The notes beneath the pieces were generated by a model. The model saw only the letters and a program-made list of their open reading frames with translations, was not told the DNA's origin and searched no databases. A program made the position numbers and the translations under genes. Of a stretch of DNA of 44,082 nt, positions 1-44,082 are shown one piece after another; positions within the stretch are counted from its first letter, which is position 1; each line of letters opens with the position of its first letter. The stretch is from a bacterium (GTDB lineage: Bacteria > Actinomycetota > Acidimicrobiia > Spongiisociales > UBA5794), in assembly GCA_024228555.1 (NCBI GenBank), contig JAAETI010000331.1:1-44082 (forward strand), read 5' to 3'.

Positions 1-54
1 ATCATCGAAGCCGTGCTTGCGGCGGCTGGCTTCCCCGAGGGAGGCGCATCATGA
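1..54 (+). CDS. C-terminal end of a probable 2Fe-2S (CoxS-like) subunit, partial
   Basis: An open frame enters from the left edge and stops at the TGA at 52-54. The 17 visible residues end IIEAVLAAAGFPEGGAS. They resemble the last helix of the small iron-sulfur subunit of molybdenum hydroxylases, where a CxCTGY segment is followed by an I(V/I)xAVxxAA helix. The TGA overlaps the ATG of the next gene (ATGA), so the two are translationally coupled, as expected for small and large subunits of one enzyme. The cysteine motifs lie outside the window, so the assignment rests on the tail sequence and the context. A CoxM-like FAD subunit is less likely. Confidence 0.55.
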   Translation: MIEAVLAAAGFPEGGAS

Positions 55-2438
55 CGACGACTTTCCCCTTTGAGGCAGAGACCAACGATGACGATCTGAA
101 GAGCGTCGGCAAGCCCGTGGTTCGGATCGATGGCCGCGACAAGATCAGCGGGGCCGCCGAGTTCGTAGACGACATCGACTTCGGCCCCGGCCTGCTTCAC
201 GCCGCCATTGTCGAAAGCCCCCACGCCTACGCCAAGATCATCTCCATTGACACGAGCGAAGCTGAGCAGGCGAAGGGCGTCGTCAAGGTGGTCACGGGAG
301 CGGACTTCCCGTACCGGTTCGGCATGTACATGGAAGACCGCTACATCTTCGCCCAGGACCACGTCCGGTTCGTCGGCGAACAGGTTGCGGGCATCATCGC
401 CAGGAGCCACCGCGCCGCCGTGCAGGCAGCCAAGCTGGTCAAGGTTGAATACGAGGTCCTGGAACCGCTACTCGATCCCAAGAAGGCTTTTGCCGACGAC
501 GCCGAACTGGTTCATCCGGACCTCGAGGACTACACGCATGTCCCATGGTTCTTCCCCAAGGCCGACACCAACATCGCCCACTGGCGCAAGATCCGCAAGG
601 GCGACACCGAAAAGGCGTTTGCCGAGGCGGACTATGTCCTGGAGGACACCTACACGGTGCCCCGCTACGCACACTGCGCAATCGAGCCGCACGTCACAGT
701 CAGCAGACTCGACCAGGCGGACCGCCTCACGGTGTGGACCGCTTCGCAGTCACCACATACGCAGCGACACTTGTTCGCTGAGGCGCTCTCTCCGCTGGGG
801 TTCACCCACAAGGACGTTCGGGTAATCACCCCGTACGTCGGCGGTGGCTTCGGCGGCAAGGCCGGTGTCTCGATGGAGATCCTCGGCGCCGCGATGGCCA
901 CCCTGGTCAAGGGTCGCCCGCTGAAGCTGCGCTGGACCCGCGAGCAGGAGTTCTACAACACCTACCAGCGACAGGGCGTTATCGCCGAGTTGAAGGTCGG
1001 CGTTCTCAACGATGGAACCATCACCGCGGTGCAGCATCGCCTGTACTGGGATGCAGGCGCCTACGTCGAATACGGCGCCAACGTCGTCAACGCGGCAGGG
1101 CTCTCGGCCACCGGGCCCTACCGGGTGCCGAACATCACCAACGACTCGCTGTGCATGTACACCAACCTGCCGCCCGGCGGCCCCTACCGCGGCTTTGGGT
1201 ATTCGGAGTTCCACTTCGGGCTCGAATCGCACATGGACCGCATCGCCGAAGCCATCGGAATGGATCCGGTCGATTTCCGTCGAAAGAACGCCATCGTCGA
1301 AGGCGACGAGCTTGCGTACGGCGCACACATGAACCCGTCCGGGCTCATCGAGGCGATCGACAAGACGGCCGCTGCAATCGACTGGGGCGTCGAGGAAGAA
1401 TCCGACAACCCCAACACCGTGATCGGCAAGGGCATAGCGCTGTTCTGGAAGGCACCGGCGATGCCGCCGAACGCCTCATCGGCTTCGTTCCTGAAGTTCA
1501 ACGAGGACGGCAGCATCAACATCACCGTGTCCGGCATGGAGCTGGGGCAGGGATACCTCACAGTCATGGCTCAGATCGCAAGTGAGATTCTCACCGTCCC
1601 GGTTGAGAAGATCCGGGTGGAGACCCCCGACACCGACCGCAACCCTTATGAGTGGCAAACGGTGGCTTCCCACGTCACGTGGAGCTCCGGGCTGGCGGTC
1701 GAGAAGGCCGCGATTGAGGCTCGGTCCAAGATCTTCGATGTCATCCATCAGGTCTACGGATACGAGGACGACTCGCTGTATCTCGAGAATGAGATGGTCA
1801 AGTGCAGGACCGACCCGGATTTCGCCAAATCCCTCAGCGATTTTGTCATCGACGGTATCCAGACCGAAGAGGGAACCTGGCGTGGAGGGCCGATCATCGC
1901 GAGCGGCAAGTTCATGCCGGAGTTCACCAACGCACTCAGCGATCCCGAGACCGGACAGGGTGGCCACCCCAATGTGCACTACACAGTTGGCGCTACAGGA
2001 GCCATCCTCGAGATCGACAAGGACACGGGACGTATCTGGGTGCGCAAGGCGGCGTTGGCGGTCGATGCGGGGCGGGCCATCAACCCCGATCTGGTCAAGG
2101 GCCAGATCGTCGGTGGCCTCGTCCAGGGTTTGGCCACAGTCCTTTACGAAGACATGCGCTTCGATGAGGGCGGCAAGATGATGAACCCCAACTTCACCGA
2201 CTACAAGATCCCGACTGCGTTCGATATCCCCGACGAGATCATCCCGATCATCATCGAGGTGCCCCAGCCGGACGGTCCATTCGGGGCCCGTGGCGTTGGT
2301 GAGCACACCATGATCGCCGCGGCTCCAGTGATCGCCAACGCGGTCTACAACGCTTTGGGAACTCGCATCAAGTCGATGCCGGTAACCCAGGAGAAGGTTG
2401 CGATGGCCAATTTAGAGAGAACAGAGTCCCAAACCTGA
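51..2438 (+). CDS. Molybdenum hydroxylase large subunit (xanthine dehydrogenase/CoxL family, not form I CODH)
   Basis: This is the 795-residue molybdopterin-cytosine-dinucleotide subunit of an aerobic hydroxylase. The family inserts water-derived oxygen into a C-H bond and passes electrons through 2Fe-2S and FAD subunits. The N-terminal ald_Xan_dh domain begins near residue 20 (GRDKISGAAEFVDD). The cofactor loop GGGFGGK is at 264-270. A YRGFG loop at 379-383 stands where form I CO dehydrogenase has AYxCSFR, so this is not a true CoxL. The catalytic Glu lies in GARGVGE (E751). Full length is normal for the family. It starts inside the stop of the preceding subunit and is followed 17 bases later by an unknown gene and a thiolase/DUF35 pair. 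That context suggests oxidation of a ring or acyl-CoA substrate, which cannot be named. Family assignment is firm; substrate is unknown. Confidence 0.9.
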   Translation: MTTTFPFEAETNDDDLKSVGKPVVRIDGRDKISGAAEFVDDIDFGPGLLHAAIVESPHAYAKIISIDTSEAEQAKGVVKVVTGADFPYRFGMYMEDRYIFAQDHVRFVGEQVAGIIARSHRAAVQAAKLVKVEYEVLEPLLDPKKAFADDAELVHPDLEDYTHVPWFFPKADTNIAHWRKIRKGDTEKAFAEADYVLEDTYTVPRYAHCAIEPHVTVSRLDQADRLTVWTASQSPHTQRHLFAEALSPLGFTHKDVRVITPYVGGGFGGKAGVSMEILGAAMATLVKGRPLKLRWTREQEFYNTYQRQGVIAELKVGVLNDGTITAVQHRLYWDAGAYVEYGANVVNAAGLSATGPYRVPNITNDSLCMYTNLPPGGPYRGFGYSEFHFGLESHMDRIAEAIGMDPVDFRRKNAIVEGDELAYGAHMNPSGLIEAIDKTAAAIDWGVEEESDNPNTVIGKGIALFWKAPAMPPNASSASFLKFNEDGSINITVSGMELGQGYLTVMAQIASEILTVPVEKIRVETPDTDRNPYEWQTVASHVTWSSGLAVEKAAIEARSKIFDVIHQVYGYEDDSLYLENEMVKCRTDPDFAKSLSDFVIDGIQTEEGTWRGGPIIASGKFMPEFTNALSDPETGQGGHPNVHYTVGATGAILEIDKDTGRIWVRKAALAVDAGRAINPDLVKGQIVGGLVQGLATVLYEDMRFDEGGKMMNPNFTDYKIPTAFDIPDEIIPIIIEVPQPDGPFGARGVGEHTMIAAAPVIANAVYNALGTRIKSMPVTQEKVAMANLERTESQT

Positions 2439-2455
2439 ATAGGAGTGGATAGCAA

Positions 2456-3214
2456 ATGTCCGTCGATCTAGAGAAGATCCTTCGGCCGGTGGAATCACCG
2501 ATGAAGCCGTACGAGCCAAAGTACATGATGCTCGCCAGCGGCGAAGCCGTTGTGGTGCGTCAGGTCTTTCGAGATGAGATCCCAGATTTGCTGAAGGCCG
2601 TCGAGCCGCTGCTGCACGTTGAGCGCGACTACTACGACGTCGTCGCAGCCCGTGTCTATGCCGAGCTACTCGGCTACTACCAATACCGGTTCCAGGATCA
2701 GTACGTGCTTGCCCTGCAGGTCGACGGTGAGCTCGCTGCCATCGTCAACGGCCGCCAGGTCACCCCAACCCTCGGCCTGTCGCTCCATACCTTGGCGCTG
2801 CGGCGGGGGCTCCGGATCGGTGCCCACGGCTTCGCAGCCAAGATGGAATACCACATCGACACGCTGGGCCACAATGAGGTCCTGGTTGTCGCCGAGTCGC
2901 CCATTGGCTTCCGGCGCTGGATGATCGAGTACAAACTCGAGAAGAGATTCCATATCCCCCACGAGCTTGGTGGAGTCCCGTCGTGGGCACTTACCAAAGA
3001 GCTCTTCGACCGGGCCCGCTCCAAGCTGGTCGTCGGTCGTCGCCCGGTTCCACCGGATCTGCTCGACAAGGCAATGGACAAGATCCTGCCCCCGTCGGAT
3101 CCGCCAACCCCGCCGCTCGATCCGCTAGCCGCCACCCGTGCGCTGTACGACCCAACCGCAACCGCGTTGGTGACCCAGCGCTGGGAGATGGAGAAAGGGG
3201 CTCAGAATGCGTGA
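2456..3214 (+). CDS. Unrecognised 252-aa protein in the molybdenum hydroxylase operon
   Basis: I do not recognise a family with certainty. The ATG at 2456 follows an AGGAG at 2441-2445, and the 3' end overlaps the thiolase gene by 8 bases, so it is an operon member. The protein is soluble, with no signal peptide or membrane segment. The middle (about residues 50-165) alternates strands and helices and contains YVLALQVDGELAAIVNGR followed by a helix-rich half, loosely like an acetyltransferase (GNAT-type) fold. There is no clear acetyl-CoA loop. The C-terminus is proline-rich (PPSDPPTPPLDP). Position between the hydroxylase and the thiolase suggests a dedicated accessory or tailoring role in the same pathway. 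That is inference only. Confidence 0.85.
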   Translation: MSVDLEKILRPVESPMKPYEPKYMMLASGEAVVVRQVFRDEIPDLLKAVEPLLHVERDYYDVVAARVYAELLGYYQYRFQDQYVLALQVDGELAAIVNGRQVTPTLGLSLHTLALRRGLRIGAHGFAAKMEYHIDTLGHNEVLVVAESPIGFRRWMIEYKLEKRFHIPHELGGVPSWALTKELFDRARSKLVVGRRPVPPDLLDKAMDKILPPSDPPTPPLDPLAATRALYDPTATALVTQRWEMEKGAQNA

Positions 3215-4382
3215 CGTATACGTAGCCGGTATTGGTATCACCACCTTCACCCGGCTCGAATACCCGCTGTCTGAGATTGCGTCCTACGCATCGATGATGG
3301 CACTCAAAGATGCAGGCGTCACTGAGGTCGATCAGCTGTATGTCGCCAATATGGGCGCACCGCGGGTCAATCATCAGACTGCACTAGCCAGTGCGGTCGC
3401 CGACAGCCTGAGCCTGCTTCCGGCAGGTGCTGCCGCTATCGAGAACGGCCCCGCCTCTGGTGCGGCCGCAATCAAGGCCGGCTTCCAGGCAGTGGCGTCG
3501 GGCATGGACGATGTTGTTCTGGTGGCAGGCGTGGAGAGGATGCGAGAGGTGAACAACCTCGAAGCAACCGACTTCGTCGCCACGCTCACCCACCCGTTGA
3601 CCGAGTACATCTACGGCGTGACGCTTCCGGCGCATGCTGCGATGTTCACTCGTCTCTATATGGAGAAGTACGGCGTCACAGAGCGTCATCTCGCCATGGT
3701 TGGTGTGAAGAATCAGAACGCCGCTCTCAACAACGAGTGGGCGCATCTGCAGCAGGAGATCTCGATGGAAGGCATCCTCGACTCCCCTGAAGCGATGACC
3801 AACAACCCGTATGTTGCTGAGCCCCTGCGGTTCTTCGATGCGTGCCCCGTCTCCGACGGCGGCGCCGCCATCATCCTCGTCTCGGAAGAGAAGGCCAAGG
3901 AGTTGGGCCGCCCGATGATCCGCCTCAGCGGTATCGGGCAAGCCACCGACACCCATGCGGTGTTTGAGCGTGAGGAACCGACCGATCTGCTGGCAGTCCG
4001 CAAGGCTGCCAAAGACGCGTTCGAGATGTCAGGCCTCACCCCCGAGGACATCGACGTTGCGGAACTGCACGATGCCTTCACGATCCTCGAGATCGCCGAG
4101 AGCGAAGAGGTCGGCTTCTTCCCCAAGGGCGAAGGTCATACCGCCCTGGAGAAGGGCGAGACGGCGCTCGGCGGCAAGATACCGATCAACGTGGGCGGCG
4201 GTCTCAAAGGCCGTGGTCACCCCGTCGGAGCGACCGGTGTTGCCCAGGCGTGGGAGATCGTTACCCAGTTGCGTGGAGACGGCGGCAAGCGACAGGTTGA
4301 GGGCGCCAAGACCGGCCTCTCCTTGAACTTCGGCGGATTCGGCAACAACGTTGTTTGTCTCACATATGTGAGGGAGGACTAA
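3207..4382 (+). CDS. Thiolase-superfamily protein lacking the nucleophilic cysteine
   Basis: The 391-residue protein has the SCP2/archaeal thiolase layout. HDAFT holds the catalytic His (H288) and GRGHPVGATG holds the second His (H338). The C-terminal LNFGGFGNN replaces the CxG motif, as is common in SCP2-type members. At the nucleophile position, normally ACASG, the sequence reads ENGPASG, so Pro82 replaces the Cys (codon CCC at 3450-3452). A canonical Claisen thiolase is therefore unlikely. Its 1-base overlap (TAATG) with a DUF35 gene matches two-component thiolase/DUF35 pairs. One such pair is BbsAB in toluene degradation; another is the Ltp2-ChsH2 retro-aldolase, in which the thiolase fold does aldol chemistry. 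A retro-aldolase or lyase role is my inference. GTG, in SYTHG-like starts further in, was not preferred because ATG at 3207 overlaps the preceding gene. Confidence 0.88.
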   Translation: MRDVYVAGIGITTFTRLEYPLSEIASYASMMALKDAGVTEVDQLYVANMGAPRVNHQTALASAVADSLSLLPAGAAAIENGPASGAAAIKAGFQAVASGMDDVVLVAGVERMREVNNLEATDFVATLTHPLTEYIYGVTLPAHAAMFTRLYMEKYGVTERHLAMVGVKNQNAALNNEWAHLQQEISMEGILDSPEAMTNNPYVAEPLRFFDACPVSDGGAAIILVSEEKAKELGRPMIRLSGIGQATDTHAVFEREEPTDLLAVRKAAKDAFEMSGLTPEDIDVAELHDAFTILEIAESEEVGFFPKGEGHTALEKGETALGGKIPINVGGGLKGRGHPVGATGVAQAWEIVTQLRGDGGKRQVEGAKTGLSLNFGGFGNNVVCLTYVRED

Positions 4383-4729
4383 TGGCACGCGAGATCTATG
4401 CGTACAAGTGCCGTCTGTGCGGAACGATGCACTACCCGTTCCGTATGGTTTGCAAGGGCTGCAAGCAGAACGACTTCTTCGAGTTCGACACTGTGCCACT
4501 ACCCAAGAGCGGCAAGCTGCTGACCTTCACCAGGGTCTACAACCTTCCGGCTCAGTACGAGGTGGCTACCCTTGGGCTCGGCATTGTTGAGCTGGAGAAC
4601 GGTATGCGGATGTTGGGTCAACTGGAGATTGATGAACCAACGATCGGCATGGCTGTGAAAGGCTCGGTCGAGGTAGTCCGCAAGGAGACCTACGACGACT
4701 ACTACGGGATGGTGTTCACCGCAGCATGA
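4382..4729 (+). CDS. DUF35 zinc-ribbon/OB-fold partner of the thiolase-like protein
   Basis: This small 115-aa protein has an N-terminal rubredoxin-like zinc ribbon (C10, C13, C24, C27) followed by an OB-fold domain from about residue 45 (GKLLTFTRVYNLP). That is the standard DUF35 layout. Such proteins form obligate complexes with thiolase-like enzymes and help bind acyl-CoA. The start ATG shares its first base with the thiolase TAA stop, and GGGAGGA lies just upstream, so translation is coupled. A longer reading from 4355 is rejected because it runs through the thiolase end. Partnership with the upstream Cys-less thiolase is strongly suggested by the overlap. Confidence 0.9.
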   Translation: MAREIYAYKCRLCGTMHYPFRMVCKGCKQNDFFEFDTVPLPKSGKLLTFTRVYNLPAQYEVATLGLGIVELENGMRMLGQLEIDEPTIGMAVKGSVEVVRKETYDDYYGMVFTAA

Positions 4730-4795
4730 CCCAACCCAGCGCCGAAAAAAGGCATCCAGCTGCGGTCGAAGGCTGGGGAGGGACAGACAGTCCGC

Positions 4796-4921
4796 CTCAC
4801 CGGCAGCCATCCGACGGTGCAAAAGAGACGACAACTCAGGTCCGGGCTGAATACGACGACCGGGTCACAAACCTGATGGGCAACTATGAGAGCCACTCCG
4901 CAAGGGGTGGCTCTCGTTTTT
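4796..4921 (+). promoter_or_regulatory. Structured leader upstream of the uracil permease gene
   Basis: The 211 bases between the DUF35 stop and the permease start hold no convincing gene but several pairings. CACCG/CGGTG encloses about 4798-4818. An outer stem TCAGGT/ACCTGA (4836-4841 with 4871-4876) encloses an inner CCGG/CCGG (4842-4845 with 4860-4863). A terminator hairpin at 4888-4921 ends five bases before the permease Shine-Dalgarno. This order suggests transcription attenuation or a riboswitch-like leader. I could not match it to a known class: no PyrR-binding loop, purine-riboswitch core or TPP core was found. Confidence 0.45.
4888..4921 (+). terminator. Intrinsic terminator hairpin (possible attenuator)
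   Basis: GAGAGCCACTCC (4888-4899) pairs with GGGGTGGCTCTC (4904-4915) around a GCAA loop with one G-T pair. G and then five T follow at 4917-4921. It lies 159 bases after the DUF35 stop and directly before the permease ribosome binding site. It may end the upstream operon, attenuate the permease gene, or both. Confidence 0.8.
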
Positions 4922-4940
4922 CATGGGAGAGGAAGAGCAA

Positions 4941-6185
4941 ATGGAACTGACAATGCAAAAGAAGGTCGTGCTGGGTCTCCAGCACACCATCGCCATGTTC
5001 GGGGCAACGGTACTTGTACCGCTGCTTACGGGCCTGAATCCGTCTGTCGCGCTACTTGCGGCAGGCGTTGGGACGCTTCTGTTCCACCTTGTTACAAAGC
5101 AAATGGTCCCGGTCTTCCTGGGCTCGTCGTTTGCGTTTATCCCGCCGATCGTATTGAGCGTCGAGCGTGGCTATTCGTGGGCGTCGATTGGCGCAGGCAT
5201 TGTGGGCGCTGCGGTGCTCTACATTGCGATGTCGATCATCGTCACGTTTGTCGGGTCCGACGTCATCCGCCGGATCTTCCCGCCGATCGTCACCGGTCCG
5301 GTCATCGTTGTCATTGGCATCACGCTGGCACCGGTCGCGATTGGGATGGCTGAAGGTGAATGGTGGCTCGCCATCGTCACATTGGTCGCAACACTGGTTG
5401 CTGCGATCTTCTTCAGGGGCCTGTTCAAGATGCTGCCAATCCTCACTGGTGCGATCGTCGGCTATCTCTCAGCTGTGCTGTTCTACAGCGAGTTCTCGTT
5501 CGACGCAGTCGGTGAAGCGAGCTGGGTTGGCTGGCCGGAGATGACCTGGGGTCTCGGAGACGTGCAGTGGGCGGCCATTGCGTTGATCGCTCCAATCGCC
5601 TTTGTCACGATGATCGAGCACGTCGGCGACATCCTGGCCAACGGCCGTGTTGTCGGGAAGGACTTCTTCGACGAGCCCGGCCTCAACCGCACTCTTCTCG
5701 GTGACGGTGTTGCCACACTGTTTGCCGGTCTGGTCGGCGGTCCGCCGAACACGACATACTCAGAGAACACTGGTGTCCTGGCCGTAACCAAGGTCTATGA
5801 CCCATTCATCATCCGCATCGGTGCCGTGTTTGCCATCTTCTTGGGTCTTGTCCCGAAGCTGGCAGCCATCCTGCGCACCGTCCCGGTCCCCGTCCTCGGT
5901 GGTCTCTCTATCGTGCTCTTCGGCATGATCGCCTCGGTCGGTATGCGGACGCTGGTTGAGGGCGAGGTTGACTTCAAGAAGAGTCGCAACATGATCGTTG
6001 TCGGCCTCATCTTGGTGTTCGGTCTTGGCGTCAGCGGGCTGTCGTCACCGCTCGCCATCGGCGACGTGGCCATCTCTGGTCTCGCACTCGCAGCGGTCAT
6101 CGGTGTGGTTGCAAACCTCATCCTCCCGATAGATACTGAAGAGGCGGAGATCGTGATGCCTTCGGAGAAGAAGTCCGCCCAATAG
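4941..6185 (+). CDS. Uracil/xanthine permease, NCS2 family (UraA-like)
   Basis: This 414-residue integral membrane nucleobase:cation symporter has about 12-14 hydrophobic segments. The N-terminal GLQHTIAMFGATVLVP holds the family QH motif. PNTTYSENTGVLAVTKV resembles the TTYGEN motif of UraA more than the xanthine group, so uracil is the likelier substrate. ATG at 4941 is chosen over 4923 because GGAGAGGAAG (4926-4935) is a Shine-Dalgarno for 4941 and would fall inside the longer reading. The gene is preceded by a structured leader with a terminator and followed by its own terminator at 6223. It is probably a separate transcription unit from the molybdenum hydroxylase operon, although a functional link (nucleobase or N-heterocycle uptake) is possible. 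Confidence 0.93.
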   Translation: MELTMQKKVVLGLQHTIAMFGATVLVPLLTGLNPSVALLAAGVGTLLFHLVTKQMVPVFLGSSFAFIPPIVLSVERGYSWASIGAGIVGAAVLYIAMSIIVTFVGSDVIRRIFPPIVTGPVIVVIGITLAPVAIGMAEGEWWLAIVTLVATLVAAIFFRGLFKMLPILTGAIVGYLSAVLFYSEFSFDAVGEASWVGWPEMTWGLGDVQWAAIALIAPIAFVTMIEHVGDILANGRVVGKDFFDEPGLNRTLLGDGVATLFAGLVGGPPNTTYSENTGVLAVTKVYDPFIIRIGAVFAIFLGLVPKLAAILRTVPVPVLGGLSIVLFGMIASVGMRTLVEGEVDFKKSRNMIVVGLILVFGLGVSGLSSPLAIGDVAISGLALAAVIGVVANLILPIDTEEAEIVMPSEKKSAQ

Positions 6186-6222
6186 GGACAAATTCTCCAG
6201 GAACGCCCATCCAACTGGGCCT

Positions 6223-6263
6223 GAGGAGCCGGGTTCCCTGCGGGGAACCCGGCTCTCCTCTTT
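6223..6263 (+). terminator. Intrinsic terminator after the permease gene
   Basis: GAGGAGCCGGGTTCCC (6223-6238) pairs with a near-perfect complement ending at 6260, with a two-base bulge, around a short TGCG loop. TTT follows. It lies 38 bases after the permease stop. Confidence 0.75.
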
Positions 6264-6270
6264 GCCGATT

Positions 6271-6323
6271 CTGTTCTTGCGTACGCCGGCGCGGTACTAG
6301 TCAAAGAATCTACGCAAGAACAG
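6271..6323 (+). repeat. 53-bp palindromic intergenic repeat, copy 1
   Basis: Perfect 13-bp arms CTGTTCTTGCGTA (6271-6283) and TACGCAAGAACAG (6311-6323) enclose a 27-base spacer beginning CGCCGGCGCG. The same architecture occurs at 7221-7273, inverted, and a shorter relative at 24464. There is no T tract, so it is not a simple terminator. Confidence 0.8.
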
Positions 6324-6348
6324 GGGAACTCGGCAGAGCCGAGTTCCC
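6324..6348 (-). terminator. Hairpin directly after the EamA gene stop
   Basis: GGGAACTCGGC (6324-6334) and GCCGAGTTCCC (6338-6348) form a perfect 11-bp stem with a 3-base loop. It abuts the stop codon of the minus-strand EamA gene (6350-6352). It lacks a T-rich tail on either strand, so it may stabilise the mRNA end rather than terminate strongly. Confidence 0.5.
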
Positions 6349-6349
6349 G

Positions 6350-7183
6350 TCAGCCGCCCGCGACAAGCGCGACGGCCACCAGGGCAAGTACCAACCCGAT
6401 GCGACGTTGTGGGGTGAGGCGTTCGCCAAGGACAAGCCATGCCAGCAGGACGGTGGCGGCAGGGAACATCGCGGCGATCACCGAAACCACTGCGAGCGAG
6501 CCCTCTGTGGTCGCCAATACGAACATCCCGTTGCCCAAAGTGACGAGCACCCCGGCACCGATGCTCGGCGGCATGGCCTCACGATTCGGCAGGAGTGGGC
6601 CCGGCACCCGGGCAGCCACGATCAACATCACCATTGATCCGGCCACGCGCGCCGGCAGCAGCGACCAGATACCCGACGCATCGGCAGCCAAACTCAGGAA
6701 GATCAGCAATCCGCCAAAACCGATCCCGGCGAGCAGTCCATATCTCACACCGACCGCAACGTTGTCGGCGTCGTGCAGATGGCCACCACTGCTGATAGTC
6801 CAGATCGCGATCAAGCCGAGCACAATGCCGCCAAGCACAATGGCCGTCGGCATGTCGCCACGAACGATCTGCCAGAGCACCGGCCACACTGCAGCACCCA
6901 CCGCCGCGATCGGCGACACGACTGCGATGCTGCTCTTCGCAAAGCCGGAGTAAAGGGCAACAACCGCCATCGCCCCGCTCAATCCTGCGATCGATCCCCA
7001 AACGATGGTCGATTGGCTGAGGCTGCCGCCGAACATCGGACCCAGGATCAACACAGTGGCGACGCCGGCAAGGTGGTTGACAAGAACGACGGGCATCACC
7101 CGATCACGCCGACTGGCTACGCCTCCGAGAAAGTCACCGGACCCGGAGAAAGTGGCAGCAGCAAGAGCGAGAAGAACAGCCAT
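6350..7183 (-). CDS. EamA/DMT-superfamily transporter
   Basis: This 277-residue membrane protein has about ten hydrophobic segments in two internally similar halves, the usual 10-TMS drug/metabolite transporter layout. The second half ends with a family-typical pattern, FPAATVLLAWLVLGERLTPQ. The substrate cannot be inferred. The start at 7183 has no clear Shine-Dalgarno, so the transcript may be leaderless or weakly translated. The gene stands alone and is bracketed by two inverted copies of a 53-bp palindromic repeat (6271-6323 and 7221-7273). Confidence 0.88.
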   Translation of the reverse strand: MAVLLALAAATFSGSGDFLGGVASRRDRVMPVVLVNHLAGVATVLILGPMFGGSLSQSTIVWGSIAGLSGAMAVVALYSGFAKSSIAVVSPIAAVGAAVWPVLWQIVRGDMPTAIVLGGIVLGLIAIWTISSGGHLHDADNVAVGVRYGLLAGIGFGGLLIFLSLAADASGIWSLLPARVAGSMVMLIVAARVPGPLLPNREAMPPSIGAGVLVTLGNGMFVLATTEGSLAVVSVIAAMFPAATVLLAWLVLGERLTPQRRIGLVLALVAVALVAGG

Positions 7184-7220
7184 GGCGAGTCAGCGTAGCG
7201 ATGCAAGACCCTCGGCCAAT

Positions 7221-7273
7221 CTGTTCCTGCGTAAGCCTCCTTCGCATATGCGCGCTGGCGTACGCAAGAACAG
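7221..7273 (-). repeat. 53-bp palindromic intergenic repeat, copy 2 (inverted relative to copy 1)
   Basis: Arms CTGTTCCTGCGTA (7221-7233) and TACGCAAGAACAG (7261-7273) match copy 1 with one mismatch. The spacer is again exactly 27 bases. Read on the minus strand, the spacer begins CGCCAGCGCG, matching the CGCCGGCGCG of copy 1, so the two copies are inverted and flank the EamA gene. Confidence 0.8.
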
Positions 7274-7286
7274 GATGAACGGCGCG

Positions 7287-8582
7287 CTAGCCGAGAGGAT
7301 CGGTCTCGTCGATACGCTCGAAGACCCTTTTTGCTTTGCCGAGTTCGGAGCGAGGCATCGATCCGGGGTCTCCGATGAGGACAGAAGTGCGGGAGCGCAG
7401 CCGGCTGTGCAAGACCTTCTCGAGACGCTCCCGGATGTTGTCACGCTGCGGGATGTCCTGGGCGGTCGCCAGCTCGCATCGCACAACCATCTCCGCCAGC
7501 GTGCCTCTCTTGTCGAGGATGATGGCCCACTGGCCCGAGACTCCCGGCTCGGCGAGGACGACTGCCTCGATCTCCGATGGGAACACATTTACGCCACGAA
7601 TGATCAGCATGTCGTCGGCGCGACCGCTGATGCGGTCCATCCGCCGGAAGGTGCGACCGCACTCGGAAGGTTCGTCGACAAAGCGGGTGATATCACCCGT
7701 CCGGTAGCGGATCACCGGCATCGCCTCTTTTGTGAGTGTGGTGAGCACCAACTCGCCCTGGGTTCCGTCCAGCACCGGGTCCCCGGTCTTTGGATCGATG
7801 ATCTCGGGGTAGAAGTGATCGTCGAATATGAACGGAGCCCCCTTGGCCGCAACCGATTCCATCGCCACCCCGGGACCGATGATCTCGGACAGCCCGTATA
7901 TGTCGAGAGCGTCGATCCCCCAGGCGGCTTCGATCTTGGTCCGCATTGATTCTGACCAAGGCTCCGCACCGAGGATCCCGTATTCGATACCGATCCGATC
8001 CATGAGACCGGCGGCTTCAGCGCGCTCCGCCAGCAACAACGAGAACGAGGGTGTTGCACACAAACCGCGCGCCCCCAAATCGGCCAGCAACTCGACCTGA
8101 AACGCCGAATTCCCTCCGGAGGCCGGCACCACCGTGACCCCAAACCGCTCGGCGCCACCATGTAACCCGAGACCACCGGTGAAGAGCCCGTATCCGTATG
8201 CGTTGTGAAAGACGTCGCCGGGCCGCGCCCCAGCACATCCGAGGACCCGGGCGTTGACCTCCGCAAATACATCGAGGTCGCCGCGGGTGTAGCCAACGAT
8301 GGTGGGCTTCCCTGAGGTGCCCGAAGAGGCATGTATACGATTGCACTCGGAGATCGGCAACGTGAGCATCCCGTAGGGGAACGCATTCCGCATCTCCGCC
8401 TTCACTGTGAACGGCAGTTTGGTGATGTCGTCGATTGACTTCACCGCGGCGACACCGGCCATCTTGTCTTGCCAGTACGGCACCTCAGATGCTTTCAGCC
8501 GATCGACCAGGGATATCAACCGGTCACTCTGCAGTTGGTACTTGGCCCCCTGGCTCATCGTCTCGAGTTCCGGCTGGTACAT
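7287..8582 (-). CDS. Phenylacetate-CoA ligase family protein (PaaK-like)
   Basis: This 431-residue ANL-superfamily adenylating enzyme activates an aromatic acid with ATP and CoA. Visible motifs are the P-loop-like RIHASSGTSGKPT, DIYGLSEIIGPG, YRTGDITR and the C-terminal hinge RADDMLIIRGVNVFPSEIE typical of PaaK. The start is placed at the ATG at 8582 because AGGGAG lies 7 bases upstream and the protein then begins MYQPELETMS, a PaaK-like N-terminus. A longer reading to 8681 would extend through the divergent gene's start region. No other paa genes are seen, so the true acid may be phenylacetate or another aryl acid. It is divergent from a methyltransferase. Confidence 0.9.
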   Translation of the reverse strand: MYQPELETMSQGAKYQLQSDRLISLVDRLKASEVPYWQDKMAGVAAVKSIDDITKLPFTVKAEMRNAFPYGMLTLPISECNRIHASSGTSGKPTIVGYTRGDLDVFAEVNARVLGCAGARPGDVFHNAYGYGLFTGGLGLHGGAERFGVTVVPASGGNSAFQVELLADLGARGLCATPSFSLLLAERAEAAGLMDRIGIEYGILGAEPWSESMRTKIEAAWGIDALDIYGLSEIIGPGVAMESVAAKGAPFIFDDHFYPEIIDPKTGDPVLDGTQGELVLTTLTKEAMPVIRYRTGDITRFVDEPSECGRTFRRMDRISGRADDMLIIRGVNVFPSEIEAVVLAEPGVSGQWAIILDKRGTLAEMVVRCELATAQDIPQRDNIRERLEKVLHSRLRSRTSVLIGDPGSMPRSELGKAKRVFERIDETDPLG

Positions 8583-8658
8583 GCTGACACTCCCTGCCAT
8601 ATCTGCTGTCCCAATGATCGCACGATTGCCGGCACCGGAAGCGGTAGCCTCATCGCAT

Positions 8659-9462
8659 ATGGGCGACGACACCAACCGCACCGATCACGAGGGCCGCCGG
8701 ATCGACTTTGGCCGCACCTCTGCCGACTTCGAGCAGTATCGCCCGGGGTTCCCTGCCGACTTCTTCGACCGACTCGAATCACAAGGATGGATCCAACACG
8801 GCCACCGGGCCGCAGACCTCGGCACGGGAACCGGCTCGCTGGCACTTGGCTTTGCGGGACTTGGTCTTGTGGTGACGGGGCTCGACATTGCCCCAGAATT
8901 GCTCGAAGTGGCCCGCCACAAGGCCGACCAAGCAGGTCTGGCGGCAAGCTTCGTCGTCGGACAAGCCGAGGCAACCGGTTTCGACACCTCGGCGTTCGAC
9001 CTGGTCAGCGCCGGTCAATGCTGGTGGTGGTTTGATGCCGACGAGACGATCCGTGAGGTGCAACGGATCCTGATCCCCGGGGGTCGACTCCTCATCTGCA
9101 GCTTCAGTTACCTTGCCCTACCCGGCAACGTCGCGCGACGGACCGAAGACCTGATCCTTCACCACAATCCGGGATGGCCGAGAGCAGGCTGGCGCGGCAT
9201 CCACCCCGAGCAAGTGCGAGCCCTGGACATCGCCGGGTTCTCCGAGGTTGAGAGCTTCAGCTATGTGACCGAGGTCGACTTCAGCCACGAAGCTTGGCGG
9301 GGCCGCATCCGCACCTGCAACGGGGTTGGCTCGGCTCTCACCGAGGACCAGGTCGGTCGCTTCGATGCTGAGCTCGCCGGACTACTCGACCGCGAATTCC
9401 CCGGACCGCTCGCAGTCCCGCACCGCGTCTTTGCCGTTAGCGGGAGAACCAACCCCGGTTAG
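8659..9462 (+). CDS. Class I SAM-dependent methyltransferase
   Basis: This 267-aa protein has a Rossmann methyltransferase core. Motif I is ADLGTGTGSLALGFAG, followed by the acidic residue in VTGLDIAPELLEVA. Motif IV-like FDLVSAGQCWWWFD comes next, and ILIPGGRLLICSF marks post-motif III. The Methyltransf_11/25 pattern is clear but the substrate is not. ATG at 8659 is chosen because upstream codons would run through the PaaK start region, and the protein then begins MGDDTNRTDHEGRRIDFG. Its TAG shares bases with the stop of the convergent nicotinamidase gene (9459-9462), so no space for a terminator remains between them. Confidence 0.85.
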   Translation: MGDDTNRTDHEGRRIDFGRTSADFEQYRPGFPADFFDRLESQGWIQHGHRAADLGTGTGSLALGFAGLGLVVTGLDIAPELLEVARHKADQAGLAASFVVGQAEATGFDTSAFDLVSAGQCWWWFDADETIREVQRILIPGGRLLICSFSYLALPGNVARRTEDLILHHNPGWPRAGWRGIHPEQVRALDIAGFSEVESFSYVTEVDFSHEAWRGRIRTCNGVGSALTEDQVGRFDAELAGLLDREFPGPLAVPHRVFAVSGRTNPG

Positions 9463-10049
9463 GAGATGTGGCAACCGGCGGACTGCATTTCGCCCAGCGC
9501 CCGATCGCCGTCTCCCGGTTCGAGGTCGACTGACCGCACGCCATCGGCAAGCAAGACAACGTCGTAACCGGCTGCAAGCCCGTCGAGAGCAGTTGCCTTG
9601 ACGCAATAATCAGTGGCGAGGCCGCACACAACCACCTTCTTGACTCCCCAGCGATCCAACTGGCCACGCAGACCGGTCGGGGTAACCGCATCGTTCTCCG
9701 GATCCTTCATCGTGAACCCCGAATAGCCGTCCTCACCGTTGGTGCCCTTGCGCACCACAGGACCATCGACGATCAGGTTCGGGTGGAACCCCGCACCCCA
9801 TGTGTCCCCGACGCAGTGAACGGGCCAAACACCACCATCTTTGGCGAAGTGAGGCGTCGACGGCGGATGCCAATCAGCCGTGTAGGCAACGTGGGAGCCG
9901 GCGCTGCGCGCCGCGGCAATGGCCGCGTTGATGACTGGTACAACCTGTTCACCCCCGGCCACGTAGATGCCCCCGTTGGGGTCGGCAAAGTCGTTCTGCA
10001 CATCGACAACGACAAGCGCCGTCTCTTGGTCATAGCTAATGGAAGACAT
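9459..10049 (-). CDS. pncA: Nicotinamidase/isochorismatase-family amidase
   Basis: This 196-aa cysteine hydrolase converts nicotinamide to nicotinate and ammonia in NAD salvage. The catalytic triad is visible: D16 in VVVDVQNDF, K101 in VVRKGTN and C149 in GLATDYCVKAT. The metal ligands typical of PncA are also present (D59, H61, H67 in ADWHPPSTPHF). These together favour nicotinamidase over other isochorismatase-like hydrolases. The start at 10049 gives a normal PncA length; the longer reading to 10226 would run through the DUF4870 gene's start. No strong Shine-Dalgarno is seen. Confidence 0.9.
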   Translation of the reverse strand: MSSISYDQETALVVVDVQNDFADPNGGIYVAGGEQVVPVINAAIAAARSAGSHVAYTADWHPPSTPHFAKDGGVWPVHCVGDTWGAGFHPNLIVDGPVVRKGTNGEDGYSGFTMKDPENDAVTPTGLRGQLDRWGVKKVVVCGLATDYCVKATALDGLAAGYDVVLLADGVRSVDLEPGDGDRALGEMQSAGCHIS

Positions 10050-10166
10050 ACGGCGATCATACCGAACCGCTTCCCAGGGATCCTCAGGGTACGACCAGGG
10101 TGAGACCCGATACCGCTGAGCCCTCGTTGGACAGATACTGAGGGTGTCAGATTGAAACGAGGCACC

Positions 10167-10520
10167 ATGACCGCACAACCCAACCCCATCACCGCCGACA
10201 CCCGCAACTGGTCGACGCTCAGCCACCTGTCGGCATTTGCCGTCTTCGTCGGTATCCCCTCATTCATAGGACCGCTGGTGATGTGGCTACTGCGCAAGGA
10301 AGACGCGTTTGCGGAGTTCCATGCCAAGGAGGCGCTGAACTTCAACATCTCCTTCATCATCTACGCGATCATTGCCGCACTGAGCATCATCGTGCTTGTT
10401 GGCTTGATCGCCCTCCCTGCAGTCCTGATCACCTGGTTCGTTCTAGTGATAAAGGGGGCAGTTAGGGCCTCCGCAGGCGAGTACTACCGCTATCCAATGA
10501 CCATGAGGTTTGTCAGCTAG
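10167..10520 (+). CDS. DUF4870 small membrane protein
   Basis: This 117-aa protein has the DUF4870 pattern. NWSTLSHLSAFAVF is a first hydrophobic segment, then comes FIGPLVMWLLRKED, the conserved FAEFHAKEALNFNISF motif, a long membrane segment and a closing YRYPMTMRF tail. Three membrane helices are likely. Function of the family is unknown. ATG at 10167 is preceded by ACGAGG, which favours it over 10152. A strong terminator follows at 10545. Confidence 0.88.
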   Translation: MTAQPNPITADTRNWSTLSHLSAFAVFVGIPSFIGPLVMWLLRKEDAFAEFHAKEALNFNISFIIYAIIAALSIIVLVGLIALPAVLITWFVLVIKGAVRASAGEYYRYPMTMRFVS

Positions 10521-10544
10521 GCGTTCCCTCCCACGCCAGACAGC

Positions 10545-10574
10545 GAGAAGCCCGGGCATACGCCCGGGCTTCTC
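10545..10574. terminator. Bidirectional hairpin between convergent genes
   Basis: GAGAAGCCCGGGC (10545-10557) and GCCCGGGCTTCTC (10562-10574) form a perfect 13-bp stem with loop ATAC. It lies between the DUF4870 gene and the convergent SDR gene, so it could serve both. A poly-T tail is absent. Confidence 0.7.
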
Positions 10575-10593
10575 CGCGTATTGGCGAATTGGC

Positions 10594-11556
10594 TCATACG
10601 GCCGGGTAGGCGACACCGCCGGCGACCCGGGACGTGACGTTCCACAGCGCCCTTTGCGCTTCCCGGTCGGAGAAGTGGTCCATCTCCATCTCCTCGATCG
10701 GGCCCGTCATCTTCTTCGGCTTGCTTGCAAAGAACTTGCCAGTGACGTTGCGCTCGTAGTCGGCAACTTCGAGATAGCGACCCGCCCCATCAGCAACCGA
10801 GTGTGACATCCCCGGTATCAGCTTGAACAGCGGAATCATGAAAGCTCGCATATAGAACGGAGCGTTCCGGATTGCATCGGTTCCCGGTGTTGAACCCGGT
10901 GACACAGCGTTGACCGAGATCCCTTCCGGCAGCAGCCGAGCCAGCTCCGCAGCCCACCACGCTACGTAGACCTTGGCGGTGGCATAGGTGTCACCTGCTT
11001 TGTACTTCGCCGGAGCCTCCATGCGCATCTGATTCTCGATGGCCTTCTCTAGGTCTCCACCGAAGTGATCATTGGCAACAGCGTGCACATCAACCGGCTT
11101 GAAGGTCGGGACATCACCACGCGCAGCTTCAGAGCCGGCGATGACAATGCTCACCCCTTCGGCAAGAAGGTCAGCTTCCAGAATCCGCATGGTCAGCAGA
11201 TGGTGGCCGATGAGGCTCGAGGTTACGGTTGCTTCCAGCCCACCCGGCGTCATGATCACGCTTGGCGGCGGAGCAATCCCCGCATTGAGGATCAGCGTGT
11301 CGATGCTTCCGCCGCGGCTTGCCAACTCGGTGGCTGCGGTGTCGACGCTTGCCATGTCGTCGAGATCGAGGACGAGAGTCTCGAATACGGCCCTACCGGT
11401 GCGGCTGGCCAGCCGGCTGGCGGCATCTGCGATCCGGGGCTCGTTCCTGCCGGTGATGATGATCCGCGAGTAGTTCCTGTTGGCGAGCTGTGCTGCCGTC
11501 TCGAACCCAAGCCCGGAAGTGGTTCCGGTGACAAGCGCGGTCTTGGAGTTGTCCAT
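10594..11556 (-). CDS. Short-chain dehydrogenase/reductase
   Basis: This 320-aa protein has a classical SDR Rossmann domain. The cofactor loop is TGTTSGLG near residues 10-17, LNAG stands in place of NNAG, the catalytic Ser is in VIAGSEAA, and the YATAK pair supplies Tyr and Lys. The C-terminal half is longer than a minimal SDR. It contains PFYMRAFMIPLFKLIPG, which could pack on membrane or lipid substrate. A perfect AGGAGG Shine-Dalgarno precedes the ATG at 11556. Substrate unknown; the gene appears monocistronic. Confidence 0.9.
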   Translation of the reverse strand: MDNSKTALVTGTTSGLGFETAAQLANRNYSRIIITGRNEPRIADAASRLASRTGRAVFETLVLDLDDMASVDTAATELASRGGSIDTLILNAGIAPPPSVIMTPGGLEATVTSSLIGHHLLTMRILEADLLAEGVSIVIAGSEAARGDVPTFKPVDVHAVANDHFGGDLEKAIENQMRMEAPAKYKAGDTYATAKVYVAWWAAELARLLPEGISVNAVSPGSTPGTDAIRNAPFYMRAFMIPLFKLIPGMSHSVADGAGRYLEVADYERNVTGKFFASKPKKMTGPIEEMEMDHFSDREAQRALWNVTSRVAGGVAYPAV

Positions 11557-11641
11557 GTCGTTCCCTCCTCAGGAGTCGATATGGACATACAGCGCATTTG
11601 GAGACCCATCTATTCCGGGTTTTAGACAGTTGTACAAACTC

Positions 11642-11697
11642 CCGACCAGAATGCCGGTCGGTGTTGTCGCTCGGACCCCCTAGCCGAGCGACAACAC
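11642..11697. promoter_or_regulatory. Palindrome and 14-bp hairpin upstream of the SDR gene
   Basis: CCGACC (11642-11647) and GGTCGG (11656-11661) form an operator-like inverted repeat with an 8-base centre. Directly adjoining, GTGTTGTCGCTCGG (11661-11674) and its exact complement (11684-11697) form a hairpin with a 9-base loop. Both lie 85-140 bases upstream of the SDR start on its 5' side. They may be a repressor site plus a leader stem. No T tract is seen. Confidence 0.4.
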
Positions 11698-11898
11698 CGC
11701 CAGGACCAGCCCCACAGCTTCACCACCCACCATCGCTGCGTCGTCCAGACCAGATGCCATTCCTGACTTATAAGAGCGCACACGAGCGACGGTGATACGA
11801 GATTCCCTAAAAAGATCCGTCGCCTGAGTTCGGGAGACAAGAAAGGCGTCGACCACCTCGACCACAAAGCTCGCCGAGGGCTCCTGACGCAAGAACAC
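11680..11898 (-). CDS. Doubtful 72-aa open frame in a gene-poor gap
   Basis: A GTG-initiated minus-strand frame encodes a plausible-looking peptide (VVEVVDAFLVSRTQATDLFR in its first half) that matches nothing I recognise. No Shine-Dalgarno is visible, and a possible decayed copy of the intergenic repeat (11811-11835) lies inside it. It may be a remnant or chance. The surrounding 11557-12092 interval holds no other supportable gene, only palindromes. Confidence 0.2.
   Translation of the reverse strand: MFLRQEPSASFVVEVVDAFLVSRTQATDLFRESRITVARVRSYKSGMASGLDDAAMVGGEAVGLVLAVLSLG
11811..11835 (+). repeat. Possible decayed copy of the intergenic repeat
   Basis: AGATCCGTCGCC (11813-11824) and AGTTCGGGA (11827-11835) are also found, in the same order, in and beside the repeat at 24464. 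There they are separated by 23 bases that are missing here. This looks like an internally deleted relative that has lost its inverted arms. Confidence 0.4.
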
Positions 11899-11973
11899 AG
11901 CTCGAAAGAGAGGCGGGCCAGCAGGAAAGGAGCCCTCTTCCCGATCTGGAGATTGCTGATCTCCTCGGCTAAC

Positions 11974-11996
11974 GTCCCGGACATAGTGTCCGGGAC
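11974..11996. promoter_or_regulatory. Perfect 10-bp palindrome before an AT-rich promoter-like tract
   Basis: GTCCCGGACA (11974-11983) and TGTCCGGGAC (11987-11996) are exact inverted repeats with a TAG centre. TATATATAT follows at 12002 and the 231-aa gene starts at 12093. A smaller hairpin, GGAGAT/ATCTCC, lies at 11948-11964. Symmetry and position suit a dimeric repressor site next to a -10 region; an RNA hairpin is the alternative. Confidence 0.4.
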
Positions 11997-12092
11997 TTGG
12001 CTATATATATGACCAGCAATGGGACAGCGAAAAGAAGCGCTCAGGTAAACGGCAGAAGCGACCGATTCATGCTCGATGTGGAGGAATAGAAG

Positions 12093-12788
12093 TTGACACT
12101 CGATCCGGTCGCGCTCGACAAGGAATTACAGGGCGAACTCACTGAAGTTCGGTTGCAAACAGAGCACGGTCGTGTGCTTATGCCGGTGGTTCCCCTCGAC
12201 ATGGGGCTGGTCGCATCTGACGTTTTCGAGCTTCACGACGAGGACGAAGCATTCGAGATCTTCAGCCGTGAGTTCAACATGACCCCACTGGTTTCGCTCG
12301 AGTGGCATGAGGATGGAGCTCCGAGCTTCGACAACTCCCTCCAGGTGCTGCGTCTCGGCGACCGTGCCTACATCTCAGTTTCGCCCGACGCCGTAGTCGC
12401 CCAGCACTGGGAAGCCATCGCCGTCTGCGAACCCGGTACTCCCGAAATGCTCGAGGCATTCTTCCTCGACCTCGCCCGTGACAATGGAGCTACCTACAGC
12501 GTTGATCTGTACAGCTCGTTACCGACCACGGTGTCCTCCGATTTCCTCAGCTGTGACGCAGTCGGAGCCAGCTTTGCCGCCTACCTCGACTGGGACGAGA
12601 ACCGCTCCCCAGGAGCGTGGGCTTATGCATGCGAGTATCTCCCCCAATCCGTTGAGAAGACATCCGACCTCGTTATCGGATCGATGGCGCTCCGTAAGGA
12701 AGACAACGAGTTCGCCAGACGTCGCTATGTCAACGCATATGCATCCGCGGTGTACCGCACCACCCGCCAAGCAGCAGTCGGCAGCTAA
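12093..12788 (+). CDS. Unrecognised 231-aa protein with TTG start
   Basis: I do not recognise the family. The TTG at 12093 is preceded by GTGGAGG with 8-base spacing, a strong signal that decides this start. The protein is acidic and soluble, with alternating strands and helices and no signal peptide. The first 150 residues have a pattern (EWHEDGAPSFDNSLQVLRLG, then VSPDAVVAQHWEAIAV) somewhat like secretion-chaperone or YbjN-type folds, which I cannot support further. The C-terminus is Arg/Tyr-rich. It is 23 bases upstream of the dCMP deaminase gene and may be cotranscribed with it. Confidence 0.75.
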   Translation: MTLDPVALDKELQGELTEVRLQTEHGRVLMPVVPLDMGLVASDVFELHDEDEAFEIFSREFNMTPLVSLEWHEDGAPSFDNSLQVLRLGDRAYISVSPDAVVAQHWEAIAVCEPGTPEMLEAFFLDLARDNGATYSVDLYSSLPTTVSSDFLSCDAVGASFAAYLDWDENRSPGAWAYACEYLPQSVEKTSDLVIGSMALRKEDNEFARRRYVNAYASAVYRTTRQAAVGS

Positions 12789-12811
12789 CCCGATTCCGTT
12801 AACGTGGTCGC

Positions 12812-13285
12812 ATGAGACCAAGTTGGGATGAGTACTTCCTCGGCCTTGTTGACAAAGTAGCCGCACGCGCCACCTGTGACCGCGGCAAGAGCGGCTGTGT
12901 TGTCGTCCGCGACAAACGGATCATCTGCACTGGCTACGTTGGCTCACCGTCCGGTATGCCCCATTGCGACGACGCCGGTCACGACTTCAAGCAGGTCATG
13001 GATGACGATGGCACCACCCGTCAGCATTGTGTCCGGACAGTCCATGCCGAGCAGAACGCAATCGTGCAGGCGGCTCGGTACGGGCTCCAGCTGGAGGGCA
13101 CCACTCTGTACTGCTCGATGGAGCCGTGTCGCGTCTGCGCGATGCTTATCGCCAGCAGCGGCTTTGCGCGGGTAGTGGCACGGCGTCGCTATCACGCCGG
13201 TGGTGACACCCCGGATATCCTCGCCTCCGCCGGTGTGGAACTCGTCATCGAGCAAGACGCGATCGAAACCTACGAGGGCCAGTAG
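12812..13285 (+). CDS. dCMP deaminase family protein (ComEB-like)
   Basis: This 157-aa zinc-dependent deaminase converts dCMP to dUMP for thymidylate synthesis. The catalytic motif HAE is at 78-80 and PCRVC at 105-109 supplies C106 and C109. Extra Cys/His residues between about 22 and 73 (C22, C29, H51, C52, H57, C73) fit the second structural zinc site of dCMP deaminases. It begins MRPSWDEYFLGLV, typical of this subfamily. A cytidine or tRNA deaminase is less likely given the extra metal site. The preceding gene ends 23 bases upstream. Confidence 0.9.
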   Translation: MRPSWDEYFLGLVDKVAARATCDRGKSGCVVVRDKRIICTGYVGSPSGMPHCDDAGHDFKQVMDDDGTTRQHCVRTVHAEQNAIVQAARYGLQLEGTTLYCSMEPCRVCAMLIASSGFARVVARRRYHAGGDTPDILASAGVELVIEQDAIETYEGQ

Positions 13286-13301
13286 CTGGACTCAGGGGCA
13301 G

Positions 13302-13823
13302 TCAGAGTGTGGCCGCCATGCGGTACACCAATAGCTCGGACCCCTGACGAAGCGGCTCCTCGTCCCCTGTCGGTACAAACTCGGTTGCCGCAAAAAGCCG
13401 ATCCGCCGCATCGTTCCCCGCAGTAACCCAAAGTTCTGCGCTGCCGGCACCGGCCGTACGAGCCCAGTCGAGCGCCGCGTTCAGTAGTCCCCGACCGATG
13501 CCCATTCGGCGCACCTCAGGGTCTACCCACATCGCACCGACATCCAGCACATCGCCGGCTTCATCCAGACGCCCAAACATCATCCCAACCGGGTCGGAGT
13601 CGGCTTCGGCAACCAGCAGGAGACTGTGGGGATGGTTGGCAGCAGTGGTGACGAGTTCCCGCCACCGTTCGTCTGCCTCTGCCGACTCCTGCGCCAGGAC
13701 ACTACGAAATGCATGAGGCGAATCCTCGACTGCACGCAGCCGTAGCGACCGCCACAGGCGCCACTCGTTGTCGGCAATTGCTCTTGTCTTGAATTTCACA
13801 ACCCGAGTCTTGCAGAGTCGCAC
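13302..13823 (-). CDS. GNAT-family N-acetyltransferase
   Basis: This protein of up to 173 aa has a GNAT core. VLDVGAMWVDPEVRRMGIGRGLL carries the beta-4 strand and the R/QxxGxG/A acetyl-CoA loop (RRMGIG). ALDWARTAGAGSAELWV and the final strand YRMAATL complete it. Two starts are possible: the ATG at 13823, or a GTG seven codons in that gives VKFKTRAIADNEW, the more usual GNAT N-terminus. Substrate unknown. It is convergent with the dCMP deaminase gene. Confidence 0.85.
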   Translation of the reverse strand: MRLCKTRVVKFKTRAIADNEWRLWRSLRLRAVEDSPHAFRSVLAQESAEADERWRELVTTAANHPHSLLLVAEADSDPVGMMFGRLDEAGDVLDVGAMWVDPEVRRMGIGRGLLNAALDWARTAGAGSAELWVTAGNDAADRLFAATEFVPTGDEEPLRQGSELLVYRMAATL

Positions 13824-14010
13824 TCACCAGCGACGGATTACTACCGACGAGACCAACCATTTGCCAGGAGGTGGCGGCGCATTGTGCCGGTTCTCTCTCG
13901 CTGGTGGGCGCTCGATATCGCCTTCGGTTTGCGGTGGGGGGAATCCCGGAGCAGCCGAGTGTATGTTTCTCAAGACGGTCAACTCATCGCTCGATCGCAA
14001 GGAGGCAGGC

Positions 14011-16353
14011 ATGCCGAAGGAATTCGCTGGCGTCGTCAACGAAGACATCAGGGAGTCTGTTCCAGACTGGGCGCCATATGAGCAGCCCAAGGCGTCTGAG
14101 GGTGCACCGAACGTGCTGTTCGTCGTTTGGGACGACGTCGGATTCTCCGCATTCGAGTCGTACGGGGGGCCAATCCGCACCCCGGCGATGACACGGATCG
14201 CTGAGCGCGGACTCCGCTACACCCAGTTTCATACCACGGCACTGTGCTCGCCAACGCGCGCCGCCATGCTGACGGGTCGCAACCACACGACCGTGGGCAT
14301 GGCCTGTATTGGCGAAGCGACGACCGGGTTCCCCAACTCGAACGGACACATCCCGTTCGAGACCGCAACGGTCGCCGAGGTCCTCGTAGAGCAGGGGTAC
14401 AACACGTACATGTTGGGCAAATGGCATCTCTGTCCCGAGGACGAGATGAACCTGGCGTCGACCAAGCGGAACTGGCCGGTCGGACGCGGCTTCGAACGGT
14501 TCTACGGCTTCCTCGGTGGCGAGACCGGCCAATGGCATCCCGATCTCGTCTACGACAACCATCCGGTCGAGCAGCCGTATCCGCCTGAGGACGGTTACCA
14601 CCTCAGCACCGACCTCGCCGACCGGGCGATCAGCTTCATCTCAGACGCCAAGCAGATCGCTCCCGCGAAACCGTTCTTCATGTACTTCTGTCCTGGAGTC
14701 GCTCACGCTCCACACCACGTCGCGCCGGAGTGGGCGGACAAGTACAAGGGCGAATTCGACCGGGGCTACGAGAAGCTTCGAGAGGAGACGCTGGAGCGCC
14801 AGAAGGCCATGGGGATTATGCCCGCAGAGACCGAGCTGGCATCGATGAACCCGATGGCCGAAGCTGTCAACGCCGAGGGAACCCAATGGCCCGAGCTCGA
14901 TATCGTGCGGCCATGGGATTCGATGGACGCCAATGAGCAACGCTTGTCGGTCCGCATGGCAGAGGTCTACGCCGGCTTGGTGGAGCACACCGATCACGAA
15001 ATCGGCCGTGTCATCGATCACCTCGAGGAGATCGGTGAGCTCGACAACACAATCATCGTGGTGATCTCCGACAACGGGGCGAGCGGTGAGGGCGGCCCAA
15101 ACGGTTCGGTCAACGAGAACAGATTCTTCAACAACGTCCCCGACACCATGGAAGAGAATCTCCGCTACCTCGACGTGCTGGGGAGTGAGCAGACCTACAA
15201 CCACTACAACGTTGGGTGGGCGTCAGCATTCAACTCCCCTCACAAGATGTGGAAGCGGTATGCGTGGAACGGTGGCATCAGTGATCCGCTCATCGTCAGC
15301 TGGCCGGCGCAGATCCAGGCGCAGGGCGAGATCCGCGATCAGTACTGCCACGTGGTCGACGTCGCCCCCACTGTCTACAGGCTGCTCGGTATCGAGCCCC
15401 CCGAACAGGTCAATGGCTTCACTCAGTGGCCACTCGAGGGTGTTGACCTCGACGACACCTTTGCCGACGCCCAAGCCCCATCGAAGCGTGATACCCAGTT
15501 CTACTCCATGCTCGGCAGCCGCGGCATCTACAACCGCGGCTGGAAGGCAAACACCGTGCACCCGACCATCGCCAACTTGGGCAATTTCAGCGCCGACCGA
15601 TGGGAGCTCTACCACGTGGACGAGGACCGCTCCGAGGTGCACGACCTGTCCGCCGCGCGGCCCGACAAGCTCGAGCAGCTCAAGGCACTCTGGTACCACG
15701 AGGCCGGCAAGTACAACGGATTCCCCCTCGAGGACCGCAGCCCGGTCGAAGTGCTCACCGCGCCGCGACCCCAGCTCTCCCCACCGCGCAACCGCTACAC
15801 CTACCGACCGGGCACAACGGAGGTTCCAGAGGGCGCCGCCGTGAACGTGCGAAACCGGTCGTTCAAGATCGCCGCAACCGCCACCCTGGACGGTCCAGAA
15901 GCGGAAGGGGTGCTCTTCTCGCACGGTGGGCGGTTCGGTGGCCACGCTCTCTTCATCAAGGACGGCCGACTGCACTACACGTACAACTGGCTCGGCGAGA
16001 CGGAGCAGACCGTCTCCTCCGACCGCCCGCTGCCGAGCGGGCCATGTGTCCTGGGCATGTCGTTCGACAAGGAGGGCAACGACGAGCAGATGAGTGCCCT
16101 CGGCACGGTCTCGCTGTATATCGGTGACACGAAGGTCGGCGAGGCATCGGTCAAGACGCAGCCAGGCAAATTCATGCTCGGCGGCGAGGGTCTCAACATC
16201 GGGCGCGATCCCGGCGTCCCGGTCAATCCCACGATGTACTCATCACCGTTCGAGTTCGCCGGCGGCCGCATCCGCGACGTCGTCGTCGACGTGAGCGGCG
16301 AAGCGTATGTCGATCTCGAGCTCGAAGCGCTCGCCGCGATGCATCGCGACTGA
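14011..16353 (+). CDS. Arylsulfatase family sulfatase, actinobacterial AtsD-like length
   Basis: This 780-residue sulfatase hydrolyses sulfate esters. The signature CSPTRAAMLTGR holds C79, the residue converted to formylglycine, with R83. Metal ligands are in VVWDDVG near residue 40 and in VVISDNGAS. A C-terminal region of about 230 residues (from roughly 550) is beta-rich and jelly-roll-like, as in large mycobacterial sulfatases. ATG at 14011 is chosen because AAGGAGG precedes it; the upstream open frame to 13768 overlaps the GNAT gene. No signal peptide is visible, so it is probably cytoplasmic. No formylglycine-generating enzyme gene lies in the window. The 187-base gap before it holds nothing I can name. 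Confidence 0.93.
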   Translation: MPKEFAGVVNEDIRESVPDWAPYEQPKASEGAPNVLFVVWDDVGFSAFESYGGPIRTPAMTRIAERGLRYTQFHTTALCSPTRAAMLTGRNHTTVGMACIGEATTGFPNSNGHIPFETATVAEVLVEQGYNTYMLGKWHLCPEDEMNLASTKRNWPVGRGFERFYGFLGGETGQWHPDLVYDNHPVEQPYPPEDGYHLSTDLADRAISFISDAKQIAPAKPFFMYFCPGVAHAPHHVAPEWADKYKGEFDRGYEKLREETLERQKAMGIMPAETELASMNPMAEAVNAEGTQWPELDIVRPWDSMDANEQRLSVRMAEVYAGLVEHTDHEIGRVIDHLEEIGELDNTIIVVISDNGASGEGGPNGSVNENRFFNNVPDTMEENLRYLDVLGSEQTYNHYNVGWASAFNSPHKMWKRYAWNGGISDPLIVSWPAQIQAQGEIRDQYCHVVDVAPTVYRLLGIEPPEQVNGFTQWPLEGVDLDDTFADAQAPSKRDTQFYSMLGSRGIYNRGWKANTVHPTIANLGNFSADRWELYHVDEDRSEVHDLSAARPDKLEQLKALWYHEAGKYNGFPLEDRSPVEVLTAPRPQLSPPRNRYTYRPGTTEVPEGAAVNVRNRSFKIAATATLDGPEAEGVLFSHGGRFGGHALFIKDGRLHYTYNWLGETEQTVSSDRPLPSGPCVLGMSFDKEGNDEQMSALGTVSLYIGDTKVGEASVKTQPGKFMLGGEGLNIGRDPGVPVNPTMYSSPFEFAGGRIRDVVVDVSGEAYVDLELEALAAMHRD

Positions 16354-16462
16354 CGGCCCAGTTCGTCGCGGGGGCGGGTGATGAGCCGGCCATGTGGTAT
16401 CCCGTCTCCAACAGGCTCTCGGAAACCACGCGGACCCAACCCGGGGACGGCCACAGAAGCAA

Positions 16463-16492
16463 GGAACCCTCCCCGAAGGGAGGGTTCCTTTT
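16463..16492 (+). terminator. Intrinsic terminator after the sulfatase gene
   Basis: GGAACCCTCCC (16463-16473) pairs perfectly with GGGAGGGTTCC (16478-16488) around CGAA, followed by TTTT. It lies about 110 bases after the sulfatase stop; AAAA also precedes the stem when read on the minus strand. Confidence 0.85.
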
Positions 16493-16532
16493 CAAGTCAC
16501 AGCCACGAGTTCCGCAATGCGGAGTTCGCAAG

Positions 16533-16553
16533 CTAGGTCACGAGGTGACCTAG
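16533..16553 (-). terminator. Hairpin overlapping the ppdK stop codon
   Basis: CTAGGTCAC (16533-16541) and GTGACCTAG (16545-16553) are exact inverted repeats with a GAG centre. The 3' end of ppdK (stop at 16550-16552) lies within one arm. No T tract follows on the minus strand, so it may protect the transcript end. Confidence 0.5.
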
Positions 16554-19228
16554 CCCTTGTCGTTGATGGCGGCGTGGGCGGCAGCCAGACGGGCGACGGG
16601 CACCCGGAATGGCGAGCAGCTCACATAGTCGAGACCGAACTCATGGCAGAGTGCCACAGAGTCGGGATCGCCACCATGCTCACCGCAAATACCGATCTCC
16701 ATACCGGGCCGCTGCTTGCGACCACCCTCGACGGCGATCTTGATGAGACCACCGACACCAAGACGATCGAGCGTCTGGAACGGGTTGACCGGAAGGATGC
16801 CCGCCTCGACGTAGTCGATGAGGAAGCTCTTCTCGGCGTCGTCACGGCTGATCGCAAAAGTGGTCTGCGTCAGGTCGTTGGTGCCAAAGCTGAAGAACTC
16901 AGCCTCACGAGCGAGCGGACCGGCGGTCAAAGCGGCTCGAGGTGTCTCCACCATGGTGCCAACCTGGTACTCGACGGTGATGCCACGGTCCTTCATGATC
17001 TCGTCGGCAGCCTCGACCACGATGGCCTTGACCCGCTCCAGCTCCTTCACATGGATGGAAAGCGGGATCATGATCTCGGGCTTCGGATCGAAGCCGTTCT
17101 CCTTGGCATCGCACGCCGCGGCGATGATGGCCCTTGCCTGCATGCGAGGAATCTCCGGCATCAGGATGCCGAGACGCACACCACGGAAACCGAGCATCGG
17201 ATTCTCTTCGTGAAGATCGTCAACACGGCCGAGCTTGCGCTCGACTTCCTTGATCTCGTCGCCGTTCGTCGACTTGGCGTCCTCGAGATCATGCAGCTGA
17301 TCCTCGAGTTCGTCGTGTCCCGGGAGGAACTCATGCAGCGGCGGGTCGATCATCCGGATGATGACGGGCATGCCGGACATAGCCTCGAAGAGACCACGGA
17401 AGTCCTCACGTTGCATTGGACGCAGGATGTCGAGCTGGACCTGACGGTCCTCGGCGGTCTCCGCAAGAATCATCTTCTGCACGATTGGGAGACGCTCTGC
17501 CTCGAAGAACATGTGCTCGGTACGGCAGAGGCCAATTCCCTGAGCACCATATTCCTTGGCACGATTCGCATCGGTCGGGTAGTCGGCGTTGGCGAGGACA
17601 CGGAGACGACGGAACTCGTCGGCCCATCCCAGCAGCGTTGACAACCACTTGTCGTTGATGTCAGGAATGACAGTCGGCAACTCGCCAACAAAGACCTCAC
17701 CGCTGGTTCCCTCGATTGACACGTACTCACCCTCGGCGATGACGCGGTCGTCGACGGCCATGGACCGACCCTCGAGGTCGATCTCGAGTTCGGCGATACC
17801 GACAACGGCCGGCTTGCCAAACTGACGAGCGACGAGTGCAGCGTGGCTGGTACGACCACCACGGCTGGTGACGATGCCCTCTGCGGCCAACATGCCGTGA
17901 ACGTCATCCGGTTTTGTCTCGGGACGAACCAGCATGACCTTCTCGCCGGCCTCTGCCCACTCGACTGCCGTGTCGGCGTCGAAAGCGACCTTGCCGACTG
18001 CGGCGCCAGGCGAAACGTTGAGGCCTTCGGCCAGCAGATTGCCTGCAGCCTTGGCTTCCTTGCGGGACTCGACAGAGAACTGCGGGTGCAAGAAGAAGTC
18101 GATCTGATCCGGGGTGACCCGCATCACGGCTTCCTCCTTGGAGATCTTGCCCTCTTCTACCAACTCAACAGCGATGCGGACCGCAGCCTGGGCGGTGCGC
18201 TTGCCGTCACGGGTCTGCAGCAACCAGAGTTTCTTGTTCTCGACCGTGAACTCCATGTCCTGCATGTCGCGGTAGTGGTCTTCGAGCTGGTTGGAGATCG
18301 CCAGCAGCTCTTCGTATGCCTTTGGCATGTCGGTGGCCATCTGGCTGACGGGGATGGTTGCCCGGATACCGGCGACGACGTCCTCACCCTGAGCGTTGAA
18401 CAGGTAGTCACCTTCGATGTGGTTCTCACCGGTTGCGCCATGACGGGACATGGCAACCCCTGTCAGACAGTCCTCGCCGAGGTTTCCAAACACCATGGTC
18501 TGCACATTGACGGCAGTGCCGAGATCGTGCGGGATGTTGGAAGCGTTCCGGTAGTCGACAGCGCGCTTGCCGCTCCACGACTTGAAGACCGCCTCGACGG
18601 CCAGCTTCAGCTGCGCATCTGGATCGGAGGGGAAACGGGGCGTGATCTCGAGGAAACGCTCGACAATGTCCTTGAGGGCATCGGTCGGCAACTCGGCATC
18701 TGTGGCGACACCAGTCTTGGTGCGGAACTGCTCGAGGATCTCCTCGTACGGTTCGTCTGGGTTGCCGAGAACGACCGAGCCAAACATCTGGATGAGACGA
18801 CGGTAGGAGTCGTAGGAGAAGTGCTCGTCACCACTGATCTCACTCAGCGAGGCGGCAACCTCATGGTTCAAACCGATATCGAGGACGGTGTCCATCATCC
18901 CCGGCATGGAGAACTTGGCGCCGGAGCGGCAGGAAACCAATAGCGGGTTCGCCGGATCACCGAATTTCTTGCCGGTCTTCTCTTCAACATGGTCGAGAGC
19001 GGCCCGGACCTGGTCCCACATTCCTTCAGGAGTAGTGAGGTCGGCATCGGTGTAGGCGTTGCAGGCCTCTGTCGTGACTGTGAATCCTGGAGGGACGGGG
19101 ACGCTCAATCGGGTCATGTCTGCGAGGTTGGCACCCTTGCCACCGAGCAACCCACGGACACTGTCCCAATCTCCAACCAGAGCCTCAGCTTCTGAGACCT
19201 CGTCAAAGGTATATACCCACTTCTTCAT
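16550..19228 (-). CDS. ppdK: Pyruvate, phosphate dikinase
   Basis: This 892-residue enzyme interconverts pyruvate + ATP + Pi and PEP + AMP + PPi in the cytoplasm. The N-terminal ATP-grasp domain begins GGKGANLADMTRL. The phosphohistidine domain carries GGRTSHAALVARQ with H462. The C-terminal TIM-barrel PEP domain ends GICGEHGGDPDSVAL and YVSCSPFRVPVARL, with the acid/base Cys and surrounding residues intact. Length is standard for bacterial PPDK. The start at 19228 is preceded by GGCGGAAAG. A 12-bp palindrome CCTATCGATAGG lies at 19237-19248 just upstream. The gene is divergent from the hydrogenase operon and shares its 188-bp promoter region, which contains a DosR-like box. No PEP-utilising regulatory kinase gene is adjacent. 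Confidence 0.96.
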   Translation of the reverse strand: MKKWVYTFDEVSEAEALVGDWDSVRGLLGGKGANLADMTRLSVPVPPGFTVTTEACNAYTDADLTTPEGMWDQVRAALDHVEEKTGKKFGDPANPLLVSCRSGAKFSMPGMMDTVLDIGLNHEVAASLSEISGDEHFSYDSYRRLIQMFGSVVLGNPDEPYEEILEQFRTKTGVATDAELPTDALKDIVERFLEITPRFPSDPDAQLKLAVEAVFKSWSGKRAVDYRNASNIPHDLGTAVNVQTMVFGNLGEDCLTGVAMSRHGATGENHIEGDYLFNAQGEDVVAGIRATIPVSQMATDMPKAYEELLAISNQLEDHYRDMQDMEFTVENKKLWLLQTRDGKRTAQAAVRIAVELVEEGKISKEEAVMRVTPDQIDFFLHPQFSVESRKEAKAAGNLLAEGLNVSPGAAVGKVAFDADTAVEWAEAGEKVMLVRPETKPDDVHGMLAAEGIVTSRGGRTSHAALVARQFGKPAVVGIAELEIDLEGRSMAVDDRVIAEGEYVSIEGTSGEVFVGELPTVIPDINDKWLSTLLGWADEFRRLRVLANADYPTDANRAKEYGAQGIGLCRTEHMFFEAERLPIVQKMILAETAEDRQVQLDILRPMQREDFRGLFEAMSGMPVIIRMIDPPLHEFLPGHDELEDQLHDLEDAKSTNGDEIKEVERKLGRVDDLHEENPMLGFRGVRLGILMPEIPRMQARAIIAAACDAKENGFDPKPEIMIPLSIHVKELERVKAIVVEAADEIMKDRGITVEYQVGTMVETPRAALTAGPLAREAEFFSFGTNDLTQTTFAISRDDAEKSFLIDYVEAGILPVNPFQTLDRLGVGGLIKIAVEGGRKQRPGMEIGICGEHGGDPDSVALCHEFGLDYVSCSPFRVPVARLAAAHAAINDKG

Positions 19229-19345
19229 GCTTTCCGCCTATCGATAGGAAGGTCTGTGTCAGCCGACTCGCGCGTATACACGCCGACCGGTCCCCACCTC
19301 AGCAGTCGGGACGCCCCGCCACAAGGGTCCAGCGCCACTCAAGTG

Positions 19346-19359
19346 GGGCCAATAGGCCC
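19346..19359. promoter_or_regulatory. DosR-like palindrome between ppdK and the hydrogenase operon
   Basis: GGGCCAATAGGCCC is a 14-base inverted repeat about 57 bases upstream of the hydrogenase GTG. It matches the mycobacterial DosR/DevR consensus GGGACTWWAGTCCC at 11 positions. In Mycobacterium smegmatis the group 3b hydrogenase operon is DosR-dependent (established knowledge). No DosR gene is in the window and binding is not shown, so this is a candidate site only. Confidence 0.45.
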
Positions 19360-19416
19360 ATTACCCCTATGCCCCTGCTTCGTAGCGTGTAAGGGTTACC
19401 GAGAGGAGATTCGGCT

Positions 19417-20568
19417 GTGAGCGAGATGTACGTCTCGGGCCAGTCGGGTATCGGCCGTTTGATTCAAGCGTTGGCCGAAAGTGGCCACGCCGTCATCGGG
19501 CCGGTTATCCGGAACCAGGCCCTCGTCTACGACGAGATCGATGGAGTTGAGGATCTCCCGAAAGGTTGGACTGATCTGCAGGAGCCGGGGCGGTACCGTC
19601 TCGAGCACCGCGGTGACGAAAAGCTCTTCGGGTATGTCGTCGGCCCCGCGAGTTGGAAGCAATACCTCAGTCCCCCGGAGGCCGTCGTATGGGCGGGGAC
19701 GATTGGGACGGAGGGATTCAAGTCGGATCCGGTGCCGGAGCCCCCGAAGTACGCCTTCTTCGGCGTGCGCCCCTGCGAACTGGCCGCGCTGCGCATATTG
19801 GACAACGTCTATACGAGTAGCAACGGGCTGCCAACGGTCGCCGGTTACACAGCAACAAGAGAGAAGGCTTTCATTGTCGCGGTGAACTGCTCGGACCCGG
19901 GCGGAAACTGCTTCTGCGTCTCGATGGATACGGGCCCAACAGCCAAAGCGGGATACGACATCTCGATCACAGAAGTCGTCCACAACGGCAACATGCGCTA
20001 TCTCCTGACCAGCGGGAGCGAAACCGGTGCCGAGGTGCTCGCAAGCATCGAAGGGCTGAACCACGCAAGCTCAGAAGAGGTCGAGGCCGGTGAGACGGTG
20101 CTGGCCCGGGCAGCCGACATGATGGGCAAGAGGCTCGACACAGAGGACCTACCCAACCTCCTGAAGGGCAACGCCCTCAACCCACGTTGGGAGAGTATCG
20201 CCGACAAGTGCTTGGCTTGCGCCAACTGCACCATGGTGTGCCCGACCTGCTTCTGCAACACCGTCGACGACAACCTCTCGCTCGACGGCGAGCATGCGAC
20301 CCGTACCCGCAAGTGGGATTCGTGTTTCACCCTCGGGTTCTCATACATGCACGGCCAACCGATGCGTGAATCGGTCGGGGCCCGCTACCGACAGTGGATG
20401 ACCCACAAACTCGCAACCTGGGTCGACCAGTTCGGCGAGATGGGCTGTGTCGGCTGCGGACGTTGCATCACCTGGTGTCCCGTGGGCATCGACATCACCC
20501 AGGAAGTCGAGGCGATCCGCCGCGGCGATCTACGCGACACACACATCGGCGTGGGAGGTTACGTGTGA
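19417..20568 (+). CDS. hydB: Group 3b [NiFe]-hydrogenase beta subunit (ferredoxin-like, 4Fe-4S)
   Basis: This 383-aa electron-transfer subunit carries two 4Fe-4S binding sets near the C-terminus: C265/C268/C271/C275 ([12 protein letters not shown]) and C344/C347/C350/C354 ([12 protein letters not shown]). Additional cysteines in the N-terminal half ([22 protein letters not shown]) fit the HydB/sulfhydrogenase beta family. It relays electrons between the delta and gamma subunits in the cytoplasm. The GTG start at 19417 is preceded by AGAGGAG with 8-base spacing. It is first in a tight + strand operon of six genes and ends in a TGATG overlap with the next. Confidence 0.93.
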
Positions 20569-21035
20569 TGACAGAAGACAGCTTGGCCAAGGCGCTGGGT
20601 GACCACGACTTCTTCAGGGGGCTCCAAGCAGAGCAACTCGACGATCTGGCCGCCATCGCCACCAAGGTCGAAATGGCCCGCGGCGATCTGATCTTCGCCG
20701 AGGGAGGTCATGCCGACTCGGCATATGCCATCGTTGATGGATCGGTCGCCCTGGAGCTCAAGGTCTCTCATCGTGGCAACCACATCATGCAGACATTGCA
20801 CAGTGGCGAGATGCTCGGGTGGGGGTGGCTGTTCCCACCCCACCGATGGTCGTTCAGCGCTCTCGCGTTGGACCCGACAACGCTGATTCGGTTCGACGCC
20901 GAGCAGCTGCGGCTCCTCCAGGACGAGGACTGCGCTCTTGGCTATGTGATGATGAAACGATTCGCCCAGGTCATGACCAACCGTTTGGCCGCAACCCGAT
21001 TGCAGCTGGTGGACTTTTATGGAAACACTCACTGA
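20568..21035 (+). CDS. Stand-alone cyclic-nucleotide-binding-fold protein in the hydrogenase operon
   Basis: This 155-aa protein is a single cNMP-binding (CRP N-terminal type) domain: FFRGLQAEQLDDLA, then YAIVDGSVALEL, GEMLGWGWLFPPHRW and a closing helix. No helix-turn-helix follows, so it is not a classical CRP/FNR regulator. The phosphate-binding cassette is degenerate (GEMLGWGW instead of GExxGE), so cAMP binding is doubtful. ATG at 20568 overlaps the hydB stop and is preceded by GGGAGG. The 3' end overlaps hydG by 17 bases. Full coupling suggests an assembly, sensing or allosteric role in the hydrogenase complex; this is inference. Confidence 0.88.
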   Translation: MTEDSLAKALGDHDFFRGLQAEQLDDLAAIATKVEMARGDLIFAEGGHADSAYAIVDGSVALELKVSHRGNHIMQTLHSGEMLGWGWLFPPHRWSFSALALDPTTLIRFDAEQLRLLQDEDCALGYVMMKRFAQVMTNRLAATRLQLVDFYGNTH

Positions 21036-21867
21036 TCCGGCCGTCATCGATCAGATGACACCCATACCGTTCCGGGTACGCAGCGTGCGTGAGGAGTTAT
21101 CCCACACGTTCACTCTTGAATTGGAACCGCCCGACGGCGCATTCGAATTCCTGCCCGGCCAGTTCACGATGGTGTATGCGTTTGGGATCGGCGAGGTACC
21201 GATCTCGATCAGTAGCAGTGCCTCACAGACGGGGACGATTCTGCAGACGATCAGACGGACCGGTGCCGTCACCCATGCGTTGGGTCGTCTCAAGTCGGGT
21301 GACTACGTTGGGATCCGTGGCCCATATGGGACCCCGTGGCCGATGGACGACATCGAGGGCCGCGATCTCTTGATTATCGGTGGTGGCATTGGGCTCGCAC
21401 CGCTGCGACCGGCGGTCTATCACGCCCTGGAGAACCGGGACGACTACGAACGTGTAGTCATCCTCTACGGCACCCGCACCCCAGACGACATCCTGTTCGA
21501 GAAGGAGCAGCGGTCCTGGGGTGATCGCACGGACTTGTCGACACTGATGACCGTTGATGCGGCCGATCGCGGCTGGAACGGTGCAGTCGGGGTTGTGACC
21601 CGCCTCATCGGTAGGGTCGGCTTCGACCCCGCCAACACGACGGCAATGGTGTGCGGACCAGAAATCATGATGACGGTGACCGCGGAACGGCTGATCGAGG
21701 GTCACTCGATGGCTCCTGAGAACATCTACGTGACGATGGAGCGGAACATGAAGTGCGCCATCGGCGTGTGTGGCCATTGCCAATTCGGCTCGAAGTTCAT
21801 TTGCACCGATGGTGCGGTGTTCCCGTTCCCAGAAGTGGCTGGTCTCTTCGACATAAAGGGAGTGTGA
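21019..21867 (+). CDS. hydG: Group 3b [NiFe]-hydrogenase gamma subunit (FAD/NAD(P)H reductase)
   Basis: This 282-aa flavoprotein of the ferredoxin-NADP reductase type exchanges electrons between the hydrogenase and NAD(P)H. The FAD-binding barrel covers about residues 15-105, with VPISISSS as the flavin motif. The nucleotide domain starts [17 protein letters not shown]-terminal 2Fe-2S set uses C246, C251, C254 and C262 ([13 protein letters not shown]). All are as expected for the sulfhydrogenase gamma family. It overlaps the cNMP gene by 17 bases and is followed one base later by hydD. Confidence 0.94.
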
Positions 21868-21868
21868 G

Positions 21869-22660
21869 ATGGCTCTACCCAAACTTGCGGTATACAAGTT
21901 CGCATCATGCGATGGTTGCCAGCTGAGCATTCTCGATGTTGAGGATCTGCTGCTGGACATCGCAAGCGTCGTCCACATCGCCAACTTCCCAGAGGCTTCA
22001 CGTGAGGTCATCGAGGGACCGTACGACTTGACTCTCGTCGAGGGTTCGATCACGACGGCCCATGATGCGGAACGGATCCACGAGATTCGGAGGGAGTCGA
22101 AGTTCCTCGTAACGATCGGCGCTTGCGCCACGGCCGGGGGCATCCAGGCTCTGAAGAACTGGAAGGACACCGATCTGTTTGCCAGGACTGTCTATGCCCA
22201 TCCCGAGTATCTCGACACACTCGAAACATCGACACCGGTGAAGAACCATGTCGAAGTCAACTTCGAGCTACGGGGATGCCCTGTGGACAAGATGGCACTC
22301 GTCGAGGTAGTTGCTGCGTTCGTGCAAGGACGTCGCCCCAACATCCCCGAGTACAGCGTCTGCGTCGAATGCAAACGCAAAGGCACGCCGTGCGTCATGG
22401 TCAGTCACGGCACCCCGTGTCTCGGTCCGGTCACCCAGGCCGGGTGTGGAGCGTTGTGCCCGTCGTATAACCGAGGTTGCTACGGCTGCTTTGGGCCGAT
22501 GGAGAGCCCAAACACCGACATGCTGGCGGCTGCGTGGCAGGGGCTCGGAGTGAGTCACCGTGGACTGGTGGATGCCTTCCGCAGCTTCAACGCATATGCC
22601 GAGCCGTTCCGAATCACGAGCGATCACCATGAAGCGCTCGCCGTCGCAAAAGGAGAGTGA
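21869..22660 (+). CDS. hydD: Group 3b [NiFe]-hydrogenase delta (small) subunit
   Basis: This 263-aa small subunit carries the FeS relay next to the active site. The proximal cluster motif SCDGCQ (C14, C17) is at the N-terminus, followed by GACAT and RGCPVDK. The C-terminal Cys-rich segment ([29 protein letters not shown]) holds the medial and distal clusters. There is no Tat signal, so the enzyme is cytoplasmic and of group 3 type. Start ATG 21869 lies one base after the hydG stop. Confidence 0.95.
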
Positions 22661-22662
22661 CG

Positions 22663-23964
22663 ATGAGTGATGTCAGGAAGCTCGACGTTGACTACATCGC
22701 CCGCGTCGAAGGCGAAGGCGAGATGCACGTCAAGGTTGTCGATGGTGAGATCGAGGATGTCTGGTTCGGCATCTTCGAGCCGCCTCGGTTCTACGAGGCG
22801 TTCCTGGAGGGCCGTCCGTTCTCCGATGCTCCGGATATAACGGCACGTATCTGCGGGATCTGTCCAGTGGCCTACCAAATGAGCTCCGTCCATGCCATGG
22901 AATATGCGTTTGGCGCTTCGGTCACCGGCCAACTGCGGGCGCTGCGGCGTCTGCTGTATTGCGGTGAGTGGATCGAGAGTCATGTGCTCCATATGTTCCT
23001 GCTCCATGCGCCGGATTTCCTCGGCTATGAGAGTGCCGTGCACATGGCGGCGGACCACAAGGACGTCGTCGAGCTTGGTCTTCGTCTCAAGAAGGCCGGC
23101 AACGCCATCGTCACTGTGGTCGGTGGGCGAGAGATCCATCCGATCAACGTCAAGGTCGGTGGGTTCTACAAGGCACCGACGAAGAAGGAACTCGAGACGC
23201 TCATTCCCGAGTTGGAGTGGTCGCGGGATGCGGCGATCGAGACGATCAAGCTCGTATCCGGATTCACGTTCCCCAACGTGGAACAGGACTTCGAGTTCGT
23301 TTCGCTGAGCCATCCGCTGGAGTATCCGTTCAACGAGGGACGGATGGTGTCGAACAAGGGTCTCGACATCGCGGTTTCCGAGTGGAACGACTACTTCCTC
23401 GAGGAGCACGTCGAGCGATCGAACGCGTTGCATTCGACCATCCGGGAACGCGGTGCTTATCACGTCGGTCCCCTGGCCAGATATGCGCTCAATTACGAGA
23501 AGCTGACTCCAGCCTGTCACGACATTGCGTCACAGGTGGGGCTGGGTCCGGTCGAGCTGAACCCGTTCAAGAGCATCATCGTGCGTGGTGTAGAGACGCT
23601 CTATGCGATCGAGGAAGCATTGCGCATCATCGATCAGTACGAAGAGCCAGCGCAGCCAAGCGTTGAACTCAACGTGCATGCGGGTGTCGGCCATGGTGCG
23701 TCGGAGGCTCCCCGCGGGATGCTCTATCACCGGTATGAGCTCGATAGCAACGGACGGATTCTCAAGGCGCAGATTGTGCCGCCGACGGCACAGAATCAGC
23801 TGACCATCGAGGACGACTTGCGGACGGTGCTGGAGCGCTCGCTGGAACTGCCCGACGATGAGCTGACCTGGCTGCTCGAACAGTCCATCCGCAACTACGA
23901 CCCGTGCATCTCGTGTGCGACCCACTTCTTGAAGCTCAACATCGAGCGGACAACAACGAAGTGA
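22663..23964 (+). CDS. hydA: Group 3b [NiFe]-hydrogenase alpha (large, catalytic) subunit
   Basis: This 433-aa subunit holds the NiFe centre. The L1 motif RICGICP gives C64 and C67 and the L2 motif DPCISCATH gives C415 and C418, so all four ligands are present. After the L2 His, 12 residues remain ([12 protein letters not shown]) and could include the peptide removed on maturation. The pairing with a hydG-type NAD(P)H subunit places it in group 3b, which reversibly couples H2 to NADP(H) and in some archaea reduces sulfur. ATG at 22663, with AAAAGGAG upstream, is preferred to the GTG at 22657. The last bases overlap the protease gene (GTGA). Confidence 0.96.
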
Positions 23965-24410
23965 GCGATCTCGTCGTCATCGGCGTCGGCAATCGCTGGC
24001 GCCGAGACGACGCAGCGGGCCTCGAAGTCATCGATGCGCTACGGGAGCGTGTCGATGACTCGGTTTCCCTTGTCGAGAGCGATGGCGAGCCGACCCGTCT
24101 GCTTGATGCGTTTGAGCTTGCCCCCAAGGTGATCATGGTGGATGCCGTGGTGACGGGGGGCGAACCCGGCAACGTGCACCGGTTCACCGATATGGACCTA
24201 CCCGACGGCATGGGGATCGGCCAGTCAAGCCATCTCGTGCAGTTGTACGAGACGATCGCCTTAGGCAAGCTTCTCGACAAGCTCCCGAATGGTCTGGTCC
24301 TGATCGGCATCGAAGCCATTGACTTCAACAACGGCGAGGGCGTGACCGATGCCGTGGCAGCAGGAGTGACGGCGGCCGTTGAGACGGTGCTTGCAGAGCT
24401 GGCGGGCTAG
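23961..24410 (+). CDS. Hydrogenase maturation endopeptidase (HycI/HyaD family)
   Basis: This 149-aa Ni-dependent endopeptidase is expected to trim the large-subunit C-terminus after nickel insertion. It starts [16 protein letters not shown], the GxGNxxxxDD family signature. A second acidic residue follows ([10 protein letters not shown]), and the His of SSHLVQLYE completes the usual nickel site. The GTG at 23961 overlaps the hydA stop (GTGA). The hypABCDEF nickel and cyanide genes are not in this window and must be elsewhere. Confidence 0.92.
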
Positions 24411-24463
24411 AAGGCCACCGGTATTGGTGCATATGCCCGATCCCCGACGCTAGATCCTCTGGG

Positions 24464-24509
24464 ACTTGCGTAGATCCGTCGCCCAAATACCGACCTTTTC
24501 TACGCAAGT
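24464..24509 (+). repeat. Palindromic intergenic repeat, copy 3
   Basis: Perfect 10-bp arms ACTTGCGTAG (24464-24473) and CTACGCAAGT (24500-24509) enclose 26 bases starting ATCCGTCGCCC. Arm core and geometry match the copies at 6271 and 7221. It lies in the 121-base gap between the convergent hydrogenase protease and threonine aldolase genes. Confidence 0.75.
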
Positions 24510-24531
24510 TCGGGACTGGGGCGAGTAGCGG

Positions 24532-25572
24532 CTACCCGCTCAGTGCGGTGCGGAACCTGACCAGCGTCTCGTCGACCTCGGCATCTGTGGTCTTGAAGCT
24601 GGTGACCACTCTGATCACTCCCGGGGCGATCCGATAGAACATGAGATCCAGTTCCTCGAGTCGGTCGATCACCTCATTGTCGAGCCGCATGAACATGATG
24701 TTGGCTTCGGGCTCGTCGCGGACGTCAACATCGAGCGACCGCAGACCCTCGTAGAGGCGCTGCGCCGACTGGTTGGCTGCGGCCGCCAATCGAAGCCAAA
24801 GATCGTCCGCCAGATAGGCCAACAGCTGCACCGACTGGAAACGCATCTTCGAAGGCACATGCCCGGCCCGCTTGGTGCGGTAGACGAGCTCATCGGACAG
24901 ACTGTCATCGAAACTGACGATCGCATCCGTGCTCATCCCGCCGTTCTTGGTCGCACCGAGTGTCACAGCCAAAGCCCCGGCCTTCCACGTGACATCGGCC
25001 GGCTCGCAACCCAGACGGGCGATTGCGTTGGCCAGACGGGCACCATCGACATGAGTAGTGAGACCAAACTCGGCCGCAGCTCGGCTGAGTTCGGCGATGT
25101 CCGCCACCTCGTACACCGTGCCTCGCTCGGTCGGTTGGGTCAACGACAGCACCGCCGGTTGCGATTCGTGGGGGTCTCCCCAGGTGACGGCCTCGAGGCT
25201 GGCTCGCAGTTGCTCCGACCCAATCCGGCTCCCCTCGCCGGGGACGGCCGTCATGACAGCTCCACCGGAGAACAGTGAGCTAGCGCCACCTTCGTGGGTG
25301 ATGATGTGAGCGTCCGGGTGACAGAGAATCGCACCCCAGGGCGGAGTCATCGCCGACAAGGCCAGGGCGTTGGCTGCAGTACCGGTCGGTACGGGGAAGA
25401 TGCGTGCCGTTGCGTGGCCGAAGACCTCTCTGACCCGCTCGGTGAGCATCGTCGTCCACCGATCGCCACCGTAGCCGAGTTCCCCACCCTCATTGGCCTC
25501 GCCGATCGACGCCAAGATCTCCGGAGCAACACCAACGGCATTGTCGCTGCGAAACTCAATCGGTGATCTCAT
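24532..25572 (-). CDS. Threonine aldolase family protein, paralogue A
   Basis: This 346-aa PLP enzyme of the low-specificity L-threonine aldolase type cleaves threonine to glycine and acetaldehyde. Family marks include HEGGASSLFSGG near the N-terminal third, HVDGARLANA, and the PLP lysine in LGATKNGGMSTDA. ATG at 25572 follows CCGGGAG. A second copy of identical length lies at 31119-32159 on the same strand. By eye about three quarters of residues are identical, and the 5' leaders are also conserved. A catalytic preference (L-allo, phenylserine or other beta-hydroxy amino acid) cannot be told. Confidence 0.93.
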   Translation of the reverse strand: MRSPIEFRSDNAVGVAPEILASIGEANEGGELGYGGDRWTTMLTERVREVFGHATARIFPVPTGTAANALALSAMTPPWGAILCHPDAHIITHEGGASSLFSGGAVMTAVPGEGSRIGSEQLRASLEAVTWGDPHESQPAVLSLTQPTERGTVYEVADIAELSRAAAEFGLTTHVDGARLANAIARLGCEPADVTWKAGALAVTLGATKNGGMSTDAIVSFDDSLSDELVYRTKRAGHVPSKMRFQSVQLLAYLADDLWLRLAAAANQSAQRLYEGLRSLDVDVRDEPEANIMFMRLDNEVIDRLEELDLMFYRIAPGVIRVVTSFKTTDAEVDETLVRFRTALSG

Positions 25573-25577
25573 GCTGC

Positions 25578-25628
25578 TCCCGGCGTGGATTCATCGGGAC
25601 GGTACCAGGCACAGGTCGGCACCCTGCG
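25578..25628 (-). promoter_or_regulatory. Conserved leader of threonine aldolase A
   Basis: On the minus strand a 33-base block, GCAGGGTGCCGACC and onward through TACCGTCCCG, differs at only 4 positions from the block before paralogue B. A matching GAATCCA..GCCGGGAG segment follows and leads into the start codon. It could be promoter plus leader retained after duplication or a selected regulatory RNA. It does not match the glycine riboswitch core. Confidence 0.5.
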
Positions 25629-25710
25629 AGGTGTCTCTGATGAGAAACGGCCGAATCCCCGACACGGGATCTCGCATCAGAAATAGGCGAACCCGATGCG
25701 AAATCCCCCC

Positions 25711-25751
25711 TTGACACGGAGTGAACGTTCATTCATTATGAACGAACATTC
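25711..25751 (+). promoter_or_regulatory. Sigma-70-type promoter overlapped by a TetR-type operator
   Basis: TTGACA (25711-25716), 17 bases, then CATTAT (25734-25739) form a good promoter for the downstream SDR-tetR operon. A 29-base inverted repeat at 25723-25751, half-site GAACGTTCATTCAT against ATGAACGAACATTC with 12 of 14 positions symmetric, covers the -10 element. Binding there would block transcription. The TetR protein encoded in the same operon is the likely ligand. Confidence 0.75.
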
Positions 25752-25772
25752 AGTCATGCCAAAGGAGCCGAC

Positions 25773-26711
25773 ATGGGATGGACCGTATCCGATATCCCCG
25801 ACTTGACCGAGAAAGTCGCCGTGGTCACCGGCGCCAATGGTGGCCTTGGCCTCGAGTCTGCCAAAGCACTCGCCGGGAAGGGCGCCCACGTCGTTATGGC
25901 AGCTCGCAACCAGGACAAGGCCGCAACGGCTCGCGACGAGATCCTCAGCGTCCATCCCGAAGCGTCACTGGAGATCGTCGAGCTTGATCTCGGTTCCTTC
26001 GAAAGCACCAAGGCGGCCGCAGCAACGATTGCGGCCTCCCAACCCAAGATCGACATCCTGATCAACAATGCCGGTCTCATGGCAATGCCCGAACGTCGCT
26101 CGGCCGATGGTTACGAGATGCAGTTTGGCGTCAATCACCTTGGTCACTGGCTGTTCACGGCCGGTTTGCTCCAGCCAATCCTGGCCGCAGATGGTGCACG
26201 AGTCGTGACCGTCTCCAGCACCGCGCACCACGGCGGCAAGGTCGTCGATCCCGACAACGTCAACATGGAGGGCAACTACTCCCCTTGGGGCGCCTACGGA
26301 CGCGCAAAATTAGCCAACCTCCACTTTGCCCTTGGTCTCCAACGCGAGTTTGAGGAGCGGGGAGTATCAGCCCAAAGCCTTGCGGCGCACCCTGGGCTCT
26401 CGCACACCAACCTCCAGGTGCATACTGTTGAGCAGGGCGGCGGCGGTCGCTCAGGGCCATTCTGGGTCTTTCTGGCCAAGCACACCGGCATGTCCGCCGA
26501 CCGAGGCGCGCTATCTCAACTTCGGGCGGCCACAGATCCCGAAGCCAAGGGTGGCGAGTTCTACGGACCACGCTGGGTCAACAACGGATCGCCGACTCGC
26601 AAGCCCATTCTCCGCCGCGATGTCGACGAAGGAACCGAGAAACTGTGGCTTGTCTCGGAACGTGAAACTGGCACTTCCCTTGACTTTGACCCAGCGGCGG
26701 AGAAGTTATGA
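25773..26711 (+). CDS. Short-chain dehydrogenase, retinol-dehydrogenase-like, first gene of TetR operon
   Basis: This 312-aa SDR has the cofactor loop TGANGGLG, the NNAG motif in ILINNAGLMAMPE, VNHLGHWLFT as the classic active-site approach, the catalytic Ser in TVSSTAHHGG and the YGRAK pair. The pattern is that of retinol-dehydrogenase/WW-domain-oxidoreductase-like SDRs acting on lipophilic alcohols or ketones. ATG at 25773 follows AAAGGAG. It is under the TetR-type operator at 25723-25751 and its end overlaps the tetR start (ATGA). Confidence 0.92.
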   Translation: MGWTVSDIPDLTEKVAVVTGANGGLGLESAKALAGKGAHVVMAARNQDKAATARDEILSVHPEASLEIVELDLGSFESTKAAAATIAASQPKIDILINNAGLMAMPERRSADGYEMQFGVNHLGHWLFTAGLLQPILAADGARVVTVSSTAHHGGKVVDPDNVNMEGNYSPWGAYGRAKLANLHFALGLQREFEERGVSAQSLAAHPGLSHTNLQVHTVEQGGGGRSGPFWVFLAKHTGMSADRGALSQLRAATDPEAKGGEFYGPRWVNNGSPTRKPILRRDVDEGTEKLWLVSERETGTSLDFDPAAEKL

Positions 26712-27268
26712 GCCCCACGATTGATCGCCCCGCGGCTATCCGGAGGGGCCTCCGTGACCTGGTCGCCGAGCGAGGCTTCCATGGAGCCTCAATGGGAGCA
26801 GTCGCCAAGGCCGCAGGAGTCGCCACCGGGACGGCGTACGTGCACTACGAGTCGAAGGAGGAACTCGTCTATGCAACGTACCTCGAGCTCAAATCGGAGC
26901 TGAGTACGGCTGTGCTGGAGGACTTCGATCAGTCGGCCGAGCCGTACGAACGCTGGCACCACCTCCTGACCAGGTCATACGACTTCCTATCCGAGGAGCC
27001 AGAACGGGCCCGGTTCCTCACCCAACTGGAGGAGTCGCCCTACTTCGAGGAGGCCCACTCCAGGTTGGCTGCGGCCGGCGACCGTCTCGCCGAGATCGGC
27101 AAGTCAGAGGAGCTCACCGAACTCCTGGTCCCGCTCCCCTACGAGGTGATCTATACGCTCTCGTTCGGAGTCGCCGTGCGGTTGATTGCTGCGGGCGTCC
27201 TCCTCAAACCAGAAGAGATCGACCTTCTGGTCGGGGCCACCTGGAGAGCGGTAACCAAGCCGCAATAG
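26708..27268 (+). CDS. TetR-family transcriptional repressor
   Basis: This 186-aa protein has an N-terminal helix-turn-helix of the TetR type: GFHGASMGAVAKAAGVATGTAYVHYESKEE is the recognition region. The acidic C-terminal ligand domain has FLTQLEESPYF. It is cotranscribed with the SDR whose start it overlaps by 4 bases. It probably represses that promoter, giving negative autoregulation lifted by an unknown lipophilic ligand. A second SDR follows 73 bases downstream. Confidence 0.93.
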   Translation: MSPTIDRPAAIRRGLRDLVAERGFHGASMGAVAKAAGVATGTAYVHYESKEELVYATYLELKSELSTAVLEDFDQSAEPYERWHHLLTRSYDFLSEEPERARFLTQLEESPYFEEAHSRLAAAGDRLAEIGKSEELTELLVPLPYEVIYTLSFGVAVRLIAAGVLLKPEEIDLLVGATWRAVTKPQ

Positions 27269-27341
27269 GCAATCAATAGACGGTGCGAAGACCAACCAGT
27301 GGGCAATGAGACCCACCGAACGACGGCAGAGGAGCTACCTC

Positions 27342-28268
27342 ATGATCACTGATTTCACAGACAAAGACGTGCCCGACCAGACAGGAAGGACATTCTTCAT
27401 CACGGGAGCCAACACAGGCATCGGGTTCGAAGCAGCCAAGGTGTTTGCAGGCGCAGGAGCCCGAGTGCTCCTCGGCTGTCGCAATACTGAGAAGGGCAAG
27501 GCTGCGCTGGCCCGCATCGCTGATGCGCACCCTGGCGCCGACACCCAACTCGTCGAGATAGACCTGTCCGACCTCGCAAGCGTGCGCAAGGCAACCGAGG
27601 TCGTGGCTCGGGAATCCCACCTCGACATCCTGGTCAACAACGCGGGCGTCATGTGGAACCCAAAAACGATCACAAAAGACGGTTTCGAGTCCCAATTTGG
27701 CATCAACCATCTCGGCCATTTCGCCTTGACCGGGTTACTACTTCCTTTGCTCGAGGCCACCCCAAACAGCCGTATCGTTACCGTTTCGAGCACCGGCCAC
27801 CGGTTCGGCAACGGCGACCTGTTCTGGGACGACATCAACGCCGACAACGAATACCACACACGCAAGCGCTATTACGCAAGCAAGCTCGCCAACCTGCTGT
27901 TTACCTACGAACTCGACCGACGACTGACGGCAAGAGGCGCGCCAACTATCGCCGTCGCCGTGCATCCTGGAGGTTCAGACACCGAACTCGGCCGCTATGT
28001 GACAGGTGGTTTCGGGATGATGATGCGGGCGATGACACCGCTCATGCGACTGTTCATGAACAGCGCAGAGACTGGGGCCTGGCCGACAGAACTCGCGGCA
28101 ACGGCACCTGCCGTCGAGGGCGGCCAGTACTTCGGACCCAGTCGCTATCGCGAGATGTCCGGTCCGGCCAGGCAGGTCGACTCAAGCCCGGAGAGCAAAG
28201 ATCCGGTGAAGGCCCAGCGACTGTGGGATCTGTCGATCGAACTGACTGGCGTCGATCCCGGCATTTGA
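27342..28268 (+). CDS. Short-chain dehydrogenase, second retinol-dehydrogenase-like copy
   Basis: This 308-aa SDR shares the plan of the protein at 25773: TGANTGIGFEAA, ILVNNAGVMWNP, INHLGHFALTGLLLP, the catalytic Ser in VSSTGHRFG and YYASK. ATG at 27342 is chosen because AGAGGAG lies 7 bases upstream; a longer reading to 27306 lacks a signal. Its stop TGA overlaps an ATG of the following frame (28268). It probably belongs to the TetR-controlled set, although the 73-base gap leaves room for its own promoter. Confidence 0.9.
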   Translation: MITDFTDKDVPDQTGRTFFITGANTGIGFEAAKVFAGAGARVLLGCRNTEKGKAALARIADAHPGADTQLVEIDLSDLASVRKATEVVARESHLDILVNNAGVMWNPKTITKDGFESQFGINHLGHFALTGLLLPLLEATPNSRIVTVSSTGHRFGNGDLFWDDINADNEYHTRKRYYASKLANLLFTYELDRRLTARGAPTIAVAVHPGGSDTELGRYVTGGFGMMMRAMTPLMRLFMNSAETGAWPTELAATAPAVEGGQYFGPSRYREMSGPARQVDSSPESKDPVKAQRLWDLSIELTGVDPGI

Positions 28269-28324
28269 TGCAGAAGCGCCAGCAGAACTCACCTAGCATG
28301 GCGGCTCGTCGAGGGAGATCCTGC

Positions 28325-29317
28325 TTGAGATCGATCACAATTGTCTTCGCAGCCGTGGCCATTATCGCGACCGGTTGTGGTGGCTCCGATACTCCCACCA
28401 CCCCCGCACCGGATTCAGTTGAGACACCGGACTGGGACGTGCAGGGTCATCGTGGCGCACGCGGGGTGCGACCGGAGAACACGTTGCCGTCGTTCGAGTC
28501 CGCCCTTGATGTAGGCGTATCGACACTCGAACTCGACCTACATCTGTCGGCAGACGGGGTCTTGGTGATCTGGCACGACCCCCGAATCGAGGCAGCGAAG
28601 TGTCGAGACACCGATCCCGCCTTGCCATCGGTAACCCTCGAACCACTGGTCAACAGCCTGACCGCCGCCCAACTCGCCACCTACGTCTGCGACCAAAACC
28701 CGGATCCCGGCAAGTATCCGGACCAGACAGCCGACGCCGGCACCGTCACCGGCGAGAGCTATGGAATCGCCACCTTGGAGCAACTCTTCGAGATGGTCAG
28801 TGAGTACGCGGAGAGCGATTCAGTTCCTGAGGAGCGAAGGGCAAACGCGGCCAGCGTCCTGTTCAACGTCGAACTGAAACGCGATCCGAGCAATCCGGGC
28901 AACATCGGCGACTCCTTCGACGGCAGCAATCCAGCAGCGTTCGAGAAGGCGGTCGCCGATCTCGTCGCCGAATGGAACTACGAGGACCGGGTCATCGTGC
29001 AGAGCTTTGACCACCGATCGTTGTGGGCGCTGCGCACGGTGGCGCCTTCTATTCAGTTGGCCGCTCTCACCTCACGCGACATCCCGGACCTCGACGAATT
29101 GGCAGATTCCGGTGCCACGATCTGGTCGCCAAAACACACCCTCCTCAATGCGGGACTTGTCGCTGAGGCCGCAACCGCTGGTCTTGCCGTCATCCCGTGG
29201 ACCGTCAACGACGAGGGTGACGTTTGCTCGGCGCTCGCCATGGGAACCGACGGTGTCATCACCGACAGGCCAGATTTGGTCCTCGGCGCCGACGGGTGGC
29301 TTGCCGGCTGCAGCTAG
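28325..29317 (+). CDS. Lipoprotein glycerophosphodiester phosphodiesterase
   Basis: This 330-aa exported protein has a lipid-modification signal: a short n-region, a hydrophobic stretch and an ATGC lipobox (C18). The GDPD domain starts QGHRGARGVRPENT with the first catalytic His, followed by LELDLHLSADGVLVIWHD with the second His and metal ligands. VELKRDPSNPG and the C-terminal IPWTVNDEGD complete the barrel. It should hydrolyse glycerophosphodiesters at the cell surface. Three starts are possible. TTG at 28325 is preferred because GAGGGAG sits 7 bases upstream and gives an ideal signal peptide; ATG at 28298 and 28268 lack this. Confidence 0.87.
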   Translation: MRSITIVFAAVAIIATGCGGSDTPTTPAPDSVETPDWDVQGHRGARGVRPENTLPSFESALDVGVSTLELDLHLSADGVLVIWHDPRIEAAKCRDTDPALPSVTLEPLVNSLTAAQLATYVCDQNPDPGKYPDQTADAGTVTGESYGIATLEQLFEMVSEYAESDSVPEERRANAASVLFNVELKRDPSNPGNIGDSFDGSNPAAFEKAVADLVAEWNYEDRVIVQSFDHRSLWALRTVAPSIQLAALTSRDIPDLDELADSGATIWSPKHTLLNAGLVAEAATAGLAVIPWTVNDEGDVCSALAMGTDGVITDRPDLVLGADGWLAGCS

Positions 29318-29398
29318 CTGAGCCGAATCCCGAAGGGCAAGACCCTGCCGAACTGCTGGCTAAGTAGTCGAGGCCCCCGGCACCTCCAGGAGGGTTTG

Positions 29399-29707
29399 TC
29401 AGCAGCCTGTGGCATCCTTCAGAACCTGGCATGCTTCGGCCATTCGGGCAGGGCCGAGTTGGGTGACTCTGCGCCGAAAGGCATCACGCCTCAAGGTGTG
29501 AAGGTTGTCGAATGAAGCGAAGCATGTTGTGGGCACACCGTCGCTTTCTGGCGTCAGTTCCAACTCCGAGACCACGCCGCGGTTGATTCGGGTCAGGGCG
29601 GCTACGACGACCGAACCGATGCGATCAGCCACAGGGTCTCGGGTCAGAATCAGAACGGGCCGGTCACCCCCAGGGGTAGCCGCAAACCAAACTTCACCCC
29701 GCTCCAT
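29399..29707 (-). CDS. MazF/PemK-type endoribonuclease toxin
   Basis: This 102-aa toxin begins ERGEVWFAATPGGDRPVLIL, the standard MazF fold start. It then has the conserved S/T and VVAALTRINRG region and ends with a short helix. It should cleave mRNA. The start at 29707 overlaps the antitoxin gene by 14 bases, which makes the pair translationally coupled with antitoxin first. A longer upstream reading to 29920 would be antisense-like and is rejected. Confidence 0.9.
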   Translation of the reverse strand: MERGEVWFAATPGGDRPVLILTRDPVADRIGSVVVAALTRINRGVVSELELTPESDGVPTTCFASFDNLHTLRRDAFRRRVTQLGPARMAEACQVLKDATGC

Positions 29708-29945
29708 CGGCCCAATCCGACCAATCCTCAGCGGGACCCCAATCAGCGATCTCGCCAAGAGCCAACTCGTCATCTGTGAGCGGGGTCGCTTGCCATGCCT
29801 CGATGTCAACCTCGGCCCGAAGCCGTACCAGATGTCGGTGCAACGCCTCACGCAGAAGCTCGGACCGATCAACACCAAGACGCAGCGCCCATTGCTTGGC
29901 ACTCGCTGCTTCTTCGTCATCCACGCGGAAACTCAGCATTGTCAT
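29694..29945 (-). CDS. Ribbon-helix-helix antitoxin of the MazF pair
   Basis: This 83-aa protein has an N-terminal ribbon-helix-helix pattern (LSFRVDDEEAASAKQWALRL, then DRSELLREALHRHL) and an acidic, Trp-rich tail that would wrap the toxin. It overlaps the toxin start by 14 bases. The start could be the ATG at 29945 or 29939. The promoter upstream places the likely transcription start at or next to 29945, suggesting a leaderless transcript. It should autorepress through the inverted repeat covering the start. Confidence 0.88.
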   Translation of the reverse strand: MTMLSFRVDDEEAASAKQWALRLGVDRSELLREALHRHLVRLRAEVDIEAWQATPLTDDELALGEIADWGPAEDWSDWADGAG

Positions 29946-29979
29946 ACAGCAATCTTATAGTGTATGACGCTCAGGTCAA
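29941..29979 (-). promoter_or_regulatory. Toxin-antitoxin promoter and operator overlapping the start codon
   Basis: Read on the minus strand, TTGACC (29979-29974) is the -35, and 16 bases later TAAGAT is a -10-like element six bases before the ATG at 29945. GTCATACA (29941-29948) and TGTATGAC (29961-29968) are perfect 8-bp inverted repeats flanking the -10 and covering the start codon, the expected place for a ribbon-helix-helix autorepressor. Confidence 0.65.
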
Positions 29980-30000
29980 CCCTCTCGTAGCGAGACTCGG

Positions 30001-31026
30001 TCAGGACTCGGTGACAAGAACAACCTTGCCGGCGTGGCCGCCACGCTCCATGAACTCGTGGGCACGGGAGGCTTCGAGCAGCGGGAACTCCTCAGCGATC
30101 ACCGGACGCATCTTGCCGCTGACGGCGAGGTCAAAGAACTCGCTCAACGAATCCCGGTACCAGTCCATGTTCTCGGCGGGATACTTCTCCATTCCCGGCC
30201 CCAGCGGCACGGTCTTGCCATTTGGCATGAGCTTGACCAAACCGACCACCGCCATCGTGGGAGGGATGATCTTGAAGCCACCCTTGACGGCACCGGCCAT
30301 GCCGAGCATCACGAGGCGCCCACCTTTGCGCAGGGACTGAGCAGACCGCCACAGCTGGCGGCCACCGCCGATGATGTCGAACACGGCATCAACACCGTCT
30401 CCGGTCAGGTCGCGGATGCGGGCGACGAAGTCGTCGTTTCGATAGTCGATGGGCGTCGCCCCCATTGACTCGACCAGGTTGCGATTGTGCGCCGATGCAG
30501 TACCAAACACCTCCGCATCCGCTTGCACCCCTAGGTGCACCAGAGCACTGCCCACACCGCCCGCAGCACCGTGGGCGAGCATTCGCTCACCGCTCTTCAC
30601 GGCAGCAGTCTTGTGCAAAGCCAGGCTCGCTGTGAGGTAGTTGACCACCAACGCGACAGCGTCGGTCGATTCCAATCCCTGTGGCACCGAGACAGCTCTG
30701 TCGGCCTTGGTGCAGACGTACTCGGAGTAGCAACCGGCATCGCCGAAGGTCCATGACGCCACACGCTGCCCAACCTCCAAGCCAGTCACGCCTTCACCAA
30801 GCTTGTCAACGAGACCGACGACATCCTCACCAGGTGTGTACGGAGGTTTCACCCCAGGAAACCAGTGCCCTCGCAACATAACTTCGTAGCTGGAGACACC
30901 GGCAGCCTCGCTCTTGATCCGGACCTCACCCGGCCCGGGTTCAGGCATATTCTCTGTTACGACCTCGAGGACCTCCGGTCCGCCTCGACGTGCAACAACA
31001 ACTCGACGACTCTCGGACTCGCCCAC
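30001..31026 (-). CDS. Zinc-independent MDR-family oxidoreductase (quinone-reductase-like)
   Basis: This 341-aa medium-chain dehydrogenase/reductase has an N-terminal GroES-like domain ending PYTPGEDVVGLV and a Rossmann domain with HGAAGGVGSALVHLG. No structural or catalytic zinc Cys set is visible, as in quinone oxidoreductase and enoyl reductase relatives. It probably reduces a quinone or enal with NADPH. GTG at 31026 follows AAAGGAG. It lies between the toxin-antitoxin pair and threonine aldolase B, all on the minus strand, with separate ends. Confidence 0.9.
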   Translation of the reverse strand: MGESESRRVVVARRGGPEVLEVVTENMPEPGPGEVRIKSEAAGVSSYEVMLRGHWFPGVKPPYTPGEDVVGLVDKLGEGVTGLEVGQRVASWTFGDAGCYSEYVCTKADRAVSVPQGLESTDAVALVVNYLTASLALHKTAAVKSGERMLAHGAAGGVGSALVHLGVQADAEVFGTASAHNRNLVESMGATPIDYRNDDFVARIRDLTGDGVDAVFDIIGGGRQLWRSAQSLRKGGRLVMLGMAGAVKGGFKIIPPTMAVVGLVKLMPNGKTVPLGPGMEKYPAENMDWYRDSLSEFFDLAVSGKMRPVIAEEFPLLEASRAHEFMERGGHAGKVVLVTES

Positions 31027-31118
31027 GCTGACTCCTTTGCGAACGGTCCGTCGATTGTCGCGCTGAGGGCTCCCGCCTGGAAGTGAGAGAAAGACCCTGG
31101 GGCTCGGGACGTGACTGT

Positions 31119-32159
31119 CTACCCGGCCAGCGCCTGGCCGAACCTGACCAGCGCATCGTCGACCTCGGCATCCGTCGTCTTGAAGCTGGTGACGAACCGG
31201 ATCACACCGGGAGCAATGCGATAGAACTGCATGTTCTGTTCCTCAAGTCGAGCAACGGCCTCCGGGGGAAGGCTCAGGAACAGGATGTTGGCCTCGGGGC
31301 GGTCCAGAGGCTCAACGCCGAGCAGACCCAAGCCCGTCGCCAGCCGTTGGGCAGCTCGATTCGATGCCGCGGCCAGGCGGAGCCAAAGATCATCCGTCAG
31401 GTATGCCAGGAGTTGTGCCGACTGGAATCGCATCTTCGACGGTACATGCCCGGCACGTTTCGTGCGGAAGACAAGCCCGTCCGAGAGCGACTCGTCGAAA
31501 CTAACGATGGCGTCGGTACTCATGCCACCGTTCTTGGTGGCTCCAAGAGTCACCGCGGTCGCCCCCGCCTTCCATGTGACATCAGCAGGTGAGCAGTCCA
31601 GCGTCACAATTGCATTGGCCAGTCGTGCACCATCGATATGGGTCGTGAGGCCGAATTCTGCGGCTACGCCGCTGAGATCTTTGAGAGCTGCCACGGGGTA
31701 CACGGTTCCAGCCTCGGTCGGCTGGGTGAGAGACAACACCGCCGGCTGCGATTCGTGCGGATCACCCCACGTGACCCCTTTGAGCGTCGCCAGCAGCCTC
31801 TCCGGCTCGACTCGGCTTCCCTCACCACTCACAGCCGACATCACGGCGCCCCCGGCAAAGAGCGAGGTAGCACCGCCCTCGTGCGTGATTATGTGAGCGT
31901 CACGGTGACAAAGGACCGCTCCCCACGGTGGCGTCATCCCCGATAGAGCGAGAGCATTGGCTGCAGTACCCGTAGGCACTGGAAACACCCGCGCCGTGGG
32001 GTGTTCGAAGACCTGCCTGACCATCTCGTTGAGTTGCTCCGTCCAGCGATCGCCGCCGTATCCGAGCGCTCCCCCAACATCCGCCTCGCTGATCGCAGCC
32101 AGGATCTCAGGCGCGACGCCGACGGAATTGTCGCTGCGAAACTCAATCGGTGATCTCAT
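31119..32159 (-). CDS. Threonine aldolase family protein, paralogue B
   Basis: This 346-aa protein is the partner of the gene at 24532, same strand and length. The PLP lysine is in LGATKNGGMSTDA, and HEGGATSLFAGG, HIDGARLANAIV and RAGHVPSKMRFQ are retained, so it should be active. Differences cluster in the substrate-lid region near the C-terminus, where MRLDNEVIDRL is replaced by LSLPPEAVARL. Its leader is also conserved. The pair brackets a 5.5-kb block of unrelated genes. Confidence 0.93.
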   Translation of the reverse strand: MRSPIEFRSDNSVGVAPEILAAISEADVGGALGYGGDRWTEQLNEMVRQVFEHPTARVFPVPTGTAANALALSGMTPPWGAVLCHRDAHIITHEGGATSLFAGGAVMSAVSGEGSRVEPERLLATLKGVTWGDPHESQPAVLSLTQPTEAGTVYPVAALKDLSGVAAEFGLTTHIDGARLANAIVTLDCSPADVTWKAGATAVTLGATKNGGMSTDAIVSFDESLSDGLVFRTKRAGHVPSKMRFQSAQLLAYLTDDLWLRLAAASNRAAQRLATGLGLLGVEPLDRPEANILFLSLPPEAVARLEEQNMQFYRIAPGVIRFVTSFKTTDAEVDDALVRFGQALAG

Positions 32160-32163
32160 GTCT

Positions 32164-32220
32164 CTCCCGGCTTGGATTCCCATCAGCGGGACGGTAACAG
32201 GCAAAGATCGCCACCCTGCG
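32164..32220 (-). promoter_or_regulatory. Conserved leader of threonine aldolase B
   Basis: This 57-base block before paralogue B matches that before A at about 29 of 33 core positions (GCAGGGTGGCGATC through TACCGTCCCG), then GAATCCA..GCCGGGAG near the start. A five-base indel separates the two parts. Function unknown; see the finding. Confidence 0.5.
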
Positions 32221-32357
32221 GGATATCCCACGCATCGCTTCTGGATCAACAGCGGACTCACTCTCTCTCAACGTCTCACAGGTTCGTCATGGTCGATGCA
32301 CAGGGCACGCCCGCAACCTAAGGGGGTCAACAAGCAGATACTCCACGGAGAAAGCAC

Positions 32358-32918
32358 ATGGAAACCTCCCTACTCGCCGAACCGGTCGCGACCGCGACAC
32401 TGGATAAGGAATCCTCCGACGCCCACCCAGCATCGAGCCAATCGCAGCCACGACGGTCGGTGCCCCAATCGAGATCGAGCCGTCCGTGGAAGCGGATCAT
32501 CATCGACTCAGCCCTCCTGGCTACGTTCATTCTCGGCTTTGCGAGCCTCGCATTGGGCAACATCTTGTGGCACGTCGTAGCTGGCCTTGCATTCGCCGTG
32601 CTAGCGGTCGCCCACGTCGCCATCAATCGTACCTGGGCTCGGGGTGTCGCTCGTCGGCGCCGCACCCTCCGGGGCCACACTCGCACGAACGCCGCCATCG
32701 CCTCCACCCTTGCCGTCGGTTGGCTTGCCATAGTGATCAGCGGCATCGGGCTCTGGGCCGGCGTGGGCTCCTTCGAGCCCCTGCACTCAGTTGGCGTGAT
32801 CCTGTTGACAGTGTCCACCGTGGTCCACCTGGTGATGCATCGACGTTGGATCAAGCGGGCAGCACCGGGACGGCCAGCTACTGACCGCGTGAGGGGAATC
32901 CGTGCAAACGTTGCGTAG
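32358..32918 (+). CDS. DUF4405-like membrane protein
   Basis: This 186-aa protein has a disordered charged N-terminus of about 45 residues and then four hydrophobic segments. Conserved histidines lie on two helices (LWHVVAGLAFAVLAVAHVAI and LHSVGVILLTVSTVVHLVMH), the spacing seen in DUF4405/FdnI-like cytochrome b folds, so haem binding is plausible. ATG at 32358 follows GGAGAAAG. Its 3' end overlaps a GTG that starts a second, frameshifted gene. The 198 bases before it hold the aldolase leader and nothing else I recognise. Confidence 0.8.
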   Translation: METSLLAEPVATATLDKESSDAHPASSQSQPRRSVPQSRSSRPWKRIIIDSALLATFILGFASLALGNILWHVVAGLAFAVLAVAHVAINRTWARGVARRRRTLRGHTRTNAAIASTLAVGWLAIVISGIGLWAGVGSFEPLHSVGVILLTVSTVVHLVMHRRWIKRAAPGRPATDRVRGIRANVA

Positions 32919-33439
32919 CGCACGGCCGCTGGACAACCCTGCGGAGGCGCCACAATCGGTGGTCCTCGGACCGGAGGACAGCCGCACGCTGCGCTACTTG
33001 CTCGCGCTGTGCGGCGATGACGCCGACGCCGGCGTCACGCATAGCCCGGTTGTTCGACCAGGACAATGATCCTGACACCGCAATGATGTTCCGACGATTG
33101 GCTACCGAACGACAGCAATTCGCTGACCGCCTGACTGAACTCATCGACGGACACAGCCGCAGTGAGGTCAAGGTTCGGCGTACGTTGCGCAGTCGCCTAT
33201 TTCGCCTTCGCCTGCGAATCGCAGAGCTTGTCCCTGGTGGCTACGGAGCCGAGGATGATCGCCGCGTTGTACTGCGCATCGCGAAGCGAGGCTCGAAACT
33301 GATCCGAAATGCTTATGCCGACGCCCAATCACGGCTGCTGTCATGCGCCGCGCACGGGGAGGTTTCCAGTCAGGCACAGGCTGTCGAAACCGCCAACTTC
33401 AGCATCCACACCGCCGCGGCCCGGGCCGAGCGACGCTGA
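32902..33439 (+). pseudogene. DUF2383/PA2169-like four-helix protein split by a one-base frameshift
   Basis: A GTG at 32902, with GAGGGG five bases upstream and a 17-base overlap with the preceding gene, opens a frame. It encodes RTLRYLLALCGDDADAGVTHS but stops at 33067-33069. The next frame, from about 33047, continues the same family pattern (ARLFDQDNDPDTAMMFRRLA, then TERQQFADRL) to 33439. Joined, the two halves give a normal family layout: an L..L..LC.D..G helix followed by dp..f..lA.eR..fa..L. One extra base near CATAGCCCGG (33039-33048) would explain the break. It may be a true pseudogene, programmed slippage or an assembly error. A stand-alone 140-aa gene from 33017 is the alternative. 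Confidence 0.6.
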
Positions 33440-33459
33440 AACCGTCCCCCAGGCCAACT

Positions 33460-34863
33460 TCACAATGAGCGTGTAGCCGCCAGGGGCAATCGCACGTTCA
33501 CAACGGTCCCCTGTCCAGGGCTGCTCTCGATGGCTACGTCGCCGCCATGACTCGTAACGATGGACCGAACGATTGACAGGCCCAGACCGCTTCCTGGCGT
33601 CGCCCGATCCTCGCCTGCTTGATAGAAGCGCTCGAACGCTCGGTCGGCGTCGACCTCGTCCATTCCGGGGCCCTCGTCGGCCACCACCAAGACGAGATTG
33701 TGCCCATCCCGGCCGATCGCGACAGTTGCCGGCGTGCCGGGCTCGGTGTGGGTTCGCACATTGCCGAGAAGGTTTACGACCACCTGACGCAACCGCCCGG
33801 AATCCCCCTCAACGGTGGCCTCATCTGCGGAAACCTCGAGCTTCAGCGGACGGTCGGGATCAATCGCCCGAGCATCTGCGACTGCGTCTTTGGCTACGGC
33901 ACGCATGTCAACGTGTTCTCTGGCGAACGGCCGCTCTTCGTCGAGTTTGGCCAGCAATACGAGATCATCGACCAGATCACCCATCCGCCCTGCCTCGTGT
34001 TCGATACGACTGAACGACCTGTCCACATGTTCCGGGGTGGTTGCACCCCGCCGATAGAGCTCGGCATAGCCTCGGATAGAGGTCAGCGGTGTTCGCAATT
34101 CATGCGCCGCATCTGCGACGAACCTCCGCATTCTCCCTTCCGACTCTGCTTTGGCAGCAAGAGCGTCTTCAATTCGGCCCAGCATCGCATTCAGCGCTCC
34201 TCCAAGACGCCCGACTTCGTTGGACGGTCTCGAGACGGCCACTCTCCCAGAGAGATCACCCTCATTGATGCGCTCGGCAGTGCTCGCCATGTCAGCAAGG
34301 GGATCCAGTTCGCGCCTGATAAGCCACCACACCCCGGTCGCAAGGACGACCGCAGCCAAGAACCCGATTCCGGCGAGAATCCTGAGCGAACCTCGCATGG
34401 TGTTCACGAAGACGTCCAGTGGTTGGCCCAGCACTAGCAGCGTGCCGTTGGCCAACTCGAGGGCCGTCACCCGATAGGAATCCTTGCGCTCACCGACCAT
34501 GAAGGGATCGGGGGATTCGCGAAGCGCGGCAACATCGTCGGCGGACAACTCCGGGAGCGCATCCGGCGACTCCGCCGTACCTGACTGAACCACACCAAGG
34601 ACAGTCCCATCCGGAGCTACTGCCATAACCGCCAACTCAGCCGGGCCAAACCCCGCCGCATCTGTCTCGATCATTGCTACGAGGGTGTCCGCAGAAATGC
34701 TCGACACCACCGACTCGATCTGGGACCTGATCGCACCCAGTTCGGCATCTAGATCCGCGATGAGCCGATTGCGGAGCAGGACTTGCGCAGCCACCCCTGA
34801 GACGAAGAGCACGACAACAAAGGCAGCAACCGTCATGAGCACTAGCCGACGCCGGATGGTCAT
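33460..34863 (-). CDS. Sensor histidine kinase, HAMP-HisKA type, of the ABC operon
   Basis: This 467-aa kinase has a first membrane helix at about 8-30, an extracytoplasmic domain at 31-160, a second helix at 161-183 and a HAMP segment. The phosphoacceptor H254 is in DAAHELRTPL, and the ATPase domain carries NLLGNVRTH, DEGPGMDE and GSGLGLSIV. The start ATG overlaps the response regulator stop (ATGA). It is last in a four-gene minus-strand operon with an ABC exporter, a pattern common for antimicrobial-peptide or cell-envelope stress response. Confidence 0.94.
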   Translation of the reverse strand: MTIRRRLVLMTVAAFVVVLFVSGVAAQVLLRNRLIADLDAELGAIRSQIESVVSSISADTLVAMIETDAAGFGPAELAVMAVAPDGTVLGVVQSGTAESPDALPELSADDVAALRESPDPFMVGERKDSYRVTALELANGTLLVLGQPLDVFVNTMRGSLRILAGIGFLAAVVLATGVWWLIRRELDPLADMASTAERINEGDLSGRVAVSRPSNEVGRLGGALNAMLGRIEDALAAKAESEGRMRRFVADAAHELRTPLTSIRGYAELYRRGATTPEHVDRSFSRIEHEAGRMGDLVDDLVLLAKLDEERPFAREHVDMRAVAKDAVADARAIDPDRPLKLEVSADEATVEGDSGRLRQVVVNLLGNVRTHTEPGTPATVAIGRDGHNLVLVVADEGPGMDEVDADRAFERFYQAGEDRATPGSGLGLSIVRSIVTSHGGDVAIESSPGQGTVVNVRLPLAATRSL

Positions 34864-35564
34864 GGCTCGACCCGTAACACGTAGCCGAATCCGCGCACGG
34901 TATGGATCAACCGGGGCCCGTGTTTCTCGGTCTTGCGCCTCAGATAGCCGACGTAGATCTCGACGACGTTCTTGTCACCAGTGAAGTCGTAGTCCCACAC
35001 ATGGTCGAGTATCTGCTGTTTGGAGAGGACGACTTCCGGATTGACCAGAAAGTACCTGAGTAGGTTGAACTCGGTTGGAGCGAGGTCGATCGCTCGGCTG
35101 TTGCGACTGACCCGGTGTGCACGCTCGTCCATCTCGACGTCGGCGAAGTTCACGACGTGCCGCTCGTCAACCGCGACCGCGGCCGTCCGACGGATGACCG
35201 CCTGGACCCGCACCACCAACTCTTCGAGGCTGAAAGGCTTCGTGATGTAGTCGTCCCCACCTCCGGTGAGGCCGCTGATGAGGTCGTCAGTGGAGTCACG
35301 TGCGGTCAGAAAGACGACAGGCGTGCTGTCGCCGCTGTCACGGAGACGTCGTACCACCTCGAACCCGTCAAAACCAGGCATGTTGATATCAAGAACGATG
35401 AGGTCGGGACGGATCCGGCGAGTTTCGCTTAGAGCGGTCACTCCGTCTGCAGCCACAACGACCTCGAACCCTGAGAAGCCGAGTGCGGTGCGGACGAGAT
35501 CTCGGATGTACTCCTCGTCGTCCACGACCAGCACCACATGCTTTGCAGAGGTCGGGGTCGTCAT
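34860..35564 (-). CDS. OmpR/PhoB-family response regulator
   Basis: This 234-aa regulator has a receiver with the acidic pair DDEE and phosphoacceptor D59 (LIVLDINMPGFDG), Thr and Lys switch residues (FLTARD, YITKPFS) and a winged-helix output ending RGFGYVLRVEP. It sits 21 bases downstream of the ABC permease gene and overlaps the kinase gene by 4 bases, so the four genes form one transcript. The likely target is the operon's own promoter upstream of the ATPase gene. Confidence 0.95.
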   Translation of the reverse strand: MTTPTSAKHVVLVVDDEEYIRDLVRTALGFSGFEVVVAADGVTALSETRRIRPDLIVLDINMPGFDGFEVVRRLRDSGDSTPVVFLTARDSTDDLISGLTGGGDDYITKPFSLEELVVRVQAVIRRTAAVAVDERHVVNFADVEMDERAHRVSRNSRAIDLAPTEFNLLRYFLVNPEVVLSKQQILDHVWDYDFTGDKNVVEIYVGYLRRKTEKHGPRLIHTVRGFGYVLRVEP

Positions 35565-35585
35565 CGGTTCTCCTACTCGGGACGG

Positions 35586-36374
35586 CTAGTCCGTGATGTC
35601 ACGACGTTGGAACACAACAAATGTGGCAACGCCGAATGCCGCAGCGTACAACGCGAGCAGCAGGGCTGATTGCTCATACGAAACGGCCGAGCTTCCGCCT
35701 GAGGTGAACGTCGTGAGGGTTCCACTAGGCAGCCACTCTGCAGCCGTGTCCCAAACCAGACCGAGCAGACTCTCGCCGATCAGCATGTAGGCGACTCCGG
35801 CCGTGATTGCAGCGGAAGCCGACTTGGTGAGCATTGCCAGAAGCGCACCGGCAAGGCCCCAAACCACGGTGGCAACCAAGACATTGAGGCCGGTACTCGC
35901 GACAGCAGCTAGACCCGCACCGGTTGTCCATGCGGCGGTACTCACCGCGGCCGACGAGGAGAACACGAGTGCGGTGGCCGCTCCGGCGACGGCTGCACCG
36001 GCAATTCCGGCGACGATGAAAGTGGCGAGTGCAGCCAGCTTGCCGCCGAGGAGCAGCGCTCGCTGCGGTTCCCCGACCAGCAACTGGCGGATTGTGCCTC
36101 GCTCGTAGTCACGAGCCACGGACATAGCGAATAGTGCCAAGGCGACTATGCCGATCATTGGCGCCGCGGCTGCTAGTCCCGCAATCCAGCCATCGGCCGA
36201 TGCCAGGTCAACGCTGGCGAAACGTTGACCGCCGCCGGGGCCGGGCGCATCTCCGCCATCGAAGCCGATAAACGTGAACATCGTGATGAGAGCGGTGAAC
36301 GCCACCATGATTCCGGCTCCGATGAGACCGGTCTTCTTGAATCGGATCAACTCAGATCTGTATGTGCGGAGCAT
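35586..36374 (-). CDS. ABC-2 type transporter permease
   Basis: This 262-aa protein has six hydrophobic segments: an N-terminal FKKTGLIGAGIMVAFTALI, then ALFAMSVARDYERGTIRQLL, the conserved ABC-2 element. It is the membrane partner of the ATPase encoded two bases upstream. It should export a lipid, peptide or drug. Immediately downstream is the response regulator gene. Confidence 0.88.
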   Translation of the reverse strand: MLRTYRSELIRFKKTGLIGAGIMVAFTALITMFTFIGFDGGDAPGPGGGQRFASVDLASADGWIAGLAAAAPMIGIVALALFAMSVARDYERGTIRQLLVGEPQRALLLGGKLAALATFIVAGIAGAAVAGAATALVFSSSAAVSTAAWTTGAGLAAVASTGLNVLVATVVWGLAGALLAMLTKSASAAITAGVAYMLIGESLLGLVWDTAAEWLPSGTLTTFTSGGSSAVSYEQSALLLALYAAAFGVATFVVFQRRDITD

Positions 36375-36376
36375 TG

Positions 36377-37342
36377 TCAGTTGGCCTTTCTGGCGTTGGT
36401 GAGACGAAGGAATACGTCTTCGAGGTCCTCCACGTCACAGCGAAGCTCGCGGAGGGTGATGTCGTTGTTGAATGCGAGCCGGTTCACGAACGCGGCCTGC
36501 GAGGATGCTTCCGGTGCCCGCAACAGGATCCCGTTGGCAAGGAACTCGATACCGGCCTCATCGAGGACGGCTGCCAATCGGGAGAGATCGTCTGGCCGTT
36601 CGGGGACGATGACGAGTTCATCGTGAGACTGCTCTAGCAGTGCTCGGGTTGTCCCCTCAAAGACGAGTGACCCGTGATTGATGACGACGACACGATCACA
36701 TGCCGCCTGGATCTCAGCGAGCAGATGGCTGGAGACGAAGATCGTCTTTCCTGCCCTGCCCAGCTCGATGAGCAACTCGCGGATCTCGACGATTCCTGCT
36801 GGGTCGAGACCGTTGGTTGGCTCGTCGAGGATCACAAGCTCCGGATCCTTCAGCAGGGCCGCTGCGATGGCCAACCGTTGCTTCATTCCCAGCGAATAGT
36901 CGCCGGCACGATCACGGTCGCGGCCGGTCAGATCTACGACTTCGAGAACCTCGTCGATGCGGCTGTCATCGATTCCTGCCAGCACCGCAAGCGTGCGGAG
37001 ATTGTCCCGGCCAGTCAGCTTCGGATAGAAGACTGGCGATTCAACCAGCGCACCGATCTGGTCCATGTAGGCGCGAGGACGGCTGATATCGTCGCCCAGA
37101 ACGCGACCGGTACCGGCCGATGGGGCTATCAGTCCCAGCAACATTCGGATGATAGTGCTCTTGCCGGCCCCGTTTGGGCCAAGCAGACCAACTACGCCGC
37201 CACGCTCGACCTGCAGCGTGAGGTCGTCCACGGCGACCAGGTCGCCATACTCCTTGGTGAGTCCGTTGAGCTCGATTGCCGGATGTGTGGTTTGCGGAGG
37301 GTTCTGCGTAGTAGGCAGATCCCGAGTGAGCGTCGCTGTCAT
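36377..37342 (-). CDS. ABC transporter ATP-binding protein
   Basis: This 321-aa ATPase has Walker A GPNGAGKST near residues 55-63, the signature YSLGMKQRLAIA and Walker B LVILDEPTNGLDP, followed by the H-loop VSSHLLAEIQ. The C-terminal extension of about 90 residues is typical of drug or bacitracin exporters. ATG at 37342 is preferred over 37369 because AGGAG lies 5 bases upstream. It leads the operon ATPase-permease-regulator-kinase. Confidence 0.92.
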   Translation of the reverse strand: MTATLTRDLPTTQNPPQTTHPAIELNGLTKEYGDLVAVDDLTLQVERGGVVGLLGPNGAGKSTIIRMLLGLIAPSAGTGRVLGDDISRPRAYMDQIGALVESPVFYPKLTGRDNLRTLAVLAGIDDSRIDEVLEVVDLTGRDRDRAGDYSLGMKQRLAIAAALLKDPELVILDEPTNGLDPAGIVEIRELLIELGRAGKTIFVSSHLLAEIQAACDRVVVINHGSLVFEGTTRALLEQSHDELVIVPERPDDLSRLAAVLDEAGIEFLANGILLRAPEASSQAAFVNRLAFNNDITLRELRCDVEDLEDVFLRLTNARKAN

Positions 37343-37581
37343 GTGTGCTCCTGGTGATTCGGTTTCCATAAGCTCACCTTGGACCCCAGGGTTGTGGCGG
37401 GACCAAGAGGTTCCTGTGAAGGAGCTGTGGAGCCTGCAACGCTGGAACAGCCGAGGCCGATTTAGAGGAGACGCTTGAGGCTGCACGCCCGGCACCCCTG
37501 ACTGGCTATTGCCTGGACCGGTGGTTGTAGCTCCGGGCTTCGCCGGTCTGGGAGATCACCGGTCTCCGCCTGACCGAGTGA

Positions 37582-37728
37582 TTGTGCCTATCCCGGGCTA
37601 TCGTCGTAGACGAGGCGCACCGCACCAGTGGCATTGGGGCCGATCTCGATACCCACGTCTTTGCGGTGATGTCTGCCGAGGAGCGGGCCATGATGTCCCC
37701 CGTTCTTCGCCGATGGCTAGCGACGTAG
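37582..37728 (+). pseudogene. Possible C-terminal remnant in the gap upstream of the ABC operon
   Basis: In the 374-base gap 37343-37716 the only protein-like signal is this 48-residue frame, containing MSAEERAMMSPVLRRWLAT at its end. The pattern resembles the last helix of MarR-type regulators (LSxEERxxLxxLLRRLL). No proper start or DNA-binding region is present, and an in-frame TGA precedes it. A decayed regulator is possible; chance is not excluded. Confidence 0.25.
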
Positions 37729-38283
37729 TGGGCTCAGATGTTCGACCTCGCAGTCGTGGGCAACGTTGCTGCCTGATTCTCCGTCGCCAAGTTCCGGAAG
37801 ATCTACGACCAGACACGGCCCCTCCTCGCTCTCCGCAACAGAGGCTGAGGCTTCTGGATCGCCTTCGGCGATACACGCAACCGTCGCCGCCAACGCGTCA
37901 CGGTATTCATCCTCCGAGTAGAGGTACTGGTTCCACGGGTCATAGGTGACGGGGACTTCTCGGCCGGTTGCGGTATCGATCAGGGGACGATCATCAAGGG
38001 GTTGGGCCAACGTAAACGTCCACACATCCCCACAGTCCTCCCCGCCCAATCGAACCGGCGATTCTGTTTTTGCGTCAACCACGTGGACCGAGACACCGTC
38101 GGCCTCCTCGACCGAAACGTCGTAGGTGCGATTGCAGCTGTTTAGCGACAGCTCCAGCCGGGTCCCGTCCCCAGATGCGGTCACACTGAGAATCTCGACA
38201 TCCGACGAGCACGCACTCAACAGCAACACAAACATCGCCAAAGCGATCAGGATGCGGTTTCTGCGCAGCGTTTTGGTGTTCAT
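37717..38283 (-). CDS. Putative lipoprotein of unknown function
   Basis: This 188-aa protein starts MNTKTLRRNR, then a hydrophobic run and the lipobox LLSAC (C25), so it should be membrane-anchored outside the cell. The rest is beta-rich with conserved-looking Cys residues in SLNSCNRTYD and GGEDCGDVWTF, perhaps one disulphide. ATG at 38283 follows GAGGA. I do not recognise the family. It is divergent from an exported SGNH esterase 88 bases away. Confidence 0.8.
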   Translation of the reverse strand: MNTKTLRRNRILIALAMFVLLLSACSSDVEILSVTASGDGTRLELSLNSCNRTYDVSVEEADGVSVHVVDAKTESPVRLGGEDCGDVWTFTLAQPLDDRPLIDTATGREVPVTYDPWNQYLYSEDEYRDALAATVACIAEGDPEASASVAESEEGPCLVVDLPELGDGESGSNVAHDCEVEHLSPLRR

Positions 38284-38371
38284 AGGCATCCTCGACCGCA
38301 TCCTACGCACGGCATTGCCGCACAGTTTGGGCTTTGGCCGCGTAGTGTGGCTGGTCGGGAAGGGAGATCAC

Positions 38372-39310
38372 ATGCGTAGATGGTTGGTTGTGTTTTTGGC
38401 GGGCGTTTTGACTTTGGCGATTGCCCCGGCGGCAATGGCTCACGATGGGGACGATCACCACCCCGCCACCTATTTGGCCCTTGGCGATTCAGTTGCCGCA
38501 GGAACCCAGCAACCGGCGCCGTTCACGAGCAACGGTTACACCGACCACCTCTATGAACACCTCAGGCATAACTACGACTTCGACAACTTCCTGAACCTCG
38601 CCTGTCCCGGCGACGACACCATCGAGATGATCTCCGGAACCGGCGGAGGTTCGACCTTCGGGTCCCTCTGCTACGGCCCGTTTGCGCAGCTACCGCCCGG
38701 TGGCACTTCGCAGCTCGACGCCGCAGTCGCATACTTGGGCGCCAACCCGGGCGAGGTCGGGCTGATCACTATTGCTATTGGCGCCAACGACCTGTTGGCC
38801 TGCGACACCTCTGCGCCACCGGATGAGTTGAACGCATGCGTCGCCGCTCAGCTTGGCCAAATCGGCAGCAACCTGCCCGTGATCATCGGCACCATCCAGG
38901 CCGCCGCACCAGGCGTGCCAATCCTGGCGATGAACTACTACAACCCCAACTTGGCCTTCTGGATCACAGGTCCTGAGGGGGAGGCATTTGCGACAGCTTC
39001 GCTAGCCCTAACCGACGCCTTCAACGGAACGCTGGAAGCGGTCTACGGTGCCTTTGGTGTCCCCGTGGCCAATGTCGAAAAGGCCTTCCGGACGTTCCGC
39101 ACCGACGGTGGCGACGTTCCCAAGAATGTCCGCCAGATCTGCAAGCTGACCCTGATGTGTGAGAAATCGCAAGGAAGCTATGTCTTGAGCGACTATGACC
39201 CGGACACAGCGGGCCCGCAGACGGATATCCACCCATCACACAAGGGATATCACCGCATCACAAAGGCGCACATCAAGGTCATCAAGCGGATGCATCTGCT
39301 CGACTACTGA
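38372..39310 (+). CDS. Secreted SGNH/GDSL-family esterase or lipase
   Basis: This 312-aa protein has a signal peptide ending APAAMA-H and then the SGNH blocks. Block I is YLALGDSVAAG with S40. Block III is IGANDLL. Block V is TDIHPSHKGY, with the catalytic Asp and His. Block II Gly is probably in the LACPGDDT region. These support an exported lipolytic enzyme of the SGNH type, with the Cys pairs expected outside the cell. ATG at 38372 follows GGGAG; the long upstream frame to 38126 is rejected. Confidence 0.9.
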   Translation: MRRWLVVFLAGVLTLAIAPAAMAHDGDDHHPATYLALGDSVAAGTQQPAPFTSNGYTDHLYEHLRHNYDFDNFLNLACPGDDTIEMISGTGGGSTFGSLCYGPFAQLPPGGTSQLDAAVAYLGANPGEVGLITIAIGANDLLACDTSAPPDELNACVAAQLGQIGSNLPVIIGTIQAAAPGVPILAMNYYNPNLAFWITGPEGEAFATASLALTDAFNGTLEAVYGAFGVPVANVEKAFRTFRTDGGDVPKNVRQICKLTLMCEKSQGSYVLSDYDPDTAGPQTDIHPSHKGYHRITKAHIKVIKRMHLLDY

Positions 39311-39319
39311 CGGTCCTCG

Positions 39320-39706
39320 TTAGCCCTCTATCTGCTGCTTGAGGTTCTCCAGACCTTCGCGGTAGATCGGGGCAAATGCCTCGGCCAACCCGTCTGGAGT
39401 GACCAGCGTCGACCAGTCAACCCGCGCCCCGTCGGCCGTCTCGGTCACGGCAACGGTGGCGTGGATGAATTCGATCTCCATTGGTGCGTCCAAAATGGTG
39501 TAGTCGTAGGTTCGCCCGGCGTCGTCTCTCGCCAAGATGCGCTCCCGCAAGAGGCCTGCCATCGACTGGCATTGCCGATACTCGCCTTCGATCTTGGATT
39601 CTTCAATGAACGGCAGCCAACCTGAGATGTTGGCAACATCGCCTACGACGGCCCAGACCCTGTCCGGGCTCGCTGCGATCTCAATTGATTCTCCGAATAC
39701 CGCCAT
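39320..39706 (-). CDS. SRPBCC (START-like) family protein
   Basis: This 128-aa protein begins MAVFGESIEIAASPDRVWAV, the signature of the polyketide-cyclase/START fold, and ends with the long helix FAPIYREGLENLKQQIEG. Such proteins bind lipophilic ligands. ATG at 39706 follows AAGGAGAAGG. It is divergent from a LysR-type regulator gene, which makes it a likely target of that regulator. Confidence 0.88.
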   Translation of the reverse strand: MAVFGESIEIAASPDRVWAVVGDVANISGWLPFIEESKIEGEYRQCQSMAGLLRERILARDDAGRTYDYTILDAPMEIEFIHATVAVTETADGARVDWSTLVTPDGLAEAFAPIYREGLENLKQQIEG

Positions 39707-39755
39707 GGTTTCCTTCTCCTTGGTTGGGTGGGTCCACAGTGCGGCACCATCAGAC

Positions 39756-39801
39756 ATAAGTCCAATACATAGTTGATATTGATTTGATAAGCTCTACTTA
39801 T
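39756..39801. promoter_or_regulatory. AT-rich divergent control region for the SRPBCC gene and lysR
   Basis: The region is far more AT-rich than its surroundings. ATAAGT (39756-39761) and ACTTAT (39796-39801) are inverted repeats that bracket three TTGAT copies at 39773, 39779 and 39784. LysR sites are often AT-rich with T-N11-A symmetry. The lysR start codon is inside the right arm and no Shine-Dalgarno is seen, so lysR may be leaderless and autorepressed. Confidence 0.45.
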
Positions 39802-40690
39802 GGACCTACGCCAGCTCGACTACCTCGATGCCGTCGTCCGCACAGGAAGCTTCACCGGAGCCGCGGCCGAGATGCATGTTGCCCAACCGGCGGTGTCCCA
39901 AATGATCAAACGGCTCGAGCGGGAGTTAGGGACCACGCTCATCGATCGCGGTTCCAAACGGCCCACCGAAGCTGGCGAAGTGCTGCTGCGCCGAGCCCGC
40001 CGGGCCGTCGCCGAACTCGACGCAGCTCGCTCCGAAGTGACCGATCTGATTGGGCTGGAAACGGGAACCGTACGCGCCGGTGCGATCCATTGGCTCGAGC
40101 CTCTTGACCTTGCCGGTCTCCTCGGTGCATTCACGGCAAAGCATCCGAGAATCGCAGTTGATCTTCGTGAGTTCGACGCCAGGGTGATGTTCGACATGCT
40201 CCGAGACAGAGAGATGGATCTCGTGTTCTCCAACATCTCACCAGGAGACGCGCTTCCCGCCGGTCTGGAACGGCGGCTCCTGTTCACCGAACCGCTGGTG
40301 GTCGGGGTCGGAACGGACCACCCCTTCGCCGGTCGCCGTTCGATTCGGCTCGATGAACTACATACCGAAGCGCTGATCGCCTTTCGTTCCGGTTCGGCGT
40401 TTCGAGACACCGTCGATGCCGCGTTTGGGAGCTTGAGCCCGGCTCCCCCGATCCGTTACGAATCCTCGGATCTGATTGCAGTCCGCAATCTGGTTGCCGC
40501 CGGCCTTGGGGTCGCTCTAATGCCCCAGTCATTGGCAGACTCGCCGGAACCGCGCATCGCTGCACTGACGATCGCCCCCGACCCGCCGCAGCGAACAGTT
40601 GCATTGACCTGGCGACGCGATCTTTCCGGATCGCCGGCGGGCCAGGCGTTTCTCAATCTGGCTCTCGACTGGATCAGCGTGGCAACGTGA
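39800..40690 (+). CDS. LysR-family transcriptional regulator
   Basis: This 296-aa regulator has the N-terminal winged helix MDLRQLDYLDAVVRTGSFTG with AAAEMHVAQPAVSQMIKRLE as recognition helix. A C-terminal two-lobe ligand domain of the periplasmic-binding type follows from about residue 90. The effector is unknown. It is divergent from the SRPBCC gene and shares a short AT-rich region with it. Its 3' end overlaps the convergent histidine kinase gene by 17 bases. Confidence 0.93.
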   Translation: MDLRQLDYLDAVVRTGSFTGAAAEMHVAQPAVSQMIKRLERELGTTLIDRGSKRPTEAGEVLLRRARRAVAELDAARSEVTDLIGLETGTVRAGAIHWLEPLDLAGLLGAFTAKHPRIAVDLREFDARVMFDMLRDREMDLVFSNISPGDALPAGLERRLLFTEPLVVGVGTDHPFAGRRSIRLDELHTEALIAFRSGSAFRDTVDAAFGSLSPAPPIRYESSDLIAVRNLVAAGLGVALMPQSLADSPEPRIAALTIAPDPPQRTVALTWRRDLSGSPAGQAFLNLALDWISVAT

Positions 40691-42140
40691 CCGTGAACAC
40701 GGCACCGCCGTCGGCGTGATTGGCTGCCGTGATGTCGCCGCCATGGGCGACGGCTAGTGCCCGCGAGATGGCAAGGCCTAGTCCGCTACCCGCGGAGCCT
40801 GGAGTCCGCACCCGGTCGCCTCTGCGGAAACGATCGAACACGATGGGGAGCAACTCTTCGGGCACACCAGGGCCGTCGTCGGTAACGGTGATCCGCACCA
40901 GGGCCTGGTCACTCGACACCGCCACCCGCACTGCGCCCTCGGCATTGACGGCGGCGATGGCGTTGTCGACCAGGTTGCCAACTATCTGTTCGACACGTGC
41001 GGCATCAACAGGTGCCTCGACCGGCGGGCAATCAACGGTCAACCCAGCGCTCCGCTCGGCGGCGACGACACGACGTGTCCCGACAACCCTTTCCACAATC
41101 GCGCCAACATCCTGGCGTTCCCGATTGAGACGCAGCTGACCCTCGTCCGCTTCTGCCAGTTGCCGGAGGTCCTCGATCAAGAGATGAAGACGGCTCGCCT
41201 CGGCTGACACCACCTGCAGGTGCTCGGGAGCTGCCTCGATCACCCCATCGTCAATTGCATCGAGGTGTCCGATGATGTTGGTGAGCGGGGACCGCAGCTC
41301 GTGGGCAATGTCTGAGGTCAGCTGACGTCTCCTGTTGTCCGCCTGCTCCAGACCTACGGCCATCTCGTTGAACGACGTTGCGAGATCCTGCACCTCCTCG
41401 ATAGGCACGGAGTCCACTCGAGTACTCAAGTCGCCACCACGGATGGAACGGGCCGCATCGCTGAGTCGACGAATCGGACCGGCAATGAACCGGCTCGCTG
41501 TCGTCGCCCCAACCAGAGCCAGCGCCAGTACGACGGCCGCAACCAAAGCCAGTTCGGGCCATGGAATCTGTGGATCAACCGGAAAGTCCACGAACAGCAA
41601 CGCTGGCTCTACAGAATCGACCAAGGCAAAGGTGTCAACACCCTCAAACGCCTCGTTGTAGCACTCTTCGATGAAGGGATCTGCGTCGTCGGCTAGAACG
41701 GTGACCCCGAATTCATCGATGAAGAACTCGATTCCGTTGTTGTCGAAGCAGGTTGCCAAGGCCGCGTTGAATTCGTCCTCAGGGATTTCGGCACCGAACT
41801 CGCCCAACGGGCTGAGCGGGTCGATAACGCCGACCAAGGGAGGGAGTTCACCCTCACCCGAGTCGACCAAGGGGCGGCCATCGAGATCGGTGATGACAAT
41901 CCGGGCATCGAACTGATCTGCGAGGTCTCGGATGAGGTCATCGCCAGATCGCCAATCCGAAACGCTCAGTGCCAGGAAGTTCAGCTCCTCTGTAATGAAG
42001 TCCGTTGCCTCGGCCCGATCGTTGACGGCAGCAACCACCGAGTCCTGCGTCCGCGAGGCAACCGCCCAGGCCGTGAGCACAATCGCAACCAGCGCCACCG
42101 CAGCCACGACCACGACCACACGGCCCTTCAAGCTACGCAT
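40674..42140 (-). CDS. Sensor histidine kinase of the repeat-protein operon
   Basis: This 488-aa kinase has helix 1 at about 7-29, an extracytoplasmic domain of roughly 165 residues (30-196), helix 2 at 197-219, HAMP, the phosphoacceptor H280 (DIAHELRSPL) and an ATPase domain with NLVDNAIAA, DDGPGVPEE and GSGLGLAIS. Residues about 131-165 of the sensor domain (GIEFFIDEFGVTVLADDADP and the next helix, with C131 and C160) resemble the repeat of the secreted protein encoded first in this operon. ATG at 42140 overlaps the response regulator end by 8 bases; a longer reading to 42170 is less likely. Confidence 0.92.
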   Translation of the reverse strand: MRSLKGRVVVVVAAVALVAIVLTAWAVASRTQDSVVAAVNDRAEATDFITEELNFLALSVSDWRSGDDLIRDLADQFDARIVITDLDGRPLVDSGEGELPPLVGVIDPLSPLGEFGAEIPEDEFNAALATCFDNNGIEFFIDEFGVTVLADDADPFIEECYNEAFEGVDTFALVDSVEPALLFVDFPVDPQIPWPELALVAAVVLALALVGATTASRFIAGPIRRLSDAARSIRGGDLSTRVDSVPIEEVQDLATSFNEMAVGLEQADNRRRQLTSDIAHELRSPLTNIIGHLDAIDDGVIEAAPEHLQVVSAEASRLHLLIEDLRQLAEADEGQLRLNRERQDVGAIVERVVGTRRVVAAERSAGLTVDCPPVEAPVDAARVEQIVGNLVDNAIAAVNAEGAVRVAVSSDQALVRITVTDDGPGVPEELLPIVFDRFRRGDRVRTPGSAGSGLGLAISRALAVAHGGDITAANHADGGAVFTVTLPR

Positions 42141-42831
42141 CAGCAGGTGCCTTGTATCCGACCCCAACAACCGTTGCTATATGGCGTGGGTTCCGGGCAT
42201 CATCACCCAGCTTGCGGCGAAGGTTCTTCACGTGCGCATCGACCGTTCGCTCCATGCCCCGGTAGTCGAACCCCATCACTGACTCCAGCAACTGAAGCCT
42301 GGTGAAGACAACCCCCGGCGAGGAGACCAACATCAGCAGGACATCGAATTCGGCGGCGGTCACATCGACAGGTTCGTCGGCGACGGTGACGGTGCGACGC
42401 GACGGATCAATCTCGATATCACCGTGTCGCATGGCGGCTACGGGTGCTTTCGAGCCGGCCCCAGCGCGACGCAACAGCGCCCGTACCCGCGCCATCAGCT
42501 CGCGGGGCCGGTATGGCTTGGTGACGTAGTCGTCGGCGCCCAAGTCCAGCCCGATGAGTACGTCGTCTTCTGAGCTGCGTGCAGTCAGCAACAGGATTGG
42601 AACATCCGACTCTTGGCGCAGGACTCGGCACACGTCATGGCCGTCCAGCTTCGGCATCATCACATCGAGGATCAACAGGTCCGGTTTGCGACGGCGTACT
42701 TCTTCGAGCGCGGCCATTCCGTCGCCGGTTGCGACGACGGAATGGCCTTCCCGTTCCAGGTAGAGCTTGACGATCTTTGCCTGGTTGGGGTCGTCCTCAG
42801 CGAGTACTACACGCCCTTTCATCTTCTCCAC
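42133..42831 (-). CDS. OmpR-family response regulator of the repeat-protein operon
   Basis: This protein of up to 233 aa has receiver acidic residues AEDD, phosphoacceptor D56 (LLILDVMMPKLDG), LLTARS and the Lys of YVTKPYR, then a winged-helix output ending VVGVGYKAPADA. The start is uncertain: GTG at 42831 gives MEKMKGRV, and ATG at 42822 gives MKGRVVLAEDD, a more usual receiver beginning but with GGAG only three bases away. It lies 40 bases after the acidic secreted protein gene and overlaps the kinase gene, so the three form one operon. Confidence 0.94.
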   Translation of the reverse strand: MEKMKGRVVLAEDDPNQAKIVKLYLEREGHSVVATGDGMAALEEVRRRKPDLLILDVMMPKLDGHDVCRVLRQESDVPILLLTARSSEDDVLIGLDLGADDYVTKPYRPRELMARVRALLRRAGAGSKAPVAAMRHGDIEIDPSRRTVTVADEPVDVTAAEFDVLLMLVSSPGVVFTRLQLLESVMGFDYRGMERTVDAHVKNLRRKLGDDARNPRHIATVVGVGYKAPADA

Positions 42832-42871
42832 ATCTCGAGGGGTTCGCCGGAGCGAATGTCATTGTATGTGG

Positions 42872-43882
42872 CTAGGCCGCATCTTCCTCTGGAACTTCGT
42901 CACCAAAGATGAGCTCGTCGCCGTCGAGATCGCAAAGAGCTTCCTCGAGTTCTTCGGTCCACACGATGTCGAAGACACCGGGGGCGATCTCCTCAGTCTC
43001 AGCTGGGATACCTTCGGCGGCCAACTCGGCGACAAACTCCTCGATGCCTTCATTCCACTCAGCCTTTTCGGCGTCGGACCAGGTGGCTACCTCTGCAACG
43101 AACCGCTCTTGATAGAACGCATCCATCGCTTCGAAGATCGCCTCGTCGGTCGACTCGTCAAAGTCCACATACTTGAAACCGTCATCGTCCGTGGTCACTG
43201 TGACCTCGTGCCCAAGGTCGGCGAGATACTCAACCAACGCGTCGGTCTCAGCGTTGAGCTCAGCGAGCATCTCCTCAGTGATCTCCCAGTCGTCTTCCCA
43301 CCCCTCGTCGTCGCCAAAGAACAAGTCGCCATCGAGCTCCATGAGGGCTTGATCGAGTTCCTCGGTCCAGACAAGGTCATAGACCCCGGGTGCGATCTCT
43401 TCCTTCTCAGCCGTGATGCCCTGTTCGGCCAACTCAGCGATGAACTCATCGGTCCACTTGTTGAACTCGGCCTTGTCCTCATCGGACCAGGAGGCGACCT
43501 CGGCGGCGAACCGCTCGGCGTAGAACTCGTCCATTGCCTCGAAGAGCGCCTCATCTGAGTTCTCATCGAAATCGACGTAGGTGAAACCAAGCTCATCGGT
43601 CTCCACCGTCACGCCGAAACCCTTGCCCTTGAGATACTCAACCAGATCGTCTGTCTCGGCATTGATCTCGGCAAGCTCCTCAGCGGTTGGCTCCCAATCG
43701 TCGGGGAGCTCGAAGGCACCCTCGGCCTCTGCGGGCTCGGTGTCGGTCTTGGTCTCGCCGACCTCTACCGATACGTTCTTGGGGGGTTCATCAGCATCCT
43801 GGGCAGCGGCAACGCTGACCAGGCCAACAACCATCACGGCCGACGCCGCAGCAACGGCCAACAACCTTCTTGCGAGTGACAT
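42872..43882 (-). CDS. Secreted acidic protein with two tandem repeats of about 130 residues
   Basis: This 336-aa protein has a Sec-type signal peptide (SLARRLLAVAAASAVMVVG, cleaving near VAAAQ) and then a linker rich in Glu, Thr and Pro. Two repeats follow at about 61-190 and 197-327, each starting DDWE and containing LVEYL, VTV, a YVDFDE segment, an FEAMD helix and EEIAPGV(Y/F)D. By eye the repeats are about two thirds identical. The protein is strongly acidic and could bind cations or a basic ligand. I do not recognise the family. It is first in an operon with a response regulator and kinase. ATG at 43882 follows AAAGGAG. Function is unknown; a role as signal partner of the kinase is inference. 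Confidence 0.88.
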   Translation of the reverse strand: MSLARRLLAVAAASAVMVVGLVSVAAAQDADEPPKNVSVEVGETKTDTEPAEAEGAFELPDDWEPTAEELAEINAETDDLVEYLKGKGFGVTVETDELGFTYVDFDENSDEALFEAMDEFYAERFAAEVASWSDEDKAEFNKWTDEFIAELAEQGITAEKEEIAPGVYDLVWTEELDQALMELDGDLFFGDDEGWEDDWEITEEMLAELNAETDALVEYLADLGHEVTVTTDDDGFKYVDFDESTDEAIFEAMDAFYQERFVAEVATWSDAEKAEWNEGIEEFVAELAAEGIPAETEEIAPGVFDIVWTEELEEALCDLDGDELIFGDEVPEEDAA

Positions 43883-44028
43883 CTTGTGTGCTCCTTTCAC
43901 TGCACGTAGGGGTCAGGAGACAACATCCGAATGAAGATGGTGTGAATCTGCTGCGAAAACGAAGGGGTTTGAAGCCGACTCCGTCAGCGACCGCTCCATC
44001 AATAGAACACCTATTTAGTGCACTTTCT

Positions 44029-44065
44029 TGACAGTTGGCCTACCGCCTGGTGACTAATGGGCCTA
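44029..44065 (+). promoter_or_regulatory. Promoter-like and shared-motif region at the window edge
   Basis: TTGACA (44029-44034) is followed by ACTAAT with about 19 bases between. TAATGGGCCTA (44055-44065) is the exact complement of an 11-mer inside the DosR-like region at 19353-19363. The gene it may serve lies outside the window. The 200 bases upstream of the repeat-protein gene hold nothing else I can name. Confidence 0.3.
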
Positions 44066-44082
44066 CCGACACCGCGGCCTGA

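Follow-up and report, generated by a model that had tools for sequence, protein, structure and literature searches.

A covarying three-hairpin RNA element crossed by an open reading frame upstream of UraA-type permease genes in uncultured actinobacteria

A conserved, covarying structured RNA element that reaches the gathering score of no Rfam family was identified between a gene for an OB-fold protein and a gene for a UraA-type NCS2 permease in the window, which is the whole 44,082-nucleotide stretch of DNA that was analysed (contig C331 of genome G000). The hairpins of the element, their covariation, the overlaps between reading frames and the open frame that runs through the hairpins were established from the sequence. 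We tentatively read the element as an intercistronic translation-gated attenuator, a known general kind of control in what would be a new form, like that of Escherichia coli rph-pyrE. More doubtful is a broader reading in which it would be a portable uptake gate sensing translation continuity, so that a nucleobase transporter would be made only while ribosomes stream off a catabolic operon; the frame of such a gate would stay open through three hairpins despite a hardly conserved peptide, and either an NCS2 permease or an ABC transporter could lie downstream.

Gene context and hairpins in the window

A series of genes on the + strand (51-6185) encodes a molybdenum hydroxylase large subunit, a protein without a family match, a thiolase, the OB-fold protein and the permease. 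Genes upstream in the window overlap one another or lie at most 17 nt apart, and the gap between the OB-fold and permease genes is 211 nt and contains hairpins P1, P2 and P3 (Table 1). The OB-fold protein scored 33.5 bits against Pfam PF01796 (cut-off 27.1, frame taken from 4355). The permease scored 303 bits against PF00860 and was above the cut-off of the NCBIfam ncs2 model and below that of the uracil permease equivalog. In the PDB it matched uracil permease chains along almost its whole length (E 4.5e-80), while its matches to uric acid-xanthine permease chains were partial (E 3e-15 to 2e-17). Six of its seven named relatives were from Acidimicrobiia or Acidimicrobiaceae and one was labelled Actinomycetes. 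The sole promoter-like match within 4200-6400 was inside the permease gene and none was found in the OB-fold-permease gap. Two further palindromes lie beyond the permease: a GC-rich hairpin just 3' of its stop (6220-6262, by eye), likely the operon terminator, and an 11-bp terminator-like palindrome on the - strand (6324-6348) between the permease gene and a convergent EamA-type gene.

Table 1 Features of the OB-fold-permease region in the window
Feature	Position	Strand	Details
OB-fold (ChsH2_C / DUF35-type) protein gene	4382..4729	+	PF01796 and gene-like composition
Relay ORF	4726..4950	+	74 codons; ATG within OB-fold stop (ATGA); crosses P1, P2 and P3
P1 counterpart	4835..4861	+	GGUC 4839-4842 / GACC 4858-4861
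Nested stem	4837..4875	+	minimum-energy fold of window alone; competes with P2
P2	4861..4875	+	CGGGU - CACAA - ACCUG, 5-nt loop
P3, terminator-like	4888..4915	+	12 bp
U-tract after P3	4917..4921	+	one G intervening
Shine-Dalgarno GGGAGAGG	4925..4932	+	three bases (4922-4924) after U-tract
UraA-type NCS2 permease gene	4941..6185	+	ATG start 4941; frame also opens at 4923

The initial annotation of this DNA described nested stems and a terminator-like hairpin ahead of the permease, and RNA folding of 4796-4921 reproduced both, the former as CAGGU 4837-4841 / ACCUG 4871-4875 enclosing CCGG 4842-4845 / CCGG 4860-4863 and the latter as the 12-bp hairpin followed by G and TTTTT. It had placed the terminator end five bases before the Shine-Dalgarno (SD) sequence; a hairpin and U-run do stand at the SD, with a spacing of three bases. 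The folded stretch was more stable than dinucleotide shuffles (z -2.25; 4 of 200 shuffles as good), while the nested stem by itself was ordinary (z -0.73; 49 of 200). The window by itself folds at minimum energy into the enclosing stem, whereas the arrangement common to relatives is P1-P2-P3. P1 of the window, which was read by eye and where the window row is gapped in the alignment of leaders (A1, below), is short and its 3' arm has one base in common with P2. The segment 4871-4875 pairs with either 4837-4841 or 4861-4865, the latter by eye.

The terminator-like site at 4886-4917 was one of five in 4200-6400 compared with 1.6 expected. P3 with its TTTTT had a d'Aubenton-type score of 34.3, that of a good intrinsic terminator, and scores for P3 in the other 13 loci were -17.4 to +8.8 (seven just above 0, six below). 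What is kept in 14 of 14 loci is a strong hairpin directly before the SD, and the U-tract is poorly kept; since it is weak outside the window, P3 may have become a strong terminator only there and may elsewhere serve processing, stability or stoichiometry. The distance from the U-tract to the permease ATG is only 19 nt. The GAGAGG of the SD was invariant across the 13 aligned loci. Pairing of the SD with the 3' arm of P3 (GAGAG with CUCUC), which would sequester the SD, was also considered; 98.5% of cells pair and shuffles were identical because the SD never varies, and the comparison neither supports nor refutes it.

Conservation, covariation and distribution

Searching 138 genomes of the order for the permease returned 29 genomes at E 1e-90, and the same 29 were returned at 1e-100 from 395 genomes sampled from the class. 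The OB-fold protein was found in 28 of the 138. The OB-fold gene and a transporter gene were adjacent in 15 genomes, including G066 with a different transporter, and the element was present in 14 of these 15 loci; the locus without it (G023) has a gap of merely 50 nt. Alignment A1 comprised 13 leaders, G066 being found later and left out, and these aligned nearly gap-free except for the window and G003 in P1.

RNAalifold identified the three hairpins P1, P2 and P3 from the 13 leaders. Pairing was seen in 92.2% of 306 cells compared with 84.1% when shuffled, changes on both sides of a pair occurred at 14 of 24 pairs (7.4 shuffled) with some in each helix, and the covariation score was 0.374 compared with 0.236 shuffled (0 of 500 reached 0.374) and at most 0.177 for slid controls. 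Shuffles were made for the whole structure and not per helix, the loci are related, and the helices were picked on the same alignment, which gives them an advantage over slid versions. Further pair types were unremarkable (30 compared with 28.5; 127 of 500 shuffles reached 30). By helix, 81.2% of cells were paired in P1 with both-sided changes at all seven pairs, 95.4% in P2 (two of five pairs) and 96.8% in P3 (five of twelve pairs). Conservation and covariation across permease leaders, whose absence the initial annotation had named as evidence against a controlled leader, were thus both present. Nineteen columns of A1 were invariant, two in the P2 stem, nine in P3 and eight in or beside the SD, and the only unpaired columns that were nearly invariant were two adenines between P2 and P3. 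The P1 and P2 loops were variable and unpaired positions poorly conserved.

A covariance model was run on the 395 genomes of the class and matched 14 genomes at E <=4e-15, with the next match at 1.4e-6. Thirteen of these matches hold by construction, while that in G066 is an independent recovery because this locus was outside the training set. Every one of the 14 sits behind an OB-fold gene. Some match at or below 0.01 occurred in 49 genomes, many being a P3-like hairpin alone, and ten weak matches from E 1e-6 on, inspected by eye, looked like simple terminators or unrelated sequence. Repeated or mobile DNA was rejected as an explanation, as there was one strong place per genome and second matches were mostly the reverse strand of P3. 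In a permease tree read without support values, the permease and element of G096 (L030 / L108) cluster with those of the window's genus although this genome is filed under a different family, and this placement suggests either transfer or a misbinned contig.

At gathering score, Rfam 15 gave no match in the window or in 16 related loci, in agreement with the initial annotation, which had recognised no PyrR, purine or TPP class. Matches at E up to 10 were to microRNA, snoRNA and L31 leader families only, all far below thresholds. The L31-Corynebacteriaceae leader (RF03129), the one cis-regulatory family of the three, had a weak local likeness at 4834-4880 of 14.9 bits compared with a gathering score of 36 (E 1.6), which is chance level. 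No highly conserved unpaired core of the kind found in small-molecule riboswitch aptamers was seen in the 13 loci of A1, and no codon run common to the 13 translated stretches, as in an amino-acid leader-peptide attenuator, was seen by eye. The poorly conserved unpaired positions of P1 and P2 are evidence against a ligand aptamer and against the ligand-controlled termination suggested by the initial annotation. A limited literature search did not find the element in print.

An open frame through the hairpins

The stretch had been called a leader, but it is intercistronic and carries an open reading frame. The stop TGA of the OB-fold gene shares ATGA with the start of the relay ORF (GCATGA), and the TGA of the relay ORF falls 10 nt into the permease gene. 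In 13 of the 14 loci, ORFs overlapping at ATGA follow one another without a break from the OB-fold stop past P3 to an end at -9 to +10 relative to the transporter start, so that an upstream frame reaches or crosses the hairpin as in pyrE-type attenuators. A second ATGA at about -119 bridges a frame break in G063, G064, G065 and G066, and G003 uses a different frame that ends exactly before the ATG. The exception, G096, is without the ATGA overlap; an ORF could start at several sites inside the gap, of which the first follows a G-rich SD-like stretch, and would end at -11.

Counted in frames set by the permease start, the gaps of 13 loci contained 24, 3 and 28 stops, and the depletion was seen in both halves (9/1/14 upstream of P1 and 15/2/14 from P1 onward). 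Nine of the 13 gap lengths equal 1 modulo 3 (193, 199, 202, 202, 205, 211, 217, 217 and 226), and three of the four that do not (206, 213, 216 and 216) are second-ATGA loci. When single loci were shuffled, 18-75% of shuffles kept an open frame (12 loci), which is unimpressive, so the case for the open frame rests on the whole set. Neutral simulation on the leader tree gave a mean of 22.4 stops and 2.8 of 13 loci open, compared with three stops and ten open loci observed; at least ten open loci occurred in none of 1500 runs and in 1.2% with halved branch lengths. The simulation required the window to be open and the root to have no more than one stop, and it had no indels and ignored the slower change of P3.

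The relay ORF did not resemble the genes around it. Its codon usage score was -0.22 per codon, close to the other two frames (-0.25 and -0.29), while 25 pieces of the window's genes scored +0.19 to +0.49 (mean +0.34), and GC by codon position was also not gene-like. Mismatches by codon position were.19/.24/.25 over nine related pairs that share members, and in P1-P2 the second position was highest (.31). A conventional small protein was ruled out as the main reading by codon composition and codon-position mismatches. With weak amino-acid selection and codon usage that is not gene-like, it is the open frame from which translation is inferred, and it seems that the peptide is unimportant and that the openness of the frame is what is kept. 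A RHPATV-like stretch at window 4750-4770 (relay codons 9-14) occurs in several relatives with variable surroundings.

Transporter exchange and pathway context

The element lies behind the same OB-fold gene in G066 (L105 529-5546), where the permease is replaced by genes for a BMP-type substrate-binding lipoprotein, an ABC ATPase, two ABC permeases and a cytidine/adenosine deaminase-type deaminase; every listed NCBIfam match of these genes was below its cut-off. As the element is kept before an ABC transporter, its presence does not depend on the sequence of the permease gene itself. Nor is it a general end of the OB-fold gene, for it was absent from 13 OB-fold loci without an adjacent permease except for one partial model match of 11 bits; downstream genes were scanned in 11 of these loci and identified in two, so some of the 13 may have another transporter there.

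Ring-opening amidohydrolases of the AtzD/barbiturase family (PF09663) were present in 17 of 70 genomes and in none of 14 controls. Within the 70-genome set they were found in 17 of 19 OB-fold genomes (not G003 or G045) and in none of the 51 others. The amidohydrolase gene adjoins the OB-fold gene in G105 (L069 1939-3030), where its product is above the cut-offs for both ring-opening amidohydrolase and cyanuric acid amidohydrolase, and in the window's genome it is on another contig (G000:C700:1535-2611). Oxidative pyrimidine degradation goes via barbiturate. The amidohydrolase and the molybdenum hydroxylase fit this route, but judged by the family name cyanuric acid is an equally possible substrate, and the pathway suggested is a ring-cleaving one for either pyrimidines or s-triazines.

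Other permeases of the order

Nine of 14 other scored permeases (f3, f4 and f8, with different upstream regions) had a terminator-like hairpin 22-28 nt before the start with scores of 6 to 47, while five f2 permeases had none at the SD and the f5 region was masked with N. A small ATG ORF is located near a TAnnnT-like box (by eye) at these nine loci; it stops at the hairpin stem in five (MGTTTCIG-like or MINSSNVQ) and crosses the hairpin in four (29 codons in both f8 loci, 22 in G059 and 23 in G045). These ORFs were chosen by hand, some of the loci have others, and the promoters are guesses. The hairpin would stand between the gene's own promoter and the SD and seems hardly able to serve another gene. 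A sensor shared with the f3, f4 and f8 leaders was rejected since the leader sequences differ, and the covariance model, applied to 13 of 15 such permease loci, weakly matched the leader in three (L031, L034 and L044; 15-16 bits). In five loci (L032, L033, L038, L042 and L043), a TAnnnT-like box upstream of the permease is followed by a 5' hairpin, CGATGGGTACTACTACCTGTATCG, that hardly differs among them. This hairpin contains an 8-codon MGTTTCIG-like ORF, which in four of these loci stops at the terminator stem, and it is a candidate second leader family.

Discussion

Under translation-gated attenuation the transcript of the molybdenum hydroxylase, thiolase and OB-fold genes would continue into the gap as a single transcript. 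Ribosomes finishing the OB-fold gene would restart at the ATGA, translate the gap and melt P1 to P3, and would then terminate 10 nt into the permease gene and reinitiate at that point. With ribosomes close behind RNA polymerase P3 would be kept open and the permease transcribed and translated, while a slow or halted relay would let P3 form and the U-tract of the window would end transcription before the permease. The benefit would be that uptake is linked to the flow of a catabolic operon. No U-rich pause stretch was seen by eye upstream of P3 in the window, so sensing of UTP is not claimed. In favour of the attenuator are the ATGA chain in 13 of 14 loci, the stop depletion, the covariation, the single-site distribution, the retention of the element when the transporter is exchanged, and the nine other permeases with a hairpin before the start that is reached by a small ORF at each. 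Against it are the weak U-tract in relatives, the weak amino-acid selection and non-gene-like codons of the relay ORF, the relatedness of the loci and the locus that lacks the element.

The weak U-tract in the 13 relatives makes a processing or stoichiometry element the main rival. P3 would then be a constitutive partial terminator or a processing or stabilising hairpin in one operon that sets the transporter lower than the enzymes, with P1 and P2 as extra stability hairpins and the open frame as ordinary operon packing. We regard this as somewhat unlikely: it agrees with a P3 that is strong before the SD in all 14 loci while the U-tract is not kept, with the varying loops of P1 and P2 and with the close packing of the window's upstream genes, yet stop depletion without gene-like codons and the second ATGA suggest that the frame matters, and a plain hairpin would require neither an open frame nor a second ATGA. 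The initial annotation's alternative of simply a terminator close to the next gene may hold for the window alone, but leaves the covariation, the open frame and the retention before a different transporter unexplained. In its strictest form, where P3 is merely the 3' terminator of the upstream operon and the permease is expressed from its own downstream start, it is highly improbable; the window hairpin does score as a good terminator, but only 19 nt separate the U-tract from the permease ATG, the gap has no promoter-like match, and OB-fold loci without an adjacent permease lack the element (13 loci, one 11-bit partial match).

Binding of a metabolite or regulator to P1-P2, which would switch P3, was prompted by covarying helices upstream of a terminator-like hairpin and by the two alternative partners of 4871-4875 in the window. 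We consider such a ligand- or protein-binding leader unlikely given the few conserved unpaired positions, the lack of Rfam matches at gathering score with three weak ones at chance level, and the one strong site per genome; if the relay ORF is translated, ribosomes would moreover cover the stretch. A fast-evolving small-protein gene with secondary hairpins would account for the RHPATV-like stretch near the N-terminus in several relatives and a frame that is open in most, but is very unlikely: neither codon usage nor GC by position is gene-like, the codon positions differ little in how much they change, and the chain consists of two ORFs in four loci.

Attenuation gated by translation would have several counterparts. 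In the E. coli pyrBI leader an ORF runs through the attenuator hairpin and starts near the operon's own 5' end; the window has the same arrangement of ORF and hairpin, but its ORF is coupled to a preceding gene. Closer is E. coli rph-pyrE, a case of UTP-modulated operon polarity. According to passages of PMC2784333, which cites Bonekamp 1984 and Jensen 1993, pyrE expression is considered to depend on where the rph stop lies with respect to the attenuator, and the expected increase in pyrE was absent from expression data of two deletion strains. The likeness between the two is an intercistronic hairpin, in the window a putative attenuator, with a pyrimidine-related gene downstream. In the window, however, the hairpin is crossed by a separate small ORF rather than by the end of the enzyme gene, and the element adds two covarying hairpins, precedes a transporter gene and has no U-rich pause stretch by eye. 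Among mycobacterial systems, passages of PMC11260477 describe ppe2, with essential uORF translation, termination-reinitiation and B12 riboswitch control, and of PMC13236596 describe ilvB1, where a small ORF is proposed to sense amino acids via regulatory codons. As described in those passages, a translated small ORF upstream decides expression of the next gene, as that of the window would if translated; neither a B12 riboswitch nor regulatory codons were seen in the window's element.

The element adds a covarying RNA that matches no Rfam family at gathering score. Should the attenuator reading hold, translation would serve as antitermination within an operon in these uncultured actinobacteria, a conserved case in which selection keeps a frame for its openness and not for its product, and small ORFs without gene-like codons could then be neither genes nor noise. 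A new transporter could likewise inherit control by its placement behind an existing element.
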